This document shows positions 1 through 64,000 of a DNA stretch of 64,000 nucleotides, in pieces (within the stretch, counting starts at the first letter, position 1; each line of letters starts with the position of its first letter). Origin of the DNA: Candidatus Cloacimonas acidaminovorans str. Evry (GTDB taxonomy: Bacteria; Cloacimonadota; Cloacimonadia; Cloacimonadales; Cloacimonadaceae). Made by a program: the position numbers and the translations under genes. The stretch covers positions 2,022,654 through 2,086,653 of the forward strand of contig NC_020449.1 in assembly GCF_000146065.2 (NCBI RefSeq), written 5' to 3'. The notes beneath the pieces are model-generated. The model had not been told where the DNA came from. It did not search any database and worked only from the letters and a program-made list of their open reading frames with translations.

Positions 1-3000
1 TTCTGCATTATATTCATCACCATTAATTGTATAAGGTAGAACAATTGTAGTAACCAATCCGGTACCGATAGTTACATTTACTGTAGCGGTAGCAGATTCT
101 GAACCGTAAATAACTCCCCATCCACTTGAACCGGTTCCAAACCAACTAATGGTAATACCTGTTCCGGTTGTTAGATCAGGAATTAAATCTCCTCCACTAC
201 CACCGACAAAATTAGTAGCACTATTTACAGTTACTCCCGCAGGGAAAGTAACTATAACTTCTTTCAGCCATTCAGTATCAGTGCTGGCATTAGTTACAGT
301 GAAAGTCCAGTCAACCGTTGTGCCGGAAGTATACTCATCTGCATTCAAAGTTAAAGTAGAGCCGGCAATACTTTTACTGCCGGTTGTTTTGGCTGGAATA
401 ATGACTTCATTTCTGCCAGTAGGTTCACTAACTACCATAGTATAAGTTAAGGATTGTGAACCGGTATTACTGATAGTGAAAGTTTGAGTGCTTTCCGCTC
501 CGGTAATTAAAGTAGCAGATAAAGTATTGGTATTTACAGATATAGTGGGAGGAATAAAACCGCTACCTGTAACCGGAAGAGATAAATTGGCTTGGGTCTG
601 ACTGTTGCTGCTAATAGTAACATTGCCATTATAGCTGATTGCAGAGACAGGTGAAAAGCTTAAAATATAGGTCTTGCTCTGTCCTGCAGGAATGGAAAAG
701 CTAAGAGTATTACGCATTTCTTTTACTGCAGCGGTAACGGAATAACCGGTGGGAGTAATTATAGAACCGGTAAGAGTAGAACCGCCGGTATTTATAATCG
801 TGAAGTTCTGAGTGGAAGTTGTTCCCACCGCTACCGAACCAAACGAAAAAGAAGTCGGATTTACAGATATTTGTGGGTTACCGGAGACAGCAGTTAAGAT
901 CAATTTTACATTAGGTTTATAAACAGAGGTTGAACCGCTGCTAAACACATTGGTTTGATCAGCATAATCATTACGCGTAAATCTATAACCATTTGCCATA
1001 GAAGTATATTGCACTGTTCCAGTTGAACTGTAACTTCCTATCAAACCAAAGGCAGTATCAATTAAAAGGTTATCTGTTCCGTTCCACAGAAAAGGAGTGC
1101 TTAAAGTAAGCATATTGTAACCGGTTGTTGAAATAGTATAGTTGGCGTTGGTATAAACCGTAATTAAGTCAGTATTATCAATCCAACTGCTAACATCTGT
1201 GGCTGGGGTATGTTTCATTCTCACTACAAAATTGGGCATTGTTTTATTAGGCACGCCAGTTACATTAAATCCTACCTGAGAGATATAAACAGGACCAACT
1301 ACCCCGGCAGCATTCAATTCGGCTTTCGTATACACTGATTGACCATGCAAGCTTTGGTAATATACATTTATAGGAGATGCTTCCGTTGTTCCTGTGCTGG
1401 CAGTTCCACTTCCGATAATAGCACCCGTCTCAAAAACATTGAAAGGTGTAGCTGTAACTGTTGCAGTAGGGTTTGATTCCCCTGTGGCATAAACAGCTTT
1501 CAGATAATAGCTGTAAGTTGTGCCATTAACAACAGCGTTATCCGTATAGGTTAGACCTGGAACTGTAGTGAGCAGTGCTGAATTTTTATATATTTTATAA
1601 CCGGTTGGTTGACCTGACACAGGTGCCTGCCAGCTAAGAATAACACTTCCATTTCTCGGAGCAGCGGTTAAATTCTGAGGAGGGTATAAAAAACCTGGAG
1701 TGGGGAATATTTTAATTTGGAGGTTAGGCAAACTGGTAGAAACGGTCAAACTGGTTGGGGCGGCAGAATCACTATGATTACAACGAACCCGGGTTGTAGG
1801 TGTGGTAGTATAAGTCCAGTTAGGATAGTCGGAAGTATATGCCTGGTTACCTTTTACAATCAAAATTGCCAGATTGGAGCCATTACAGGTAAATTGAGGA
1901 CTTAAATCAACAGACATCCATCCGCTGGTAGCATCATTTGTAAAACTGCCACTATAAACCTGGGTGTATCCTGTAGTAGCATATGTTCCATCGCTTAAAG
2001 AGGTTTCAGTAGTATTTTTCATATAGATAGTTACCGAATCAATAGGGCTTACATCATTACCACTGGCTTTATAAAAACCAATGGACTTGATGGTACCGGC
2101 ATATTGAAGTTCGGAAGCCAGATAAATTGCCTCAAAAGCTGAATAATTATAGTATCTATCTAAAGGATAGCTCTGGGTAGATGTTCCGGTACCAATAGTA
2201 ACAACAGTGGGAGCTCCAATTTCCAAATTTTGGGTTTTAGCTGCTGTATAAGCACCAGCTGTAGCATTAAAATTAAGTGCTGCTAAAGTTCCCTGACTGA
2301 CAGAAGAGGCAGCAGTAATGGTAAAATTAAGATTAGCACTGCTTCCGGCAGTAATAGCTGTGAAAGATGCAGAGCCATTATTGATAGTTATTCCTGTTGT
2401 AGTGCAGGTTAAAGTTGCTGCACCAGCTGGAGAATTAGCTCCTCCTGAATTGTTTAAGGGAATGCTTAAGGTTGCTGTTTCTCCTGGATCAAGTTTACCA
2501 TTATTGTTTCCGGTTGGATCGCTAATAGTTATATCACCGAAAGCCAGAGCAGGGGCATATAATGTTTGAGTAAAATTATATTCCCAGGTATAAGTTCCGG
2601 AAGTAATAGTGATTTTGAAGTTTGCCTGCAACTGATTAGTAATATTATTAGCTACATTAAAGCGGAAAGCATTGGTTTTTGTTAAAGTTCCACCAGCAGC
2701 AATAGCTGAAAGAGCTTCTGTGCCATCAGTTATTGTTATTCCAGTAGTTGAACAGGTTAAAGTAGCGGTTGCACTACTGGAGGCAACCTGACCAAGATTT
2801 TTGAAAGTGACACTATAGTAACCGGTTTCATTGTATTCAGGAATATTGTTATTACTGTCACTATAAGTGCAACTGTCAACACTAATATAAGGGGTGTCAC
2901 CAGCATTTACAGTAATATTTTCTATTCTGGTAATCTTGTTTTGAGCGGTTATCACCAAAGTAGCTGTTCCTGCAGTTGTAATAGGATTTATGGTTAAAGT

Positions 3001-4995
3001 TAAAGTTCCGCTGGCTGGAACTATGTCTGAACCATACAGAACTCCATCTTTGGAAAGAGCAACCCGGGAATAGGGTGTGGCAGTTACAGTTATAGAGGTA
3101 GCACCGATTATAATAGAGGCAGGAAAAGTGGCAGTATTGGTTGTCGGAACACCATAATAAGGCATCAAAGAAGGATCACCCATTATGGAGTAAATTTCCC
3201 AATAATAATTGCTGAGAGAACTGCCTGCCTGAACTACAGCGCTATTACCCATCATAACTGCTTCGCCAACTGTAGTTGCCCAATTGGTAAATGCTTCGCT
3301 ATGAGTATGAAACATAGCATCGTAAGCACCTAATTTTGAAGCATCATAAGCAGGAGCACTTCCATTGGCTGTTCCTTTTGAGCCCACTGCCCACCAGTAG
3401 TCCTCATCCCAGTAAGTAGAATTTGTTCCGCCAATATAAGTAACGGCACCCTTGTTATTAGCTCTAAGAAATGCTTCTCCGAAACAAACACCTGTATCAA
3501 AAGCATTGGTTAAGCAACAATTACCTACTACTACGGAATATTTGTTGGTGTTGTTAAGTCCGTTTATATCACTTATAGTAAATGTAGGATCAGCCCAGCT
3601 GGTTTGACTTCCGTGGGCTGTATAATTAATATAACCCCTTCCTTCTGAGGCATTTGCTATAATTTGAGCATTACTGGAGCCGGAGGCAGGATAAAGATAA
3701 GTATTGGAAGTGATATTATGAGCGCTATTAAAATATTGAGTAGTGCCATAATTTATGGCTCCATTGCCATGTGTAGGTCCATAAGTTGCATCGGCACCGG
3801 CAATTAAAACAGTTTTGCCTAAATAGCTCAAGTCCGGCATAGTGGTCTTTTCAAAAGTTATGGTTTTATTGATTACATTAGTCAATTCCGTAGCGCTGGC
3901 AACGGAAAAACGACCAAAGTAAAGTTCCGGCAGATAATCAGTTCCATTTAACTGCACATAAGTAAGATCCGTAATGTGAGAACTACTCGTGCCCCCTGTA
4001 TTGGCAATAATATTATCTCCGCTGGTGGAAGTATCACCTACAATTAATAAATAGGTAGGAGCCGGATCGCTTGCCGTGGCACTATTCCATAATGTCTGCA
4101 TATAATTTTTAATAGCAGTGGTATTATTAGCTACAGTTCCACCAGTTCCAACCGTAGTAACAATCACTTTATAGCCCTGTTGTGTTTTCCAGTTTACAAA
4201 GGTCTGCATTGTACTAACATAATTAGGAGGACATAAAATCACCATTTTTGTCGGATAGCGATTAACATTCAGGCGTTCATCTTTCTGCCAGTTCAGCAAA
4301 ATTTTGCCGTATAAGGAATCAAATTCATAAGAAGCAGTGCGGGCTAATAAATCCTGAGTAGCCGAAAAATCTGCATTTATGAATTTTACTTGCACATTCA
4401 ATTCCGTGTTTATTTTCAGTTCTCCGCTTACAGGATTATAACGCATTGGTTCATAATCAATACGGAAGATTCTTACTCCACGCAGAAAACCAATTTCTGC
4501 TACGGAGAAAAGTTCTCCGCTATAAAATTCGTTTTTACTGTAAATATCCGTTTTCAATTCAAAGGAAATTAAAGCCGGGTCTTGCGATTTGGAAACAGAG
4601 GGCTGAGCAGGATAAATACGATTGGTAATAAGTGTTTCTGATTTTTGCAGAGTTATTTCAGTGTTGCGACCAAAGGAAAACTCCACTTTTGCCCCTACAG
4701 GAACGGCAATTAATTTACTGTAAACGGGTAGCTGGGGTTCACCAATCCGTTGAGAAAAACCAAAACCATCCATATTAATGCGGGTAAATTTTCCGGAAGG
4801 CGTTTCAACTTCTTCCAGAAAATATTCCTGATTCCGAAATTGTAACTCAAAGCCCTCAGCATTGTTGTTTAACAACTGGGCTTTGTTTCCACTATTACTA
4901 AAAATTACTTTCTGATTTGCGTCTGCAAAACAGAGGGAAGCTATTGCTAACAATACCAAAAGTGTTATTAGCTTGAAAGCAAACTTTTCGGACAT
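1..4995 (-). CDS. Secreted C25 (gingipain-type) cysteine peptidase, truncated by window edge
   Basis: Reads as one open frame of 1665 codons from ATG at 4995, with AAGGAG eight bases upstream, to position 1; the C-terminus lies outside the window. Residues 1-24 form a signal peptide, followed by a propeptide-like region to about 250. The C25 peptidase domain (about 250-610) shows the catalytic pair: His461 in an NYTAHG motif and Cys493/Cys494 in a VVGNCC motif. The His461-Cys494 spacing of 33 equals that of gingipains. Downstream are Ig-like segments, a fibronectin type III domain (about 1104-1183) and repeated ISVNP-type beta-sandwich modules from about 1372 on. Members of the family are usually exported by the type IX secretion system and carry a C-terminal sorting domain, which cannot be checked here. 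Probable role: extracellular protein degradation feeding amino-acid fermentation (inferred). Confidence 0.9.
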   Translation of the reverse strand, partial: MSEKFAFKLITLLVLLAIASLCFADANQKVIFSNSGNKAQLLNNNAEGFELQFRNQEYFLEEVETPSGKFTRINMDGFGFSQRIGEPQLPVYSKLIAVPVGAKVEFSFGRNTEITLQKSETLITNRIYPAQPSVSKSQDPALISFELKTDIYSKNEFYSGELFSVAEIGFLRGVRIFRIDYEPMRYNPVSGELKINTELNVQVKFINADFSATQDLLARTASYEFDSLYGKILLNWQKDERLNVNRYPTKMVILCPPNYVSTMQTFVNWKTQQGYKVIVTTVGTGGTVANNTTAIKNYMQTLWNSATASDPAPTYLLIVGDTSTSGDNIIANTGGTSSSHITDLTYVQLNGTDYLPELYFGRFSVASATELTNVINKTITFEKTTMPDLSYLGKTVLIAGADATYGPTHGNGAINYGTTQYFNSAHNITSNTYLYPASGSSNAQIIANASEGRGYINYTAHGSQTSWADPTFTISDINGLNNTNKYSVVVGNCCLTNAFDTGVCFGEAFLRANNKGAVTYIGGTNSTYWDEDYWWAVGSKGTANGSAPAYDASKLGAYDAMFHTHSEAFTNWATTVGEAVMMGNSAVVQAGSSLSNYYWEIYSIMGDPSLMPYYGVPTTNTATFPASIIIGATSITVTATPYSRVALSKDGVLYGSDIVPASGTLTLTINPITTAGTATLVITAQNKITRIENITVNAGDTPYISVDSCTYSDSNNNIPEYNETGYYSVTFKNLGQVASSSATATLTCSTTGITITDGTEALSAIAAGGTLTKTNAFRFNVANNITNQLQANFKITITSGTYTWEYNFTQTLYAPALAFGDITISDPTGNNNGKLDPGETATLSIPLNNSGGANSPAGAATLTCTTTGITINNGSASFTAITAGSSANLNFTITAASSVSQGTLAALNFNATAGAYTAAKTQNLEIGAPTVVTIGTGTSTQSYPLDRYYNYSAFEAIYLASELQYAGTIKSIGFYKASGNDVSPIDSVTIYMKNTTETSLSDGTYATTGYTQVYSGSFTNDATSGWMSVDLSPQFTCNGSNLAILIVKGNQAYTSDYPNWTYTTTPTTRVRCNHSDSAAPTSLTVSTSLPNLQIKIFPTPGFLYPPQNLTAAPRNGSVILSWQAPVSGQPTGYKIYKNSALLTTVPGLTYTDNAVVNGTTYSYYLKAVYATGESNPTATVTATPFNVFETGAIIGSGTASTGTTEASPINVYYQSLHGQSVYTKAELNAAGVVGPVYISQVGFNVTGVPNKTMPNFVVRMKHTPATDVSSWIDNTDLITVYTNANYTISTTGYNMLTLSTPFLWNGTDNLLIDTAFGLIGSYSSTGTVQYTSMANGYRFTRNDYADQTNVFSSGSTSVYKPNVKLILTAVSGNPQISVNPTSFSFGSVAVGTTSTQNFTIINTGGSTLTGSIITPTGYSVTAAVKEMRNTLSFSIPAGQSKTYILSFSPVSAISYNGNVTISSNSQTQANLSLPVTGSGFIPPTISVNTNTLSATLITGAESTQTFTISNTGSQSLTYTMVVSEPTGRNEVIIPAKTTGSKSIAGSTLTLNADEYTSGTTVDWTFTVTNASTDTEWLKEVIVTFPAGVTVNSATNFVGGSGGDLIPDLTTGTGITISWFGTGSSGWGVIYGSESATATVNVTIGTGLVTTIVLPYTINGDEYNAE

Positions 4996-5624
4996 ATTTT
5001 CTCCTTTTTAGGTAGCAAGGTGAGCATTCTCCACAATATTAATAACCTTATAGACCTCATCCTTACCTGATATAAGTAATTATTTCATTCACCCTTTGAA
5101 AATTCCTTTGTCATTTCTGTATAAGCAGAAATCCAGATGTTTTTTAAACAATGTAACTAAATTTCCCATAATGGAGCTTATACTATAGGTTCAGAGCAAA
5201 ATTAAGATTCCTGAAGTTAAAGATATGCACTAAATATTTTTCCTTAACTACCTTTCTTTTAGGTTTATTGTATATATTTTGCAAAATATGTTCCCAAAGC
5301 ATAAATATCTCTATGGTCAAAGATATAAATGGGTAATTGGAAAAGATTAAGCTTTCCCTATTCATATAGTTTTCATATTAGAAATGTAGCTACTCTACTA
5401 AATTGTCTTTGGATTCCTTTTTTTGCAGGACAAAGGAACGACAGATATTAGACAAGGATTTTAACCTTGTAAAGAAAAGTTAAATTTTATATTTTTGTTG
5501 GAGAATTCTAATTTGCAATAAATAGAATACATTTATTGTTCAGAGTGCTGCGAACTCTTTAGCAAATGGGAAGTTGCCAACCTTTTTTTTCCACAACTGA
5601 ATTATTTGTGTTTTAAGGAGAATT
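4996..5624. other. Gene-free upstream region of the peptidase gene
   Basis: About 630 AT-rich bases between the divergent start of the C25 peptidase and a set of dispersed repeats. I see no ORF with a credible ribosome binding site or protein-like composition, and no RNA gene I can recognise. It probably holds the peptidase promoter, but no clear -35/-10 pair stands out. Confidence 0.5.
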
Positions 5625-5700
5625 GAAGTCGGGAAGTGTCACTGCATAAATAACTTTATCCCTTTTTCAAATTCGTATGGCTGTGAGGAATCATAACTTT
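5625..5700 (+). repeat. Dispersed repeat family F, copy 1
   Basis: Shares the pattern AAGTC..GTCACTGC..AATAACTTT..TTGGCTGTGAGGA with 49349-49430, and its first part with 51517-51555. Non-coding. The copies are diverged (roughly 70% by eye) but clearly collinear. Confidence 0.6.
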
Positions 5701-5722
5701 ATTTCTACTTCATTTTTCTTTT

Positions 5723-5780
5723 TTTGCGGAGAAACAGCGTCCTCCGGATGCAAAAAAAGCAGAGGATCGGCGTCCTCCGA
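5723..5780. repeat. Paired REP-like hairpins (GAGGA-N6-TCCTC type)
   Basis: Two successive short hairpins with the core GGCGTCCTCCG. The same paired arrangement is found at 17856-17909, where one member is an intrinsic terminator. Confidence 0.55.
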
Positions 5781-5802
5781 CTATACTTCAACCTTTAACA
5801 AT

Positions 5803-5880
5803 CTTGTAACACTTAAGTAACAACCCCGTAACGAAACTACGGAAGTGTTACGGAAGTGTTACGGAGTTGTTAGGGAATTG
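5803..5880 (+). repeat. Dispersed GTAAC repeat family A, copy 1
   Basis: About 70 bp built from GTAAC/GTTAC units around ACGGAAGTGTTACGGAAG. Near-identical copies lie at 49546-49618 (same orientation) and 62579-62648 (inverted). The ends are mutually complementary, so the unit can fold into a hairpin. Confidence 0.8.
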
Positions 5881-6073
5881 ACTAATGGACAAGCAGTTAC
5901 GGGTTTAGAACTAAAAACCCGTCTCGGCAGGACATATTTTGCTATAAACTACCTGTCTTTCCCTTGTCATTCCTGATGAATTGTTAAAATATGACTTTTC
6001 CAATTGTAAATGATCTTATTGTGAGAGTCATACTATATTGCTTTCATCTTCTTCATTTTTCTCAATCAGAAAA

Positions 6074-6105
6074 CAAAAAAGCCGTTTCTCCCCAAAAGAA
6101 ACGGC
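6074..6105 (-). terminator. Intrinsic terminator of the HU/bS22-like operon
   Basis: Read on the minus strand: stem GCCGTTTCT / AGAAACGGC (9 bp, 7-nt loop) followed by a run of six T. It lies about 30 bp beyond the stop codon of the small ribosomal protein gene. Confidence 0.85.
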
Positions 6106-6137
6106 AAAATTTGTTAAACAGAAAGCAAAAAGCTTAT

Positions 6138-6227
6138 CTATTTATGTTTATGACGGTTCTTGCGTAGGCGTTTCTTCCTTTTGTGGGTGGCAATTTTATG
6201 ACGTTTTCTCTTTCTTCCGCATGGCAT
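6138..6227 (-). CDS. bS22/mS38-like tiny basic ribosomal protein (AURKAIP1/COX24 domain)
   Basis: A 29-codon gene. The product begins MPCGRKRKRHKIATHKRKKR and ends RLRKNRHKHK, so about two thirds of residues are Lys, Arg or His. This matches the AURKAIP1/COX24-domain proteins annotated in Bacteroidetes and relatives. They are related to mitochondrial mS38 and mycobacterial bS22, which bind the small ribosomal subunit near the decoding region. It starts 14 bp after the HU stop codon and is followed by an intrinsic terminator, so it is the second gene of an HU operon. The ribosome binding site is weak, suggesting translational coupling to HU. The gene is short enough to be missed by most gene callers. 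Confidence 0.8.
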   Translation of the reverse strand: MPCGRKRKRHKIATHKRKKRLRKNRHKHK

Positions 6228-6241
6228 AGTAGATGCTCTTA

Positions 6242-6529
6242 TTACTTGGTTTTTACATTTACCACAGCGTTTTTGAATTCGCGGGAAAATTTGAAGGTAG
6301 GAACGGTTCTGGCAGGAACAGGAACTTTTTGGTCTGTTTTGGGGTTACGGCCAACGCGAGGTTTACGGGTTTTGAGTTTGAAGGTTCCAAAACCACGAAT
6401 TTCAATATGATTGCCCTTAGCCATACTATCTTTAATGGCATACAAAAGGGCATCAACAACAACGGCAACATCTTTGCGAATGATTCCGGTGTTTTCCGAA
6501 ATAATTTTTACTAAATCGGCTTTCGTCAT
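6242..6529 (-). CDS. HU/IHF family DNA-binding protein
   Basis: 95 residues, the normal length for HU. It opens MTKADLVKIISENTGI, and carries the family signature around residues 45-60 (IRGFGTFKLKTRKPRVGRNP), which forms the DNA-clamping beta arm, then a C-terminal helix. It acts as a nucleoid-associated dimer that bends DNA. AAGGAG precedes the ATG, and a TTGACA promoter lies about 75 bp upstream. The downstream bS22-like gene appears co-transcribed. Whether it is HU or IHF cannot be settled by eye; its standalone nature favours HU. Confidence 0.93.
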   Translation of the reverse strand: MTKADLVKIISENTGIIRKDVAVVVDALLYAIKDSMAKGNHIEIRGFGTFKLKTRKPRVGRNPKTDQKVPVPARTVPTFKFSREFKNAVVNVKTK

Positions 6530-6580
6530 TTTTCTTTCTCCTTAAATTAGTTTTTTTCTTGCTATTCGGCAATAAGGTAT

Positions 6581-6610
6581 TCATAGATAAAACCTTAGGA
6601 TTTATGTCAA
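6581..6610 (-). promoter_or_regulatory. Sigma-70-type promoter for the HU operon
   Basis: Minus strand: perfect -35 TTGACA (6605-6610), with a -10 of the type TATCTA/TCTATG 15-17 bases later, about 50 bp upstream of the HU start. Confidence 0.6.
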
Positions 6611-6899
6611 GGGAAAAATCTGATGCTGAAGCTGAAAAATTGTCCAAATCCCCTTTATAATAGGGAAAAACGGGTGTTTCGTTGGCATAAATATTTTATC
6701 TTTTTGTGCCTTATTCCTGTAAATTAACCTATTCCAACGAGATTGAAAAGCACTATGATGTTAAGTTCGCAAATTCCGATTGGGTGAAGACAGATGTCTA
6801 TTGATTTTGTGGCTATTTTAAGCACCCAAGTTCTATATTCGTTAGTTGTAAGAAAATTAAACCCCGGAGAGAAAAAGATTAGCAATACTAATTTTCTCC

Positions 6900-6928
6900 T
6901 TGACAATGTTAGCATCGCTAATTTTATG
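6900..6928 (+). promoter_or_regulatory. Candidate promoter for the gene at 6984
   Basis: TTGACA at 6900-6905 and TTTATG at 6923-6928 with a 17-bp spacer, ending 55 bp before the start codon. Confidence 0.5.
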
Positions 6929-6983
6929 GCTCTATGCTATGCACAACAAAATGTAATATTTAATACACTAAAGAAGGTGAAAT

Positions 6984-7619
6984 ATGCAAACGGCAGTTCA
7001 AAATTCTGTTCCCGATGTTTATTCCTTTCGGTGTGAAGGAAAGAAAATTATCCTTCAGCATTCCGAAAAGAAGTATATTCTTTATTACAGTAAGGGTTTG
7101 AATTATATTCTTACTTTACTGGAATATCCGGAATTGAATATCCCCTATCCCAATTTGGAATCCAATCTTTCTTCCCCGGAAAAAGCATACAGCCAGTTTT
7201 CTTCTCCCCAAGAAATTTGTGAACAGCAACTTAAGGTTCAGGATGGTTTTCTTGCCGTTCCAATGACTGATTTGCAAACGATCAAAGAAGTGAAAGAGGA
7301 ATTGATTCAAGTGATTAACGAACTTGCCGAACTGGAAGAAAATTGCGATTATGCCCGGGCTGATGAACTGCGGGATATTTATGAAAAACTGAGTAAGTAT
7401 TTGCGGGATGTTTATCATAAAGATTATAAAATCAGACACTTCACTTGTGAAGAAAGTAAAATTAAAAGAAGAGTCGTTCGCGCTGTTAATCGTGCTTTGG
7501 AAGAAATTGAAATTATAGAACCCGACCTGGCAAAGGAATTAAGAAAATCAATAGAATTCGGAAAAACGATTTGCTATCATCAAAGGAGGAAAATTGAGGT
7601 TTTCGGATATTGGAAGTAG
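6984..7619 (+). CDS. Hypothetical protein with UVR-like coiled segment
   Basis: 211 residues, with AGAAGGTG just upstream of the ATG. No family is recognised with certainty. Residues about 100-145 form a charged helical stretch resembling UvrB/UvrC-type (UVR) helical hairpins (ELEENCDYARADELRDIYEK). The C-terminal ~50 residues (RRVVRAVNRALEEI...LAKELRKSIEFGKTICYHQ) resemble the helical tail found at the end of various bacterial regulatory proteins. It has no signal peptide or membrane segment, so it is probably cytosolic. It stands alone between its own promoter and the repeat region ahead of the alcohol dehydrogenase. Function unknown. Confidence 0.7.
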   Translation: MQTAVQNSVPDVYSFRCEGKKIILQHSEKKYILYYSKGLNYILTLLEYPELNIPYPNLESNLSSPEKAYSQFSSPQEICEQQLKVQDGFLAVPMTDLQTIKEVKEELIQVINELAELEENCDYARADELRDIYEKLSKYLRDVYHKDYKIRHFTCEESKIKRRVVRAVNRALEEIEIIEPDLAKELRKSIEFGKTICYHQRRKIEVFGYWK

Positions 7620-7647
7620 ATGCATTTCCCGCAGATTACGCAGATGC

Positions 7648-7760
7648 GTTTCCCGCGGATTACGCAGATTTATTTTACGCAGATTACGCAGATTAGATTT
7701 TATAATTTTAAGTTAAATTACTATTTAGTTCCTGGGTTTCACTATTCACTGTTAACCCGT
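7648..7760 (+). repeat. Left arm of ~110 bp inverted repeat around the alcohol dehydrogenase
   Basis: Contains TTTCCCGCGGATTACGCAG, then TTACGCAGATTAGAT, TATAATTTTAAGTTAA, TATTTAGTTCCTG and ATTCACTGTT in order. The reverse complement of 9086-9205 carries the same blocks in the same order. Confidence 0.85.
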
Positions 7761-7865
7761 TAACCTATTAACCCATTAACTGTTAACCCGTTCACCTGTT
7801 AACCCATTCACTGTTAACCCGTTCACCTGTTAACCTGTTCACCCTTTTCACCTTTTTACTTGTTT
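7755..7865 (+). repeat. Tandem GTTAACC/GTTCACC short repeats
   Basis: About eight degenerate units of the type GTTAACCCGTTCACCT in tandem, grading into CACCTTTTCACC. They fill the space between the inverted-repeat arm and the alcohol dehydrogenase promoter region. Non-coding. Confidence 0.75.
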
Positions 7866-7942
7866 TAATTCCAATTTGCGTTATCTTATTTTTTAGCGTC
7901 AATGAAGGTAGCGCAATAAAAAAATGAGATAAGGAGAAGGAA

Positions 7943-9085
7943 ATGGATGCCTTCAGTTTTTGTAATCCCACCCGCATAGAATTTGGGGTTGGTACAATCA
8001 GAAAACTTGGAATGGAACTAAAAAAAGCAGATATTAAGAGTTGCTTAATGGTTGCCGGAGGTGGTTCCATAAAGAAAAATGGTGTTTATGAACAGGTTTG
8101 TGAGTCCTTGGAAAAAGCAGAAATCCATTTTGTAGAGGGTTGGGGTGTTCAACCAAATCCTACTTTGGAAAAGGTGATTGAACTTTGTGAGCTTGCTAAA
8201 CGGGAAAAAGTGGAAGCAGTTCTTGGTGTTGGAGGTGGAAGTGTAATTGATACTGCCAAAACAGTATCTGCCGGTGTTTTTTTGCAGGATATTTGGAATG
8301 CCTTTTCGGGAAAGGAAAAAATCCGTAATGCCCTGCCTGTATATACAGTTCTTACTCTTTCCGCTACCGGCAGTGAAATGAATGGTAATGCTGTTATTAC
8401 CAATACGAAAACAATGCAAAAATGGGGTATTTATTCTCCTTTAATTTATCCCCGTTTGAGTATTATAGACCCTTCCGTGCAATCCAGTTTACCTTTCAAA
8501 CAAACAGCCAACGGAGCAATGGATGCTATGGCTCATATTCTGGAATATTATTTTGCCGATGATCGCGCTATAGCTACTTTGGCAATTGATGATGCTTTGT
8601 TGAAAACTATTGTGGAAATGACTGACCGCCTGCAAAATAATTCCGGTGACTTACTGGCAAGGGGAAATCTGGCTTGGTGTGCAACTTTAGCTCTTAATGG
8701 AATTTCCGGGATTGGATTAAAAGGTGGTGATTGGGCTTGTCATGATATCCAACATGCTTTTTCCGCTTTGCATCCTGAAATTGCTCATGGCGAAGGATTG
8801 GGAGTTATTTTCCCTGCATGGATTGAATATATGAGTGAAAAAGACCCTACCCGCTTCCTGCGTTGGGCTAAAAATGTTTGGGACGAGGAAAATGTTTCCC
8901 GTGCTTTGCATAGATTTAGAGATAAACTGGAAAGTTGGGGTTTGGCAAAATCTCTTAGAGACCTGGGTATAAAAGAATTGGAATTGCCTCAATTAGTTAA
9001 ACTGATTATGACCAGTCCCAGAATTGGAATGGTTAGCAGATTTACTGCAGTGGAAGTGGAATCACTGCTTATGCTGGCGTTTTGA
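7943..9085 (+). CDS. Iron-containing alcohol dehydrogenase (YqhD/BdhA-like)
   Basis: 380 residues, normal for group III metal-dependent alcohol dehydrogenases of the YqhD/butanol dehydrogenase branch, which reduce aldehydes with NAD(P)H. The GGGSVID nucleotide-binding motif is at 97-103. The metal ligands fall where the family has them: Asp194, His198, His267 and a last His at 282, with the HDIQHAFSALH signature at 267-277. AAGGAGAAGG lies just before the ATG. It is a single-gene unit whose flanks carry inverted copies of the same ~110 bp sequence, so it may have moved as a cassette. Likely role: disposing of reducing equivalents during fermentation. The true substrate cannot be read from sequence. 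Confidence 0.92.
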   Translation: MDAFSFCNPTRIEFGVGTIRKLGMELKKADIKSCLMVAGGGSIKKNGVYEQVCESLEKAEIHFVEGWGVQPNPTLEKVIELCELAKREKVEAVLGVGGGSVIDTAKTVSAGVFLQDIWNAFSGKEKIRNALPVYTVLTLSATGSEMNGNAVITNTKTMQKWGIYSPLIYPRLSIIDPSVQSSLPFKQTANGAMDAMAHILEYYFADDRAIATLAIDDALLKTIVEMTDRLQNNSGDLLARGNLAWCATLALNGISGIGLKGGDWACHDIQHAFSALHPEIAHGEGLGVIFPAWIEYMSEKDPTRFLRWAKNVWDEENVSRALHRFRDKLESWGLAKSLRDLGIKELELPQLVKLIMTSPRIGMVSRFTAVEVESLLMLAF

Positions 9086-9205
9086 AGGGTGAACAGTGAA
9101 TGGTGAAACACAGGAACTAAATATTTAGTTAACTTAAAATTATAATATCTAATCTGCGTAATTTGTGAGAAATACATCTGCGTAACCCGCGGGAAAGAAA
9201 TCCTT
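9086..9205 (-). repeat. Right arm of ~110 bp inverted repeat around the alcohol dehydrogenase
   Basis: Begins immediately after the alcohol dehydrogenase stop codon. Its reverse complement matches 7648-7760 block for block, with scattered substitutions and one or two small gaps. Confidence 0.85.
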
Positions 9206-9211
9206 TTTTAT

Positions 9212-9240
9212 TTGACACAATCTCCCTTTGAATTTAACTG
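9212..9240 (+). promoter_or_regulatory. Candidate secA promoter
   Basis: TTGACA at 9212-9217 and TAACTG 17 bases later, 77 bp before the secA start. The -10 is weak. Confidence 0.4.
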
Positions 9241-9316
9241 GCAAAAAAAGGAAAAAATGATATCAACTTACAGCTTTTAGCATAAACTGTAAGCATACCC
9301 TAAGAAGGTAAAGAAA

Positions 9317-12300
9317 ATGTTAGAGAAAATACTGAAGAAAGTATTTGGCGATAAGAACAGTCAAGACCTTAAGCGCTATGAACCCGTAGTGCAAGAAATA
9401 AATGAAATATTTTCCGGATTGGAACAATATGAAGATGAACAGCTAATCGCTCGCGTTCAGGAAATTAAACAGGAAATTGCAGATAAACTAAATCCTTTAC
9501 GAAATGAACTTGCTAAACTGGAACAGGAATATCGGGAAACCAGAGAAGATAGCGAAAGAAATCGTTTAGACAATGCAATAGACAGCACTAAAAAAGAACT
9601 GAAAAATCTTACTAAAAGCACTCTGGATGATTACCTGCCGGAGGTTTATGCCATTGTTAAAGATACCTGCCGGCGTTTGTTAGGCAAAAAATTTGAAGTC
9701 CGCGGTCACGAAGTTGAATGGAATATGGTTCCTTTTGATGTGCAATTAATTGGAGCTATGGCTTTACACGATGGTAAAATTGCCGAAATGGCTACCGGAG
9801 AAGGAAAAACCCTGGTTGCTACTATGCCTCTGTTTTTGAATGCCTTAGTGGGACGCGGCGTGCATCTTGTAACCGTAAATGATTATCTGGCAAGTCGTGA
9901 TGCCGAATGGATGAGTCCTGTTTTTCAATTTCACGGACTCACTGTAGGTTGTATTACTACCGGAATGGATTTTGATGCCCGCAAAGAAGCATACAATTGT
10001 GATATAACTTACGGAATGAACAGTGAATTCGGGTTTGACTATTTGCGTGATAATATGGCAACTTCTCCTGATCAGCTTGTCCAGCGGGATTTCTTTTATG
10101 CGATTGTGGATGAAGTAGATAGCATTTTAATTGATGAGGCAAGAACACCTCTAATAATTAGTGGTCCCATTACCCAAGATAAGAATTTCTATCACGAATT
10201 GCGTCCTGCAATCGCACAGCTTGTTCAGTTACAGAATTCTTTGGTACAGAAATACTTAAGTGAAATCAGAGAGGATTTGGATGAAAATAATCCTCAGTCA
10301 GATAATAACCGCTTAGCTAAAAACTTGCTTTTGGTGAAAAGAGCCGCTCCGCGTAACAAAGCATTTATGAAATTGATGCAGGACGGTGAACTGAAAAAAA
10401 TGGTCAACGATATTGAAGGTATCTATTTGCGGGATAAAAAATTGCCTGAACTGGACAACAACCTTTTCTATGTGGTGGAAGAGCGTCACAATAGCGTTGA
10501 CCTCTGTGAAAAAGGAAGAGAAGTGCTTTCCCGAAAGGATAAAGACCTTTTCGTTGTCCAATCCCTGGATGAAATGCTGGCAGAAATAGATAACAATCCC
10601 GAGCTCTCGGAACAGGAAAAACAGAAACAAAAGTCATTGCAGACCAATCGTTTTATGGATAAAAGTGAAAAGCTGCATAACATCAATCAGTTACTGCGTG
10701 CTTTTACCCTCTTTGAAAACGATCAGGAATATGTGGTAATAGATAACAAAGTAGTTATTGTAGATGAATTTACAGGACGTCAAATGCCGGGACGCCGTTT
10801 TTCCGATGGTTTACATCAGGCATTAGAGGCAAAAGAAAATGTGGAAATTGAGGCAGGCACACAAACATTTGCCACTATTACTTTGCAGAACTATTTCAGA
10901 ATGTATGAAAAACTTGCCGGAATGACAGGAACCGCAGTTACCGAAGAAGCCGAATTTATGGAGATTTACAATTTGCCGGTGATGGTGATTCCGACAAATG
11001 TTCCGGTTACACGAATTGACCACGATGATCTTATATATTTAGGCAAAAATGATAAATACCAGGCAATCATCAATGAAATAATTTACTGGCATGAAAGGCA
11101 AAAACCGGTTTTGGTAGGAACTGTTAGTGTGGAGGTCTCCGAAATCTTATCCCGTTTATTAAAGCGTAAAGGCATAGCTCATAATGTTCTAAATGCCCGT
11201 CAACATCAACGCGAAGCTGAAATTATTGCTGAAGCGGGACAACCTGGAGCTGTAACTATTGCTACCAATATGGCAGGTAGAGGAACCGATATAAAACTTG
11301 GCAAAGGTGTTGTGGAAGGTGCTTATGAAAGCTATCTGAATTTGCCTAAAACATTAACCGCAGAATTTCCTTACGGCTTACCTTTGGACGGACTCCATGT
11401 AATTGGCAGTGAAAGACATGAAAGCAGAAGAATTGATAGACAATTACGGGGAAGAGCAGGCCGCCAGGGTGATCCTGGAACCTCAAGGTTCTATTTATCT
11501 TTGGAAGACGATTTAATGCGCCTTTTCGGTTCGGACAGAATAGCTCCAATGATGGTTAAAATGGGCTTAAAATCGGGAGATGTAATTCGTCACCCCTGGA
11601 TGACCAAAGCTGTGGAACAAGCACAAAAAAGAGTGGAAGAGCACAACTTTGAAATCCGCAGAGAACTGCTGAAATATGACGAAGTAATGAATCAGCAACG
11701 CGAAGTGATTTATGCCTACCGTCGCAGTGTGCTTAAGGGTTATGACCTCAAAAATGAAATTCTGGAAATGATTACTGAATCCATTACCAATATGGTGGAT
11801 GATATTATTCCGCCTCATAGCTATCCTGAGGAATGGAATTTGGAACGCATCTGCCAATGGTTTCAACATAATCTGAATTTGGGACTTACGGTTAAAGATA
11901 TAGCCAGCGACCATCTGAATAGAGACCTTCTACTGAATACGCTTTTGGAATATGCACTTTCCGCTTACGAAAACAAAGAAAGACAAATCGGCAGCGAACA
12001 ATTACGCAATATAGAAAGACGAGCCCTCTTAGAAGTTGTAGATGATGAATGGCGTGACCATCTGCATGAAATGGACTTATTAAAAGACGGTGTCTATTTA
12101 CGCGCTTATGCCAATAAAGACCCTTTAATAGAATATAAAAAGGAAAGCTTTGAACTGTTTCAAGGTTTAATTACCCGCATTCAGGAAAATGTTACCCGCA
12201 AAGTGTTTACTACTTATGTTCTATCTCAAGAACAGATTAACAACCTGCTCAAAAATGCAAACCTGACTCATCAGGATATAAATGCTTTCCTGAATGCACA

Positions 12301-12487
12301 ACAGGCACAACAAGCACAACAAATAACTCAAAATATGAGCGCTCCTCCTCAATATAATAGTCCTGTGGGAGAAGTAGAAAAAGTCCGACCAGTTAAAGTA
12401 GCTCCCAAAGTGGGAAGAAATGATCCCTGCCCTTGCGGAAGCGGGAAAAAGTATAAAAAATGCTGCGGAATAAATGAAGCGGAATAG
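9317..12487 (+). CDS. secA: Preprotein translocase ATPase SecA
   Basis: 1056 residues. The ATPase motor drives secretory proteins through the SecYEG channel. The Walker A motif (GEGKTLVA, about residue 160) and the [19 protein letters not shown] signature are intact, as are the second helicase domain motifs ([25 protein letters not shown]). The C-terminus has the SEC-C zinc-binding motif [14 protein letters not shown]. It is longer than E. coli SecA (901 residues): there is an extra charged coiled segment near residues 55-100 and a long insertion around 300-430, as in Bacteroidetes-type SecA. A glutamine-rich linker (AQQAQQAQQ) precedes the zinc motif. AGAAGG precedes the ATG. It probably serves the many secreted proteins in this window. 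Confidence 0.98.
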
Positions 12488-12504
12488 AAGTTTAGAGGTC
12501 TGGA

Positions 12505-12845
12505 GGTCAAAAGGAAAGTGAAAAGGTGAAAAGGTGGAAAAGTGAAACTCAGTGCAGAAATCTATGGCAAGCAGGAAAAAGATACAGAAGTCCAGAAGTC
12601 AAGAGGTCAAGATGTTAAATAGGAGAAAGATTAATAGATGGAGAAGACAACTTTCTCAACCCTCTAAATCATTTATAGGAAACTTGAAATTTTCAAACCT
12701 TGTTTCACCTTTTCACCTTTCCACCTTTCCACTTCACTCTCAACCCTCTAAATCATTTATAGGAAACTTGAAATTTTCAAACCTTGTTTCACTTTTCCAC
12801 CTTTTCACCCTTCCACTTCACTTATTAACCTGATAACCAACAAAG
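12505..12845. repeat. Low-complexity intergenic block with an 84-bp direct duplication
   Basis: The 55-bp segment starting CTCAACCCTCTAAATC at 12655 recurs at 12739 (period 84 bp). Around it are AGGTGAAAAGG-type repeats at 12521-12555 and their reverse complements at 12706-12737 and 12786-12820. Non-coding; the secA-topA spacer. Confidence 0.85.
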
Positions 12846-12852
12846 GAAATAT

Positions 12853-15072
12853 ATGAGTAAAGGACTTATAATAGTAGAATCCCCTGCAAAAGCAGGAACT
12901 ATCAGTAAATTTCTGAAGAACCAATTCAGTGTGAAAGCATCAATGGGTCACATTCGTGATTTGCCTAAACGCGAACTGGGAGTTAATGTCCATCAGGGTT
13001 TCAAACCCGTTTATATAATAGATAAAACGAAAAGCAAAGTGATTGCGGAACTTAAAGAAGCAACTTTATCCGCGGATAGCGTTTATCTGGCAAGTGATAA
13101 TGATCGTGAAGGAGAAGCAATTGCCTGGCACTTATCCGAAACCCTGAAAAAGGAACTAAATAATAAACCCGTCTACCGGATTGTGTTTAACGAAATAACT
13201 TCCCAAGCAATCAATGAGGCAATCAAAAACCCCGGTCAAATTGATATGGCAAAAGTGGAAGCACAACAAGCAAGAAGAATATTAGACCGCCTGGTTGGTT
13301 ATGAAATCAGTCCTTTGCTGTGGAAAGTGATTACCAAAGACCTTTCCGCGGGAAGAGTGCAATCGGTTGCTTTGCGTTTGATTTGTGAACGCGAGGCAGA
13401 AATAAAAGCATTTGTCCCTAAAGAATACTGGAAAATTGAAGCGGACTTTTGGAAAGACAATTTGCCTCCCTTTAAAGCTGTATTGGAAAAAATAGAAGGC
13501 AAAAAAGTGGAAATTCCGGATGAGAAAAGTGCCATAGAAATCGTGGAAAACAGCCAAAATGCAGAGGCAATTTTAAGCGAAATAAAACGCAGCAATCGTA
13601 ATGTAGAACCCCTTCCACCTTTTATTACCAGTACTTTGCAACAGGAAGCAAGTAAAATACTTGGTTTTCAGGCACAAAAAACAATGAGCATTGCTCAAGT
13701 TCTATATGAAGGTATTGATTTGGGTGGAGAAAGAACCGGTCTGATAACTTATATGCGAACCGATTCTACCAGAATGGCGGAAGAGGCAATAACTAAAGCT
13801 CAAAACCTTATAAAAGAACGCTTTGGTAAAGAACTGGTGCATCCGAAAGTCCGAGTTTTCAAAAATAAACAGAGTGCTCAGGATGCGCATGAAGCAATTC
13901 GTCCTACCGATCCTTTCAGAACTCCTGAAAGCGTAGCGCAGTATTTAACCAAAGAACAGATGAAACTTTATACCCTTATCTGGCAGCGTTTTATAGCTAC
14001 GCAAATGATACCGGTAAAACTCCTTTCCACAAGTGTAAAGATAAATGCCGGAAAAGCAGAATTTGTGTCTTCTGGAGCTCAAATAATGGAAGAGGGTTTC
14101 CTGAAAGCATATCCTCACCTTTATATTCCTTTGGGCGAAAAGATTCATCAGGATTATGCTAAAAATGATGTTCTGGAACATAGTCCTTTGGAAAAGACAC
14201 AGCATTTTACTACTTCTCCGGCAAGATACACTGAGGCATCTTTAATCAAAGAACTGGAGGCAAAAGGGATTGGGCGTCCTTCTACTTATGCTACCATTAT
14301 AGAAACATTAAGAAAGCGTAAATATGTTACTATGGAGAAAAAGGCATTTTTGCCGACGCAATTGGGAAGTGATGTAAACCGCTTTTTGGTGGATAAGTTT
14401 GATTATCTTTTTAATGTTCAGTTTACTGCCGAAATGGAAACCAAACTGGATGAAGTGGAATACAGTAACATTGCCTGGAATGAAGTGGTGCAGGAATATT
14501 ACGACCAACTTGTTGCCTTAATTCGTCAGGTAGATGTGAAGAAGGAGAAAAACAATTTTGTTCAGGATACCGGCATTGTTTGTGATGTTTGCAAACAGGG
14601 AACAATGTTAATCAAACACAGCAAGAGGGGCGATTTTCTTTCCTGCAGCCGTTTTCCCCAATGCAAAAACACGAAGAATTTTACCCGCGATGAAGATGGT
14701 AACATCAAGATTTTTGTGCCTACACCCTTAAATGAGAATTGTCCGCAATGTGGTTCTCCCTTAATGTTAAGAACCGGAAAATATGGAGAGTTTATTGCCT
14801 GTTCCAATTATCCCAAATGCAAATATGCCCGTCCTAAAACCTTAGGAATTAAATGTCCGGAATGCGGAATCGGTGAATTAACAGCCCGTAAATCCAAAAA
14901 AGGACGCACCTTTTATTCCTGCAATCGCTATCCAGAATGTAAATATATAACTAACGATAAACCCCTTCCAATAAGCTGTCCCAAGTGTGGAAATCCTTAC
15001 ATAGTAGAAAAATACAGCCGGGAAAAAGGAAAAATTAAAATCTGCCCCAACTGCAAAACCGAGATGGAATAG
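12853..15072 (+). CDS. topA: DNA topoisomerase I
   Basis: 739 residues; type IA topoisomerase that relaxes negative supercoils. The Toprim domain has Glu9 and the SDNDREGE motif (81-88). The active-site tyrosine is Tyr300 in TGLITYMRTDS. The C-terminus (about 575-736) carries four Cys4 zinc-ribbon modules, for example CDVC...CSRFPQC and CPEC...CNRYPEC, that help bind single-stranded DNA. Length and domain order are standard. The following permease gene starts only 3 bp after the stop codon, so the two are probably co-transcribed. The upstream spacer is a repeat block with no clear promoter. Confidence 0.98.
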   Translation: MSKGLIIVESPAKAGTISKFLKNQFSVKASMGHIRDLPKRELGVNVHQGFKPVYIIDKTKSKVIAELKEATLSADSVYLASDNDREGEAIAWHLSETLKKELNNKPVYRIVFNEITSQAINEAIKNPGQIDMAKVEAQQARRILDRLVGYEISPLLWKVITKDLSAGRVQSVALRLICEREAEIKAFVPKEYWKIEADFWKDNLPPFKAVLEKIEGKKVEIPDEKSAIEIVENSQNAEAILSEIKRSNRNVEPLPPFITSTLQQEASKILGFQAQKTMSIAQVLYEGIDLGGERTGLITYMRTDSTRMAEEAITKAQNLIKERFGKELVHPKVRVFKNKQSAQDAHEAIRPTDPFRTPESVAQYLTKEQMKLYTLIWQRFIATQMIPVKLLSTSVKINAGKAEFVSSGAQIMEEGFLKAYPHLYIPLGEKIHQDYAKNDVLEHSPLEKTQHFTTSPARYTEASLIKELEAKGIGRPSTYATIIETLRKRKYVTMEKKAFLPTQLGSDVNRFLVDKFDYLFNVQFTAEMETKLDEVEYSNIAWNEVVQEYYDQLVALIRQVDVKKEKNNFVQDTGIVCDVCKQGTMLIKHSKRGDFLSCSRFPQCKNTKNFTRDEDGNIKIFVPTPLNENCPQCGSPLMLRTGKYGEFIACSNYPKCKYARPKTLGIKCPECGIGELTARKSKKGRTFYSCNRYPECKYITNDKPLPISCPKCGNPYIVEKYSREKGKIKICPNCKTEME

Positions 15073-15075
15073 ACA

Positions 15076-16347
15076 ATGAACATTAAAGACGGCATCAATA
15101 GCGCTTTCCAAAGCATTTTCAGCCATAAACTGAGGTCTTTGTTAACCCTAACAGGAATTGTTATTGGAGTGCTTGCCGTAGTAACAATGTTTTCCAGTGT
15201 TTATGCCATAAAAGCACTTATCAAAAAGAATATGGAAGGTATGGGCTGGGATAATTCTATTATTATTTTCCCCGGTTCAGGAAATATTGATTTGGAAACA
15301 GGAAAAACGCGCAGTAAAATTAGGCGTGCTAAACAAAATGTTCCTCCTTTGAACTATGACGATTATCTGGCTCTGAAAGAAAACCTGAATTACAAATGTA
15401 TTTACGGGACAATTTCTAAACAGAGCTTATATCGGGTTGGCAATAAAATAAATAATATTATCTTGCGTGCTACAGAAGTAGAATTTTTCCAAAACAAAAG
15501 CTATCCTATCAGTAAGGGACGCTATTTTAATACTTACGAAGCGGAAAATAATATCCCGGTTGCCGTTTTGGGTTATCATTTTGCCGAAGAATACTTTAAG
15601 GATAAAGACCCGATTGGTCAGGTTCTGGTTTTAGGTTCACAGCGTTTTACCATCGTAGGTGTTTTAGCTTCTGATGTTTTAAATACCGGAAATGGAATGA
15701 ATTTTGATCCCTGGCAAAGAGAATGGGACTTGAAAGCTGTGTATGTTCCCTTAAAATATGGAGCTACTTATTTAAGCCCAGCAAGAATGATCCATCAGAT
15801 TTATATACAATCAAATTCCAGTGAGGACTATACCAAATTAAAAAACGAGGCAAGGCAAATACTGCTTGCCAGGCATAATATGTATCCCAATTTTCAGTTT
15901 ATGGATATTGGCGATATGATCTTAAATATTACGCAAGAGATTAATAAATTTATGGATAAATGGAATATAACCCTTATTGCCATTGCTTCCATTTCTTTGA
16001 TTGTAGGCGGAATAGGACTTTTCAGTACTTTACTGATTAGTATTCAGGAAAGAATGACCGAAATTGGTATTCGCAAAAGTATTGGTGCAACCGAACAGGA
16101 TATCTTTTTCTATTTTATTTTTGAAGCACTGGCTTTGGCTTTTATTGGGGCAATTTTAGGTGTTGTTCTTGCCTGGATTTTGATTGTTTTGATAGCTAAA
16201 GGCATTAATTTCCCCTTGTATCTTCCAGTGCAGGGAGTTGCTGTTGGAATTGGTTTTTCTCTATTAGTTGGCTTTCTTTCCGGAATCTATCCCGCCTGGA
16301 AAGCTACCGGCATTGATCCTATTCAGGCAATTTACTACCACGAATGA
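15076..16347 (+). CDS. MacB/FtsX-type ABC transporter permease
   Basis: 423 residues. The N-terminal transmembrane helix (about 20-45) is followed by a MacB-type periplasmic core domain (about 50-275) and three C-terminal helices of the FtsX fold (about 295-415). A conserved IGIRKSIGATEQDI loop, which contacts the ATPase, lies around residue 330. This is the mechanotransmission-type permease found in LolCDE/MacAB-like systems for exporting lipids, peptides or lipoproteins. No ATP-binding partner lies next to it, so the ATPase must be encoded elsewhere. It sits 3 bp after topA. The substrate is unknown. Confidence 0.9.
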   Translation: MNIKDGINSAFQSIFSHKLRSLLTLTGIVIGVLAVVTMFSSVYAIKALIKKNMEGMGWDNSIIIFPGSGNIDLETGKTRSKIRRAKQNVPPLNYDDYLALKENLNYKCIYGTISKQSLYRVGNKINNIILRATEVEFFQNKSYPISKGRYFNTYEAENNIPVAVLGYHFAEEYFKDKDPIGQVLVLGSQRFTIVGVLASDVLNTGNGMNFDPWQREWDLKAVYVPLKYGATYLSPARMIHQIYIQSNSSEDYTKLKNEARQILLARHNMYPNFQFMDIGDMILNITQEINKFMDKWNITLIAIASISLIVGGIGLFSTLLISIQERMTEIGIRKSIGATEQDIFFYFIFEALALAFIGAILGVVLAWILIVLIAKGINFPLYLPVQGVAVGIGFSLLVGFLSGIYPAWKATGIDPIQAIYYHE

Positions 16348-16436
16348 AAACACCGGAAGAACGATTTCCTCGTTATTGCTAACTTTGCTTCTATAAATAA
16401 TGTGTTAAAAAATAACAAAGAAAGGGAGTAGCTCCA

Positions 16437-17017
16437 GTGAAAAAACCAGATAAAATAGCCGAGTTTCTGGCAAAAAACGCCTACTCATCACACGCATCCT
16501 GTGTATCGCTGTTGCTTTGGAATTCGTCATCAATTATAAGGTTCGGATTCAGCATCTGCTAACTAATCCCTCAGGTATTATCATCAGTATTATTCTAATT
16601 GCTTTAGGTGCCTTTATCAGGTCCTGGTCTGCCGGAATTATTCAAAAAGGTAATCGCCTGGTGCAGGAAGGACCTTATTGCTTAAATCGTAATCCGTTAT
16701 ACACAGGTAGCGCTTTAATTTTAATCGGATTTGTTTTATTCCTGAATGATATTTGGGCTTGGATAGCAGCAATTCTCTTGATTCTGGTAATTTTCCCTTT
16801 CACCATTAGCAGAGAAGAAAAAGGTCTGAGCAATAAATTTCCTGATGAGTGGATTAACTATGCCAAAACAACCGGAAGGTATTTCCCCCGGAAAATTTCC
16901 TGGAAAAAAATGAAATATCCCTGGTCTTTCCAGTTATGGCTTAAAAACAGGGAATACCAAACCTTTTTCCTATCTCTCCTTCTCCTGATAATAATTATCA
17001 TAGTTGGGTTGGTTTAG
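16437..17017 (+). CDS. Isoprenylcysteine/phospholipid methyltransferase-like membrane protein, with frameshift
   Basis: The main frame encodes a small polytopic membrane protein ending in hydrophobic helices, with the PEMT/ICMT-type motif EGPYCLNRNPLYTG, a family that uses S-adenosylmethionine. That frame has no ATG; its first usable start inside is TTG at 16517. An upstream GTG at 16437 with an AGGGAG ribosome site opens a second frame (VKKPDKIAEFLAK). That frame reaches the heptamer A AAA AAC at 16472-16478, and a -1 shift there joins it exactly to RLLITRILCIAVALEF in the main frame. Without the shift the first frame ends near 16560. Either this is programmed -1 frameshifting, or a one-base error or mutation in a run of six A. 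Joined length is about 193 residues. Confidence 0.75.
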
Positions 17018-17208
17018 AGGGTTGGGAAAGTTGAGAGGGTTGAGAAGGTTGAGAAAGTTGAGAGGGTTGAGAAGGTTGAGAAGGTTGAGAGGGTTTAGAG
17101 GGTTTAGAGGGTTTAGAAGGTTTAGAGGGTTTAGAGGGTTGAGAAGGTTTAGAGGGTTGAAAGCCCAAAGGGCGAAACAACGATAGCGATGGGTGCGTAA
17201 GCCCCTCG
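17016..17208 (+). repeat. GTTGAGAAGG tandem block plus family C element
   Basis: About 16 units of GTTGAGAAGG/GTTTAGAGG (9-10 bp), then the 48-bp family C element at 17161-17208: a GCCC-N3-GGGC hairpin, then GATAGCGATGGGTGCGTAAG and CCCCTCG. Related blocks lie at 40085-40175, 51685-51915 (inverted) and 61958-62450. Confidence 0.85.
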
Positions 17209-17855
17209 TAAAAAAAGAAAAATACAACCCCTTTTCAGCTTTTTTCCCCTATTACATTGATTTTGAAGAAAATAGCAGTTCATCCCTAAGAGCATTGCTG
17301 AAGCATTGCTTACCCAATACTAATGCCATCCGTAATGGGTAAGCAATGGGTAAGCAATGCTATTAAGAAAGAGTATGATGTGGTGTCATAAATAAGTTGA
17401 CACTTTTATTTTTTATTAGACATTATCATTTGTCAAGACCAATCTTTAATCAAAAATTATATAACCTCCATTTTGGATAGATATATTAAAAAGTCCCTGC
17501 TGGACGACATATTTTTACTACGGGTTTCAACCCGGCGATAAGATATCAAAAGAAAGAGATAAAAGTCCCATCAGGATGACAGGTAAAGAGAATAGAGATA
17601 GATAATCTTACTGAGAAAAGCAGGATGAAGCATCAGACAAGAAACTTAGAAGTTATACAAAGAAGGCAATTTCTGTCGTTCCTAACGGAACTTTTTCTGT
17701 TATTTATGCTTTATGAAAATGGATAGAGTATAGCTTATATTTGTGTTTGTCATTCCGTACTTGAAGCGGAATTCATTTTGAATATTATTATAGTATGGAT
17801 TCCTGCTTGCGCAGGAATGACAAGGGTCTGATCATTCAAAAAATGGTATTATTTG
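17209..17855. other. Gene-free spacer with several small repeat elements
   Basis: No gene seen. The spacer holds family B at 17302-17370. It also holds a CGGGTTTCAACCCG hairpin near 17520 and a GTCGTTCCTAACGGAAC palindrome near 17675, both of the kind found in the 88-bp array at 62823. Finally, a GGATTCCTGCTTGCGCAGGA hairpin lies near 17795. Confidence 0.55.
17302..17370 (+). repeat. Dispersed repeat family B, copy 1 (AGCATTGCTTACCCA inverted repeat)
   Basis: Inverted repeat with arms AGCATTGCTTACCCAATAC and GTAATGGGTAAGCAATG, the latter partly duplicated. The copy at 40274-40340 is almost identical. The ~50 bp before it are also shared, as is the GTTGAGAAGG block upstream. Confidence 0.85.
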
Positions 17856-17909
17856 CGGAGGAACGGCGTCCTCCGGCTACACAAAAAAACGGAGGAACGG
17901 TGTCCTCCG
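17856..17909. repeat. Paired REP-like hairpins, second locus
   Basis: Two consecutive CGGAGGA-N6-TCCTCCG hairpins (17856-17875 and 17890-17909) of the same type as at 5723-5780. The right-hand one doubles as a terminator. Confidence 0.75.
17883..17909 (-). terminator. Intrinsic terminator of the ExbB/ExbD operon
   Basis: Minus strand: stem CGGAGGA / TCCTCCG with a 6-nt loop followed by seven T, 22 bp beyond the AgmX/TonB-like stop codon. Confidence 0.88.
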
Positions 17910-17931
17910 TCTGTAAAAATAGTTTTGAGAG

Positions 17932-19359
17932 TTAACCTTTGCGTAATCTGAATTTGAATTCGTAATCAAATTCTTCATTTATAGGGAAGCTCCAGGATTC
18001 GCAAAGTTGTTCCAGTTCGGTTAAAAAACCATTAGGCATATTGCCTTCAGGGGTGATTATGGCATCCTGCACTTTTCCGGAAGCGTTAATTAACAGACGA
18101 ATTTTTACGCTTCCCGAAAAAGGAATAGTGGCATTCCATTTCATATACAGAGATTGTATCTGTCCTTTACGAATCTCCACAGCTCTTCTAACTTCGTCAA
18201 TAATTGTTTGGCGTTCTGCAGGTGCTTGAGAAATGGTTTCTTCAGTAACTTGAGTTACTTGTTTGCTTTTAAACTTTGCAAGGGTTTGTTCTGTGACAGC
18301 TGTTTTCCCAAAAGCAACTCCACTGGGCATCAATTTGCTTTGATCTCCTGAAGCTTTAACAATAGCTACCCCTTCGGGACGGATTTCAGAACCCCTAACT
18401 GTGGGCGCTTTGGTTGCTACAGAGCCAATATCACTGGTAAAACTTCTAGTGGCATTGGGGTCAAAAGTTGTTCCGCCAACTCCTCCACCAGGTCCTGCTC
18501 CTCCAACACCAGGTCCTGCACCTCCACCACCTCCGCCTCCGGGACGAGAAGTAACAAATCCTTCCATAAGAGTGAGTGCCTGAACAGGTCTTGCGGCTGA
18601 AGTGGCACTCGGATCAAAAGTACCAAAGCCACTACCAAAAATTGCGCCTGCTGATTTAGCGGTTCCCTTGCCTCCGGGAACTCCACTTGGTTGTTCTTTT
18701 CCTGCAGTTTCTTCAGGAACTTCGGCATATTCACCCGCTTCTTCAAAAGTACTGGGTTTTGCTAATGCCTCTGCTTGAATGCGTTCTGCTTTCTGAATTG
18801 TTTGAAGTTTCTGTTCCAAAGTTGTATCGTAGGAGACCTGTTTTTTTAGAAACAGATCAAAGATAATCACAAAAATAACGGTTAGAATGACGAACAACAG
18901 GATCATATTACGGCTGAATTTTTCATCGGCAGTAGGTTGAGGACGACAGGCATATTGAGCAGCAATTTGTTGCTGTTCCGGAGTAAGAACAGAAACATAA
19001 GGTTCTTTAAATTCGTAAGAAATTTCCCAATTAGGTGCGATGGCAAGAGTTCCTGTCATATCGGGACGAAGCAAGAGTTTATTACCCTGCAGAATAAAAC
19101 TTTTTGTCAGATAAGATTCATCTACCGGTTCTCCATCTTTAGCACAACTTACTTTCGCACCAGGAGGCAACTGTAGGTAAAGCTGATCACCTTTTTTAGT
19201 GACAAACAGGTGCTTTTCTGGAAATGTCTCATCCAGGATTTGCCAGAAGAGGTATTTATCCGAACCGATAAAGAACTTGTTCTTAAAATCGCGTCCATAA
19301 CGCACCTGATCCAGTTTTTTGCCTTTATAGTGCAGAGTTAAGTTTAATAATTTGGACAT
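17932..19359 (-). CDS. AgmX/TonB-like energy-transducing protein
   Basis: 475 residues. Residues 1-120 form a soluble, probably cytoplasmic, beta-rich domain. One transmembrane helix follows (152-171, very hydrophobic). A long low-complexity periplasmic linker (about 200-370) has a glycine run near 270-300. The C-terminal domain (about 385-475) has the AgmX/TonB pattern (IQSLYMKWNATIPFSGSVKIRL...AIITPEGN). In the family, this module couples an inner-membrane proton motor to targets in the periplasm or outer membrane. It is the last gene of the ExbB-ExbD-ExbD operon, 12 bp after the second ExbD. An N-terminal soluble domain before the helix is unlike classical TonB and recalls gliding-motility AgmX/GltJ-type proteins. 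Confidence 0.85.
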   Translation of the reverse strand: MSKLLNLTLHYKGKKLDQVRYGRDFKNKFFIGSDKYLFWQILDETFPEKHLFVTKKGDQLYLQLPPGAKVSCAKDGEPVDESYLTKSFILQGNKLLLRPDMTGTLAIAPNWEISYEFKEPYVSVLTPEQQQIAAQYACRPQPTADEKFSRNMILLFVILTVIFVIIFDLFLKKQVSYDTTLEQKLQTIQKAERIQAEALAKPSTFEEAGEYAEVPEETAGKEQPSGVPGGKGTAKSAGAIFGSGFGTFDPSATSAARPVQALTLMEGFVTSRPGGGGGGGAGPGVGGAGPGGGVGGTTFDPNATRSFTSDIGSVATKAPTVRGSEIRPEGVAIVKASGDQSKLMPSGVAFGKTAVTEQTLAKFKSKQVTQVTEETISQAPAERQTIIDEVRRAVEIRKGQIQSLYMKWNATIPFSGSVKIRLLINASGKVQDAIITPEGNMPNGFLTELEQLCESWSFPINEEFDYEFKFRLRKG

Positions 19360-19371
19360 TTTCCCTCCTTT

Positions 19372-19917
19372 TTATTCAGCCAAACTAACACTATACTTTT
19401 TTAGCCAATCGGCATCCTCAAGCGTGGCAAAATATATGTATGAGTAACCTGCTGCTGTAGCAGCACGGACAATTTCCGTTATATATTCACAGGGAATGGA
19501 ATAGTCGGCTTGAACCAGAAGACAGGTCTCTGCCTTTTGATGCTGAATAATGTCAGCGGCTTCCATTTTCAAATAAGTTAATAAATCTTGACGTTTATTA
19601 GCGTCTGTTAGCAAATCTGCCGGCGAACCATATTCCAGGGCTTCAGTTCCAACAACAACACGATCCGGGAATATTTTAATCGGAGTTGTTCCCGCTTTTT
19701 CTAAAAGCTTATCGTTGGTGATTGTATGAGGATAGGTAATATTGGGTTCTGCAGAAATTTTTACTACTTCCGTAGAGATATTTTTAACCAGGAAAACCAA
19801 GATAATAGTTAGTTCATCCAGCAAAGAAGTAATGGACAACCCTTTTGCTTCCTCAAATTTTTTCCGGACGCGGCGTTCACTTTTATTAGAAGATTTTAGT
19901 TTATCCAGAATTTGCAT
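19372..19917 (-). CDS. exbD: ExbD/TolR-like proton-channel subunit with the conserved Asp
   Basis: 181 residues with one N-terminal transmembrane helix. The key acidic residue is present: Asp34 in ITSLLDELTIIL, aligning with the ExbD motif PLVDVMLVLL, where it carries protons. The periplasmic domain is longer than in typical ExbD (about 140 residues), with an ExbD-like end in which a vectorial Tyr-rich strand (AGYSYIYFATLEDADW) replaces the usual GVT...FVT pattern. It sits 11 bp after another ExbD-like gene and 12 bp before the AgmX-like gene. Together with its paralogue it probably forms the periplasm-facing part of the motor. Confidence 0.85.
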   Translation of the reverse strand: MQILDKLKSSNKSERRVRKKFEEAKGLSITSLLDELTIILVFLVKNISTEVVKISAEPNITYPHTITNDKLLEKAGTTPIKIFPDRVVVGTEALEYGSPADLLTDANKRQDLLTYLKMEAADIIQHQKAETCLLVQADYSIPCEYITEIVRAATAAGYSYIYFATLEDADWLKKYSVSLAE

Positions 19918-19928
19918 AAGTCGCTCCT

Positions 19929-20456
19929 TTAATAATACTCCACTTTGGTGGCAGTATAATGAACCTGGGTAAATCCATTGACTTTACAGATGTCTATCGT
20001 TTTCATCAGGTCTCCATAAAGGACATCCGGATGAACGAGGACAGTAATATCGCTAAGAGTTCCTTTTCGGCTTCTAATTTCTTGCAGAGTTTTATTCAGG
20101 GTCACATAATCATAATATCCATTAATGGCAGAGATAGTCATCGGCTTAAAGCCAGGTTCGCGGATTTCCATACCTATAGTAGCATTATTCTCTTGGGCAT
20201 ATTGTTTACCCAAAATATGGATTTCCACTTTTTCGGTTTTAGTGTCGCCACCTCCACCTCCGCCTTGTCCATAACTAACACCGCTTTCCCCTTGCGAGAA
20301 ATTTAGCGCCAAAAGAGCAATCTGCGAAATAACCACCATCATTAGCAGCATTGGAATAATGGTTAAAAACAGATTCATAATCGGCACCAGGTTTGGTTCC
20401 TGGGGCACCGTTTGGGATTTTTGCTGGCGCATTGCGGATGGTCTGTATTGTCCCAT
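19929..20456 (-). CDS. exbD: ExbD-like paralogue lacking the proton-carrying Asp
   Basis: 175 residues, one transmembrane helix (about 23-45). The aligned position of the channel aspartate is Asn28 (LVPIMNLFLTIIP). The periplasmic part contains a glycine stretch, then an ExbD fold that ends KVNGFTQVHYTATKVEYY. The gene lies between the ExbB-like gene (4 bp gap) and the Asp-containing ExbD. Two ExbD-type genes in one operon also occur in Myxococcus Agl and some Tol-like systems. Here only one of the two should be able to carry protons, which suggests a hetero-dimer with an asymmetric pore (inference). Confidence 0.85.
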   Translation of the reverse strand: MGQYRPSAMRQQKSQTVPQEPNLVPIMNLFLTIIPMLLMMVVISQIALLALNFSQGESGVSYGQGGGGGGDTKTEKVEIHILGKQYAQENNATIGMEIREPGFKPMTISAINGYYDYVTLNKTLQEIRSRKGTLSDITVLVHPDVLYGDLMKTIDICKVNGFTQVHYTATKVEYY

Positions 20457-20460
20457 AATT

Positions 20461-21228
20461 TTAATCCTTAATGGCGTTGTTAATAGTATTGATCAATTTA
20501 ACACTAAACTCGTCAATATTGCTGATAATGTTGTTTGCCCGGGTTAGCAGCCAACCTTTAATTAAAGTTAAGGGAATAGCAGCCAGCAAACCCAGAGCGG
20601 TTGTTCCAATTGCTTTTTTAATACCATCAGTTAAAGCAGTTTGTTGTGCTGCACCGGTTAAACCAGCTAAACCTGCAAATGCTTCCAACAAGCCCCAAAT
20701 GGTTCCTAAAAGTCCAAGATAGGTAGCTACTTGAGCCAAAGTATCAAACCAGAATAAACCGCTATCCAGTTTATACACTGTTTGCAGAACAGCTTCTTCC
20801 AGAGAATTTTGGACAGAATTTCTCAAATCAGCACCCGTTTGACCACTTTTTCTTGCATCTTTGAAAACCATCAAAGCGCTCCAGAAGATAAAGCCCATAG
20901 TGGTTCCCTTATAGCTTTCAGCAATTTTGGTTGCTTCATCCAGCTGGTCATTGCGGATATAATTGCGAAGTTTTAAATAAAATCCAGCGGCATCAATCTT
21001 CTCTTTGGGGTATAACTGATACCAACGCACAAAGGCATAAACAAGACCAATAACAAAAACCAACAGGATAGCATAAGCCCAATTACCGCTATCTATAAAT
21101 ACTTGAGTTAAGCTATAACCCTGTTTAGCTGGTGCAGCTGGAGCTGCTGTTTCTGTTGCTGGCTGAGCAAACAGGCCAACACACATAAAGAGTGAGATGA
21201 TCATAAGGACGATATTTTTTGTTTTCAT
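20461..21228 (-). CDS. exbB: ExbB/TolQ/MotA family proton-channel protein
   Basis: 255 residues from the ATG at 21228, preceded by AAGGAG; a longer reading from 21246 is possible but begins with GTG/ATG choices lacking a site. It has an N-terminal signal-like segment, one helix near 50-70, and two C-terminal helices with the family motif ATYLGLLGTIWGLLEAF and GTTALGLLAAIPLTLI. This forms the pentameric proton channel that powers TonB-type transducers. The start codon overlaps the preceding gene's stop (ATGA), a sign of translational coupling. Confidence 0.93.
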   Translation of the reverse strand: MKTKNIVLMIISLFMCVGLFAQPATETAAPAAPAKQGYSLTQVFIDSGNWAYAILLVFVIGLVYAFVRWYQLYPKEKIDAAGFYLKLRNYIRNDQLDEATKIAESYKGTTMGFIFWSALMVFKDARKSGQTGADLRNSVQNSLEEAVLQTVYKLDSGLFWFDTLAQVATYLGLLGTIWGLLEAFAGLAGLTGAAQQTALTDGIKKAIGTTALGLLAAIPLTLIKGWLLTRANNIISNIDEFSVKLINTINNAIKD

Positions 21229-21524
21229 TTTGACTCCTTCAGCCATTTATTTAGTAATGTATCGCTTTGTTCACGAATATCTTCAATTGTAAAGGAGAAC
21301 TTATATTCCCCTGCCTTCCGATAGGTATCGGATTTATCTTGAAAGATATCGGTAGATGGGATAAGAGCTTTTATTTCAATAACCAACTCTTTTTCTTCCA
21401 CATATCTGCGGGCACCTTCAAAACCCTTTACCGGTTGCTGTTGAGTGGTAGTTGTTGCTGCTTGGGCATAGATAATGCCTGTAAAAAAGAGCAACACCGC
21501 TAATAGGATAAAAACTTTTTTCAT
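21225..21524 (-). CDS. Small secreted protein of the ExbB operon, unknown
   Basis: 99 residues. Residues 1-20 are a clear signal peptide (MKKVFILLAVLLFFTGIIYAQ), and the rest is a charged periplasmic domain without recognised family. The start overlaps the stop of the giant repeat protein by ATGA and the stop overlaps the ExbB start by ATGA. It is therefore firmly built into the operon. Likely a periplasmic accessory of the machine; no function can be assigned. Confidence 0.8.
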   Translation of the reverse strand: MKKVFILLAVLLFFTGIIYAQAATTTTQQQPVKGFEGARRYVEEKELVIEIKALIPSTDIFQDKSDTYRKAGEYKFSFTIEDIREQSDTLLNKWLKESK

Positions 21525-24500
21525 CGTATATCCCCCTTTCCTGCTTTAATAATTTTAACTGTTGCAATAAAGCCACGGTAGTTGGAATTGTTAGTTACTA
21601 CAAAGCGTAAGGTATTTTTGCCCGCAGTTACTTTTGCCGGGTCTATCGTAACCTGGGATGTATAGACCCTGAACGGTTCAGGATCATAATCCAGATGAAG
21701 ATTAGCAGCTAATTCCTGTCCATTTAGATAAACCGAAGCTACTTCCGGTGCCACAAAATTGATTAAACCGTCCCGGAACTCGGTATCCAGGTAAAAATCA
21801 ACTTCAAAAATAGCACTGCTTACAGGTGCTGTTTCGGGGAACCAAATAGGTTTGGCATAAGTTTCTTCCAGCCCTACAATGTTATCCAGGGCGATACCAA
21901 AATTGCCTGTAATAGTTGCAGCCGAAGCTGTTTCCACTCCCGTTTCAGGATTAACCGTTATAATTCTCCATGTAGGATCAGTATAAAGCATCACTGTTTC
22001 CGGAGGTATGGAAGCGGCTAATTTGTTGCGGTCTATAAAGACCTGCAAATTCATATAGAAACTTTGCTGTTCAGGACTATCATTAGGAACAGTCAATTCT
22101 ATTATGTTTTGTCCTTCAGCCCAGGCGCTGGAAGGTAGTAAATATGCGAAACGGGTTGTAGTTATCGGCTTATTAACATCTAAGGTATCGGTAGGAACAA
22201 CACCGGGTTTCAGATCAGTGCCATTCAGCCGAATTTTAATATCATAAGGATAAACTAGGTGCAATAAAGCAAATTCGGGTTGGATTTTAGCATTAACAGT
22301 GCGATTTAGAATAAGTTCTTTATTGGAAGGTATTTGAACACAGCTCAAGTGCACACCTTTAGGCGAAGTTATATTCTGAACAGGTAAATTTACATTTGTC
22401 CCATCCATTTTTTCAGTCCAGCCGGAACCAAGAGGATATTCCTCCATCTTATAATCGGGCAACAAATTCCATTCCTGCAGTTTGGCATAACTTTGCTGCG
22501 TATAATAATCGGTATAACCAGCTAGCTGATAAAAGTTATAGATGTTTAAATGAGTAGTGTATGCCAAACTAAAGAGGTCATTACTATAATCGGCAGCCAG
22601 AGTTGCAATAAAAGCATCTAAAACATCTTTATACTCTTGACGGACACCTTCTGCTTCACTGGCAGTTCGCACATAAACTCCAATTTGGGTGTTGATAACA
22701 TTAACTCCCTTTTCATAAATGCGGGCAATTAAGTTCAACGCGCGCAGACGGCGATAATTTTCCAATTCAATATTCTGTTTATCAGCATCGGCAAGAAGCT
22801 TGTTTACCTTTGCTACTTCTGCTTTAACAGATGCCTTGAAATTGGGAATACGACGATAGGAACCCCCAATTAAGTGATTCTGCCAGGTAGTGCTGGCATT
22901 AACTTTGATTAGAGCTGCAGGAGATGATGTAAGCAAAGTTCCCTTTTCAATAGCGGTAAGCTGGTTGTCAAAATTTTTCAGGAAAGCGATTCGTTTCTGG
23001 AGATCATTATATTCTTTTTCCACTGCGGCAAAGTATTCATAATTCTTGGTAGAGCTAAAGTCCTTCGTTTCAAAATTTAGTCCTTCTTTTTTATACTCTG
23101 CTTCCAACCTTTTATATTCATCACGAAACTTAAAGGCATCGGTATAATTCTTATTCTTATAGGCATTATCAAAATTATAAACCAGTTTACTCAGCTTTAA
23201 AGTAGCAATCCATTGATAGCGGTCACCCTTGGTTTTATCTTTTTGGTAAATTTCTTTAGCCAGTTGCTCAAACTTAAGAGTATCCCCTTTAGCTAAATAA
23301 TAATCAGCAGTTTCCTGCATAAAGGGTATCACATTTTCATTGTTTGGATATAAGGTTATGAACCGGTTATATGTCTCAACTGCTTTATCCTTGTTTTCAG
23401 CTTCGCTGTAAAGTATGGCAGCTTTTGCTAATAACGCGTCAGGAGTAATATTTCCGGTATTAATGGTTTTGTTTCTGGCTTCTTCATAAAGAGCAAGATA
23501 AGCATCTGCAGCAGCAGTCCTCTGAGCAGGATTTTTTTCCATTTCCTGAATCATTGCCATACGTAGCTTGAATGCTTGATTGCTACTGGGATATTTAGCA
23601 ATAAAGCTTTCACGAATGCTTTTGGCAAGTTGGGGATTGTTCATTGCAGTATCGGCTTCAGCAATTTCTGCTGCACGGAAATAATAATAGTAAATTTCAC
23701 CAATATCCGTTCGCGTTCCAGCCAGTTCTAAGAGAATATCTATTGCCTTCTGATATTCTTTTGCTTTAATATATGCCTCTTGAGCTCCCATTTTATAACC
23801 GGTAACACGTTGTGCATCCTTAGAACCAAGTTCTTCTGCCAAACGCAATCGTTCACTTGCTGCCAGAGAATAATTTCCAGCACTCTCGGCTGCTTCAAAG
23901 CTATTTTGAATTTGATAGCAAATGTTATTAATTATAGCTTCCCGCTCAGCCGGAGTAGCAGTATAAGGTAATGCTTTACGGTAATATGTTTCTGCTTGGG
24001 CATAATTTTGCTCATTTTCCGCCATTGACGCAAGCTTTCCGTAAACGGTAAATTTTGTTCTGTCGGGAATCAGAGTTTCATTTTCCAAAGCAGAGAGATA
24101 TAACACTTTAGCGTCAGGCATTTTTCCACGCTCATATTGAATATCAGCTAAACTAAGTAAAATATTAACTGCCTGAATTTCACGCTCAGGATTTTTATAG
24201 GCATCACTGCGCAGAACACTAATAAATCGCTGAGAATTTGAATGTAATAAAGCAAACAGCTCATCCGCATTGGCGGGTAAACCTGGCTCAGGTTGAAATC
24301 CTTCCCCATAAAGGTCTTTCATCAGGTTGTAAATATTAAAGGAATAAGTATAGATCAAACCTTCATTCAGGAAAAAATCCTCATCCTGGGGATATTTTGC
24401 ATTAAATTCCTGCAGGTTTCTTATCGCAGTTAAATAGTGTTTGGGTAAATTGGAACGCTCGGCAAGAGTATTGCCAAGCAGTAGTTTGGTTTTATCTGCT

Positions 24501-27370
24501 TGGGCTTTCCAGGCAGCATAATTTTCACCCTGCAGCTCCGGAAAAGCAGCATATTGATCTATGTGCTGATAATAAGCAAGCAATTTGGTTTCATTGGCAG
24601 GATCGGCAAGAAATTCGTTTTGCAGGCGAATAGCTCTCTTTTCATAAGCATTTTTGATCACTGCCAGCTGAGCTGAGATGTTGCTGTTATTCATATTTGC
24701 TTGATACCAGGCAGAGTTTTTGCCATAGTTGGTTATAATATTCTGATACAAATCTTGAGCTATTTGATCGAAATTCTGACCTTCCCGCAGTTCATACTGA
24801 GCGCTGGCATACAATTTCAAAATGGAATCCACTAAGGCGGGATTTTCCAGAGCCAGAGGATTTATATCTATTTTCAGCCAGATAAAGTCAATTGCTTGAA
24901 TAGTAGATAAATTCAACTTATTTGCAGCAGCTTTATCTATAATGCTGCTTATAATTTCAGGATTCTTGTAACTGGCAGCAATATTTTGCAATTCTGCTAC
25001 ACCCTTGGCTGGTGAATAGAAATCAGTTCCATCCAAAGCAATCAGGCAGAAAGCAATATTATCTATAGCATCTTCGCGATACCCTTTGGCGATCATAGGA
25101 TCAGAAATCTTGCCACTGTCAACAGCATTCAACAAAGTTAGAAAATCGTTCAGAGCCAGCATAAAATCCTGTTCCTGAAAAGAATTTAAGCGTAACCACC
25201 CACGCTGATAAATGGCATCGTATTGATATTTACTATTCGGCTTGTTAATAATTTCATCAAAGCAGTTTGTGGCCAAAGCATAGTAACGCTGTGGCTGATC
25301 AGCATCGGTAGCAATATAATAATACAAAATTCCCAGACGGTATAGGGACTCGTCATAATAAGGAGAGGTCTTATAGTTATCTATAATTCTTTGATAGGAA
25401 CTGATTGCCTCGGCAAAATCTGACTCCTTATATCTGCTAGCATCATCAAGAGCTACGGCAGTCCTGTTTATTTCATAAAACCTGGCTTTATTATCGCCTA
25501 TCCTTTGATGGCTAAGCTGACTACTGATAAAACCGATATTATATAGGGCTGCATCTATATTCACATTGTTGGGATCAAGCTGAACAACTTTTCTATAACT
25601 TTCCAAGGCAATAGTAGGGGTCTCCAGATAAACAGCATATTGAAGCTCAGCCAGATTATAATAGAGATCAGCATTACTGATAAGATAGTTTCCATTGGGC
25701 TGTTCAACTGCCTTAAAATTGGGATTATAGTTAATAAAATTTTGAATGCGGGTAATTAAATCACGCTTTTCCGCCAAGATTTCTGCCTGCCGCTCAGTCA
25801 GCTGTTGTTCCGTCCACTTTCCTATTTGCGCGATTCGTGCCTGTTCCTTAATATGCAGGTTGCGATAATCCAGTTGCAATTTAACAAATTCCACATTAGC
25901 AACCAAATCCTGGGCATTTTTACGAATGGGCTCATTGCGCACACCACTATCAGCAGTTACGGCTATTTGAGCAACAATACTGTTTTTGATTTTATTTCGC
26001 TGTTCTTCCGTGAAAATATTTTTTGATTCTTCTTGCATAAATTGTTCAATCTCAGCCAGCTGAATATCTATATCTTTTTTATCCTGAAAGAGAGAGTAAT
26101 ATTCCTGCAAAATAGCGTTAAAAATTTGTTCTTCCACATCGCTAATATGTTTACGAGTTTGCAACAGGTCATTTTTCCTGATCAATAAACTGGTTCGTTT
26201 TTCGGAATAATCTGCTCTGGTCCTTTTCAACTGCTCCTGAATATTAGCTAATTCAGGATCTGCAATATCTTTATCCAGTTCAGCAATAAGATTATTATAG
26301 AGCTGAATGTTTTTTTCAATATCAAATAATCGTTTCAGTTCCATATCACTAAAATTTTGACCTTGAACACTGGGATCATTAGTCAGAAAGCGCTCATACT
26401 GCTTTTCCAGAATTTTATCCATTATCTCAAGCTGTTTTTGGTAGTTGGTAGATAATTGTTTTACTTGCTGAAATAACAAATTACCCCTTACCATTGTTTC
26501 CTCAGCCTGGACTTTTTGATCTATATAATCAAGAATAACCATCTTTAGTGAATCCAGCATAGCCATTTCTTCTGAATGCAGATTAACAATGGAATCCAGA
26601 TAAAAAATCCCTTTCAAAGAAATTAATTCGTTATAATTGCGGGTTAAATCAGCTTTTATACCATCTATTTGGGAAGCTATCCTTTTATATTCAGCAGGGC
26701 TGGGATTAGCATAATAGGGCTCTAAATTTAAGTTCTGCACTCTTGCCAGGATTGCCATTTTTTCGGGAAGCAAACGATTCATTATTATATCCCGGTTTTG
26801 AATGTAACTATTAAGCGTATTTACAACACTTTCATATTCACCATCATCAGCAGCCATATCAGCCCAAATATATAGATAAGTAGGATAATATCTATCAATA
26901 TTGTAATTCTCAAATACGATAGCGCTTAAGAAATCCTTTGCCGTTTTTCGGTTACCCTGCTCCAAGTAATGCACCATTTGCTGGAATAAAACCAGGTTCA
27001 GCATTTTTCGGGCGTCTTCATTCAAATGAGTATTGAGCAAGGAAGTAAAATAACTGATAGCTTTGGCATTTTCTCCTACACGAACATAGAAATGACCAAG
27101 TAAATAAATAAATTCATTTTGATCCATACTGGAAAAAACATCTTTATATTTTACCAGTGCCTGTTCAGCCAGTGTCGGATCTTCCTTCACCAATTCTGGC
27201 AGTGCATCAACTAAAAACATCTTGGCTAATTCTCTGATAATTTGTTTTTCCTGGGATATTTGCTCTTGGATTTGTTCTTTAGTATATTGAGATATATCCT
27301 GAGCATAAACCACTGCCAAGAATGACACTGCAACAACAATTAGGAATATAATTTTAAGAATGTGTTTCAT
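21521..27370 (-). CDS. Giant secreted TPR/helical repeat protein (about 1949 residues)
   Basis: The start chosen is ATG at 27370, which gives a compact signal peptide (MKHILKIIFLIVVAVSFLAV then YAQ); a GTG four codons upstream is possible. The mature protein is almost wholly helical. It has tetratricopeptide-like repeats (for example YNIGFISS.., DESLYRLGILYYYIATD, NYAQAETYYRKALPYTATPAE), a long coiled-coil stretch near 270-460, and a beta-rich C-terminus (about 1650-1949) with two carbohydrate-binding-like strands regions. It heads the operon with the small secreted gene, ExbB, two ExbDs and AgmX. Likely a periplasmic or outer-membrane-associated scaffold of the same machine (inferred from coupling). 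Very long genes of this type are seen in Cloacimonadota-like genomes, as far as I know without experimental function. Confidence 0.85.
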   Translation of the reverse strand: MKHILKIIFLIVVAVSFLAVVYAQDISQYTKEQIQEQISQEKQIIRELAKMFLVDALPELVKEDPTLAEQALVKYKDVFSSMDQNEFIYLLGHFYVRVGENAKAISYFTSLLNTHLNEDARKMLNLVLFQQMVHYLEQGNRKTAKDFLSAIVFENYNIDRYYPTYLYIWADMAADDGEYESVVNTLNSYIQNRDIIMNRLLPEKMAILARVQNLNLEPYYANPSPAEYKRIASQIDGIKADLTRNYNELISLKGIFYLDSIVNLHSEEMAMLDSLKMVILDYIDQKVQAEETMVRGNLLFQQVKQLSTNYQKQLEIMDKILEKQYERFLTNDPSVQGQNFSDMELKRLFDIEKNIQLYNNLIAELDKDIADPELANIQEQLKRTRADYSEKRTSLLIRKNDLLQTRKHISDVEEQIFNAILQEYYSLFQDKKDIDIQLAEIEQFMQEESKNIFTEEQRNKIKNSIVAQIAVTADSGVRNEPIRKNAQDLVANVEFVKLQLDYRNLHIKEQARIAQIGKWTEQQLTERQAEILAEKRDLITRIQNFINYNPNFKAVEQPNGNYLISNADLYYNLAELQYAVYLETPTIALESYRKVVQLDPNNVNIDAALYNIGFISSQLSHQRIGDNKARFYEINRTAVALDDASRYKESDFAEAISSYQRIIDNYKTSPYYDESLYRLGILYYYIATDADQPQRYYALATNCFDEIINKPNSKYQYDAIYQRGWLRLNSFQEQDFMLALNDFLTLLNAVDSGKISDPMIAKGYREDAIDNIAFCLIALDGTDFYSPAKGVAELQNIAASYKNPEIISSIIDKAAANKLNLSTIQAIDFIWLKIDINPLALENPALVDSILKLYASAQYELREGQNFDQIAQDLYQNIITNYGKNSAWYQANMNNSNISAQLAVIKNAYEKRAIRLQNEFLADPANETKLLAYYQHIDQYAAFPELQGENYAAWKAQADKTKLLLGNTLAERSNLPKHYLTAIRNLQEFNAKYPQDEDFFLNEGLIYTYSFNIYNLMKDLYGEGFQPEPGLPANADELFALLHSNSQRFISVLRSDAYKNPEREIQAVNILLSLADIQYERGKMPDAKVLYLSALENETLIPDRTKFTVYGKLASMAENEQNYAQAETYYRKALPYTATPAEREAIINNICYQIQNSFEAAESAGNYSLAASERLRLAEELGSKDAQRVTGYKMGAQEAYIKAKEYQKAIDILLELAGTRTDIGEIYYYYFRAAEIAEADTAMNNPQLAKSIRESFIAKYPSSNQAFKLRMAMIQEMEKNPAQRTAAADAYLALYEEARNKTINTGNITPDALLAKAAILYSEAENKDKAVETYNRFITLYPNNENVIPFMQETADYYLAKGDTLKFEQLAKEIYQKDKTKGDRYQWIATLKLSKLVYNFDNAYKNKNYTDAFKFRDEYKRLEAEYKKEGLNFETKDFSSTKNYEYFAAVEKEYNDLQKRIAFLKNFDNQLTAIEKGTLLTSSPAALIKVNASTTWQNHLIGGSYRRIPNFKASVKAEVAKVNKLLADADKQNIELENYRRLRALNLIARIYEKGVNVINTQIGVYVRTASEAEGVRQEYKDVLDAFIATLAADYSNDLFSLAYTTHLNIYNFYQLAGYTDYYTQQSYAKLQEWNLLPDYKMEEYPLGSGWTEKMDGTNVNLPVQNITSPKGVHLSCVQIPSNKELILNRTVNAKIQPEFALLHLVYPYDIKIRLNGTDLKPGVVPTDTLDVNKPITTTRFAYLLPSSAWAEGQNIIELTVPNDSPEQQSFYMNLQVFIDRNKLAASIPPETVMLYTDPTWRIITVNPETGVETASAATITGNFGIALDNIVGLEETYAKPIWFPETAPVSSAIFEVDFYLDTEFRDGLINFVAPEVASVYLNGQELAANLHLDYDPEPFRVYTSQVTIDPAKVTAGKNTLRFVVTNNSNYRGFIATVKIIKAGKGDIR

Positions 27371-27414
27371 AATCCCGCTCACTTATATTCTCTTTATTTT
27401 CCCTATGATGATAA

Positions 27415-27453
27415 GGTTCAGGATTTTTTCACTTAACAAATGCATCCTGAACC
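27415..27453. other. Perfect 10-bp hairpin between outer-membrane gene and giant repeat gene
   Basis: GGTTCAGGAT and ATCCTGAACC separated by 19 bases. There is no U-tract on either side, so it may be an mRNA stabiliser or attenuator rather than a terminator. Confidence 0.55.
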
Positions 27454-27523
27454 TTCTTCATCAGTATTTCGGGGAAACATGATTCCTCAATCTACACATT
27501 TTAGATGAGTAGTTTAAGATTAA

Positions 27524-28723
27524 TTATTGCTTTTGCTTCAATTCTTCTATCCATTTGCGCAGCTCTTCCATTGCCTGCTGAGCTTTTTGCCTCTCTTCTT
27601 TCAGCATTTGAAGTTCTTTAAGCAAATCTTGAACTTCAGGAGAAAGCTGTTGATAACCTGCAGTCCCAGGTGTAACTAAACCAGGGGTTTGTAACTGGGT
27701 TCCAGGACCAACTACAACTTCTCCTCCAACAGGAGGTTTGGCTGCTGTTCCTGTAGGAGGAACAACAACAATTTCTCCGGTAGGGCTTACAGTAGTACCT
27801 GTGGGAGGAACAACTACACCTGTTTCAATAGGTGTTTCTCCAACCTCAACTACTTCTCCGCCAACAGATGGCTTTTTCCCATAACTGGCATAAAGACCAA
27901 GATCGGGACGGCGTTTGGCTTCAGCATATTTGTCAAACAAATAGGAAACCCCTAAAGCAACACGGAGATTATCCTTATAATCGCTATCCTTGAAGCGGTC
28001 TTCAATAGCACTGGCTCCCAGCTTAAAACCAAAGTTTTTATAGGCATAATTTATCCCTATATTGATGTCTTCACCATCAAATTCTCCCTGCAAAGTCAAA
28101 TCTCTGACCGGTGACATCTCCACAGAGAAAAAGGTTCCTGTTAAATAACGCGCTCTTGGAGCTTGTCCCACAAAGCGGTTTGAACCAATGCCTAAATTGA
28201 ACATCCAGGGAATTCCCCAAAAGACAACCTGTTTAGATGCAACTGCATAAGGAGAATAGGGCTCATAAGAATCAGCTTCCGGATTATCAACAAAATCATC
28301 ATTTTCACCCAAGTATTGAGCTCCGTGCTTTGCTACAGGAGATAAAATATTATCCATTCCTACAGCAATTTGGGGAATACGCAAGGTTTCCTCAATAATT
28401 TTCACCTTTGCATTAAGTAAATAAACTAAACCATCTAAAGAGGTGTAATCCCCAAGAAACATACTAAGTTCCACTCTGTCCAGAATTCCTACCCCTATCA
28501 TTGCATACGGAAAGAACCCTTTGGAGGCATCTTCGGCGTCTTCAGTAGGTGGTTTGGGAGCTGATATATCCCGATAATAACCCACCAACAGAAATTCTGC
28601 AGCTTTATTTGGTAGAACATAAGCATCAGGAGTTCTTAGCATTCCCAAGGTTTGAAAAGGTGCTGCTTGAGCAACCCCAAGAACAGCAACCAGGGCAATC
28701 ACGGTCAACAAAGTTTTTTTCAT
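27524..28723 (-). CDS. Outer-membrane beta-barrel-like protein with proline-rich and coiled-coil tail
   Basis: 399 residues from ATG 28723, with a GGAGGG ribosome site; a GTG four codons earlier overlaps that site. Residues 1-24 form a signal peptide. Residues 25-290 read as alternating beta strands of a YjbH/porin-like barrel (IGVGILDRVELSMFLGDYTS, VALGVSYLFDKYAEA). A Pro/Gly/Val-rich linker follows (about 295-355, several PPTG units), and the final 45 residues are a Glu/Lys/Gln coiled coil. It lies directly upstream of the giant repeat/ExbB operon. It may be its outer-membrane partner (inference). No specific family name is justified. Confidence 0.75.
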   Translation of the reverse strand: MKKTLLTVIALVAVLGVAQAAPFQTLGMLRTPDAYVLPNKAAEFLLVGYYRDISAPKPPTEDAEDASKGFFPYAMIGVGILDRVELSMFLGDYTSLDGLVYLLNAKVKIIEETLRIPQIAVGMDNILSPVAKHGAQYLGENDDFVDNPEADSYEPYSPYAVASKQVVFWGIPWMFNLGIGSNRFVGQAPRARYLTGTFFSVEMSPVRDLTLQGEFDGEDINIGINYAYKNFGFKLGASAIEDRFKDSDYKDNLRVALGVSYLFDKYAEAKRRPDLGLYASYGKKPSVGGEVVEVGETPIETGVVVPPTGTTVSPTGEIVVVPPTGTAAKPPVGGEVVVGPGTQLQTPGLVTPGTAGYQQLSPEVQDLLKELQMLKEERQKAQQAMEELRKWIEELKQKQ

Positions 28724-28764
28724 TTTTCCCTCCACCTTTCGGTGTTACTTTCTTATCAAAATTC

Positions 28765-28793
28765 ATCATTCTTATTGACAATATAATCGTCAA
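28765..28793 (-). promoter_or_regulatory. Candidate promoter for the outer-membrane protein gene
   Basis: Minus strand TTGACG (28788-28793) and AATGAT (28765-28770), spacer 17, about 40 bp before the start codon. A TTGACA on the plus strand at 28775 overlaps it and may serve yraN, so the two genes diverge from a shared 85-bp region. Confidence 0.45.
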
Positions 28794-28808
28794 GCTTTTT
28801 TTTGCTTT

Positions 28809-29195
28809 ATGAAAAAATATTCACTTCAGGATTTTTCTCACATCGGCGAAGATCTTGCTGCTCGCTATCTCGTAAGTAACGGTTATACTATTACTTGCCG
28901 TAATTACAGGAAGAAATACGGCGAGATAGATATTATTGTGGAAAAAGATCAACACCTCGTTTTTTGTGAGGTTAAAACCCGTACCTCTCACTCTATAGAA
29001 TGGGCTCTGGCTTCCATTGGTTTCTCCAAACAGAGAAAAATATCCAGAACTGCACAATTATATATTAATGAAAATCCCCAATTTGCCAAACACATTTTTC
29101 GCTTTGATGTTTTACTCGTTTTCTACTATGAAAACACCGACACTTTTGAGATTAAGCACTTTGAAAACGCTTTTGACGCTATTTTAGAGTATTAA
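28809..29195 (+). CDS. yraN: YraN family (UPF0102) endonuclease-like protein
   Basis: 128 residues, the usual length. It shows the restriction-endonuclease-fold core of the family: GEDLAARYL near the start, then YRKKYGEIDIIVEKDQHLVFCEVKTR, in which the Glu-Asp...Glu-x-Lys residues (E39-D41, E55, K57 by eye) form a PD-(D/E)XK-type site. It probably acts on DNA; the family role is not firmly known. Its 3' end overlaps the convergent GWxTD gene by 4 bp. No ribosome site stands out; the leader is a T-rich stretch. Confidence 0.92.
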   Translation: MKKYSLQDFSHIGEDLAARYLVSNGYTITCRNYRKKYGEIDIIVEKDQHLVFCEVKTRTSHSIEWALASIGFSKQRKISRTAQLYINENPQFAKHIFRFDVLLVFYYENTDTFEIKHFENAFDAILEY

Positions 29196-30529
29196 TTATC
29201 CAGTTTGGAAGTATCAAAATCGCTTCCTACATAACGCATCCAATCGGGATTTGATGCTTCCAGATCATCATTTTCTACATAAATTAAACGGTAATTGCCA
29301 TTCATCTGAATATCAATGAACATATAGACCGGTTTTTTCCCTGAGGCATATTTCCATATCTGATAGTCCTTTCTCACAAAACGGCTTTCATCTGAACTGG
29401 TATCGCGTTGAATATCATCTGGTGGTCCGTTTCTGATATAAATACGCCCCATATCAGAAGTCCAGCCCTGTTTAAAATGGGTAAAATTACGGTTTGCATA
29501 ATCAATCCGTTTCTGCACCAAATCCATAATGCTTTGAACGCTACGGTTGGTAGAAAAAGCCATATCTCTCCAGAACTGAGTAATATATCTTCTTTTTGTA
29601 TCCTGATTCATTTTTCCCCAGTCCGAAGGTATTTTATTGCCTAAAAATATGCGCATTAGTTCATATTCTTCGTCGGGGTTGGCAAACAGAAAAAATTCCT
29701 CTTCTTTTTCTTCAATCACAGCAAATTCTATATTTCTTTCTTCAGTGCGTTCGGCGCTTTGAAGGACAATAGTTCCATTATAAAAGCCAGGATTCAGGTC
29801 TTTAAGGGGTATTTTTAAATTGATGCTTTCACTGCCTGGACCGGGTTGAAAATCAATATATTCATCCATAACTACAAGCGAATCCTTTTCCAAAGAAAGG
29901 TTTAGCAGACAGCTTTCCGAAGTGGAATTCCAGTTATAGATTTCCAGATAGAGATAGATATAATCATTAGTGGACTTGTTGAACAGGATTGAGGGCTCAG
30001 AATGATAGAGAACATTATTTCGTTTAAATTTAACCAAATATTGAGAAGTATCGGGTCTAACTTCACTGTTCAACTCTACATCGCTAAGCAAACTACTAGG
30101 AGGAAGGGTCTCAATTGGAAATTCATAGAAAAAGTTTTTCTGGCTATTAATATCCAGAGCGCTAAATTGAATCGTGTAAAGGGGTTTATGGAGAGTGAAA
30201 CTGAGTCGGTTAAGATATGATTTTTGCCGGTTACCGGTATCGGCTTTGTTTTTTACTCCAATAATATCGTTTATTTCATGCTCTAAAAATACACTATCTG
30301 CTTCCGTAATTTTAACCTTTACATTCAGTTCCGCAAAGTATCCGTTATTTGTAGCCAAAAAAGCCAAATTCTCATAAGGTATCTGATAATCAAGTAAAAG
30401 AATTGTATTTTTATTTTTATCCAGAAACCGGTTATAGTCAATAAACATATTTAATTTATCCGACCCTAAGAGGGTGCTAAAGGAGAAAAGAACTACTCCT
30501 AAGCTAAAAAACAACCTAATATTCTTCAT
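29192..30529 (-). CDS. GWxTD domain-containing secreted protein (second of pair)
   Basis: 445 residues with a signal peptide (MKNIRLFFSLGVVLFSFSTLLG). The defining motif is GWTSDMGRIYIRNGPPDD at about 353-370, inside the conserved C-terminal domain that starts near 300. The N-terminal part is beta-rich. The GWxTD family occurs in Bacteroidetes, Cloacimonadota and related groups, is exported, and has no established biochemical function. The gene overlaps the 3' end of its own paralogue upstream by 14 bp, placing it third in the dnaE transcription unit. Confidence 0.88.
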   Translation of the reverse strand: MKNIRLFFSLGVVLFSFSTLLGSDKLNMFIDYNRFLDKNKNTILLLDYQIPYENLAFLATNNGYFAELNVKVKITEADSVFLEHEINDIIGVKNKADTGNRQKSYLNRLSFTLHKPLYTIQFSALDINSQKNFFYEFPIETLPPSSLLSDVELNSEVRPDTSQYLVKFKRNNVLYHSEPSILFNKSTNDYIYLYLEIYNWNSTSESCLLNLSLEKDSLVVMDEYIDFQPGPGSESINLKIPLKDLNPGFYNGTIVLQSAERTEERNIEFAVIEEKEEEFFLFANPDEEYELMRIFLGNKIPSDWGKMNQDTKRRYITQFWRDMAFSTNRSVQSIMDLVQKRIDYANRNFTHFKQGWTSDMGRIYIRNGPPDDIQRDTSSDESRFVRKDYQIWKYASGKKPVYMFIDIQMNGNYRLIYVENDDLEASNPDWMRYVGSDFDTSKLDN

Positions 30530-31622
30530 CCTTATTCCTTAAAGTATATTGTCCGTAACCCGTAATATCCGCAAAGATAAACTCCAGGTTTTTATCATAG
30601 TAATACCAAATAATATAAGGATATTTATCCAAAGCATAAACTTCCGAATAGATATCATCCGGTTCACCGTATTTGATATATATTCTACCCTGATCTGTTG
30701 TCCAGCCGGCAATTTTTTTATGCAGGGTAAAACGTTCATCGGCAATCATTACTCTTTGATAAAATTGTTCCCTTAATTCATTTCTAACAGTTCCGGGGCT
30801 GGGATCGTTTGCTTTCCAGAATGTTTCAATTGCTTCCGCCTGTTTTTCTTTGGGTAAGCGTCTTAAATATTTCCATTCGTTTTGATTGGCAATATAGCGG
30901 ATTTGTCTGATTTGATCCTCCAGAGAATAACGCAGAGAATAAGCATACCAGGGAGTAAATAGGAAAGGTTCCATTTTATAGTAGATATTATTTTCATAAA
31001 ATATCAAGTTCATCAGGTTTTGGGCATCTGTCTGCAGATAAGGGAGAAGGTCTAAAACTATCGGGCTTTGAGGATTTTTTACAGTTAAGACCTGATTATC
31101 TATAGTTATTTTCAAGCTATCCAGAGAAATTGAATAACTCTGATATAGTTTCACTTCATCGCTAATCAGTCCGGAAAGCGTATTGGGAAGATATTCCAGG
31201 TCTTCTCTTTTAGCAATAATCCAGCTGAGTCCAATTTCTGTGCTGGAAGAACCAATTATGAATTGACGAGAGTAGCTTCGTCTCTCTCCCATTGCTTTGT
31301 TTTTTATCTGTAAAATTACATTATATGAGCCCTGAGGAAGTTCCTGCCGAAAATGGATAGGAATTCCACAATCGTTAAGCCAGCTACATTTCGGAATAAT
31401 TTGGCTTTTTTCCAAGGTTGCCACTTGCTTTTTTTTCGCATCACTAATCTGCAGAGAAACCTGGTAGAGTGCTTCATCGCTTCCTTTCTTGAAGTTGATT
31501 GAATTATAGGGTAAAACAACCCATATCTCTACTTCGTTTCCATAGTGCTCATAGAAAACTTCCTGAGCGGAAAGAAAGCCGAAAGCAAACAGCAGAAGGC
31601 AAAAGCTAATTATTTTTTCCAT
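30516..31622 (-). CDS. GWxTD domain-containing secreted protein (first of pair)
   Basis: 368 residues with a short signal peptide (MEKIISFCLLLFAFGFLSAQ). The motif GWTTDQGRIYIKYGEPDD lies at about 305-322. The paralogy with the neighbour is clear in the domain and weak in the N-terminal half. The start codon lies 17 bp inside the 3' end of dnaE in another frame, so translation probably couples to dnaE. Function unknown; export and pairing suggest envelope proteins that work together. Confidence 0.88.
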   Translation of the reverse strand: MEKIISFCLLLFAFGFLSAQEVFYEHYGNEVEIWVVLPYNSINFKKGSDEALYQVSLQISDAKKKQVATLEKSQIIPKCSWLNDCGIPIHFRQELPQGSYNVILQIKNKAMGERRSYSRQFIIGSSSTEIGLSWIIAKREDLEYLPNTLSGLISDEVKLYQSYSISLDSLKITIDNQVLTVKNPQSPIVLDLLPYLQTDAQNLMNLIFYENNIYYKMEPFLFTPWYAYSLRYSLEDQIRQIRYIANQNEWKYLRRLPKEKQAEAIETFWKANDPSPGTVRNELREQFYQRVMIADERFTLHKKIAGWTTDQGRIYIKYGEPDDIYSEVYALDKYPYIIWYYYDKNLEFIFADITGYGQYTLRNKDEEY

Positions 31623-34600
31623 TGGTTACTACCCTAACCTGAAAATCAATTTTCTCTTTTTCCAGCCAGTTCAGCAATGCTTCGTCAGGAAAGAAGAGTT
31701 TGCGAGATTCCAATTGATAATCATTCATGTCTTCGCTTTGAAATTTGGTTATCAATTTAAATTTGCCTGTATTACGAGATATTCTATTACCCAGTTCAGT
31801 TAGTAATCCGTTTTTCAGATGTTCGTTTGGAATATTGATTTTGATTTCTCCGCTCAATTCCGAAGGTAATTCCTTAAAGTCAATTAAAGCATTTGGTAAA
31901 ATTCTTAAGATGCTATCTTCGTTGCCGTTAAAGGTGGATTTATTGCCAATGATAAAAAAGACCTTTCCCGGGCTGATTTTTTTGTGATACTGCATAAAAT
32001 CCTTATTAAACAAGGGCACTTCAAACTTCCCGCAAAGGTCTTCAAACTCCACAAAGGCAATAGGGTTACCTTTGTTATCTTTCTTTTTGGAAATGTTGTT
32101 TATAATTCCCGCAATAAGCAATTCACCGTTATTTTTTGTCTTGCCAGTGCTGGAATTGGCATTGGTCAAGTGTTTTATTAACGAGCGATATTCAAACAGC
32201 GGATGCCCGCTTAAATAGAATCCCAAAACCTCCTTTTCTTTTTCCAGCTGATAGATATAAGACCAGGGTTCAACCGAAGGCAGTGGAGGGTAATAGTTAT
32301 TATCCTCATCTTCAGTATCCATAAAATCAAAAATAGTGCTTTGTCCCCTTTTTCTATCTTTCTGGTCATTACTGCTAAATTGCAACGCCAGTTCTATTAC
32401 ATTCCATTTTTGAGCTCTGGTGCCTTCAAGTTCATCCATTGCACCTGAGGCAATCAAACTTTCCAGAATGGTTTTATTTACGCTGGTACTATCTAAACGG
32501 TTGCAAAATTCAAATATACTGGTGTAAGGACCGTTTTGATTTCTATCTTCAATAATATCCCGCATTGCGGCATCACCCAGATTTTTAATTGCTCGTAAGC
32601 CAAAAAGGACTTCTTTACCGTGAACCCTGAATTCACTATCGCTACGGTTTATATTCGGAGGAATGATTTTTATACCCATCTTTTTACAGACCTCAATTTT
32701 ACCGGGTATTTTTGTCGGATCATCCTCCAGGGAAAGCAAGGCAGCCATAAATTCCACCGGGTAATATGCCTTCAGATATGCTGTTTGATAGGCAACTAAA
32801 GCATAGCAGGTAGCATGGGATTTATTAAAAGCATATTCCGCAAAGCGTAACCAATCCTGCCAAATCTTTTCTATAACTGCATCAGGAACATTTTGGGCTT
32901 TAGCTCCCTGCCTGAATTTTTCCTGATATTGTTGCATTAAGTCCGAATTCTTTTTCCCCATAGCTTTTCTTAAACTATCTGCTTCGCCACCTGTAAAACC
33001 ACCCATTTCACGGGCAATTTGCATCACCTGTTCCTGATAGATTGTTACTCCGTAGGTCTCTTTTAGCGCATTTTCCATCAGCGGATGATCATAAACCACT
33101 TTTTCGCGTCCGTGTTTACGAGCTATATAACTATCTATAAACTGCATAGGACCTGGTCGGTAGAGAGCTACCATAGCAATTAAGTCCTCAATCTTATTGG
33201 GCTTCAGTTCTATCAGGTATTTACGCATTCCATCCGATTCAAACTGAAAAACACCGTCAGTTTCGCCTTTACCCAATATGTTATAGACCTTTTTATCTTC
33301 CAGAGAAATGTGATTGATATCAATGTCAATATCTTGCGCTTGTTTCACCAAATCAATCGTCTTTTGAATAAGGGTAAGATTTTTTAAACCCAAAATGTCC
33401 ATTTTCAACAGCTTCAAATCATTCAGCCATTTTCCCTCAAATTGCACCAGGATAACCTTTTCTTCACCTTTTTGCGTGCTACAGGCAAGAGGAACATAAT
33501 CCGTAAGGTCTCCGGGAGCAATAACGACTCCTGCAGGATGAACACTTGTTTGACGCACCAGACCTTCCAGCACTTTGGAATGTTTAAAGATCGTGCGATA
33601 TAAATCATTACTATTGATTAGGGAGGAAAATTCCGGATATTGGTTATATGCTTCATCCAAAGTTTTATTGCCTTGAATAGTTTTCGTTATAGCATTTGCT
33701 TCGGAAGCTGGAACACTCAAAACCCTGGCTACATCTTTAATTACGCTTTTAGCTCCCAAAGTAGAAAAAGTTATTATTTGAGTTACGCTTTCTCTTCCAT
33801 AGCGTTGTATAATATAATCAATAACTTTGCTCCTGTTTTGAGCGCAAAAATCAATATCTATATCCGGCATACTGATTCTATCGGGATTCAGAAATCTTTC
33901 AAAAACCAGTCCGTATTGCAAAGGATCAATTTGTGTTATATCAAGTAAGTAAGCAACAATACTTCCGGCACCGGAACCACGACCGGGACCTACAGGAACA
34001 CTTTGTTTACGAGCATTATCAATAATATCTTTAACAATGAGAAAATAGCCATTAAAACCCATTCTGTCAATCACTTCCAGCTCATATTCAATGCGTTGCT
34101 TTATGGTTTCATTCAAATCCGGGTATTTAATTTTGGCATTTTCATAACAAAGAAAACGCAGATATTCACCCATCGTTTTAAATTCGGGAGGGGTTTCAAT
34201 ATTGGGCAGTAGAAATTTGTCATAATGCAGTTCCAGGTCTACCATATCCGCTATTTTTAAGGTATTATTATATGCTTCAGGAACATCGGGAAAGAGTTCT
34301 TTCATCTCTTCCGGGCTTTTAAAATATAACTGATTAGTTCCGTAATGCAAACGGTCGGGATCGTGTAAAAGCTTTCCTGTTTGAATACAAAGCAATATGT
34401 CGTGTGCTTCATAATCATTTTTATTCAAATAGTGACAGTCATTAGTTAGCACCATCGGAATTTCCAGTTTTTTTGCCAAATCTATCAGACGGGGCATAAT
34501 TTTCTTTTCCGGCTCCAGATTATGATCCTGAATTTCAATATAAAAATGTTCCTGAAAAAGGTCTTTATACCACAAAGCAACTTCTTCTGCCTGTTGCATT

Positions 34601-35046
34601 CGGTCATTATAAATCAGAGCGGGAATTTCACCTTTAACGCAGGCAGAAAGGCAAATTAGACCTTCGCTGTATTGTTTTAGCAGGGTCTTGGAAATTCTGG
34701 GCTTATAATAAAATCCTTTAATATAGGAATAGGAGGAGAGTTTCATCAGGTTTTTATAGCCCTGTTCATTCTGAGCGAGTAATATTAAATGATACCTGAT
34801 TTCATTTTTGCCGGTTTCACTTTCCAGGTCGCCATTGATAATGTATGCCTCAATACCGAGAATAGGTTTGATACCGGCATTTTTGGCTGTTTTATAAAAA
34901 TCAATGGCACCAAAAAGATTGCCGTGATCCGTTATAGCAACAGCCGGCATAGCATATTCTTTAGCCAATTTTATCATCCTGTCAACTCTGCAGGCACCAT
35001 CCAACATACTGTATTGTGTATGGTTATGCAAATGAACGAAAGACAT
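31606..35046 (-). CDS. dnaE: DNA polymerase III alpha subunit
   Basis: 1146 residues, normal for DnaE1. The PHP domain (HLHNHTQYSMLDGACRV at 5-21) is followed by the palm domain with catalytic aspartates in MPDIDIDFC (about residue 400). The fingers/HhH region follows, and the C-terminal OB-fold domain lies near 990-1060 (GELLIAGIINNISKKKDNKGNP). It is the replicative polymerase of the chromosome. The gene leads a unit whose next two genes encode secreted GWxTD proteins. The promoter is just upstream, and the ribosome site GGGAGTGAG precedes the ATG. Confidence 0.97.
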   Translation of the reverse strand: MSFVHLHNHTQYSMLDGACRVDRMIKLAKEYAMPAVAITDHGNLFGAIDFYKTAKNAGIKPILGIEAYIINGDLESETGKNEIRYHLILLAQNEQGYKNLMKLSSYSYIKGFYYKPRISKTLLKQYSEGLICLSACVKGEIPALIYNDRMQQAEEVALWYKDLFQEHFYIEIQDHNLEPEKKIMPRLIDLAKKLEIPMVLTNDCHYLNKNDYEAHDILLCIQTGKLLHDPDRLHYGTNQLYFKSPEEMKELFPDVPEAYNNTLKIADMVDLELHYDKFLLPNIETPPEFKTMGEYLRFLCYENAKIKYPDLNETIKQRIEYELEVIDRMGFNGYFLIVKDIIDNARKQSVPVGPGRGSGAGSIVAYLLDITQIDPLQYGLVFERFLNPDRISMPDIDIDFCAQNRSKVIDYIIQRYGRESVTQIITFSTLGAKSVIKDVARVLSVPASEANAITKTIQGNKTLDEAYNQYPEFSSLINSNDLYRTIFKHSKVLEGLVRQTSVHPAGVVIAPGDLTDYVPLACSTQKGEEKVILVQFEGKWLNDLKLLKMDILGLKNLTLIQKTIDLVKQAQDIDIDINHISLEDKKVYNILGKGETDGVFQFESDGMRKYLIELKPNKIEDLIAMVALYRPGPMQFIDSYIARKHGREKVVYDHPLMENALKETYGVTIYQEQVMQIAREMGGFTGGEADSLRKAMGKKNSDLMQQYQEKFRQGAKAQNVPDAVIEKIWQDWLRFAEYAFNKSHATCYALVAYQTAYLKAYYPVEFMAALLSLEDDPTKIPGKIEVCKKMGIKIIPPNINRSDSEFRVHGKEVLFGLRAIKNLGDAAMRDIIEDRNQNGPYTSIFEFCNRLDSTSVNKTILESLIASGAMDELEGTRAQKWNVIELALQFSSNDQKDRKRGQSTIFDFMDTEDEDNNYYPPLPSVEPWSYIYQLEKEKEVLGFYLSGHPLFEYRSLIKHLTNANSSTGKTKNNGELLIAGIINNISKKKDNKGNPIAFVEFEDLCGKFEVPLFNKDFMQYHKKISPGKVFFIIGNKSTFNGNEDSILRILPNALIDFKELPSELSGEIKINIPNEHLKNGLLTELGNRISRNTGKFKLITKFQSEDMNDYQLESRKLFFPDEALLNWLEKEKIDFQVRVVTNGKNN

Positions 35047-35073
35047 CTCTCACTCCCTGAGTTTATCTAAACA

Positions 35074-35102
35074 TATAAAAATGGAATACAGAAATCTGTC
35101 AA
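35074..35102 (-). promoter_or_regulatory. dnaE promoter
   Basis: Minus strand TTGACA (35097-35102) and TTTATA (35074-35079) with a 17-bp spacer, 28 bp before the dnaE start codon. The best-matching promoter in the window. Confidence 0.7.
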
Positions 35103-35110
35103 AGAATATC

Positions 35111-35304
35111 TAAAAGTTGGCGAAGTTCAAAGTGCGGGAGTTCAAAGTGCGGGAGTTCAAAGTTCAAAGTGCGGGAGTTCAAAGTGCGGGAGTTCAAAGT
35201 TCAAAGTGCGGGAGTTCAAAGTGCGGGAGTTCAAAGTTCAAAGTGCAAAGTTCAAAGTGCAAAGTTCAAAGTGCGGGAGTTCAAAGTTCAAAGTGCGTAG
35301 TTAT
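35111..35304 (+). repeat. Tandem GTTCAAAGTGCGGGA array
   Basis: About eleven units of AGTTCAAAGTGCGGG and the shorter AGTTCAAAGTGCA (7-15 bp), perfect or nearly so. Non-coding although open in one frame. Confidence 0.9.
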
Positions 35305-35800
35305 TTTTCTTTTTTTTTCTTTTCCTCTTTTCCTCTTTGTAAAACTATTCTCTTTTCCTCTTTATCTCTTTGTAAAACTTTTCTCTTTTCCTCTTTGTAA
35401 AACTATTCTCTTTTCCTCTTTATCTCTTTGTAAAACTTTTCTCTTTTCCTCTTTGTAAAACTATTCTCCTTTCCTCTTTATCTCTTTGTAAAACTATTCT
35501 CTTTTCCTCTTTATCTCTTTGTAAAACTATTCTCTTTCTCTCTTTTCCTCTTTGTAAAACTATTCTCTTTATCTCTTTTCCTCTTTGTAAAACTATTCTC
35601 CTTTTCTCTTTTCCTCTTTGTAAAACTATTCTCTTTTCCTCTTTTCCTCTTTTCCTCTTTGTAAAACTATTCTCTTTTCCTCTTTGTAAAACTATTCTCC
35701 TTTCCTCTTTTTCTCTTTGTAAAACTATTCTCTTTCTCTCTTTATCTCTTTGTAAAACTATTCTCTTTTTCTCTTTTTCTCTTTGTTAAAAAAAACTCTT
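35305..35800 (+). repeat. Tandem CTCTTTGTAAAACTATTCTC array, left of glycosyltransferases
   Basis: About fifteen units of roughly 22-35 bp containing CTCTTTGTAAAACTATTCTC with CTCTTTTC spacers. It runs up to and slightly into the 3' end of the glycosyltransferase gene. The inverted counterpart lies at 38275-38455. Confidence 0.9.
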
Positions 35801-37078
35801 TCCTTCTCTTTTTGCCACAGAAAGTAGTTTTTTATTTAGTTCTTCCACCTGTTTTCTTCTTTCGTATTTATCTTCAGGATAATGAAACTTCGGTTCTTTT
35901 TCTCTATCCGCAAATAGCTTTTCCGCACAAATCTTAATAGCAGAAACGGATTCCATTGGACAGATATAATTTTGTCCACTTTCTTGCAAGAGTTTTCCTG
36001 CTTCACCATTTTGAGGAACCAGAGCCAGGATAGGTTTTCCGGTTCGTAAATATTCAAAGACCTTGCTGGTTAAAGTTCCTTTCGGGCTATCCGAATTTAT
36101 TAAAAGCAGTAAGGCATCGGAAGAAAGCATAGCGGAAATTGCTTCCTGATGACTCAGCTGGGGAATAATTTTCACCATTTTCTCAATTCCGCTTTGTTTA
36201 ATTTCCTGTAGGGTTTCAAGGTGATAATTACCATAGAGGTGGAGAGAAAAATTAGGTGGCAGTTTGTTTTCTTTTTGCAAATCTTTCAGTGCCTTCAGCA
36301 GCCATTTTAACGATCTTTTAGCATAAAGAGCACCAAAATAGCTTAGCGTATATTTACTTTTATCTTGGGAAACAGCAGGCAGGGAAAGAAAGTCCTCTTC
36401 ATCGTGTCCGTTATATAAAATGAAGGTTTTATCTGCAAGAAAACTACCAAAATGTTTACTTATATCTTCTGCAATACCTTTGCTAACGGTAACTATTAAA
36501 GAAGCATCCTGCAAGAGTTTTTTTTCCGTGTAGTGTGAAAAAAGCCGGTTGATATAAGTTCCCTGCAGATTATAGTCACTTAAAAGAGTCCAATAATCTC
36601 TCATTTCCAATATGTATGGCACCTTAAAATGTTTACTTAGCGTTCTTACAGCCACAGCAGAAGAAAAAGGTCCGCAGGAAACATAGAGGAGGTCATATTT
36701 TTCATCCTTCAGCGCTTTTTTGCCTGCTTTGTATAAGTTGGGCAACCACAGCACCTTATCATCCAAAGGATAAAGCTGACGGATAAATAGTTTTATTTGT
36801 TCCGGCGTGTTATGATATATTTGATCGGAGACCGTTTTATTTTTCCCGCTCAGTTTTTCCAGGATAGACATCGGGTCAAAAGAAGGAATATGAATAATCT
36901 GATTTTGCCGGGATTCGACTAAAAGTCCATTATCATAATAGTTATATACAATATTTCCCACGGTTAGCACATCAATTGTATTGCCTGCTTTACTTAAATA
37001 TTTCACCGTTTTCAGGTTGCGCAAAGAAGCAGGTCCTGCTAAAGGCGGGTAAAAATAGCTGATAAAAAGGATTTTCAC
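35786..37078 (-). CDS. GT4-type glycosyltransferase
   Basis: 430 residues of the GT-B fold. The N-terminal Rossmann half starts MKILFISYFYPPLAGPASLRN. The C-terminal half carries the nucleotide-sugar site (SKVFEYLRTGKPILALVPQNGEAG, about residues 340-365), with the E-x7-type spacing of family GT4. It transfers a sugar from a nucleotide donor to an unknown acceptor, likely a surface glycan. The start overlaps the end of the preceding glycosyltransferase by 4 bp (ATGA). The last residues (KREGKSFF) lie in the repeat array, so the C-terminus may have been altered by it. Confidence 0.88.
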   Translation of the reverse strand: MKILFISYFYPPLAGPASLRNLKTVKYLSKAGNTIDVLTVGNIVYNYYDNGLLVESRQNQIIHIPSFDPMSILEKLSGKNKTVSDQIYHNTPEQIKLFIRQLYPLDDKVLWLPNLYKAGKKALKDEKYDLLYVSCGPFSSAVAVRTLSKHFKVPYILEMRDYWTLLSDYNLQGTYINRLFSHYTEKKLLQDASLIVTVSKGIAEDISKHFGSFLADKTFILYNGHDEEDFLSLPAVSQDKSKYTLSYFGALYAKRSLKWLLKALKDLQKENKLPPNFSLHLYGNYHLETLQEIKQSGIEKMVKIIPQLSHQEAISAMLSSDALLLLINSDSPKGTLTSKVFEYLRTGKPILALVPQNGEAGKLLQESGQNYICPMESVSAIKICAEKLFADREKEPKFHYPEDKYERRKQVEELNKKLLSVAKREGKSFF

Positions 37079-38208
37079 TTTTTACCCAGTCCGTTTATTA
37101 CTTTAAATAATTCCGGTTCCATTGTTTCCCAATTGTATTTGTTTTCCGATAATTCCAGGCATTTTTTGCTCATAGCATTATATTCGTTATCGCTAAGTTT
37201 CAACATTTTCGCGCAGGCATCGGCTAAGGCCTTGGACTGATAAGGGGAACATATTCCTACACCATTTTTTTCTATCAGCGCCTTCATTAAAGGTGTTTTA
37301 ATTGTTATTACAGGAAGCCCTGCAGAAAGATATTCCAACACCTTGAGAGGAGTGGAAAGTCGTAATCGCCTGTTTTTCGGATTAAAAATCCAGAGTCCAA
37401 ACCGACAGCGCTTGAGTAAAAGTCCTATTTTTTCTGCCGGAATCCAGCTTTGATAATAAATTATAGCATTCAAATTATAGTCATTGATGCTTTGATTGAA
37501 TCTCTTTTCGGTCTCTGGCTTAAGAAATTTACCCAGAATAAGCACCTTTAAAAAAGGAAAATCGTGTTTCAATAGGGAGACAACTTTCAAAATTTTATAG
37601 ATACCACGGTCTTCAGTAAGTCCTCCAGTATAAATAAAATCAAATTTCATCTGGCAAAGCTGTTCCAAAGAACCTGGAATATTGCATTCATAATCCCAAA
37701 CATTTTTCACCGGATAATTAGGTAAAACCAAAGAAGGTATGCGTTTATTTCTGCCTAATAATTGATTGCATATCTCCTGATTTACAGTAAAAACTGCATC
37801 GGCAATTTTCATTAACTGCTTTAAAGATAACTGATAAAATAAATAGGCAGGATATCTCAAAAACCGCGGAAACCTTTCACTGAAAGAAAGCGCAAAGAAT
37901 TCATGCACATCAAAAACAACTTTGAATTTTTGCCTTTTCTTCAAAATCCAGGCAATAAGCAAGGTTAAGGGCTCCACACAAATTATTATCTCCGGTTTCA
38001 GTTCCTTTACCTTTTTCCCTAAATGCCAGATAGCTAAACGACGAGAAGAAGCATCAACTACTATCTGATATGGATTACGGGTATTATTCACTATACCATT
38101 GGTAGTGATTAAATATACTTCATTCTGCTTGGCTAAACTCATTGCCAGCTTGTAATATAAACGCACATCATTAGTAGGATGCGAGTTGGAAACAATGCAT
38201 ATCTTCAT
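37075..38208 (-). CDS. GT4-type glycosyltransferase (upstream partner)
   Basis: 377 residues, GT-B fold. It begins MKICIVSNSHPTNDVRLYYKLAMSLA and has a C-terminal donor-binding segment LSTPLKVLEYLSAGLPVITIKTPLM near 305-330. It is coupled to the following glycosyltransferase by a 4-bp overlap. A TTGACA lies 59 bp upstream. The pair is bounded on both sides by inverted CTCTTTGTAAAAC arrays and has no other glycan genes nearby. It may be a small mobile or exchanged polysaccharide cassette. Substrates are unknown. Confidence 0.88.
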   Translation of the reverse strand: MKICIVSNSHPTNDVRLYYKLAMSLAKQNEVYLITTNGIVNNTRNPYQIVVDASSRRLAIWHLGKKVKELKPEIIICVEPLTLLIAWILKKRQKFKVVFDVHEFFALSFSERFPRFLRYPAYLFYQLSLKQLMKIADAVFTVNQEICNQLLGRNKRIPSLVLPNYPVKNVWDYECNIPGSLEQLCQMKFDFIYTGGLTEDRGIYKILKVVSLLKHDFPFLKVLILGKFLKPETEKRFNQSINDYNLNAIIYYQSWIPAEKIGLLLKRCRFGLWIFNPKNRRLRLSTPLKVLEYLSAGLPVITIKTPLMKALIEKNGVGICSPYQSKALADACAKMLKLSDNEYNAMSKKCLELSENKYNWETMEPELFKVINGLGKK

Positions 38209-38266
38209 TATCAGAAACTGCCTTTTAGATTATCCTGTTATTATCTTTTCTTATTCTGCTCTTTTA

Positions 38267-38272
38267 TGTCAA
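38267..38272 (-). promoter_or_regulatory. Candidate -35 element of the glycosyltransferase operon
   Basis: TTGACA on the minus strand. The best -10-like hexamer downstream is GATAAT at an over-long spacing (about 21 bp), so the assignment is weak. Confidence 0.35.
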
Positions 38273-38274
38273 GA

Positions 38275-38455
38275 AGAAAAGAGTGATTTATTACAAAGAG
38301 AGAAAGAGAGAAAGAGTTTAGTTTTACAAAGAGAGAAAGAGAAAAATAGTTTAGTTTTACAAAGAGGAAAAGAGGAAAAGAGAATAGCTTTAAAAAGAGA
38401 AAAAGAGAAAAAGAGGAATTTTTTACAAAGAGGGAAAGAAGAAAAGAGGATAATT
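38275..38455 (-). repeat. Inverted CTCTTTGTAAAAC array, right of glycosyltransferases
   Basis: The same units as 35305-35800 on the opposite strand (GAGAAAGAG, TTTTACAAAGAG). Open in one plus frame but purely repetitive. Confidence 0.88.
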
Positions 38456-38517
38456 TCTATGAACCGGAAAGAAAAACAACATAGTCGCTTTAGTTAAATC
38501 CAAATATAGCAGTCAGG

Positions 38518-38630
38518 GAAAAATGGGTTGGCAAATTCTTTCTTTGCCAAAGAAACTTTAGGTTTCTGAATAAATTAATGCTTTTAGTTTTTGCTTAAGT
38601 TGGAATTCGGCAATCCAATTGCTTAATATG
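38518..38630 (+). repeat. Diverged dispersed repeat family G, copy 1
   Basis: Shares the order AAAATGG-TTGG-AA-TTCTTT, GGAATTCGG-AATCC, ATTG with 56415-56522. Non-coding, adjacent to the PcfJ-like gene. Confidence 0.4.
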
Positions 38631-38667
38631 TTTATTAACAATTTCTAAGGCATTATTGGGGTGTAAA

Positions 38668-39978
38668 TCAAAGCTTTTCTATAGAAGTAAGAGCAACCGG
38701 TTGTTCAGGTTCTGGATGAGCAATAAAATATCCTTTCAACCAAAGTTCAATCAGGTCTATGGATTCAGATGCGGCTTTAGAATTGCATTTTCCGTGAGTT
38801 TCAATTAACTTCAAGCCCTCTTTTGGAGTTTCTTTATACATAATAGTAAGTCGTTCGGGATAAAGCATTTTGGCAACATAGCACTTTCCCTGTTGAATAT
38901 TGGAGGTATAGGAATAGATACAATGATGCATTTCTGAACCCTCAATATAGAGTTCGGCAGAGTTTTGTATGTGTTCAATCCACAAGGTATTACACTTAAT
39001 ATCGGGTAGAGGGGGTTCAGGAAAATGGTTTTTAATCACATCTCTTATTTGTAGCATTTCTTCCAGCAATTTATCGTGGATAGCATTCAAATCGTTCATA
39101 GTTAAGAGTTCTTGTTTTGGCACATTCATCTTATATGCTTTTAAGATATCAAGTATTCTGCAGATGTCTTCAATCCAGCGTATGATCTCTTTTTTTTCTT
39201 CATTTTCCCTGGTAGAGATATCGGCAATCAGGTTGTGATTCAAAATTTCCCCCAATCCGTTGCAGTATATATATAAGGAAATAGAATTGAGAACTTCCCA
39301 AAAAGAGAGTTGACGCAGAATGGCAGGATAATTTTGCAAAGCGGTTCTGAAAAGAACTAATAAATCAACGGAACAAAGTTCGGGTTTTATTTTAGCAAAG
39401 GTCTTAACCATTGTTTCGCAAGCGGGAAAACCAAAATAGCCCAGGATATCTTTGCGTTTCATTTTCACCAGTTTATTTACCGCTTGCCAGTATTTTTTAC
39501 TTTTAAGAGGATGAAAAACAGCGGGTGCACTAAGCAAATAACCCAAAGCAGGATTTGTGTTCATTAGTTCAACAGCATAATTTCCTTCTCTCACCAGCAG
39601 GCAATATATAAACCAAAAACGGTCAGAAAAAAGGTTCAGTAAAGCAATTTTATCCTCACCTACATAAGCAACCATCTTTTTATAGACGGATTCCTTATTT
39701 TGAGCATTTTTCCGAATGGGATAAATAGCGCTGGATAAGTTATTGATATATGGCTTATTAAACAGAAAAGGAAAGGGTTTAGAAGGAATATAGCATTGCC
39801 AGTTATTCGTTTCAAAACTTTTTCTATACGCTGCAGGATAAGGATTTGCCAAGCGGATAACTTCTATAGAGCGCTTGGTAAAGTGATAAACTTTGCCCTG
39901 TTCTGCGTTAAAAATTAACGCACTTTCTTCTATTTCTGGAAAGGATTGTGGAGCGGACTGTTTTGCTTTCCTGTCCAT
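38668..39978 (-). CDS. PcfJ-like domain protein
   Basis: 436 residues without signal or membrane segments. Residues about 345-400 match the PcfJ pattern (EGSEMHHCIYSYTSNIQQGKCYVAKM, then LTIMYKE... and a Gly-Lys-Cys-Asn segment). The N-terminal 300 residues are helical and unassigned. PcfJ-type proteins are best known from conjugative plasmids and integrated elements but also occur as chromosomal orphans; their activity is unknown. No conjugation or phage gene lies nearby, so it stands alone between repeats. It may be a remnant of a mobile element (inference). Confidence 0.78.
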   Translation of the reverse strand: MDRKAKQSAPQSFPEIEESALIFNAEQGKVYHFTKRSIEVIRLANPYPAAYRKSFETNNWQCYIPSKPFPFLFNKPYINNLSSAIYPIRKNAQNKESVYKKMVAYVGEDKIALLNLFSDRFWFIYCLLVREGNYAVELMNTNPALGYLLSAPAVFHPLKSKKYWQAVNKLVKMKRKDILGYFGFPACETMVKTFAKIKPELCSVDLLVLFRTALQNYPAILRQLSFWEVLNSISLYIYCNGLGEILNHNLIADISTRENEEKKEIIRWIEDICRILDILKAYKMNVPKQELLTMNDLNAIHDKLLEEMLQIRDVIKNHFPEPPLPDIKCNTLWIEHIQNSAELYIEGSEMHHCIYSYTSNIQQGKCYVAKMLYPERLTIMYKETPKEGLKLIETHGKCNSKAASESIDLIELWLKGYFIAHPEPEQPVALTSIEKL

Positions 39979-40084
39979 AGAAGGTTACCTCCCTCATTTT
40001 TATCTCTTTGGATGCTTATTTTTCGGCTTCTCTTCTCTTTTTAAAAAATTACTGTCTCCCCAATGAGTAAAAAATGTCAAGTAA

Positions 40085-40340
40085 AAATAAGGTTGAGAAA
40101 GTTGAAAAGGTTTGGATAGTTGAGAAGGTTTAGAAAGTTGAGATTTTTCCGGCTTCAGAGGGCAAAACCGGAAGGTTGAATTCCTCGTCAACCACCTTTT
40201 ATGATTTATCAATATTAAAATTACATTATATTGATTTTGAGGAAGATAGCAACTCTCCCCTAAGAACATTAATTTAGCATTGCTTACCCATTACTAATGC
40301 CATCCGTAATGGGTAAGCAATGGGTAAGCAATGCTATTAA
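40085..40340 (+). repeat. Composite repeat: GTTGAGAAGG block plus family B copy 2
   Basis: Mirrors 17016-17370: degenerate GTTGAGAAGG units, then shared unique sequence (ATTGATTTTGA-GAA-ATAGCA), then the AGCATTGCTTACCCATTAC inverted repeat at 40274-40340, nearly identical to 17302-17370. The family C element is missing or decayed here. Confidence 0.82.
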
Positions 40341-40563
40341 GGAAGAACTAAAAGAAAAGTGTTAATCGCATAATATATTGGTAAGTTAGAATATTATCCC
40401 GAATAATACAGAAGAAATAGATAGTAATTATAGGTAGCAATAGAGATGTAAAAATCCTATTTGCAACAGATAGTAAAGTTATCTGTGAAGAACTCTCTAC
40501 TTCATATTTGCTGAATCAGAATTCTGTAATATATTTACTAAAGTGGAAAGCACTGAATAATTT

Positions 40564-41916
40564 TCAGGTTAGGCCACGGTCTTTCTTGTATTGTTCTATT
40601 TCGGTGCGTTCCTGGTCGTAACCCTTTTTATTCATTAAGGCGTAGGTAGCGATTTTCCCCGCTTCTACTCCGGGTTGGTCTAAAGGATTGATGCAAAGAA
40701 GTTTGCCTGTAAAAACGGTTTGAATTTCATAGAGCATAATGAATTGTCCTAAATGGTAGGCATCAATTTGGGGAAAGACAATATTGGCATTAGGACGCAT
40801 TGCCTGGCTGAGGGCAATTTCTGTAGCAAAACGTTCTGCATTAAGCAATTCGGAAAGTTTTTTGCCACCTAAATAATTAACTTCTTCCCGGTCGGGATGC
40901 AGATTGGGAATAGTGTAATCGTGTTTAAAGTATTCCACGGTTAAGAAAGTGAAGACCTTATCGTTGGGACCTTCAGTATAAAGTTGCACCTGAGAATGTT
41001 GATCGGTTGTTCCCAATGCTTTCACAGGTGTTTGTCCCACATAAATTTCCCTGCCTTTAATGTCCTTGCGTTTACCCAAACTTTCTGCCCAAAGTTGACG
41101 ATACCAATCCGCAAGATCATAAAGAGAATTGCTATAGGGCATCATTACGCTGATGTTTTTTCCTTGGCGATAATAGAGAAAATGGATCAAACCATTCAGA
41201 TAAGCAGGATTTTCCCAAATATTAGGATTCCAACAAATTTCCCGCATATCTTTTGCCCCTTTCAGCAATGCCTTAATGTCAATTCCGGTAAAAGCGGAAG
41301 AAAGCAAACCCACATCAGAAAGAACACTAAACCTGCCTCCTACATTATCCGGAACAGTAAAACCAGTGTAACCCTCCTGATTTATTACCTGCCTTAAAAA
41401 TCCCTTTTCCTTATCTGTAGTGATAATAATCCGTTTTTGGTAGTCCTTAGGGAATTTGCGTTTAAATATGTCTGCCACAATCATATAGCCAGCCATTGTT
41501 TCAGCTGTGGTTCCGCTTTTGGTGATAACATTCACCAAAGTTTTTTCCAGATTTATTTGAGACAGGATTTCATAGAGAAAAACGGGGTCTACATTATCAT
41601 AAACAAAGAGTTTACGGGGCAATTCTGCCTCCGTTTTTAAAGCGGAATATAATGCTTTATTGCCTAAAGCGGAACCCCCAATGCCTAAAACCAGCATTGT
41701 ATCAAAAACGGGATTGAGATTAGCAATAAAATCGTCAATATGTTTGGTAGAGCAATCTGGCAAATCATAAAAACCAAGTAAATTAGCATTGTGTTCTGCC
41801 ATAATTTCGCGATGAGCATTTTTCACCTGATCAATCCATTCCAGCACTTTCTCTTTCGGTAAATTACTGCGTATATGTTTGGAAGCCAAGAGGTTGTGAT
41901 ATTCATATTTCAGCAT
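40564..41916 (-). CDS. pgi: Glucose-6-phosphate isomerase
   Basis: 450 residues, matching the shorter bacterial (Firmicutes-like) form. The sugar-isomerase motifs are visible: GIGGSALGNKAL (about 80-91) and TKSGTTAETM (about 155-165), with the later conserved catalytic region around VEAGKIATYALMNKKGYDQERTE at the C-terminus. It interconverts glucose-6-phosphate and fructose-6-phosphate in glycolysis and gluconeogenesis. Its start directly abuts the ptsI stop codon; the site GGGAGGAAT lies inside ptsI. The pairing with EI/HPr may place it under the same regulation. Confidence 0.96.
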   Translation of the reverse strand: MLKYEYHNLLASKHIRSNLPKEKVLEWIDQVKNAHREIMAEHNANLLGFYDLPDCSTKHIDDFIANLNPVFDTMLVLGIGGSALGNKALYSALKTEAELPRKLFVYDNVDPVFLYEILSQINLEKTLVNVITKSGTTAETMAGYMIVADIFKRKFPKDYQKRIIITTDKEKGFLRQVINQEGYTGFTVPDNVGGRFSVLSDVGLLSSAFTGIDIKALLKGAKDMREICWNPNIWENPAYLNGLIHFLYYRQGKNISVMMPYSNSLYDLADWYRQLWAESLGKRKDIKGREIYVGQTPVKALGTTDQHSQVQLYTEGPNDKVFTFLTVEYFKHDYTIPNLHPDREEVNYLGGKKLSELLNAERFATEIALSQAMRPNANIVFPQIDAYHLGQFIMLYEIQTVFTGKLLCINPLDQPGVEAGKIATYALMNKKGYDQERTEIEQYKKDRGLT

Positions 41917-43650
41917 TTATTCCTCCCTGTTTTGATAATAGGGTTTTAAATCATATTCAATTAAATGTTCCACTGCTGATAAAGAAGTGGCAAAATTAAG
42001 GTCTTCGGTCAAGGCAAAAAGATGGGCATCACATTTCCGGATAATAGATTTGGCTACCAGAAAACTTCCCGGATTAACGCTTAATTCCGTAATTCCCATT
42101 CCGATTAAAAGAGGAATATATTGCGGATTGGAAGCCATTTCTCCACAAACGGAAAGTGGGGTCTGATATTTTTCCGCGCTTTTTACCGTTTGTTTAATCA
42201 GTCCCAGAACCGCAGGATGATGTTGAATATAGTAAGATGACACCCTTTCATTATTGCGGTCTGCAGCCAAAGCATATTGCACGAGGTCGTTAGTTCCGAT
42301 ACTTAAAAAATCGCATTCTCGGGCTAATTCCTCAGAGCATAATGCGGCAGAAGGAATTTCTATCATCGCTCCCAGGGGAATTTTTGGTTTGCAGGCAATT
42401 CCTTGAGCAGAAAGTTCCTGCTGACAATTTTGGACAAACCTTTTGGCTTTGCGGAAATCCTCTGCATCTATAATCATCGGAAACATAATTTGCACATTGC
42501 CAAAAGCCGAAGCTCTTAAAATAGCTCTCACCTGAGTGGAAAAAATATCCGGATAGGAAAGGGAAAATCTTATGCCCCGATTGCCTAAATAAGGATTTTC
42601 TTCCTGTTTTTCAGAGCTCAAAGGAGCAAGTTTATCTCCCCCCAAATCAAAAGTTCTGATAGTAACAGGCAGAGGGTTCATTCTTTCCGCAAGTTCTTTG
42701 TAGATAGTAAATTGTTCCTCTTCGGAAGGCAAGCTTTGTTTTCCCAAATACAAAAATTCCGTTCTGAATAAGCCAATTCCCTCACAGGAAAGGTTTTTAA
42801 TAGCTTCCAGTTCATCCAGCACTCCGATATTGGTTAGCAGCTTAATTTTAATACCTGTTGCTGTTTTAGAAGCGGAGAACTGCAGTTTTCTTAGTTGTTC
42901 CTGTTTTCTTTGTTCCTGCTTTGTTTTTTGTTTGTAAAAATCCAAAGTTTCCTCATCCGGATTGATAAAAAGCAAACCTGAATAGCCGTCTACAATTAAA
43001 AGGTCATCATCTTTAACTGCTTCCAATAAATCGGGAATATTGGCAACCGCAATTAAACCCAAAGCCCGGCTTAAAATAGAAGAGTGTGAATTGTAGCTTC
43101 CTTTGGCTACAAGGTATGCCTTAATTCCTTCCCGGGCAAGTTTGCTCACCAGGGAAGGCACAATTTCCTGTAACACGGGAATTTGGTCTTTTTCCAGCTT
43201 GCGGATAAAGGCATTTTTAACGCCGGATAAAGCATTCAGCAAACGCATTTGCACATCGCGATAATCAGCAGCCCGCACGGCAAAGGTTTCTACTTTCAGC
43301 GTTTCAAAGTGATTAATAATATTGGCAAAACATTCGGCAACCGCTTGTGTAGCAAAGTATAATTTGTTTTGAATAGCAGTTAGCAATTGCTTGTAAATTT
43401 CGGGATCACGCAAAATTTCACGCTGAGTGGAGATTATTTCCGCTTCGTTTGGGGGTAGATTACTGGAATGAAGTTCCTGGTTAATTTCTTCTTCAACGGC
43501 GGAAAGTGAATTCTGTAAACGGTCTATTTCCCTGGGAATATCTTCGGGCTTAATATTGCCGTTTTCAATTTCCGGTTCCGGCAAAGAAATATGAATTGCC
43601 CTGCCAATAAAAATTCCGCTATTCAGGGCAGTTCCTAAAAGTTTTTGCAT
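41917..43650 (-). CDS. ptsI: Phosphoenolpyruvate-protein phosphotransferase (EI)
   Basis: 577 residues, normal for EI. The phosphorylated histidine is His189 within KGSYNSHSSILSRALG, where most EI enzymes have GGRTSH; the flanking Gly-Arg-Thr are changed here. The C-terminal PEP-binding barrel has LFRTEFLYLG and CGEMASNP motifs. It passes phosphate from phosphoenolpyruvate to HPr. It abuts ptsH upstream and pgi downstream with no gap, giving a tight hprK-ptsH-ptsI-pgi operon. No EIIABC permease is in the window. Confidence 0.95.
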   Translation of the reverse strand: MQKLLGTALNSGIFIGRAIHISLPEPEIENGNIKPEDIPREIDRLQNSLSAVEEEINQELHSSNLPPNEAEIISTQREILRDPEIYKQLLTAIQNKLYFATQAVAECFANIINHFETLKVETFAVRAADYRDVQMRLLNALSGVKNAFIRKLEKDQIPVLQEIVPSLVSKLAREGIKAYLVAKGSYNSHSSILSRALGLIAVANIPDLLEAVKDDDLLIVDGYSGLLFINPDEETLDFYKQKTKQEQRKQEQLRKLQFSASKTATGIKIKLLTNIGVLDELEAIKNLSCEGIGLFRTEFLYLGKQSLPSEEEQFTIYKELAERMNPLPVTIRTFDLGGDKLAPLSSEKQEENPYLGNRGIRFSLSYPDIFSTQVRAILRASAFGNVQIMFPMIIDAEDFRKAKRFVQNCQQELSAQGIACKPKIPLGAMIEIPSAALCSEELARECDFLSIGTNDLVQYALAADRNNERVSSYYIQHHPAVLGLIKQTVKSAEKYQTPLSVCGEMASNPQYIPLLIGMGITELSVNPGSFLVAKSIIRKCDAHLFALTEDLNFATSLSAVEHLIEYDLKPYYQNREE

Positions 43651-43914
43651 TTATTCTCCAAAACCGTTTTCAATCATTTCCTTAATTTCTGCCAGCAAAT
43701 AATCCTCATCCACACCATTGGCAATAAGTTGCAGTTTGGAACCGCATTCGGCAGCTAACATCATAACGCCCATAATACTTTTTCCGTTTACCCTCATTCC
43801 CTCTTTTTCAATAAAAAATTCACTGCGATATTTTGTGGCAGCTTTAACCAAAAGTGCTGAGGGCCTTGCGTGCAAACCTAACTTATTGGTTACTGTCACT
43901 TCTACCTGTTTCAT
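43651..43914 (-). CDS. ptsH: HPr phosphocarrier protein
   Basis: 87 residues from the internal ATG at 43914 (MKQVEVTVTNKLGLHARPS). This start puts His15 and Ser46 exactly at the canonical positions; a longer reading from 43962 would not. Both regulatory sites are present: His15 for EI and Ser46 in GKSIMGVMML for HPr kinase. The start lies 32 bp inside the 3' end of hprK, so the two are co-translated. It probably acts in catabolite control or a phosphorelay rather than sugar uptake, given the absence of a permease here. Confidence 0.95.
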   Translation of the reverse strand: MKQVEVTVTNKLGLHARPSALLVKAATKYRSEFFIEKEGMRVNGKSIMGVMMLAAECGSKLQLIANGVDEDYLLAEIKEMIENGFGE

Positions 43915-44872
43915 CACCTTTGCCTTCAAAATTTTTTTGCATTGTTTTCTTACGGATTTCATCGTTTATTTTGCGGTTAAAGTCCTCAGCTGCATCATAT
44001 CCCACACTTTTTAAAATAACATTCATTGCAGCTACTTCCACAATAACCGAAACATTTTTTCCGGGAGAAACAGGCAAATAGATGATAGGTATTTTCACTC
44101 CTAAATGTTCAGCATAATTATTGACCAAACCAATGCGTTCATAATCCATATTTTCCTGCCAGGGCATCAGCTCTATCTGCAGGTCTATATTTTTTTGTTT
44201 GCGCGTATGAGCAATGCCAAAAACGCGTTCCGCATTCACAAAGCCCACACCTCTAATTTCCATAAAATGTCCAATATCCCTTCCCGCCTTGCCAATCAAT
44301 TGATCGTCTATATATCGCAAAGTGATTAAATCGTCTCCCACTAAGCTATGTCCACGGTGAACAAGGTCTAAAGCACATTCACTTTTTCCGATTCCGCTTT
44401 TACCGGTAATCAATATTCCCAAACCGAAAACATCAACCAGCGTAGCATGAATGGTCTTTTCCAGGACAAAAATTTCTCGTAAATAACGGGAAAGATTATC
44501 AATTAAATTAATAGTGGAAAGCCGGCTGGAAAGAAGTGCAATATTCAATTCGTTGGCAAGATATTCAATCACTGGAGGCAAAGTAAGACCTTTGGTAACT
44601 ATAATGCAGGGAATATCCATTTTGAACATATCCCGAATGCGGGAAATTAAAACCTCTTCCGGTAAACTCTGTAAATAGCGAACTTCCGTTTCTCCCAAAA
44701 TCTGTATTCTGTCTGCGGCAAAAATTTCCATATAACCAGCGAGAGCTAAGCCGGGACGGTTAATATGAGGTGAACCGATCTTCTTGTTCAAGGTTTCCGG
44801 TTCAGTTATCAAAGATAGCGCCAGGTCTTTCTTTTTGGCGTCGAAAAAGTCATTGACGGTAATTTCTTTCAT
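43883..44872 (-). CDS. hprK: HPr kinase/phosphorylase
   Basis: 329 residues. The N-terminal domain is followed by the kinase domain with HATLVDVFG (from His142), Walker A GKSGIGKS (157-164) and the signature EIRGVGFVNAERVFG near 207-221. It phosphorylates and dephosphorylates Ser46 of HPr in response to metabolite level. The gene leads the ptsH-ptsI-pgi operon. A 216-bp spacer separates it from hpf; it contains an inverted repeat (TGCCGAA/TTCGGCA) but no clear U-tract. Confidence 0.96.
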   Translation of the reverse strand: MKEITVNDFFDAKKKDLALSLITEPETLNKKIGSPHINRPGLALAGYMEIFAADRIQILGETEVRYLQSLPEEVLISRIRDMFKMDIPCIIVTKGLTLPPVIEYLANELNIALLSSRLSTINLIDNLSRYLREIFVLEKTIHATLVDVFGLGILITGKSGIGKSECALDLVHRGHSLVGDDLITLRYIDDQLIGKAGRDIGHFMEIRGVGFVNAERVFGIAHTRKQKNIDLQIELMPWQENMDYERIGLVNNYAEHLGVKIPIIYLPVSPGKNVSVIVEVAAMNVILKSVGYDAAEDFNRKINDEIRKKTMQKNFEGKGDETGRSDSNQ

Positions 44873-45088
44873 CTAAGTTCCTCGCTTCATCCGGAATGGC
44901 ATTTTCTTTTTACATTCTGTAGAATCGGAAGTTAACTACCCCTCACGAGTAACAAATTCCGTTTTGCCACAGCTAATGAAGTCAGTTATTTGATTCTTCG
45001 CTTAACTTCCTCCCGAAAAGGAATTCTGCAAATCTGGGAAAACTTTTTTGCCGAAGTGGAATTCGGCAGACATTTTATCGGTAGAACT

Positions 45089-45625
45089 TTATGGTTCCAG
45101 CAGTTTATAAAGCTCATGGTCTTTAGTTACCAGAACATTTATTTTATCACTTTCAATATTCTTAAAAATCAGGAAATCCTCTTTGCTTGCTTCCAGTTTT
45201 TCCAGAGCTTCAGACAAACTAAGGGATTCGGTTACGACTTTTTTAGTTTTTATTGTTTTTCGGCTGTGATTTTTAGCATCCAGCTGAAAATCGGTAGCGT
45301 AGGAATATGTCTCAAATTGTTGTTTTAATGCTCTTTTCTGGTGGTCCGTAATGCGATCTTTTAGCTTTTTAATTTGACCTTCCATCTTTTCCACAGCATT
45401 ATCAATGGCAAGATACATATCCATTTCTTCGGCTTCACTCTGAAGCGAAAATTTGGCAGCGTGAAGGGAAAGCTCACAGATGTTGCGACTGTTTTCCAAA
45501 GCCAAAACGGCATGCATAGTGATAATTTGGTCAAAATACTTATTCAGCTTGGAACAAGCTGTTTCCACATAATCGCGGATAGCTTTGGTAAGCTCAAAAT
45601 GGCGGGCTGTAATAGTGATCTGCAT
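45089..45625 (-). CDS. hpf: Ribosome hibernation promoting factor, long form
   Basis: 178 residues. The N-terminal domain (1-100) is the ribosome-binding S30AE fold; the C-terminal domain (about 120-178), with EALEKLEASKEDFLIFKNIESDKINVLV, mediates 100S dimerisation, so this is the long HPF type. A strong AGGAGG site precedes the ATG. It is 15 bp downstream of lpdA in the rpoN unit, a neighbourhood shared with many Gram-negative bacteria, where hpf follows rpoN. The position of lpdA between them is unusual. Confidence 0.95.
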   Translation of the reverse strand: MQITITARHFELTKAIRDYVETACSKLNKYFDQIITMHAVLALENSRNICELSLHAAKFSLQSEAEEMDMYLAIDNAVEKMEGQIKKLKDRITDHQKRALKQQFETYSYATDFQLDAKNHSRKTIKTKKVVTESLSLSEALEKLEASKEDFLIFKNIESDKINVLVTKDHELYKLLEP

Positions 45626-45640
45626 CGGGGGTTCCTCCTG

Positions 45641-47047
45641 TTAGATTTTATGAATTGATTTACTTTGCAGGTCTTCCATTGCTTCCATTATTGCTTCTGA
45701 AAGGGTCGGATGAGCAAAAACAAAGGAATCAATGTCTTCTGCCTTATTTTTATTGACGATCATAATGGTTCCCTGAGCAATAAGTTCTGCAGCATTGGGA
45801 CCCATAATATGCATTCCTACAAGTTCTGATGTATCTTTACGGGCAATGGTTTTCACAAAACCGTTAATATTACCCATTGCTACTGCTTTTCCATTTGCTG
45901 CAAAAGGAAATTTTCCCACTCTCACATCTCCGAAAATTTCTTCAGCATCCTTTTGCGTGTAGCCCACGGAAGCAATTTCGGGATGTGTAAAAATGCAGCG
46001 CGGAATATTATTATAATTTAACGGTTCTTGAGGTGCGAAGCATTTTTCCGGACAAAAGCGTGAAGCAATATGTTGTGCTGCTATTAGACCTTGTTTACTA
46101 GCAGTATGAGCAAGTTGCATTTTTCCGGTAACATCGCCTATAGCATAGATTTTATCGCAGCTGGTCTGCATAAAGTCATTAATTACAATTGCACCTTTTT
46201 CCTCATTTATGTTTATTCCTTTCCAGGTAAGGTTATTAACCGGTTTTCTGCCAACGCTTAACAAAACCTTATCTGCAGTTAAAGTTGTATTATTGTTTAG
46301 TTTCAATTCCAGGTGCTTATCTTTTTTAATAATCTCTTGCACTCCCGTATTTGTTATAACCTTCACTCCGTTTTTTTTGAATTGCATAGCAAGTCGTTTG
46401 GAAATTTCTTCTTCTTCAGTAGCTATAAGGTGCGGCAGAAATTCTATAATTGTAACCTGCACCCCGAAAGCAGAAAAAATAGAGGCAAATTCACAACCGA
46501 TTACTCCTCCGCCTATAATAGCAAGCTCTTTAGGCAATTCCTGCATTTTCAAAATACCGGTGGAGGAAAGGATATCTTTTTCGTCAATTATAATGCCGGG
46601 GAGTTCTTTTGTTTCACTGCCGGTAGCCAAAATTACATATTCCGAGCTGTAACTTTCTCCTTCTAAAGTGGTTACGATGTAATTTCCCTTTTCCTTTGTC
46701 ACAGAGACGGCAGTTGCTTTAATCACAGGAATATCGTGCTTGGAAAAAAGAAATTCAATTCCGCTTGTTAATTGTTCTACAACGGCATTTTTGCGTTGCC
46801 AAACCTTATTATATTGTAAAGTTATTTCCGGTTTAGGTAAGCCGAAATTATCCGCATTGAGTATTTCTGAATATAATTCGGCACTTTTTACCAATGCCTT
46901 TGTAGGTATGCAACCCCAATTTAAACAAAGTCCTCCGAGCCGTTCTTTTTCCATAAGTAAGCTGGAAATGCCATATTGAGAAAGGCGAATGGCTGATTCA
47001 TAACCGCCAGGACCTCCTCCAATAATGATCACTTGGCAATGTTGCAT
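45641..47047 (-). CDS. lpdA: Dihydrolipoyl dehydrogenase
   Basis: 468 residues. FAD-binding GGGPGGYESAI is at 10-20, the redox disulphide is Cys41-Cys46 in CLNWGCIPTK, the NAD-binding GGGVIGCEFAS motif lies near 177, and the C-terminal active-site HPTLSEA motif is near 449. It reoxidises lipoyl groups of 2-oxoacid dehydrogenases or the glycine cleavage system; no lipoyl-partner gene is nearby. It starts directly after the rpoN stop codon and has no promoter of its own in view. Confidence 0.95.
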   Translation of the reverse strand: MQHCQVIIIGGGPGGYESAIRLSQYGISSLLMEKERLGGLCLNWGCIPTKALVKSAELYSEILNADNFGLPKPEITLQYNKVWQRKNAVVEQLTSGIEFLFSKHDIPVIKATAVSVTKEKGNYIVTTLEGESYSSEYVILATGSETKELPGIIIDEKDILSSTGILKMQELPKELAIIGGGVIGCEFASIFSAFGVQVTIIEFLPHLIATEEEEISKRLAMQFKKNGVKVITNTGVQEIIKKDKHLELKLNNNTTLTADKVLLSVGRKPVNNLTWKGININEEKGAIVINDFMQTSCDKIYAIGDVTGKMQLAHTASKQGLIAAQHIASRFCPEKCFAPQEPLNYNNIPRCIFTHPEIASVGYTQKDAEEIFGDVRVGKFPFAANGKAVAMGNINGFVKTIARKDTSELVGMHIMGPNAAELIAQGTIMIVNKNKAEDIDSFVFAHPTLSEAIMEAMEDLQSKSIHKI

Positions 47048-48505
47048 TTATTGTCTCCTGAGATGGCTGTTCAAAATGCCCAATTCATCACGGTATTTAG
47101 TAATAATTCTCCGGGAAATATTTAAGCCCTCCGCTTTAAGAAGTTCTACCAGTTCCTGGTCACTATATGGTTTTTTCTTATCTTCCGTTTCAATTAAGCG
47201 AATTAAATGGGTTTTCACTTTTTGGCGGGAAACGCTTTGATAATCATCATCAAAGCCCGCGGTAGAAGTGAAAAAATCCTTGAAAGCATAAATCCCGTAA
47301 GGTGTTTCCGCATATTTATGTTTAACTACCCTGCTGATTGTTGATTCGTTAACTCCTAAATCTCTTGCAATTACAGCATAGGTAAGAGGTTTCATTTGTC
47401 CGGTACCCAAATAAAAGAAATCATATTGGTGATTGATAATAGAAAGGGAAACTCGTTCCAAAGTTCGCATTCGCATATAAATGGACTTAATTAAGAATTT
47501 GGCGGAATTGATGCGTTCCCGCACATATTGCATCGTTTCTTTGTCAAAATATCCCCGGTTAATCATTTTACGATAGCGGGGACTGATAATAATATTGGGA
47601 GTGATATGATCGTTGATAATGATTTCATATTTGCCGTCTATCAGTTTCATTGTAACATCGGGAAAAACATAAACAGCACTTGTGGAAAGTATACGTAAGC
47701 CAGGTTTGGGATCAAGCTTGGAGATTTGTTCTTTGGCTAATAAAATGGTCTCTTCCGAAACACCGTAGGCAGAAGCAATTTTTTGATAACGACGGTGAAT
47801 AAGATTTTCAAAATGTTCGGAAACCAAGCCCACAAGAATGCGGTTTTGTTTTTGTTCTTCCGTAAGTTGTGCCATCAAACATTCTGTTATATTGCGGGCA
47901 GATATACCTTTAGGGCTCAAGGACAGAATAATATTATGCAGTCCTTCAGCTCGTTCCGCCGTAATTAAATACTTTTTTGCCAAATTAACGATGTTGAAAC
48001 CCTTAGGTAAAAATCCGTAACTATCACAGGAATCAACAATATCGGTAATAAAATCAATTTCGTTTTCCGGCAGTTCCAAGGGAAAAAGTTGTTCCAGAAA
48101 TTTTTCTTTGCCATTTTCTTCATAGCGGATAAGCGCTTCGGTATGATCCGTTTCACTATCGGAAGACCAGCCCTCATAGCTGGAATGGTATTCATTCCAA
48201 GTATCCAAAATTTCTGTCAGTTCTTCAGCTTCCGCCAATGTTTCCAAATGGTTTTCGCTCATATCGCTTTCTTCAATCGGAGTGGAACTTTCAGGAGTGG
48301 ATTGCTCAAAATTGCTTTCATCAATATCATCTTCGTCTTTTTCTTCCCGCAATTCCAGCAAAGGATTATTTACCAATTCCTGTTTAATATAGCTTTCCAG
48401 CTCCAGAATGGGTAAAGCGAGCATTTTTAAGGACTGCAGCATTTTGGGTTTAAGTGCCAGCTCCTGTTTTTGTTTTAAGGACAGATATTGTTCCATTGCG
48501 CTCAT
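47048..48505 (-). CDS. rpoN: RNA polymerase sigma-54 factor
   Basis: 485 residues. Region I is Gln/Leu-rich (LSLKQKQELALKPKMLQSLKMLALPI near 8-33), followed by an acidic linker. The core-binding domain and helix-turn-helix region follow, then the C-terminal RpoN box variant SRRIITKYRDELGI. The start overlaps the lptB stop by 4 bp (ATGA). Sigma-54 needs AAA+ activators, and none are in this window. It belongs to the conserved lptB-rpoN-hpf arrangement. Confidence 0.96.
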   Translation of the reverse strand: MSAMEQYLSLKQKQELALKPKMLQSLKMLALPILELESYIKQELVNNPLLELREEKDEDDIDESNFEQSTPESSTPIEESDMSENHLETLAEAEELTEILDTWNEYHSSYEGWSSDSETDHTEALIRYEENGKEKFLEQLFPLELPENEIDFITDIVDSCDSYGFLPKGFNIVNLAKKYLITAERAEGLHNIILSLSPKGISARNITECLMAQLTEEQKQNRILVGLVSEHFENLIHRRYQKIASAYGVSEETILLAKEQISKLDPKPGLRILSTSAVYVFPDVTMKLIDGKYEIIINDHITPNIIISPRYRKMINRGYFDKETMQYVRERINSAKFLIKSIYMRMRTLERVSLSIINHQYDFFYLGTGQMKPLTYAVIARDLGVNESTISRVVKHKYAETPYGIYAFKDFFTSTAGFDDDYQSVSRQKVKTHLIRLIETEDKKKPYSDQELVELLKAEGLNISRRIITKYRDELGILNSHLRRQ

Positions 48506-49251
48506 AATCGTTGCTCAAAAGGGCTTTCCAGAAATCTTTCGCCCAAATATAATTCCTTGGCTTTTTCGTCATTTATCAGTTCCAGGGAAGAACCTGAAAC
48601 GATAATTTTTCCTTCATAGATAATATAAGCCCGATTTACAATTTTCAAAGTTTCTAAAACATTATGGTCGGTAACCATTATGCCTATGTCTTTATTTCTC
48701 AATTTGGCAATAATATCCTGAATATCTGCTACCGCAATAGGATCAATTCCGGCAAAGGGTTCATCCATAAAAAGAAAAGTAGGATTAGTTACCAAAGCGC
48801 GAGTAATTTCCAGTTTTCTTCTTTCGCCCCCGGAAAGAGTGTATGCTTTTTGTTTTGCCAAAGGGGATAAACCTAATTCTTCCAGGGCTTCTGCTAAACG
48901 ATTTTTCTGTTCTTTCCGGCTGATTTTTAAGGTCTGTAAAATTGCCAGAATGTTTTCTTCCACGGTTAATTTGGCAAAAATGGAAGGTGCCTGAGCCAAA
49001 TAGCCCAAACCTAAACGCGCTCTTTTATACATTGGCTTGTGAGAAATATCCATTTCATCGTAAAAAACCTTGCCGTTATTGGGCTTTGCCAAACCAATAA
49101 TCATATAAAAAGTGGTGGTTTTCCCAGCGCCATTAGGACCTAAAATGCCAACTACCTCTCCCTGACTCATTTCCAGAGAAAGGTCATTTACTACGGCTCT
49201 TTTGCCATATATCTTTACGAGATTTTCAGCTCGGATTTTATGCTTTTCCAT
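48502..49251 (-). CDS. lptB: LPS export ABC ATPase LptB
   Basis: 249 residues from ATG at 49251 (MEKHKIRAENLVKIYGKR). A TTG codon at 49287 would add 12 residues but coincides with a TTGACA promoter element, so I prefer the ATG. Walker A GPNGAGKTT (38-46), signature LSGGERRK and Walker B FLFMDEPFAGIDP are present. It powers removal of LPS from the inner membrane with LptFG. Its normal neighbour lptA is 2.7 kb away because an unrelated gene pair lies between. It is co-translated with rpoN. Confidence 0.95.
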   Translation of the reverse strand: MEKHKIRAENLVKIYGKRAVVNDLSLEMSQGEVVGILGPNGAGKTTTFYMIIGLAKPNNGKVFYDEMDISHKPMYKRARLGLGYLAQAPSIFAKLTVEENILAILQTLKISRKEQKNRLAEALEELGLSPLAKQKAYTLSGGERRKLEITRALVTNPTFLFMDEPFAGIDPIAVADIQDIIAKLRNKDIGIMVTDHNVLETLKIVNRAYIIYEGKIIVSGSSLELINDEKAKELYLGERFLESPFEQRL

Positions 49252-49258
49252 AAAATAA

Positions 49259-49287
49259 TAAGATAGAGAAAGCTGTTTTTTTGTCAA
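49259..49287 (-). promoter_or_regulatory. Candidate lptB promoter giving an almost leaderless transcript
   Basis: TTGACA (49282-49287) and TATCTT (49260-49265), spacer 16. The expected start of transcription falls about 2 bases before the lptB ATG, and no ribosome binding site is seen. Confidence 0.55.
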
Positions 49288-49348
49288 GAAATACTTGCAA
49301 GTGGATTGAATTTTGCTAATATAGGACGGATAGCAAGGAAGAATGAAT

Positions 49349-49430
49349 TAAGTCAGGAGTCGTTACTGCCAAAATAACCTTTAATCTATTTACAAATTTG
49401 TTTGGCTGTGAGGACTCGTGACGGCAAAAA
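49349..49430 (+). repeat. Dispersed repeat family F, copy 2
   Basis: Collinear with 5625-5700 (AAGTC..GTTACTGCC..AATAACCTTT..TTTGGCTGTGAGGA). It lies just downstream of the nucleotidyltransferase gene; a shorter direct copy at 51517 lies on the other side of the gene pair. Confidence 0.65.
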
Positions 49431-49545
49431 AACCGGATTTTTAAATTGGCAACTATCTGTATAATATCCTTGTTCATCCGCTTTAATCTTTTAAATACAA
49501 GTCCTGATAAATCTGTGAAATCTCCATACTTGATCATTTTACAAC

Positions 49546-49618
49546 CAAGTAACACTCAAGTAACAACTCCGTAACGAGACAACGGAAGTGTTACGGAAGT
49601 GTTACGGAGTCGTTACTT
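49546..49618 (+). repeat. Dispersed GTAAC repeat family A, copy 2
   Basis: Nearly identical to 5803-5880 and to the reverse complement of 62579-62648. Contains GTAACAACTCCGTAACGAG at its left and GTTACGGAGTCGTTAC at its right, so the ends can pair. Confidence 0.85.
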
Positions 49619-49666
49619 AATCGTCTATATAACAAGTAGTTATTTAATCAAACTGAATTCCGATTA

Positions 49667-50428
49667 TTAATCCAGATTAAAGATAATTTTTAACCTTTCC
49701 ATTACTTCTTTCAATCCTATCCGGCGGATACCCAAATTCTTTATATTTATTGTTGTATCATTTTCTATCAGGAAAATGAAATCTCTAAGATCGTTTTTTA
49801 CGGAAAGAGGTAATTCAATTATTTCATTTGGCTCAAGAACAGGGAATAAACGAAATACATCATTTTTATGCTTATTTAGCTTTTGGGAAGTTATGTTTTC
49901 CCCCTCAGCCATACTTTTAGTCATATTCAAATATGCCTTGGCTTTAAGAATGATAATGTATGCAGGTCTCAGACAAGATAACCCGTTTATATCCATTAAA
50001 CCATTCTTGATCAAAGAATAATAATTATCATCAAGAATTATAGCTGAAAGCGAAGATAGTTCATTATCTATGGGAATGGGAGTGATTCTGCCATAACCTT
50101 TAAAATCTATTGTCTCAGGGATTCTGGAAAAAAGCTCTATCTGCTCAGGATATATTGCATTAACCGGATTGTTAAACCGGTAACACTTTTTTTCTTCTTT
50201 ATTTTGAAAAATACTTCTATAATTGCCTTTTTCAATAAACTCCCAGAACGCCCTTCCAAATTCCGCACTAAGTGCTTCAACAATAAGGACGATATCTAAA
50301 TCTCTTGTTGCTCTGAAAGTTAAACCTGATTGAGATAAAATTTCTGAACTTGCAGCTCCTCCAATTAGAACATATTGCTCCTTATAATCAATAAAATGTT
50401 CTCTAAAAGTAGTTAGCCCTCTTACCAT
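49667..50428 (-). CDS. AbiEii-like nucleotidyltransferase (putative toxin-type)
   Basis: 253 residues. The nucleotidyltransferase core is visible: GG at 23-24 (VLIGGAASS), then the acidic pair Asp43-x-Asp45 in RATRDLDIVLIV (39-50). The rest is helical, as in the AbiEii/AbiGii group, whose members modify tRNA or NTP-charged targets in type IV toxin-antitoxin and phage-exclusion systems. It starts 7 bp inside the upstream regulator gene, so both are made together. Activity is not shown by sequence alone; it could be a non-toxic NTase. The pair has a lower-complexity flanking context than its neighbours and interrupts a conserved operon. Confidence 0.78.
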   Translation of the reverse strand: MVRGLTTFREHFIDYKEQYVLIGGAASSEILSQSGLTFRATRDLDIVLIVEALSAEFGRAFWEFIEKGNYRSIFQNKEEKKCYRFNNPVNAIYPEQIELFSRIPETIDFKGYGRITPIPIDNELSSLSAIILDDNYYSLIKNGLMDINGLSCLRPAYIIILKAKAYLNMTKSMAEGENITSQKLNKHKNDVFRLFPVLEPNEIIELPLSVKNDLRDFIFLIENDTTINIKNLGIRRIGLKEVMERLKIIFNLD

Positions 50429-51387
50429 TTAATTTTCTCCATCATTTCCTCCAGTGCCATTTGCACTCTTTCATCTGGTTCTTCCTTAAGGCATAAAAAC
50501 AAAGATAAAGGATCAACATAGTCCTCTGAAGTAATTAGTTTGGGATTATAACGCCATAATTGCAATTCATTCGTCTGCTCTTCCTTATAGGGTATCTCCA
50601 CTAAATCGGGAAATTTTTTGGCAATAATGCGAGTAGTTGCATAACTTTCATAATTTTCAGGAGTTAACATACTATACTTTGATAGAGCAGAAAACCCTGC
50701 AAGGCAGAAAGGAACCTGCCGATTTAGCCGAAACCAAATTACTTTATTAATGGGATTAAAAAAATAGGGTTGGGCTTTTTCCCAAAGTTCTTTACCGGTA
50801 AAAAGCCAATGAATAGGTTTTTCTTTCCCACATTCATCTCTCGTTATCAACTCGTATTCAGTCAATTCTCGGAAAGCCCTGGATACATACATAACATTCA
50901 AATAATACTTTTTAGCATACATTGAAACAGTTGAAAGCTGATATTCTTTTTCCAGTAGCGTCCTAATTATTACAACTTGAGTTAAAGAACTGAAACGATT
51001 TCTCTTTTTTACCTCTTGGGAACAGGATTCGTTAAAAAGAATTCCCAGATGGGGTAAATATATTTGATTATCAGGTATAATAAATGATATTCTCTCTTTA
51101 ATGAAAGCTCTCCTTAAAGATGGATTAATAGATTTACTTAAATAGATTACTTTTATTCCAAACCTATTTTCCAAAATATGAGAGTGTAATTTTACGACTT
51201 TAGCCGTTAACATATCTTTTCCTTCAATCAAAAGATAATGCTTCCCATTTAGAGTAAGATCATAGAATATATATTTTTCTGAAAAGAAGTGAGGAAGTTT
51301 ATATCCAATATTATTGTGTCTTATTTCTACCTTAACATCCAGCATATTTTCCAGATACTCTTTTGTTTTTAAGGCGATATTCTTCAT
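50422..51387 (-). CDS. MarR-like winged-helix protein paired with the nucleotidyltransferase
   Basis: 321 residues, with GAGGAG six bases before the ATG. The N-terminal 120 residues look alpha/beta, with a PD-(D/E)XK-like pattern (YDLTLNGKHYLLIEGKDML) and the phrase DNQIYLPHLGILF, seen in proteins annotated as MarR-family regulators next to NTases in Bacteroidetes. A winged-helix segment follows (about 135-205, LTQVVIIRTLLEKEYQLSTVSMYAKKYYLNVMYVSRAFREL). The C-terminal ~110 residues may hold the NTase-neutralising part. Probable role: antitoxin and autorepressor (inferred from order, overlap and the operator upstream). The family relationship is by pattern memory only. Confidence 0.7.
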   Translation of the reverse strand: MKNIALKTKEYLENMLDVKVEIRHNNIGYKLPHFFSEKYIFYDLTLNGKHYLLIEGKDMLTAKVVKLHSHILENRFGIKVIYLSKSINPSLRRAFIKERISFIIPDNQIYLPHLGILFNESCSQEVKKRNRFSSLTQVVIIRTLLEKEYQLSTVSMYAKKYYLNVMYVSRAFRELTEYELITRDECGKEKPIHWLFTGKELWEKAQPYFFNPINKVIWFRLNRQVPFCLAGFSALSKYSMLTPENYESYATTRIIAKKFPDLVEIPYKEEQTNELQLWRYNPKLITSEDYVDPLSLFLCLKEEPDERVQMALEEMMEKIKW

Positions 51388-51396
51388 TTTTGTCTC

Positions 51397-51462
51397 CTCA
51401 TTAACATTTTTTTGTGCTCATTAACATAGTAACTGTTAATGAGAAAAAAGCAAGTTAATGAT
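51397..51462. promoter_or_regulatory. Operator of the regulator/nucleotidyltransferase pair
   Basis: Perfect palindrome: CTCATTAACA (51417-51426), 7-bp spacer, TGTTAATGAG (51434-51443). A third half-site, CTCATTAACA, at 51397-51406 overlaps the ribosome binding site region, and a partial fourth, GTTAATGAT, follows at about 51454. Spacing of the two direct half-sites is 20 bp, two helical turns. Confidence 0.8.
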
Positions 51463-51684
51463 CTAATTATTATATGTGTTATGGTTTCTATTTATTTTCC
51501 CATTCATTCCGAACAGTAAGTCATAAGTCGTCACTGCTTATATAACTTTGCACCTCAATAAAACAGCACAAGTAATTAATAGACATATTTAGCAATTAGT
51601 TTAGGGATATTTAAGAATAAAACCAATTCCGTAAAAATGATAGGTATTAACGACGGGGCTGTCCCAAAACTAACTTTTAGTTTC
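51463..51684. other. Spacer right of the operator, with a family F fragment
   Basis: No gene seen. It contains 51517-51555, a partial copy of family F (AAGTC..GTCACTGC..ATAACTTT), in the same direction as the copy at 49349. Confidence 0.5.
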
Positions 51685-51915
51685 GGGAAAGCCCCTTTTA
51701 TAAAATCTCAACCTTCTCAACTTTCTCAACCTTTTTCAACGAGGGGCTTACGCACCCATCGCTATCATTGTATCGCCCTGCGGGCTTTGAAAAAATCTCA
51801 ACTTCCTCAACCCTCTCAACCTTTTTCAACGAGGGGCTTACGCACCCATCGCTATCATTGTTTCGCCCTGCGGGCTTTGAAAAAATCTCAACCTTCAAAA
51901 CCTTCTCAACCTTTT
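51685..51915 (-). repeat. Inverted GTTGAGAAGG blocks plus two family C elements
   Basis: Two family C elements (51740-51790 and 51830-51880) on the minus strand, repeated with a 90-bp period and separated by short GTTGAGAAGG-type units. It lies right after the end of the lptA-like gene. Confidence 0.88.
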
Positions 51916-51926
51916 TACTTCATTCT

Positions 51927-53006
51927 TCATTTCTTGAACACATACTTGCCCTTGATGTCCGTTTTCATCTGCATATTTTGCAGTTTGCTCTCCTCATCAA
52001 AATTCGCCTGCAGATAAAGTCCTGTAGCGCTATTAATCATAAAATCTTTTTTTTCGGTTTCATCCTGCTGATAGAAATAGCTCACTTCCCCTTCGGCAAC
52101 AAACCTGCGTAGTTGTTCATCCAGAAAATCCATAGTAACGATGTCTGCATCCACAGTATTTTTCTTCTCTTTAAAGCGTTCTTCGGCAAAATCAATATGG
52201 CAGGAATCAATTAATTCGGCTTTAACCAATTCCCTTTCTTTCATAAAGAGATGAAATTCGGTAGCTTTAGCATCGGCAAAATCAGAAATAAATTTTGGTT
52301 CACCGGTAAAAATTGCCTTTTCTTCTTCCAGGAAATAGATTAAAAAATCGCTGGTGGTATGGAATTCACCTCTCTCCACCTGAACATTAAAAGTAGCAAT
52401 AAGTTTGCGTTCCGGTTCAAAATATTCCATTTTTTCAGCCGCTACAGCAAGTGTATCTTCTATTCCTGAAGTAATATAGGGTTCATCCAACAGCAATGCA
52501 TATCCTTTTCCTCTATCCCATTGTGCATAGCCGCATTTCACCCGGGCATTTTCCTGATAATCAAAACCGCGCACTCTGCTCCAGGTAGTAAGGATATCAT
52601 TTTTTTTGTCATAAGTAGCAAAATTGCTTTTAATCCAACGGTAGATGCCTTCTTTAGTTCTTTCGGTAGCAGTTATTCTACCACCCAAATTCATCAAATC
52701 CGGAATGCGATAATAAGCTAAAGTATCAGCTTCCAGTGTTAAACTATCATTTTTTACAATTACATTTCCCGAAAGTCGGGCAATTTTTTGTTTATCTAAA
52801 ATCAGAGCATTCCGACAAAGAAATTCCACCTCTCCGTAAAAGAAATGAACATTGCCGTTAAGTTCCAATGCCTGTTCATTTTCCATTTTAGTCATAAACA
52901 GTTTATCGGAATGAATCAGACGAAATTCCTCTTCCCCCTTTTTTTTGCCAAATAAAGGCAGTAAAAGAAGAAACAGTAGAAAGAAAACAAAACCCTTTTT
53001 CACCAT
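51927..53006 (-). CDS. lptA: LptA/OstA-like periplasmic LPS transport protein
   Basis: 359 residues: signal peptide (MVKKGFVFFLLFLLLLPLF), then OstA-type beta-jellyroll repeats (ELNGNVHFFYGEVEFLCRNALIL, RLSGNVIVKNDSLTLEADTLAYY, FVAEGEVSYFYQQ). Classical LptA is about 185 residues; this one has roughly twice the repeats, nearer to an OstA-like-domain protein that could form a long bridge between membranes. The start overlaps the lptC stop by 7 bp. It probably carries LPS from LptC toward LptD. Sure of the fold, less sure it is strictly LptA. Confidence 0.85.
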   Translation of the reverse strand: MVKKGFVFFLLFLLLLPLFGKKKGEEEFRLIHSDKLFMTKMENEQALELNGNVHFFYGEVEFLCRNALILDKQKIARLSGNVIVKNDSLTLEADTLAYYRIPDLMNLGGRITATERTKEGIYRWIKSNFATYDKKNDILTTWSRVRGFDYQENARVKCGYAQWDRGKGYALLLDEPYITSGIEDTLAVAAEKMEYFEPERKLIATFNVQVERGEFHTTSDFLIYFLEEEKAIFTGEPKFISDFADAKATEFHLFMKERELVKAELIDSCHIDFAEERFKEKKNTVDADIVTMDFLDEQLRRFVAEGEVSYFYQQDETEKKDFMINSATGLYLQANFDEESKLQNMQMKTDIKGKYVFKK

Positions 53007-53554
53007 TTAATTTCCTTTTCTTTCACAATGCCCTCAGCCGAAACAGCATCCATTTCTACATAACTTAACTGACTATTAGTTCGTAAATTTTGCCCTCGCA
53101 TTACATCTCCTGCACGAGTAATCGTTACCATTAAAGGAGCAGTAATTTCATCTACAGACCTGTCCCAAACCATTTTTTGAGTAGCCACAGTTCCATTCGG
53201 AGAGGTAAGAATAGCATTTCCATTGGCAAAAATTAAATTTCTGGCATCATCAACAATAGTTGTATCTGCTTTAATCACAGAACTTATCTGGTTATTTTTG
53301 TCATAAGTGGTAAGGGTTACTTTATAGGCATACAGCAAACGCCTATCGTAAAATCTTTCTATTTTTTCCGCTTCCAGATAATATTCACTACGGTCATTGT
53401 CCAGTTGTGTCAGTTTAACATTGTAACTGATTTCATCGGGCAAATCGCGCGGCAAAACTCCCGTTGCCGATTGCAAGCTATCTTGTTGACAGGAAGTTAG
53501 CAAAATAAAAGCGCTAACCGATACTATCCAGATAAGCCAGAACCGTTTTTTCAT
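53000..53554 (-). CDS. lptC: LptC-like LPS export protein
   Basis: 184 residues from ATG at 53554 (MKKRFWLIWIVSVSAFILLTSC); a longer start at 53578 lies upstream. A lipobox-like LLTSC makes it a probable lipoprotein, which differs from the E. coli LptC with an uncleaved helix. The core shows a beta-jellyroll with YYLEAEKIERFYDRRLLYAYKVTLTTYD. It lies inside the 3' end of kdsC by about 40 bp and overlaps the lptA-like gene. Role: receives LPS from LptBFG. Confidence 0.88.
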   Translation of the reverse strand: MKKRFWLIWIVSVSAFILLTSCQQDSLQSATGVLPRDLPDEISYNVKLTQLDNDRSEYYLEAEKIERFYDRRLLYAYKVTLTTYDKNNQISSVIKADTTIVDDARNLIFANGNAILTSPNGTVATQKMVWDRSVDEITAPLMVTITRAGDVMRGQNLRTNSQLSYVEMDAVSAEGIVKEKEIKW

Positions 53555-54074
53555 AGATGCCTTTTCGCATAAGCACATAGTTTATCAGGTCTCTTGCAGC
53601 ACCTTGTCCACCTCTATATTCGGAAACCCAATCAGCTATTTTGGCAACATCGGGTTGAGCATCAGCCGGAACTGCAGAAAAAGCTACTTTACGCATAACC
53701 GGAACATCATTCCAGTCGTCTCCCATATAAGCAACATTGGTATAAGATAATTTCAAGTCCTTTAGCAAGTTATCCAGACATTTCAGCTTATTGGTTATAT
53801 TTTGAAACAGATAAGGAATATTCAAATCGCGACAGCGTCTTTCCAATGCTTCAGAACTTCGTCCGCTGATAACACTGATCATAATATCCGTTTTTTGTAG
53901 CAGTTTGAAACCCAGACCGTCATGCCCATGAAAATGTTTCAATTCCAGATTGGTTGAACCATAAATAAAACGACCGTCAGTAAGCACCCCGTCACAATCA
54001 AAGACCATTAGTTTGAGATCATTCCAGGGAACTACCCGTTTATTGGGTTTAACAAGTGTTGTTTTACTGTACAT
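53514..54074 (-). CDS. kdsC: 3-deoxy-D-manno-octulosonate 8-phosphate phosphatase
   Basis: 186 residues, HAD superfamily type C0. Catalytic aspartates are Asp26 and Asp28 in FDCDGVLTDG; the later motifs SVISGRSS and YMGDDWNDVPVM are present. It releases phosphate from Kdo-8-phosphate, the third step of Kdo synthesis. The 5' extension of about 20 residues before the first motif is slightly longer than usual. It lies 21 bp after kdsA and shares its 3' end with lptC. Confidence 0.95.
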   Translation of the reverse strand: MYSKTTLVKPNKRVVPWNDLKLMVFDCDGVLTDGRFIYGSTNLELKHFHGHDGLGFKLLQKTDIMISVISGRSSEALERRCRDLNIPYLFQNITNKLKCLDNLLKDLKLSYTNVAYMGDDWNDVPVMRKVAFSAVPADAQPDVAKIADWVSEYRGGQGAARDLINYVLMRKGIYEKTVLAYLDSIG

Positions 54075-54095
54075 TTCTATTTTCCTTATAGTTAT

Positions 54096-54890
54096 TTATA
54101 AAACTTGCAAACAGCTCTCCAAAAGGGATTCCATTTTTGCCAAAGGAAGCATACTGGCAGAATCACTTTTTGCTTTATGCGGTTCCGGATGTGTTTCTAT
54201 AAAAAGACCTTTGACCATTCCTGTAGCCATTGCTGCTTTAGCCATTGGTAAAGCAAATTCGGGATTGCCACCGGAATAATTTCCCACAGAAGGTCTTTGC
54301 AATGAATGAGTTACATCATAAACAACAGGATAGCCAAATTGGTGCATAGTAACAAAACTGCGAAAATCCACAACCAGATTATGATAGCCAAAAGTAGTTC
54401 CGCGCTCTGTTAGCAGAATTTGTTTATTACCTGTGCTACTTGCTTTTTCGGCAGCTAATTTCATATCCTCGGGAGCCATAAACTGCCCTTTTTTGATGTT
54501 AATTATTCTACCCGTAACAGCAGCTGTCCTGATTAATTCTGTCTGCCTGGAAAGAAAAGCGGGAATTTGTAAAATGTCACAAACCTCTGCAGCAGAAGCA
54601 ACTTCAACACATTCATGCACATCGGTTAGAACCGGAACATCAAATTCCCGTTTTATTTTACTCAATATTTTAAGCCCTTCTTCTCTTCCCGGACCGCTGA
54701 AGGAATTTACAGAACTGCGATTGGCTTTGCTGTAAGACGATTTAAACACAAAAGGAATGCCTTTTCGGGCACAGAGTTCTTTCAAGGTCTCTGCCACCGT
54801 GAACATTATACTTTCTTCTTCAATCACACAGGGTCCTGCAATCAGGAAGAAATTTTGGCTGGAGGCAAGTTCTGTATAGAGTTTATTCAT
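54096..54890 (-). CDS. kdsA: 2-dehydro-3-deoxyphosphooctonate aldolase (KDO-8-phosphate synthase)
   Basis: 264 residues from ATG at 54890 (MNKLYTELASSQNFFLIAGPCVIEEE); this is close to the Aquifex start. A longer reading from 54980 would overlap metK by 59 bp and adds residues not found in the family. Neither start has a good ribosome site. Conserved motifs: FKSSYSKANRSS, TDVHE, QIPAFLSRQTE, HSLQRP. It condenses phosphoenolpyruvate with arabinose-5-phosphate. It is clustered with kdsC and lptC. Confidence 0.94.
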   Translation of the reverse strand: MNKLYTELASSQNFFLIAGPCVIEEESIMFTVAETLKELCARKGIPFVFKSSYSKANRSSVNSFSGPGREEGLKILSKIKREFDVPVLTDVHECVEVASAAEVCDILQIPAFLSRQTELIRTAAVTGRIINIKKGQFMAPEDMKLAAEKASSTGNKQILLTERGTTFGYHNLVVDFRSFVTMHQFGYPVVYDVTHSLQRPSVGNYSGGNPEFALPMAKAAMATGMVKGLFIETHPEPHKAKSDSASMLPLAKMESLLESCLQVL

Positions 54891-54921
54891 TAATTTCAGA
54901 ACAGCAATGCTGTTTTCTCCT

Positions 54922-56088
54922 TCATCTGGAAATATGTTTAACTCTTTCCCAGGAAAAACCTTCTCTGCCGAAATGACCATAAGAAGCAGTAGGAAAGTAT
55001 ATGGGTTTACGAAGGTCTAAATAATCTATGATGCCTTCCACTGTCAAGTCAAAGTTTCTGGCAATAATTCTTTCTATTTCCGCATCGCTTTCTTTTCCGC
55101 TGCCAAAAGTATCTACCATTAAAGAAACGGGTTTGTGTTCACCAATCACAAAGCTGAACTGAATTAAACATTCACCGGCTAATCCACTGGCAACAATACT
55201 TTTGGCAATATGCCTTGCCATATAAGCTGCGCTCCGATCAACTTTAGAAGCATCTTTTCCGGAAAAAGCACCTCCTCCATGTTGAGCCCAACCACCATAA
55301 GTATCCACAATAATTTTCCTTCCGGTTAATCCTGTATCAAAAGCAGGACCTCCATCCTGCCAAGGACCTAAAGGATTGATTTTGATTTCACAATTCTTGG
55401 TGTCAAAATAGCCCTTGCATTCATCTTCAATATCGGCTATAGAAGGAAGGATAACCAACTGCTTTATTTGTTCTTTCAGTTCCTCAAATTCGGTTTCACT
55501 CACAATATCGTGGTGAGTAGAAATAACCAGACATTTCAAATCCACTGCTTTACGCCCCAAATAACGCATAGAAACCTGACTTTTGGAATCGGGCAACAAG
55601 TGTTTTATAGTTCCGTTTTTTCTCGCCGAGGCAAGATTAAAAAGCAGCTTATGTGCCAGTTCAATAGGAACGGGCATCAGATTTTTCGTTTGAGAACAAG
55701 CATAACCAAACATCAAACCTTGATCTCCTGCTCCGGTATTTTCTTCTAAAGCGGCTTCCTGTTTATGTAAATAGTTATTTATTGAGCAGTTATAATCAAA
55801 ACCCTTGTCCGGATGAATATAACCAATATCCTTAATTGTTTTACGCACAATTGTTTCAATATCTATAGTTGCCCGCGAAGAAACTTCCCCCGAAAGAACT
55901 ATCCTGTTTTCCGTAGCTAATGTTTCACAGGCAACTTTGGAATGAGGATCAGCTTTTAGATAGGCATCCAAAATAGCATCCGATATCTGATCGCAGATTT
56001 TATCCGGATGACCTTCCGAAACAGATTCCGAAGTGAAAACATAGCCATTTCTGTCTGTGTTGTTAATTGCATGTAATGCTGCTGTCAT
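54922..56088 (-). CDS. metK: S-adenosylmethionine synthase
   Basis: 388 residues, standard length. It opens with GHPDKICDQISDAILDAYLK, which binds ATP and metal, then has GAGDQGLMFGYA (about 121-132) and GGGAFSGKDASKVDRSAAYMARH near 271-293. It makes S-adenosylmethionine from methionine and ATP. It is the first protein gene of the run leading to kdsA and lptC, with the next start 31 bp after its stop. Confidence 0.97.
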   Translation of the reverse strand: MTAALHAINNTDRNGYVFTSESVSEGHPDKICDQISDAILDAYLKADPHSKVACETLATENRIVLSGEVSSRATIDIETIVRKTIKDIGYIHPDKGFDYNCSINNYLHKQEAALEENTGAGDQGLMFGYACSQTKNLMPVPIELAHKLLFNLASARKNGTIKHLLPDSKSQVSMRYLGRKAVDLKCLVISTHHDIVSETEFEELKEQIKQLVILPSIADIEDECKGYFDTKNCEIKINPLGPWQDGGPAFDTGLTGRKIIVDTYGGWAQHGGGAFSGKDASKVDRSAAYMARHIAKSIVASGLAGECLIQFSFVIGEHKPVSLMVDTFGSGKESDAEIERIIARNFDLTVEGIIDYLDLRKPIYFPTASYGHFGREGFSWERVKHISR

Positions 56089-56138
56089 TTATATCTCCTA
56101 ATTCTTATTTCTTTCTTTCTTTACTGCCCTTAAAAAAA

Positions 56139-56157
56139 GCCGGCTGCTAAAGCCGGC
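56139..56157 (-). terminator. Intrinsic terminator after tRNA-Lys
   Basis: GCCGGCT / AGCCGGC stem with a 5-base loop, followed on the minus strand by seven T, and flanked by A/T runs on both sides so it could act in both directions. It lies 50 bp ahead of metK. Confidence 0.8.
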
Positions 56158-56228
56158 AAAAATTTTTATACCGCACTTTAGCACATTTTGACTGCGGAGC
56201 AAAGGGCAAATCACCGCTCTTCTAAAAA

Positions 56229-56304
56229 TGGTACATCTTCGGGGATTCGAACCCCGGACCCACTGATTAAGAGTCAGTTGCTCTGCCAACTGAGCTAAAG
56301 ATGC
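56229..56304 (-). tRNA. tRNA-Lys (anticodon CTT)
   Basis: 76 nt cloverleaf on the minus strand. Acceptor stem GCATCTT/AAGATGT, D-arm TAGCTCAGTTGGCAGAGC, anticodon loop CTCTTAA between ACTGA and TCAGT, so CTT at 34-36, then the T-arm GGGGTTCGAATCCCC. Discriminator A and CCA are encoded in the gene. It has its own promoter and terminator. Confidence 0.96.
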
Positions 56305-56319
56305 ACTGTAAATTTGGGT

Positions 56320-56348
56320 CATATTTTTTCAGAGGAGCATAATGTCAA
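56320..56348 (-). promoter_or_regulatory. tRNA-Lys promoter
   Basis: TTGACA (56343-56348) and AATATG (56320-56325), spacer 17, about 16 bp before the tRNA 5' end. Confidence 0.65.
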
Positions 56349-56414
56349 GCAAAAAGGGGAAATAGTGAGATGGAATCCGGAAGGTCAACCTCCTGAGGTC
56401 AATCCAGATACAAA

Positions 56415-56522
56415 AGGAAAATGGTTTGGTAACTTCTTTTTTGGCAACAAGAAACATCATAGCTATAGATAAATTATACCTATTAATTTGCCGGATAGGA
56501 ATTCGGTAATCCTATTGTATAA
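56415..56522 (+). repeat. Diverged dispersed repeat family G, copy 2
   Basis: Same order of blocks as 38518-38630 (AAAATGG, GGAATTCGGTAATCC). Occupies most of the spacer upstream of the decarboxylase operon. Confidence 0.4.
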
Positions 56523-56669
56523 GCAGTTACAGTAGCGGAAAAAGAGGCAATTTTAACCTTTTACAGGGTAACAACAAGAGAACATTTCCCTTTACTAAAA
56601 AACCGCTTTAGAAAAAATGACTATGGCATTACTTTTGAAAAAATAAGCAAAAAACAGGAAAGAAAAGAA

Positions 56670-58220
56670 ATGGAAAACCAGAGCCCTCTGGAAAAGCTGA
56701 GAGCAAAACGCGCTGCAGCACTTTTAGGCGGTGGAGAAAAACGCATCGCTGAACAACACGCAAAAGGTAAACTCACTGCAAGAGAAAGGATTGCCCTTTT
56801 GGTTGATCCTGATAGTTTTGAAGAATTTGATATGTTCGTAACTCATCGTTGCACAAATTTCGGATTGGATAAATATATTCATCCGGGAGATGGTGTGGTA
56901 ACAGGTTGCGCAACAATCAATGAAAGAATGGTCTATATTTTTGCCCAGGATTTTACGGTTTTTGGTGGTTCTTTATCCAAGACCTACGCTGATAAAATCT
57001 GCAAAATAATGGATATGGCACTAAAGAACGGTTGTCCTGTTATTGGACTGAATGATTCCGGTGGAGCAAGAATTCAGGAAGGCGTTGATGCTCTTGCTGG
57101 TTACGCGGAAATTTTTTGGCGTAATGTAATGGCAAGCGGAGTGATACCTCAAATTTCGGCAATTTTAGGTCCCTGTGCAGGCGGAGCTGTATATTCACCT
57201 GCCATAACGGACTTTATTGTTATGGAAAAAAGCAACAGCTATATGTTCGTTACTGGTCCTAAGGTTGTTAAAACCGTATTAAATGAAACGGTTACTAATG
57301 AGGAATTAGGTGGCGCAAAAGTTCATACCAGCAAAAGCGGTGTAGCTCATTTCATAGCTAATAGCGAAGAAGAAGCAATGCTCACTATCAAACTTCTGCT
57401 AAGTTACTTGCCTTCCAACAATTTGGAAGACCCACCTTATGTTCCGAGTGCTGATCCTATAACTCGTAATTGTGATGTTTTGAATAATCTTGTTCCTGAA
57501 AATCCTAATAAGCCCTACGATATGCTGGATGTGATTTATCCGATTGTTGATGATGGCGAATTTTTGCAGGTGATGAGTAATTTTGCCCAGAATATTATTG
57601 TCGGTTTTGGCAGGATGAATGGACGTAGTGTAGGAATTGTAGCTAATCAGCCCAAAATTTTAGCCGGTGTTTTAGATATTGATGCCAGTATTAAAGGAGC
57701 TCGTTTTGTGCGATTTTGTGATTCTTTCAATATACCTTTGGTAGTTTTGGAAGATGTTCCCGGTTTTTTACCCGGCACAATGCAAGAGCATAATGGAATT
57801 ATTCGTAACGGGGCAAAACTTCTTTATGCTTTTGCGGAAGCCACAGTTCCAAAAGTTACTGTTATTATCCGTAAAGCTTATGGAGGTGCATATTGTGTTT
57901 TAAACAGTCGTCATATGCGTGCGGATATAGTTTATGCCTGGCCCTCTGCCGAAATTGCAGTTATGGGTCCTGATGGAGCAGTGGAAGTTATTTTCCGTAA
58001 AGAAGCAATGGCTGCAGAAAATCCTAAGGCGGTTCTTCAGGCAAGAGAAAAGGAATATCGGGAAAAATTTGCCAATCCCTTTATTGCTGCGGAAAGAGGA
58101 TATATTGATGATATAATTGAGCCCTCGGAAACAAGATTTCGTTTAATTAGAGCTTTGGAAATGCTGGCAAATAAAAAGGACAGCATTCCTCCTCGCAAAC
58201 ATGGCAATATTCCTTTGTAA
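56670..58220 (+). CDS. mmdA: Methylmalonyl-CoA decarboxylase-type carboxyltransferase (alpha subunit)
   Basis: 516 residues, fitting the acyl-CoA carboxyltransferase family (MmdA/PccB). Crotonase-like halves show [19 protein letters not shown] and [16 protein letters not shown] in the N-domain, and [24 protein letters not shown] with [14 protein letters not shown] in the C-domain. It moves CO2 from methylmalonyl-CoA (or a related acyl-CoA) to biotin. It heads the operon with an OadG-like protein, a biotin carrier and the sodium-pumping beta subunit. The context favours the decarboxylase over a propionyl-CoA carboxylase. The exact acyl-CoA cannot be read from sequence. Confidence 0.92.
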
Positions 58221-58230
58221 GGTATTGGCA

Positions 58231-59070
58231 ATGCGAAAAATAATGTCTCTAACCCTTTTTACCTTATGCGTCTTAAGCAGTTGGGCTCAAATAAACTCTG
58301 TGGAACAAACAATATCTGATAGTTTAGCTTTAGCACGGGAAAAAGAAATTATTTCCGAATATGGTTTTCGGGATACAGCTACCCTTGCTGAAGTAGCCAA
58401 CAAACTGCAAATTAAGGATATAGACCGCTGGAAGAGCTATCTTGGTTTGGAACCGCATAACGAAAAACTGGATAAAATGAGTTTAAGAAAACTGGGTATA
58501 ACACCTTATAAGGCACTTCTGGCACAACAATACAGCATTTATGGCTTTACTGAACTTTCCACTTTGGAAGAAGTTGCCACTGCACTTAAAATGCCCGTGA
58601 AAAAAATCAAACAGGAAATCGGACTGGATAAGCCCAATTCTCCAAAATGGGATTCTTACTCTTTGCAGTCCTTGAACTTAACCCCTGAAGACATCAAAAA
58701 AATTCACAGGGAATTTGAAGAAAAAAGTTTGAATTTCGGACTTAATGTAACACTGGTAGGAATGTTAACCGTATTTACCGCTCTCCTTATTACCAGTATT
58801 ATAATCGGGCAATTGAATCATCTGAACCGTCCTGCCAAAGAAAAAAAGGCAGACCTGAAAATTACTCCCGGAGGAAAAGTTCGTTCTGCTTCCGCTACTT
58901 TAAATCACAATGTAATAGCTGCTCTTGTTGCCACTATCTTTTTGCATGAACAATCCCTGGAAGAAAAAAGAAAAATTGCCTTAACCTTTAAACGCACTCC
59001 TACAAATCAATGGCGTGCCAGCGCTATGTTAAATATGCCCAATCGGGAAATGTATCTTAAGCGGAGATAA
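58231..59070 (+). CDS. OadG-like sodium pump gamma subunit with duplicated N-terminal repeats
   Basis: 279 residues from ATG at 58231 (MRKIMSLTLFTLCVLSSWAQ, a signal peptide); an earlier ATG at 58201 is less likely. Two copies of a ~60-residue helical repeat follow: FRDTATLAEVANKLQI..YLGL and FTELSTLEEVATALKM..EIGL, each ending with a LGITP/LNLTP segment. Then comes one transmembrane helix (about 168-190) and a cytoplasmic tail with basic residues, as in OadG. Classical gamma subunits are about 85 residues, so the N-terminal repeat domain is an addition that likely sits outside the cytoplasm. It starts 10 bp after mmdA. Confidence 0.78.
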   Translation: MRKIMSLTLFTLCVLSSWAQINSVEQTISDSLALAREKEIISEYGFRDTATLAEVANKLQIKDIDRWKSYLGLEPHNEKLDKMSLRKLGITPYKALLAQQYSIYGFTELSTLEEVATALKMPVKKIKQEIGLDKPNSPKWDSYSLQSLNLTPEDIKKIHREFEEKSLNFGLNVTLVGMLTVFTALLITSIIIGQLNHLNRPAKEKKADLKITPGGKVRSASATLNHNVIAALVATIFLHEQSLEEKRKIALTFKRTPTNQWRASAMLNMPNREMYLKRR

Positions 59071-59073
59071 ATA

Positions 59074-59787
59074 ATGAAGACCTATAAGTTGTTGATTAAT
59101 AACGAACATTTTGAAGCCAAAATTGTGGAATACAGTCCCACCCACGCTAAAATAAACCTGAATGGAACGGAATATCTGGTTCAGATAGAAGACGATAAAA
59201 TTCAAAGTATTCCCAAGCTTGCTGCACAGGAAAAAGCAGTTCCTTTGGCTCCTGCATTCAGCAGTAGTGCCGATCTTTATTCCGGGGAAATTCGTGCTCC
59301 TCTTCCCGGAGTGATAGTTTCTATTCTTGTTTCCCAAGGCGAAGAAGTGAAAAAAGGTCAGGCAATTCTCATTATTGAGGCAATGAAGATGCAAAGTGAA
59401 ATTGCTTCTCCCTTTGACGGCAAAATAGATAAAATATTTGTGAAAGAACGAGCTCCCGTGAAGGAAGGAGATTTACTGATGACCATTACCGGAGCTGAAA
59501 TTAAAGTTCCTCCTCAAAGTAAGCCACCGCAACCAAGCGTAGAAGAACCGATAGGAAAAAAAGCAGTTACAGAAAAAATTCTGCGTGCACCTCTTCCCGG
59601 AACCATTATGGATATAAAAATCCAAGTTAATGACTATGTGCACGAGGGAGATGTTGTTTTAGTTCTGGAAGCGATGAAAATGGAATCCGATATTTACAGC
59701 CCCAGAACAGGGAAAATAAGCAAAATATATGTGCAAAAGGGAGACCTCGTGCAGGATAATGACCCCTTAATTGAGTTTGAGGATTAG
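59074..59787 (+). CDS. Biotin carrier protein with two biotinyl domains
   Basis: 237 residues. An N-terminal ~50 residues (a beta domain) is followed by two biotinyl/lipoyl-attachment domains, each starting with RAPLPG and ending with an AMKM biotin motif: Lys105 in IEAMKMQSE and Lys202 in LEAMKMESD. The linker (about 140-165) is proline-rich. Standard MmdC/OadA carriers have only one. It would carry CO2 from the carboxyltransferase to the membrane beta subunit. It lies 3 bp after the gamma gene and 4 bp before the beta gene. Confidence 0.93.
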   Translation: MKTYKLLINNEHFEAKIVEYSPTHAKINLNGTEYLVQIEDDKIQSIPKLAAQEKAVPLAPAFSSSADLYSGEIRAPLPGVIVSILVSQGEEVKKGQAILIIEAMKMQSEIASPFDGKIDKIFVKERAPVKEGDLLMTITGAEIKVPPQSKPPQPSVEEPIGKKAVTEKILRAPLPGTIMDIKIQVNDYVHEGDVVLVLEAMKMESDIYSPRTGKISKIYVQKGDLVQDNDPLIEFED

Positions 59788-59791
59788 CTTT

Positions 59792-60919
59792 ATGCAGGAA
59801 TTAAGCCAATTTATTCAAACCACAGGTTTCTTGAATGTTACCTGGGGAAATCTGGTAATGATAATCTTCGGAATGATCTTTGTCTATTTAGGTGTAGCCA
59901 AAGAATTTGAGCCCCTGCTTCTGATTCCTATCGGTTTTGGCATTATCGTGGGAAATATGCCTGGCGTTGCCCAACAAGGATTAGGAGTGATGAATGAGGG
60001 TTCCGTTTTAAACTATCTTTATTTCGGTGTTAGTAAAAGCATTTATCCTTCCCTGATTTTTTTAGGAATAGGAGCAATGACCGATTTTTCCACTTTAATT
60101 GCCAATCCGCGACTTATTTTATTAGGAGCTGCAGCCCAATTTGGAATATTTGCTACTTTCATAGGCAGTATCCTTTTAGGATTTAATGTTTTAGAGGCAG
60201 CCTCCATTGGCATAATCGGAGGAGCTGACGGACCAACTTCCATTTTTTTAGCTTCCAAACTGGCGCCTCACCTTTTAGGTTCAATAGCTTTAGCAGCATA
60301 TTCCTATATGGCATTGGTCCCTATAATTCAACCGCCGATTATGAAATTACTCACCACTAAAAAAGAGCGTCTTATTCGGATGAAGCCCTTGCGAGTGGTT
60401 TCCAAAAAGGAAAAAATAATTTTCCCCATTGTTGCTTTTGTAGTTACCACCTTCATTTCTCCAGGCAGTGTTGTTCTTCTGGCAATGCTTTTTTTAGGCA
60501 ATTTATTAAAAGAAAGCGGAGTAACGGAACGCCTTGCCAATAGTGCCAGAACCGTTTTAATTGATGTAGTAACCGTTTTAATCGGTTTAACTGTTGGCGC
60601 CAAAACCACTGCAGATGTTTTTTTAACACCTGCTACACTGAAAATATTTTTGCTGGGTGCTTTTTCTTTTGCTGCTGCAACTGCTGCCGGCGTTCTTTTT
60701 GCCAAAATTATGAATCTCTTTTCCAAAAACAAGATTAACCCTTTAATTGGAAATGCCGGTGTATCTGCAGTTCCTGCTTCAGCACGCGTTTCCCAGGTAG
60801 TTGGTCATCAATATGATAAAACAAACTATCTGTTGATGCATGCAATGGCTCCTAATGTTGCAGGAGTTGTTGGCTCTGCAATTGCTGCAGGTGTCCTTTT
60901 AGGAATTTTAGGAAAATGA
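59792..60919 (+). CDS. Sodium ion pump decarboxylase beta subunit
   Basis: 375 residues from ATG at 59792 (MQELSQFIQTTGFLNVTWGNL). It is a polytopic membrane protein with 9-10 helices and the key motif GGADGPTSIFLA, containing the conserved Asp needed for sodium-coupled decarboxylation, as in OadB/MmdB/GcdB. It decarboxylates carboxybiotin and pumps Na+ outward, giving ATP-free energy conservation. The neighbours show it belongs to the methylmalonyl-CoA decarboxylase-type complex. Confidence 0.94.
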   Translation: MQELSQFIQTTGFLNVTWGNLVMIIFGMIFVYLGVAKEFEPLLLIPIGFGIIVGNMPGVAQQGLGVMNEGSVLNYLYFGVSKSIYPSLIFLGIGAMTDFSTLIANPRLILLGAAAQFGIFATFIGSILLGFNVLEAASIGIIGGADGPTSIFLASKLAPHLLGSIALAAYSYMALVPIIQPPIMKLLTTKKERLIRMKPLRVVSKKEKIIFPIVAFVVTTFISPGSVVLLAMLFLGNLLKESGVTERLANSARTVLIDVVTVLIGLTVGAKTTADVFLTPATLKIFLLGAFSFAAATAAGVLFAKIMNLFSKNKINPLIGNAGVSAVPASARVSQVVGHQYDKTNYLLMHAMAPNVAGVVGSAIAAGVLLGILGK

Positions 60920-60956
60920 AACAAAATAAACACAACAAAACATATAGGAGGCAAAA

Positions 60957-61877
60957 ATGCCAAAAGTCCTGATTGCAACAGAAAAACCCTTTGCCGCAGA
61001 TGCAGTTCAGAAAATTAAGGCAGAGCTTGAAAAAGCCGGTTACGAATACTCCTTTTTGGAGAATTATACCGATAAAAGTGAACTGCATAATGCCTTAGCT
61101 GATGCGGAAGCAGTAATTATCCGCAGTGATATTATGGATGAGGAAGCTTTTAATTCCGCTCCTAAACTTAAAATTGTTGTCCGTGCTGGTGCAGGTTATG
61201 ACAATATTGATTTAAAAGCCGCTACCGCACATAATGTTGTAGCTATGAATACTCCAGGGCAAAATTCCAATGCTGTTGCCGAACTTGCTATCGGAATGAT
61301 GATTTATATTGCCAGGAACAAATTTAACGGCAAATCCGGAACGGAACTCTCTGGTAAGACACTTACTCTGTATGGTTTTGGTTGGGTTGCCCGTTATGTG
61401 GCAAAAATTGCCAAAGGCATCGGAATGGATGTTTATGCCTACGATCCTTATCTGCAGGATGATGTGATGTTAAAAGAAGGCGTTAAACCCTTGCATAGTG
61501 TAGAAGATGTCTTCAAACTGGGGGATTATATTTCTCTGCATATTCCGGCTACTGAAGAAACTAAAAAATGCGTTAACTGGAATCTTTTATCTTTGGTAAA
61601 AGAAGATGCCGTTCTTGTTAATACAGCACGGAAAGAAATTATTGATGAAGAAGCACTACTTAAGGTGTTTGCCGAAAAGAAAAAATTCCGTTATGTGAGT
61701 GATGTAGCTCCGGATAATAGTGCTGAAATATTAGAACTGTATCCAGACCGTGTTTTCTTCACTCCGAAAAAAATGGGAGCCCAAACCAGCGAAGCAAATA
61801 CTAATGCCGGAATTGCTGCCGCCAAACAAATTATTGCCTTCTTTGAGAAAGGCGATACAACTTACAAAGTAAACTAA
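60957..61877 (+). CDS. serA: D-3-phosphoglycerate dehydrogenase, Bacteroidetes-type (SerA-like)
   Basis: 306 residues, short type without an ACT regulatory domain. NAD-binding motif is GFGWVARYVAK, and Arg in NTARKEII is conserved. The canonical His in the TPHLGA motif is replaced here by TPKKMGAQTSEAN; this same change is found in Bacteroidetes SerA proteins as I recall them, so it is probably functional. First step of serine synthesis. AGGAGG precedes the ATG. It follows the decarboxylase operon by 37 bp and ends with a strong terminator. Confidence 0.88.
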   Translation: MPKVLIATEKPFAADAVQKIKAELEKAGYEYSFLENYTDKSELHNALADAEAVIIRSDIMDEEAFNSAPKLKIVVRAGAGYDNIDLKAATAHNVVAMNTPGQNSNAVAELAIGMMIYIARNKFNGKSGTELSGKTLTLYGFGWVARYVAKIAKGIGMDVYAYDPYLQDDVMLKEGVKPLHSVEDVFKLGDYISLHIPATEETKKCVNWNLLSLVKEDAVLVNTARKEIIDEEALLKVFAEKKKFRYVSDVAPDNSAEILELYPDRVFFTPKKMGAQTSEANTNAGIAAAKQIIAFFEKGDTTYKVN

Positions 61878-61900
61878 AAACTACCCTCCTCCTCGATTAC

Positions 61901-61935
61901 AACGGAAAGCTTATCTTCAGCTTTCCGTTGTTTTC
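61901..61935 (+). terminator. Intrinsic terminator after serA
   Basis: 11-bp perfect stem AACGGAAAGCT / AGCTTTCCGTT with a 7-nt loop, followed by GTTTTCTC. It closes the decarboxylase-serA region. Confidence 0.85.
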
Positions 61936-61957
61936 TCTCTGAAGAACAATCTGCACT

Positions 61958-62450
61958 AAAAAGGTTGAGAGGGTTGAGAAGGTTGAGAGGGTTTAGATGG
62001 TTGAGAAGGTTTAGAAGGTTTAGAAGGTTTTGAAGGTTGATAGGGTTTAGATGGTTGAGAGGGTTGATAAGGTTTAGAAGGTTTAGAAGGTTGAGATTTT
62101 TTCAAAGCCCAAAGGGCGACACAATGATAGCGATGGGTGCGTAAGCCCCTCGGAAAATGTAAGCCCCGATTTCTTTTTTTTTCTTCTTCCCATTTTCCAA
62201 AAGCCCGCAGGGCGACACAATCATAGCGATGGTAGCGTAAACCCCTCGTAAAATGTAAGCCCTGACTTCTTTTTTTTTTTCTTCTTCCCATTTGCCAAAA
62301 GCCCGAAGGGCGACACAATGATAGCGATGGTGGCGTTAGCCCCTCGTTAAATGTAAGCCCCGACTTCTTTTTTCTTTTCCTCTTCCCATTTGCCAAAAAG
62401 CCCAAAGGGCGACACAATGATAGCGATGGAGGCGTAAGCCCCTCGGAAAA
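61958..62450 (+). repeat. GTTGAGAAGG block plus four tandem family C elements
   Basis: About fifteen GTTGAGAAGG/GTTTAGAAGG units (to 62095) are followed by four family C elements at 62105, 62201, 62299 and 62399. The period is 96-100 bp, with C/T-rich fillers (TTTTTCTTCTTCCC) between them. The open frame across it gives repetitive peptides and is not a gene. Confidence 0.92.
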
Positions 62451-62578
62451 AATTAAGAAACAACCATCTATCTTTTTCCACTGTTCCCCGGTATAAATAT
62501 CTTGAAAATACCTTTCATCCTATTCCACCCAGAGCTAATAAATCTTGATAGTTATTTGCTTGATATATAGTAAATTCT
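62451..62578. other. Spacer between two repeat blocks
   Basis: No gene or recognisable signal seen in 128 bp of AT-rich sequence. Confidence 0.4.
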
Positions 62579-62648
62579 GTAACGACTCCGTAACACTTCC
62601 GTAACACTTCCGTTGTCTCGTTACGGAGTTGTTACTTGGTTGTTACTT
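62579..62648 (-). repeat. Dispersed GTAAC repeat family A, copy 3 (inverted)
   Basis: Reverse complement is nearly identical to 49546-49618 over about 62 bp, including the ACAACGGAAGTGTTACGGA core. Confidence 0.88.
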
Positions 62649-62822
62649 TGTTATAAGATGATGAAGCAAGCTGAAAAAGATAATAAATTAAAGGCGAAGC
62701 AATTAACAGGAGGGCGGTAAATAATGATGTTCCTCCCTTTTGGCTAATCGGGATTCGGTAACTTCATAACTAAGTACTATTATTATAAGATTTTATTTTC
62801 TTATTGAAACGAAAATCTTGGA

Positions 62823-63110
62823 TACCTGTCGTTCCTACGGAACTCTCTCTAAAAGAAGGAGATATGTTGCTTATTTACACTCTTTGCGCCGGGTTGAAAC
62901 CCGTCGTTAATACCTGTCGTTCCTACGGAACTCTTTCTGATACAAGGAGATATGTTGCTTATTTGCACTCTTTTCACCGGGTTGAAACCCGTCGTTAGTA
63001 TCTGTCGTTCCTACGGAACTCTCTCTAAAAGAAGGAGATATGTTGTTTTTATCTGCTCTTTGCACCGGGTTAAAACCCGTCGTTATTATCAGTCGTTCCT
63101 ACGGTACTTG
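62823..63110 (+). repeat. 88-bp tandem repeat, three units plus a partial
   Basis: Units start at 62823, 62911, 62999 and (partial) 63087, so the period is exactly 88 bp. Each has the palindrome GTTCCTACGGAAC and the hairpin CGGGTTGAAACCCG. The middle of each unit is an AAGGAGATATGTTGCTTATTT stretch in part. The single-unit elements near 17520 and 17675 are relatives. No CRISPR-like spacers. Confidence 0.92.
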
Positions 63111-63410
63111 TTTTTAAAGAGAAAGGCATATTGTAAGTTCTTTCTCTTTCTTTGGGTTAAGCCCAAATATTAAAATCGGGATAAATGGGGCAAAAAATTC
63201 TTTATTCACCAGAGCAAATGAATATTTCTAAAGGAATTGATACCTTCAGCATTTACTTAAGTCAGAATTTACAAACCCGTAAGTTGCAACAAAAAAAGAT
63301 TTTTACGAAATTACCGCAGTCCAAGAAAAATACTTTTATGCGGTTTTGGATTCCTGGTTGCGCCGAAATCCAATGCTTAAAAATCTTATCTTTCTTTGAA
63401 ATTAATAGGA
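63111..63410. other. Spacer with no convincing gene
   Basis: A short open frame (63185-63442) exists, but has no ribosome site and overlaps the hairpin below; I see no gene. Confidence 0.4.
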
Positions 63411-63456
63411 AGCTGGAGTTCAGAATACCGATTTGGTATTGAACTCCAGCTCGTTA
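63411..63456. terminator. Long hairpin downstream of the truncated outer-membrane gene
   Basis: Arms AGCTGGAGTTCA and TGAACTCCAGCT with a second inner stem (AATACC/TGGTAT). There is no proper T-run on the minus strand and a GTTAAAGGGTTTTTT on the plus strand, so it may be a 3' stabiliser or a weak terminator. Confidence 0.55.
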
Positions 63457-63465
63457 AAGGGTTTT

Positions 63466-64000
63466 TTAGTATTGATAAGTTAAAGAAATCATTGAGGCAA
63501 GGCCATTGGTTTTGCCACCAATGAATTCAGGTCCGTGATGCAGAAAATCGTGTTCCAGAACAGCATCTATGCTGAATTTGCCAAAGTTGAAGCCCAAACC
63601 AAGGTTCATTACAAATTCGGACTGATATTCCGAATCTTCGAACTCCCCATCTCCGCTTGGCTCATCTTTTTCGGAATAAAATACATAATTCTGACGAGCT
63701 CCCACGCGTCCAGTCAGCCAACGGGTAATTTTTGATTCCACAGCCAGATTGTATTCCGGAACATAGATAAAACTATGCGACATTTTATGCGAGCCGTTAA
63801 TTCCCTCTTTTGACACTTCTATACTTTCGGAAGCGAAACGAATGGGTTTAAAGCCAAAGATGATAGTATTAGTATCGTTGAGTTTGTAGTTAAGGCCTGC
63901 TCCAACTTCAATCATAAAATTGTTACCATCAGTTGTTTTCTCTACAGGTTTATTTTCCGGGTTTGGAGTATCTATTTTCTTACTATCTATATTAAAATAT
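63466..64000 (-). CDS. Outer-membrane beta-barrel protein, 5' end outside the window
   Basis: The frame stays open from the stop at 63466 to the right edge, so an apparent ATG at 63915 is internal. The visible part reads VEVGAGLNYKLND-type alternating beta strands: IGAGLNYKL, NTIIFGFKPIRFAS, LTGRVGARQNYVFYS, MNLGLGFNFGKFSIDAVL, and ends ISLTYQY, with the aromatic C-terminus of outer-membrane barrels. An acidic surface loop (DEPSGDGEFEDSEYQ) lies near its middle. Probably a small outer-membrane barrel; no family named. Confidence 0.8.
   Translation of the reverse strand, partial: YFNIDSKKIDTPNPENKPVEKTTDGNNFMIEVGAGLNYKLNDTNTIIFGFKPIRFASESIEVSKEGINGSHKMSHSFIYVPEYNLAVESKITRWLTGRVGARQNYVFYSEKDEPSGDGEFEDSEYQSEFVMNLGLGFNFGKFSIDAVLEHDFLHHGPEFIGGKTNGLASMISLTYQY

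Follow-up and report, generated by a model that had tools for sequence, protein, structure and literature searches.

A conserved operon of Candidatus Cloacimonas in the Agl/Glt core-complex family, with asparagine for aspartate in the first of its two ExbD proteins

A run of genes encoding a giant repeat protein, a small secreted protein, an ExbB, two ExbD and an AgmX-like protein in Candidatus Cloacimonas acidaminovorans str. Evry raises two questions: what kind of machine do these genes encode, and how would its motor use two unlike ExbD subunits? The window, that is, the whole 64,000-nucleotide stretch analyzed, corresponds to positions 2,022,654-2,086,653 in a genome of 2,246,820 bases that forms one contig, and features are numbered from its first letter.

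Architecture and conservation of the operon

All six genes lie on the minus strand, in the order giant TPR protein, small secreted protein, ExbB, ExbD1, ExbD2, AgmX-like protein. ATGA overlaps join the giant gene to the small one and the small one to ExbB, while the downstream intergenic gaps are short (4 bp for ExbB-ExbD1, 11 bp for ExbD1-ExbD2 and 12 bp for ExbD2-AgmX), which confirms the coupled six-gene operon proposed in an earlier note made from the DNA alone. The start of the unit nevertheless has to be moved upstream, since that note missed a barrel gene (28735-27524) that directly precedes the TPR gene and keeps this place across Cloacimonadota. The features of the locus, from its 5' to its 3' end, are as follows.

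27524-28735, minus strand: outer-membrane beta-barrel protein, 403 aa, predicted from an AlphaFold model with 12 strands and a C-terminal helix
27383-27523, minus strand: leader in the gap between barrel and giant genes, carrying a strong hairpin that lacks a T-run (stem of 12 bp, GGTTCAGGAT../..ATCCTGAACC)
21521-27382, minus strand: giant secreted TPR protein, assigned by Pfam TPR families
21225-21524, minus strand: small secreted protein, 99 aa, with a signal-peptide-like N terminus, found at the same place across Cloacimonadota
20461-21228, minus strand: ExbB/TolQ/AglR-type proton-channel subunit, 255 aa, from ATG 21228 (PF01618, 1.2e-22)
19929-20456, minus strand: ExbD1, 175 aa, in the AglQ position (PF02472, 2.7e-7)
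19372-19917, minus strand: ExbD2, 181 aa, in the AglS position (PF02472, 3.8e-5, just below the curated cut-off)
17932-19359, minus strand: AgmX/GltG-like transducer, 475 aa, assigned by its predicted model and profile matches
17887-17912, minus strand: strong intrinsic terminator at the operon end, a stem of 10 pairs followed by a T-rich tail

Comparison of gene order across Cloacimonadota and their neighbors, which the earlier note had suggested as a check, shows that these genes indeed stay together. Among 40 regions taken from other Cloacimonadota genomes, the succession ExbD1, ExbD2, AgmX is kept in 38, with ExbB present in 37 and the TPR gene or genes in 36. Among the exceptions are two regions that end at contig ends (L043 and L073) and two that hold a solitary AgmX homologue (L057 and L058); wherever the contig permits, the full order from TPR gene to AgmX is near-universal. 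Because the order is kept in nearly all of these 40 regions, the grouping is not due to chance, and the operon is a conserved unit of seven genes across Cloacimonadota, the barrel gene being the first. A match to the AgmX-like protein is found in 83 of 124 Cloacimonadota genomes, and in 49 of the 70 that are of good quality; the 40 regions compared come from genomes with such a match.

The giant protein is 1953 aa long from a GTG at 27382, or 1949 aa from an ATG at 27370. Its earlier description as a single repeat protein holds for closer relatives, but deeper Cloacimonadota have two genes in its place, encoding proteins of about 670 aa and about 1300-1490 aa. These align to the profile of the Cloacimonadota giant at positions about 9-459 and about 451-1849, respectively, the match covering the C-terminal two thirds of the ~670-aa protein. 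Judged by these alignments, the giant joins two TPR proteins, of about 670 aa and about 1450 aa, and forms a single gene only in closer relatives. Like the barrel gene, this fusion had gone unnoticed at first, as had the substitution in ExbD1 described below.

The solved structure that best matches the barrel model is the KdgM porin (Z 15.4, rmsd 2.3, 159 aligned), FapF scoring an equal Z (15.4, rmsd 4.4, 200 aligned); a Pfam search with the barrel protein gave no match. The machine would naturally terminate in this barrel at the outer membrane. We considered and rejected homology with the proteins encoded upstream of TPR genes in KSB1 and Fibrobacterota, to which the match was short and weak. 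The leader hairpin that separates the barrel gene from the giant folds as RNA at -39.4 kcal/mol (z -5.4 against shuffles) and is a possible candidate for an attenuation or processing element that would set barrel expression apart.

Two features of the surroundings deserve mention. Just 3' of the operon, a minisatellite at 17011-17160 (9-bp unit with a 27-bp higher period, 5.6 copies, 90% matches) adjoins a gene at 16517-17017. On the other side, between dnaE and the barrel gene, 29192-31622 encodes two GWxTD-domain secreted proteins, a pair found at the same place in most closer Cloacimonadota relatives and as one copy in many deeper ones.

A branch of the Agl/Glt core-complex family

In Myxococcus, the gliding and spore-coat machines derive from a core complex, whose group B genes (gltC, gltD, gltE, gltG, aglR, aglQ and aglS) form one operon (Luciano et al. 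2011, PMC3169522). This complex has been called a possible basal transport machinery by the Myxococcus group and stands alone in many Gammaproteobacteria (PMC3858216). When genome contigs were scanned with ExbB, the nearest relatives outside Cloacimonadota came from Fibrobacterota, Fermentibacterota, KSB1, Nitrospirota, Gammaproteobacteria, Myxococcota and Bdellovibrionota. Most of them have ExbB, ExbD, ExbD and an AgmX-like gene in an operon, preceded by TPR genes and a gene for a small secreted protein. KSB1 keeps the order TPR, TPR, small, ExbB, ExbD, ExbD, AgmX, and the same order, with gaps or extra genes, is seen in Fibrobacterota, Gammaproteobacteria and Myxococcota. In an IQ-TREE phylogeny of 84 ExbB, a core/AglR clade is split (100/100) from Ton-type ExbB, the genome's own included, and the ExbB of the Cloacimonas operon falls inside the core/AglR clade.

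The AgmX-like protein is predicted to consist of an FHA-fold domain (residues 1-120), a single membrane helix (about 144-171) that contains no His, a long disordered Gly-rich linker and a C-terminal TonB-like domain (about 380-473). A fold search with the N-terminal domain listed FHA folds throughout (best Z 9.6), and a direct sequence search of the PDB with the AgmX-like protein gave no match. While its score against NF033768 (1.9e-5) lies below the cut-off, it aligns with the homologues from core operons (hhalign 99.5%, E 1e-22), and 9 of 9 of those match the GltG model NF033760 (best 1e-58). The usual FHA pattern, GR...SRxH, is tied to phosphopeptide binding. Since this pattern is missing from the Cloacimonas domain, which reads IGSDK...FPEKH, the latter is probably not a phosphopeptide binder.

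As for the secreted components, the two TPR units of the giant align with the pair of TPR genes found in other core operons, and its C-terminal non-TPR part has profile matches in Fibrobacterota (E 2e-9 to 3e-10). The small protein resembles GltF (89 aa) and the small secreted proteins of other core operons in position and size, and by profile its counterparts in other phyla match it weakly (hhalign 61.6%, E 7.8e-5). A separate GltE was not found at the Cloacimonas operon beside the two TPR units.

Because the ExbB tree, the gene order, the profile matches and the predicted FHA-helix-TonB fold all agree with this family, we assign the operon, by sequence comparison, to a Cloacimonadota branch of the Agl/Glt core complex, which we found in no fewer than eight major groups of bacteria. 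The AglR-type ExbB, the tandem ExbD pair, the FHA-helix-TonB transducer and the small secreted protein are shared with that complex, and the secreted TPR proteins probably are too. The motor and the GltG-like transducer are homologous to those of Myxococcus xanthus, where AglRQS works with Glt proteins in gliding and with Nfs proteins at the spore coat. By contrast, the TPR pair is fused in Cloacimonadaceae, the unit includes a barrel gene and there is no clear GltE; the 12-strand barrel is comparable in kind to the Myxococcus add-ons GltA, GltB, GltH, GltI, GltJ and GltK. A very similar layout, likened here by gene layout alone, is that of FSU_2396-2403 in Fibrobacter succinogenes (OmpA, TPR, TPR, ..., ExbB, ExbD, ExbD, TonB), which is raised on cellulose, has TPR and OmpA proteins in an outer-membrane complex and has been read as a Ton-type system for cellodextrin uptake (PMC6851124).

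The first reading of this DNA had likened the layout to Agl-Glt machines, which the ExbB tree, gene order and GltG profile matches uphold, and had noticed a soluble domain ahead of the AgmX helix, which is indeed present and is predicted to fold as an FHA domain. Its suggestion of a novel proton-driven trans-envelope system of the lineage survives in part: the system appears to be trans-envelope and is presumably proton-driven, but it is not lineage-specific, as the contig search found relatives and the family was described in 2011. Of the two outcomes that the note had named as refuting it, neither occurred: the genes keep together in relatives, and the regions from 40 relatives gave no TonB-dependent receptor beside them.

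Asparagine in ExbD1, aspartate in ExbD2

In the MotAB, ExbBD, TolQR and AglRQS motors, an Asp of the axle is the proton carrier, and its replacement by Asn is the standard dead-motor mutation. In Cloacimonas, ExbD1 has precisely this residue, Asn28 (codon AAT at 20375-20373), in place of the proton-binding Asp: its VPIMN corresponds to TPFID in E. coli ExbD, and a profile alignment puts Asn28 on Asp25. Asn28 also aligns with Asp28 of the first ExbD, in the AglQ position, of a Myxococcus-like operon (L276). ExbD2 keeps the Asp (Asp34, codon GAT at 19818-19816), as do all three further ExbD/TolR proteins of the genome. In Cloacimonadota, every ExbD1 examined has the Asn and every ExbD2 examined the Asp. 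ExbD1 moreover has invariant features of its own, namely Met-Asn and, 7 residues on, a Pro. As for ExbB, the GLLGT and GTTA Thr motifs are conserved, and since these channel Thr motifs are kept, the motor looks alive.

The same pairing recurs far beyond this phylum. Asn in ExbD1 with Asp in ExbD2 is found in 161 of 196 distinct, deduplicated pairs, from seven phyla, these being matches ranked by ExbB similarity rather than a random sample, with phylum labels partly assigned from the search centre. It is the state of all pairs from Cloacimonadota (57/57), Fibrobacterota (30/30), Gammaproteobacteria (36/36), KSB1-type genomes (5/5), Fermentibacterota (4/4) and Nitrospirota (2/2), and it is also seen in 22 of the 52 Myxococcota/delta pairs and in 5 of 6 second copies. 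Asp/Asp pairs comprise 4 of 4 from Bdellovibrionota and 24 from Myxococcota, Myxococcus-type motors included, and the other six Myxococcota/delta pairs hold exactly one Asp (A/D, G/D, S/D, D/A and two D/G). We found no paper on this pairing in the open-access literature, although it may have been reported, and the part of the core-complex description available to us makes no mention of it (PMC3169522).

In the ExbB tree, the Myxococcus-type Asp/Asp clade is nested within Myxococcota Asn/Asp lineages, and the AU test rejects a tree in which all Asp/Asp motors form one clade, and with it one common origin (p 0.0007). For these two reasons it is likely that Asp was regained, or repeatedly lost, the root of the tree and the direction of change not being firmly fixed.

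Several core operons and their relatives carry further peculiarities. One genome, a class-level relative (G116), has two divergent copies of the whole system (L055 and L056), both Asn/Asp. Two Fibrobacterota core operons have an extra small gene of 108-124 aa between ExbD1 and ExbD2 (L120, 11084-11458; L113, 11167-11493), STAS/anti-sigma-antagonist-like by eye and possibly a motor regulator. Two Fibrobacterota genomes have an ORF (L294, 4576-6183; L295, 3925-5607) that encodes 535-560 aa, including an ExbB-like domain, and lies ahead of another ExbB and one ExbD of the Asp type.

A proposed motor with one proton site and what it may drive

Rotary motors of the 5:2 type (ExbBD, TolQR, MotAB) have five ExbB around two ExbD, rotating. 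On this pattern, an ExbB pentamer with one ExbD1 and one ExbD2 as its axle would be powered by proton motive force. Protons would be taken up on one side of the axle only, by Asp34 of ExbD2 and not at Asn28 of ExbD1, so that a turn would take roughly half the protons of a two-site motor; under the 5:2 model this would amount to about five protons per turn, not ten. The FHA-helix-TonB protein, as the GltG counterpart, would relay the movement through the periplasm. Its recipients, namely the TPR protein, the small secreted protein and the outer-membrane barrel, would in turn move or export outer-membrane or surface cargo. We consider it reasonably probable that the operon encodes a machine of this description: trans-envelope, of the Agl/Glt family, proton-driven through an ExbD1-ExbD2 axle with one proton site, and moving or exporting surface cargo. 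In this picture we infer the heterodimer, the proton count, the rotation and the export or transport function. A heterodimer is expected because Asn28 of ExbD1 and Asp34 of ExbD2 leave a single proton-taking side, and a working one-site motor is the simplest reading since the ExbB Thr motifs and the ExbD2 Asp are kept.

ExbD and TolR, as a rule, form homodimers. There could accordingly be two motor populations, in which homodimers of ExbD2 work with ExbB while complexes with the Asn-bearing ExbD1 are proton-inert and anchor, plug or regulate. The invariant features peculiar to ExbD1 would suit such a role, and one paper describes it as not known whether AglQ pairs with AglS or each with itself (PMC9389320). 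What makes this arrangement unlikely in our view is that strictly one Asn and one Asp copy lie adjacent in seven phyla, as fixed partners predict, and that the Asp is likewise single in other Myxococcota pairs, where it may be in the first or the second ExbD (D/A, D/G, A/D, G/D, S/D). The fixed pairing thus argues for the heterodimer without proving it.

The heterodimeric Agl/Glt-type machine has also to be set against other identities for the operon. ExbB, ExbD and a TonB-like C-terminal domain, homologous to the subunits of a Ton system, are all there, as an ordinary Ton system energizing a TonB-dependent receptor would require. The genome, however, has three ExbB loci: a TolQRA-like set at 1.159 Mb, on account of which we rejected a Tol-Pal identity for the operon; an ordinary ExbB-ExbD-ExbD set beside a TonB-dependent receptor; and the core operon. 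Its TonB-dependent receptors map to 75 kb and 710 kb, with one of them adjoining the ordinary ExbB, and no homologue of these receptors was found in the window or in the regions from 40 relatives, in keeping with the initial impression that this is no siderophore TonB. The ExbB of the operon lies outside the Ton clade, its two ExbD are unlike, an FHA domain is present, and the AgmX helix is without the His that is a feature of TonB/TolA-type transducers (PMC12204202). We therefore reject the ordinary Ton system as very improbable. A gliding machine that gives Cloacimonadota surface motility would draw on the motor type, the GltG-like transducer and, probably, the TPR proteins in common with the Myxococcus machine. 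Against it, the sampled Myxococcus-type gliding motors are Asp/Asp rather than Asn/Asp, in Gammaproteobacteria this core occurs widely as a machine in its own right (PMC3858216), and we found no motility data on the lineage in the open-access literature; gliding seems to us improbable.

As for the cargo, the Myxococcus relative moves spore-coat glycan (PMC3858216), and a Wza-like polysaccharide export gene follows all six Fibrobacterota core operons with enough downstream DNA, succeeded in one of them (L120) by genes for a Wzc-like kinase and a glycosyltransferase. Poly_export has no match in the Cloacimonas genome; the polysaccharide link thus holds in Fibrobacterota and does not extend to Cloacimonas, for which this function is unsupported.

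For Cloacimonadota, these results identify a conserved envelope machine. The core complex has been known since 2011, and the surprising part is the Asn-for-Asp change in ExbD1: the standard dead-motor change occurs naturally, and almost invariably, in one axle subunit of motors from seven phyla. In Myxococcus, the D28N change in AglQ abolishes proton conductance, and motility, sporulation and NfsD movement stop (PMC3858216). More tentatively, since we would put it somewhat short of an even call, the pairs may represent a large, unremarked class of 5:2 motors with an obligate heterodimeric axle and a single carrier, using some five rather than ten protons per turn, inside which the Myxococcus motor arose and regained a second Asp. 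If so, that regain would explain why the Myxococcus gliding motor depends on Asp28 of AglQ. The pairing bears on the question of hetero- versus homodimers of AglQ and AglS and on the evolution of gliding motors; if the pair forms one axle, it would be a natural, half-loaded motor that offers a direct test of how many protons are needed per turn and of whether both axle subunits have to work.

Follow-up and report, generated by a model that had tools for sequence, protein, structure and literature searches.

The window analyzed here, a 64-kb stretch of the complete genome (2,246,820 bp) of Candidatus Cloacimonas acidaminovorans str. Evry, contains two overlapping genes, here termed REG and NT, whose direct neighbors are lptA and lptB; the order on the minus strand is lptA, REG, NT, 415 bp of intergenic DNA, lptB and rpoN (Table 1). 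The ORF list bears out the two reading frames, their order and their 7-bp overlap as read in the initial annotation. That annotation had also recognized the order kdsC-lptC-lptA-lptB-rpoN-hpf around the pair, and Pfam identified lptC, lptA, lptB, rpoN and hpf there, with a HAD hydrolase at the kdsC position. NT is single-copy in this genome.

Table 1. Features of the lptA-lptB interval (window coordinates) and predicted domains of REG (residues)
Feature	Position	Strand	Remarks
lptB	48502..49251	-	Pfam; start taken as the ATG ending at 49251; homology within the genus extends upstream to ~49319
Promoter-like element upstream of lptB	49260..49287	-	TTGACA, 16 bp, TATCTT
Dispersed repeat copy (family F)	49340..49450	+	At least 40 matches at E <= 1e-3 in own genome
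18-bp inverted repeat (94%) with GTAAC motifs	49558..49618		Downstream of NT
NT	49667..50428	-	Predicted nucleotidyltransferase toxin, 253 aa; ORF list
Overlap of REG stop and NT start	50422..50428	-	7 bp; ORF list; identical overlap in 20/28 homologous loci
REG	50422..51387	-	Predicted antitoxin/autorepressor, 321 aa; ORF list
Operator	51397..51443		Half-sites CTCATTAACA at 51397-51406 and 51417-51426; complement at 51434-51443
Likely REG-NT promoter	51426..51453	-	TTGCTT (51453-51448), 16-bp spacer, TACTAT (51431-51426); read from sequence
Tandem 90-bp units of a second dispersed repeat family (C)	51630..51926	+	109 matches in own genome
lptA	51927..53006	-	Pfam; homology with congeners ends at ~51935, near the stop codon
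REG domains	~1-118; ~124-210; remainder		N-terminal alpha/beta; MarR-type winged helix; C-terminal domain (predicted model)

The pair possesses an operator of its own, as had been surmised: a 47-bp stretch upstream of REG holds three exact copies of the half-site, two of them direct and the third inverted, against an expectation of 0.19 exact copies in the entire window. The last two half-sites form a 10-bp inverted repeat whose sole copy in the genome is this one before REG, and the half-site layout is kept in three genomes of a single genus (G018, G010 and G031) whose REG is about 50% identical to that of the window. The candidate promoter is interleaved with the operator, and at the corresponding place these three genomes have TTGCTT and TATAAT separated by 16 bp. 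Taken together, operator and promoter present the picture of an autorepressed promoter that appears to move with its genes, with REG as the probable binding protein.

Neither of the window proteins reached a Pfam, NCBIfam or PADLOC cut-off; PADLOC likewise gave no match for the REG and NT of G018 or the NT of G022, and a PHROGs search returned nothing useful. The AbiEii family (PF08843) was matched neither by the window NT nor elsewhere in its genome. Alignments of homologues revealed family matches that single-sequence searches had missed: 13 of 23 NT homologues matched AbiEii at E <= 0.1 (best 2.9e-5), while MarR_2 was matched by 15 of 25 REG proteins (best 1.1e-5) and MarR by 10. When the NT profile was compared with that of genuine AbiEii proteins from relatives, motifs I and II aligned (P 4.5e-4) at a low hhalign probability of 33%. 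A sequence search of solved structures with the NT alignment recovered no nucleotidyltransferase (NTase). In Foldseek, the predicted structure of NT (pLDDT 83, pTM 0.84; low-confidence stretches at 76-80 and 103-124) ranked MenT1, from the MenAT1 complex, first (E 1.2e-4), and a second structure aligner returned PbNTase 5uvd (Z 12.0 over 189 residues), MenT3 (Z 10.8, 201 residues), MenT1 (Z 10.2, 171 residues), an NTase of H. pylori (Z 9.1), ANT(2'')-Ia (Z 9.1), LnuA (Z 8.9) and MenT4 (Z 8.3, 182 residues).

The key residues of NT are I22-G23-G24, R39-x-T41-x-D43-x-D45, E98, K162 and D190. Across the alignment of 23 sequences G23, R39, T41, D45 and K162 are invariant, D43 is present in at least 90%, and E98 and D190 are nearly invariant; thus, the catalytic pair Asp43/Asp45, whose failure to align would have spoken against the initial call, does align. 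AbiE motifs I and II (hG[G/S] ... R-x3-D-h-D) are both present. For motif III (K, R) and motif IV (+DxxD) the picture is mixed: K162 is invariant and D190 nearly so, but the motif IV region reads K-N-D-x-x-R. The window protein departs from its family at two nearly invariant positions, with N168 in place of D168 and S172 in place of R172. In AbiEii, toxicity needs G49, R63, D67/D69, K173 and D192, along with the motif III arginine R180 (PMC3985639), and in MenT1 it needs D41/K137/D152 (PMC10435456); the conserved residues of NT, as mapped by order and spacing, fit both sets, and the R172S change perhaps falls at the R180 position, although residue mapping is uncertain here. The MenT matches of the model and the AbiEii matches of the homologues bear out the proposal of an AbiEii-like NTase and support the prediction that NT is a DNA-polymerase-beta-fold nucleotidyltransferase of the AbiEii/MenT type.

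This fold is also common to the MNT proteins, and the model's matches to ANT(2'')-Ia and LnuA raise the alternative that NT is an antitoxin-type or antibiotic-modifying nucleotidyltransferase rather than a toxin. REG-NT resembles the HEPN/MNT systems in being a two-gene module with a small pol-beta NTase. However, in those systems the NTase is the antitoxin and its partner a HEPN RNase (PMC7641770), whereas no HEPN domain is seen in REG-NT, neither REG nor its 24 homologues giving a Pfam match to HEPN. Moreover, MenT3 and MenT1 match the model better and over more residues than do the antibiotic-modifying enzymes, and the R-x-T-x-D-x-D motif together with a winged-helix partner and an operator fits AbiEii/MenT. 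We hence regard a non-toxin role for NT as very unlikely.

For REG, the MarR and MarR_2 matches of the homologues agree with the earlier description of a MarR-like partner. Its model points to three domains, the relative placement of which is unsure because the pTM is only 0.59 (pLDDT 87). The central segment (residues 124-210) aligns with BusR, CadC, ArsR and MepR at Z ~8, and a sequence search of solved structures with the REG alignment gave weak MarR-type matches only, such as ZitR. AbiEi was matched by REG in neither Pfam nor PADLOC and is not among the Pfam families of the 25 homologues; its absence from the Foldseek matches carries no weight. Two other candidates were set aside: retroviral integrases topped the whole-model Foldseek search, but with a TM score of ~0.15 and an rmsd near 18 A such matches are meaningless, and the resemblance of part of REG to the nuclease-fold protein EndoMS (E 0.015) is at most a hint since the REG family keeps no E-x-K motif.

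The two genes are strictly linked. Full-length NT and full-length REG occur in the same seven of 125 genomes of the phylum, adjacent in each, with a few partial matches besides, and REG lies directly upstream of NT in all 28 loci where both genes can be read. The initial annotation had placed such pairs in Bacteroidetes, which is too narrow because homologues span many phyla: they are found in Acidobacteria, Planctomycetes, Verrucomicrobia-type lineages, Simkania, Clostridiales and Proteobacteria, in four viral contigs and three phage records from human feces, and in 51 plasmid records, 32 of which are conjugative. A partner of 333-377 aa also lies upstream of the more distant NTs on plasmids of Sulfurospirillum, Latilactobacillus, Edwardsiella and Collinsella. 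Closer to home, the presence of the pair at the same place in all relatives had been named as a refuting outcome; it was found in none of the eight congeners. These patterns support a distribution that is apparently horizontal and patchy. Separately, one congener has a short stretch that weakly resembles the winged helix of REG (G003:C106:4842-5060; E 3.8e-4); it may be a remnant, or a winged helix with no relation to REG. The location between lptA and lptB is all that would favor a housekeeping regulatory pair controlling the lpt operon or envelope stress; with the pair missing from all eight congeners, its homologues at unrelated loci and its operator found once in the genome, before REG only, we consider that role exceedingly improbable.

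Elsewhere, the pair keeps strong company with defense genes, although this link is an association by inspection and not a statistic. Defense clusters surround five of the seven loci in the phylum: Hma three times, CBASS and a type III methylase. In G018, G010 and G031 the pair follows HmaB, and in the first two it is followed in turn by HmaC and HEC-05, the G031 contig ending within NT; the PADLOC identification of Hma was run on the G018 copy, and the three loci count as one event because they come from close relatives. The G092 pair has a type III methylase before it and SoFic after it, and an AbiEi gene is recognized separately in the vicinity; the G098 pair and a CBASS cyclase are 408 bp apart. 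Other homologous pairs stand directly before PglZ/BrxL (BREX) or HsdR, or near ThsB (Thoeris-type), a type I methylase or AriAB. These neighbors and the plasmid records bear out the expectation of a defense or mobile-element setting. No recognized defense neighbor is present at several loci (G022 and several Acidobacteria), and none lies directly beside the window copy. Among the loci observed, genes for a CBASS phospholipase effector and an oligonucleotide cyclase adjoin the pair in another genome of the order (L141:2050-4627), and a viral contig encodes a fused AriAB-type gene ~3.3 kb upstream of it (L098:15-1622).

These contexts allow another reading, in which larger defense operons carry the pair as an accessory, a guard or second line, and NT is set free once the host system comes under attack or is disabled; the window copy would then be an orphan of such an island. 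In its favor are the Hma loci of three genomes, with the pair after HmaB and, where the contig runs on, before HmaC, together with the pairs set between the methylase and SoFic, directly before PglZ/BrxL and HsdR, and close to the CBASS cyclase. Yet the host systems are unrelated, hence the pair has no fixed partner; several loci stand apart from recognized defense genes, the pair retains its own promoter and operator, and the link to defense genes is one seen by inspection. On balance, we see an accessory role as a real possibility, though less likely than not.

Among described systems, AbiE, a type IV toxin-antitoxin system acting in abortive infection (PMC3985639), offers several parallels: it is bicistronic with the regulator first, has an inverted-repeat operator at its promoter, encodes a pol-beta-type NTase with hGG, R-x3-D-h-D and downstream Lys and Asp motifs, and is distributed on plasmids, ICEs and defense islands. 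In contrast, the window NT has no match to the AbiEii model and REG none to AbiEi, and while AbiEi has an N-terminal winged helix followed by a C-terminal domain, REG places an alpha/beta domain before the winged helix and the C-terminal domain. The MenAT systems of M. tuberculosis (MenT1, MenT3 and MenT4; PMC10435456) provide the closest solved toxin folds, and both the MenT fold and its catalytic residues are present in NT by model and alignment, the T/S, D, K and D of MenT having likely counterparts in T41, D43, K162 and D190; however, the MenA antitoxins belong to other families and NT is only ~10-17% identical to MenT in structural alignments. MosAT of the SXT ICE (PMC2654960) likewise has overlapping antitoxin and toxin genes, with a DUF1814 NTase toxin, and stabilizes a mobile element, but by description it is a COG5340-COG2253 pair (PMC3985639). 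In a literature drawn largely from outside subscription journals, we found no paper joining a MarR-type antitoxin with an NTase toxin.

Hence, we propose that REG-NT is quite probably a self-contained, horizontally acquired toxin-antitoxin cassette resembling AbiE and MenAT, with an antitoxin not recognized as AbiEi. As far as sequence can speak, fold, motifs, linkage and context all lend good support to the idea of a toxin-antitoxin or defense cassette. Against it count the failure of either protein to reach a family cut-off, the D168N and R172S changes, the low hhalign probability, the lack of an AbiEi domain in REG and the lack of a defense neighbor in the window. By its AbiEii score and its antitoxin the pair falls outside AbiE proper; the proposal that it would work like AbiE/MenAT stands. 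Briefly, we advance the following plausible mechanism. NT would be a toxin that adds nucleotides, most likely to the 3' ends of tRNA or a similar essential RNA, thereby stopping growth. REG would act as both antitoxin and autorepressor: its central winged helix might bind the CTCATTAACA half-sites to shut the shared promoter, and its other domains might hold NT in check. Should REG disappear or be disturbed, as when a phage interferes or the carrier element is lost, NT would then be freed.

A two-gene family that spans many phyla, rides on conjugative plasmids and is embedded in several different anti-phage operons goes unrecognized by the Pfam, NCBIfam and PADLOC models applied in this analysis. 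Should it prove a toxin-antitoxin system, it would bring the AbiE/MenAT kind a new antitoxin architecture and offer a ready test of pairs guarding larger defense systems. More tentatively, and with considerable doubt, REG-NT might be a distinct, widespread and undescribed branch of NTase toxin-antitoxin systems, in which a three-domain antitoxin (alpha/beta sensor-like, MarR winged helix and C-terminal) serves as a portable guard in unrelated anti-phage operons (Hma, BREX, type I/III restriction), releasing a tRNA-disabling toxin once the host system is overcome.

The setting of the window copy can be read only after checking the congeners: what looks like a lone cassette in a housekeeping operon lies where that operon is split throughout the genus. 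The junction had been described as conserved, and outside the genus it is, with a gap of ~40 bp between lptA and lptB in all 13 family genomes of other genera; the window has 2675 bp between them, and in none of the eight congeners does lptB lie near lptA within the stretch read beyond lptA. In six congeners the two genes are on different contigs (of 324 and 135 kb in G005), while in the other two, with assemblies 59% and 80% complete, lptB was not found. Similarity to the congeners runs only slightly beyond the lptA stop and, on the other side, ~70 bp into the DNA upstream of lptB, and the genes beyond these points vary from genome to genome. Indeed, lptA and lptB have different neighbors in nearly all members of the genus (loci L045-L052 and L066-L071), which suggests that gene order outside the operon cores is rapidly reshuffled. 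As a trace of a shared neighborhood despite the split, G002 has, ~6 kb upstream of its lptB, a gene (L067:8411-9961) that is 94% identical to window positions 56670-58220.

The TTGACA element before lptB is kept in five of the six congeners compared, and this conservation, along with the split from lptA, marks lptB-rpoN as standing on its own in this genus. Most simply, the junction would have come open before the genus radiated or while it did so, and this genome would either have retained the two halves close together or brought them back. In the tree it is nested within the genus, implying either many independent breaks or one break followed by rejoining, and the tree does not choose between the two. 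The annotation of a defense islet inserted into an essential operon is therefore supported as to the cassette and not as to a simple insertion, lptB-rpoN being already apart in the genus with its own promoter-like element; REG-NT need not have disrupted an intact operon. The empty site sought in sister genomes is absent from the genus, where no congener has a closed junction, and the insertion site can hence be read only from other genera. The cassette would thus sit in an opened lptA-lptB interval, with lptB served by its own putative promoter.

The repeats flanking the pair, which had been taken to bracket it, do exist, but they were rejected as insertion borders: families F and C are both dispersed genome-wide, and the bracket accordingly carries no weight. 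Their presence on both sides, the lack of defense neighbors and the substitutions at two nearly invariant positions might indicate that the window copy is a decaying relic, active when acquired and with NT now weak or inactive. Both ORFs are nonetheless intact with their overlap, and the catalytic core residues, promoter and operator are preserved, making decay unlikely in our estimation. Two smaller elements lie among these repeats. Sequence similar to the inverted repeat at 49558-49618 recurs in two congener loci, and beside the 90-bp tandem units a hairpin-like element at 51657-51695 (GGGGCTGTCCCAAAAC ... GTTTCGGGAAAGCCCC) may be the remnant of a mobile element.
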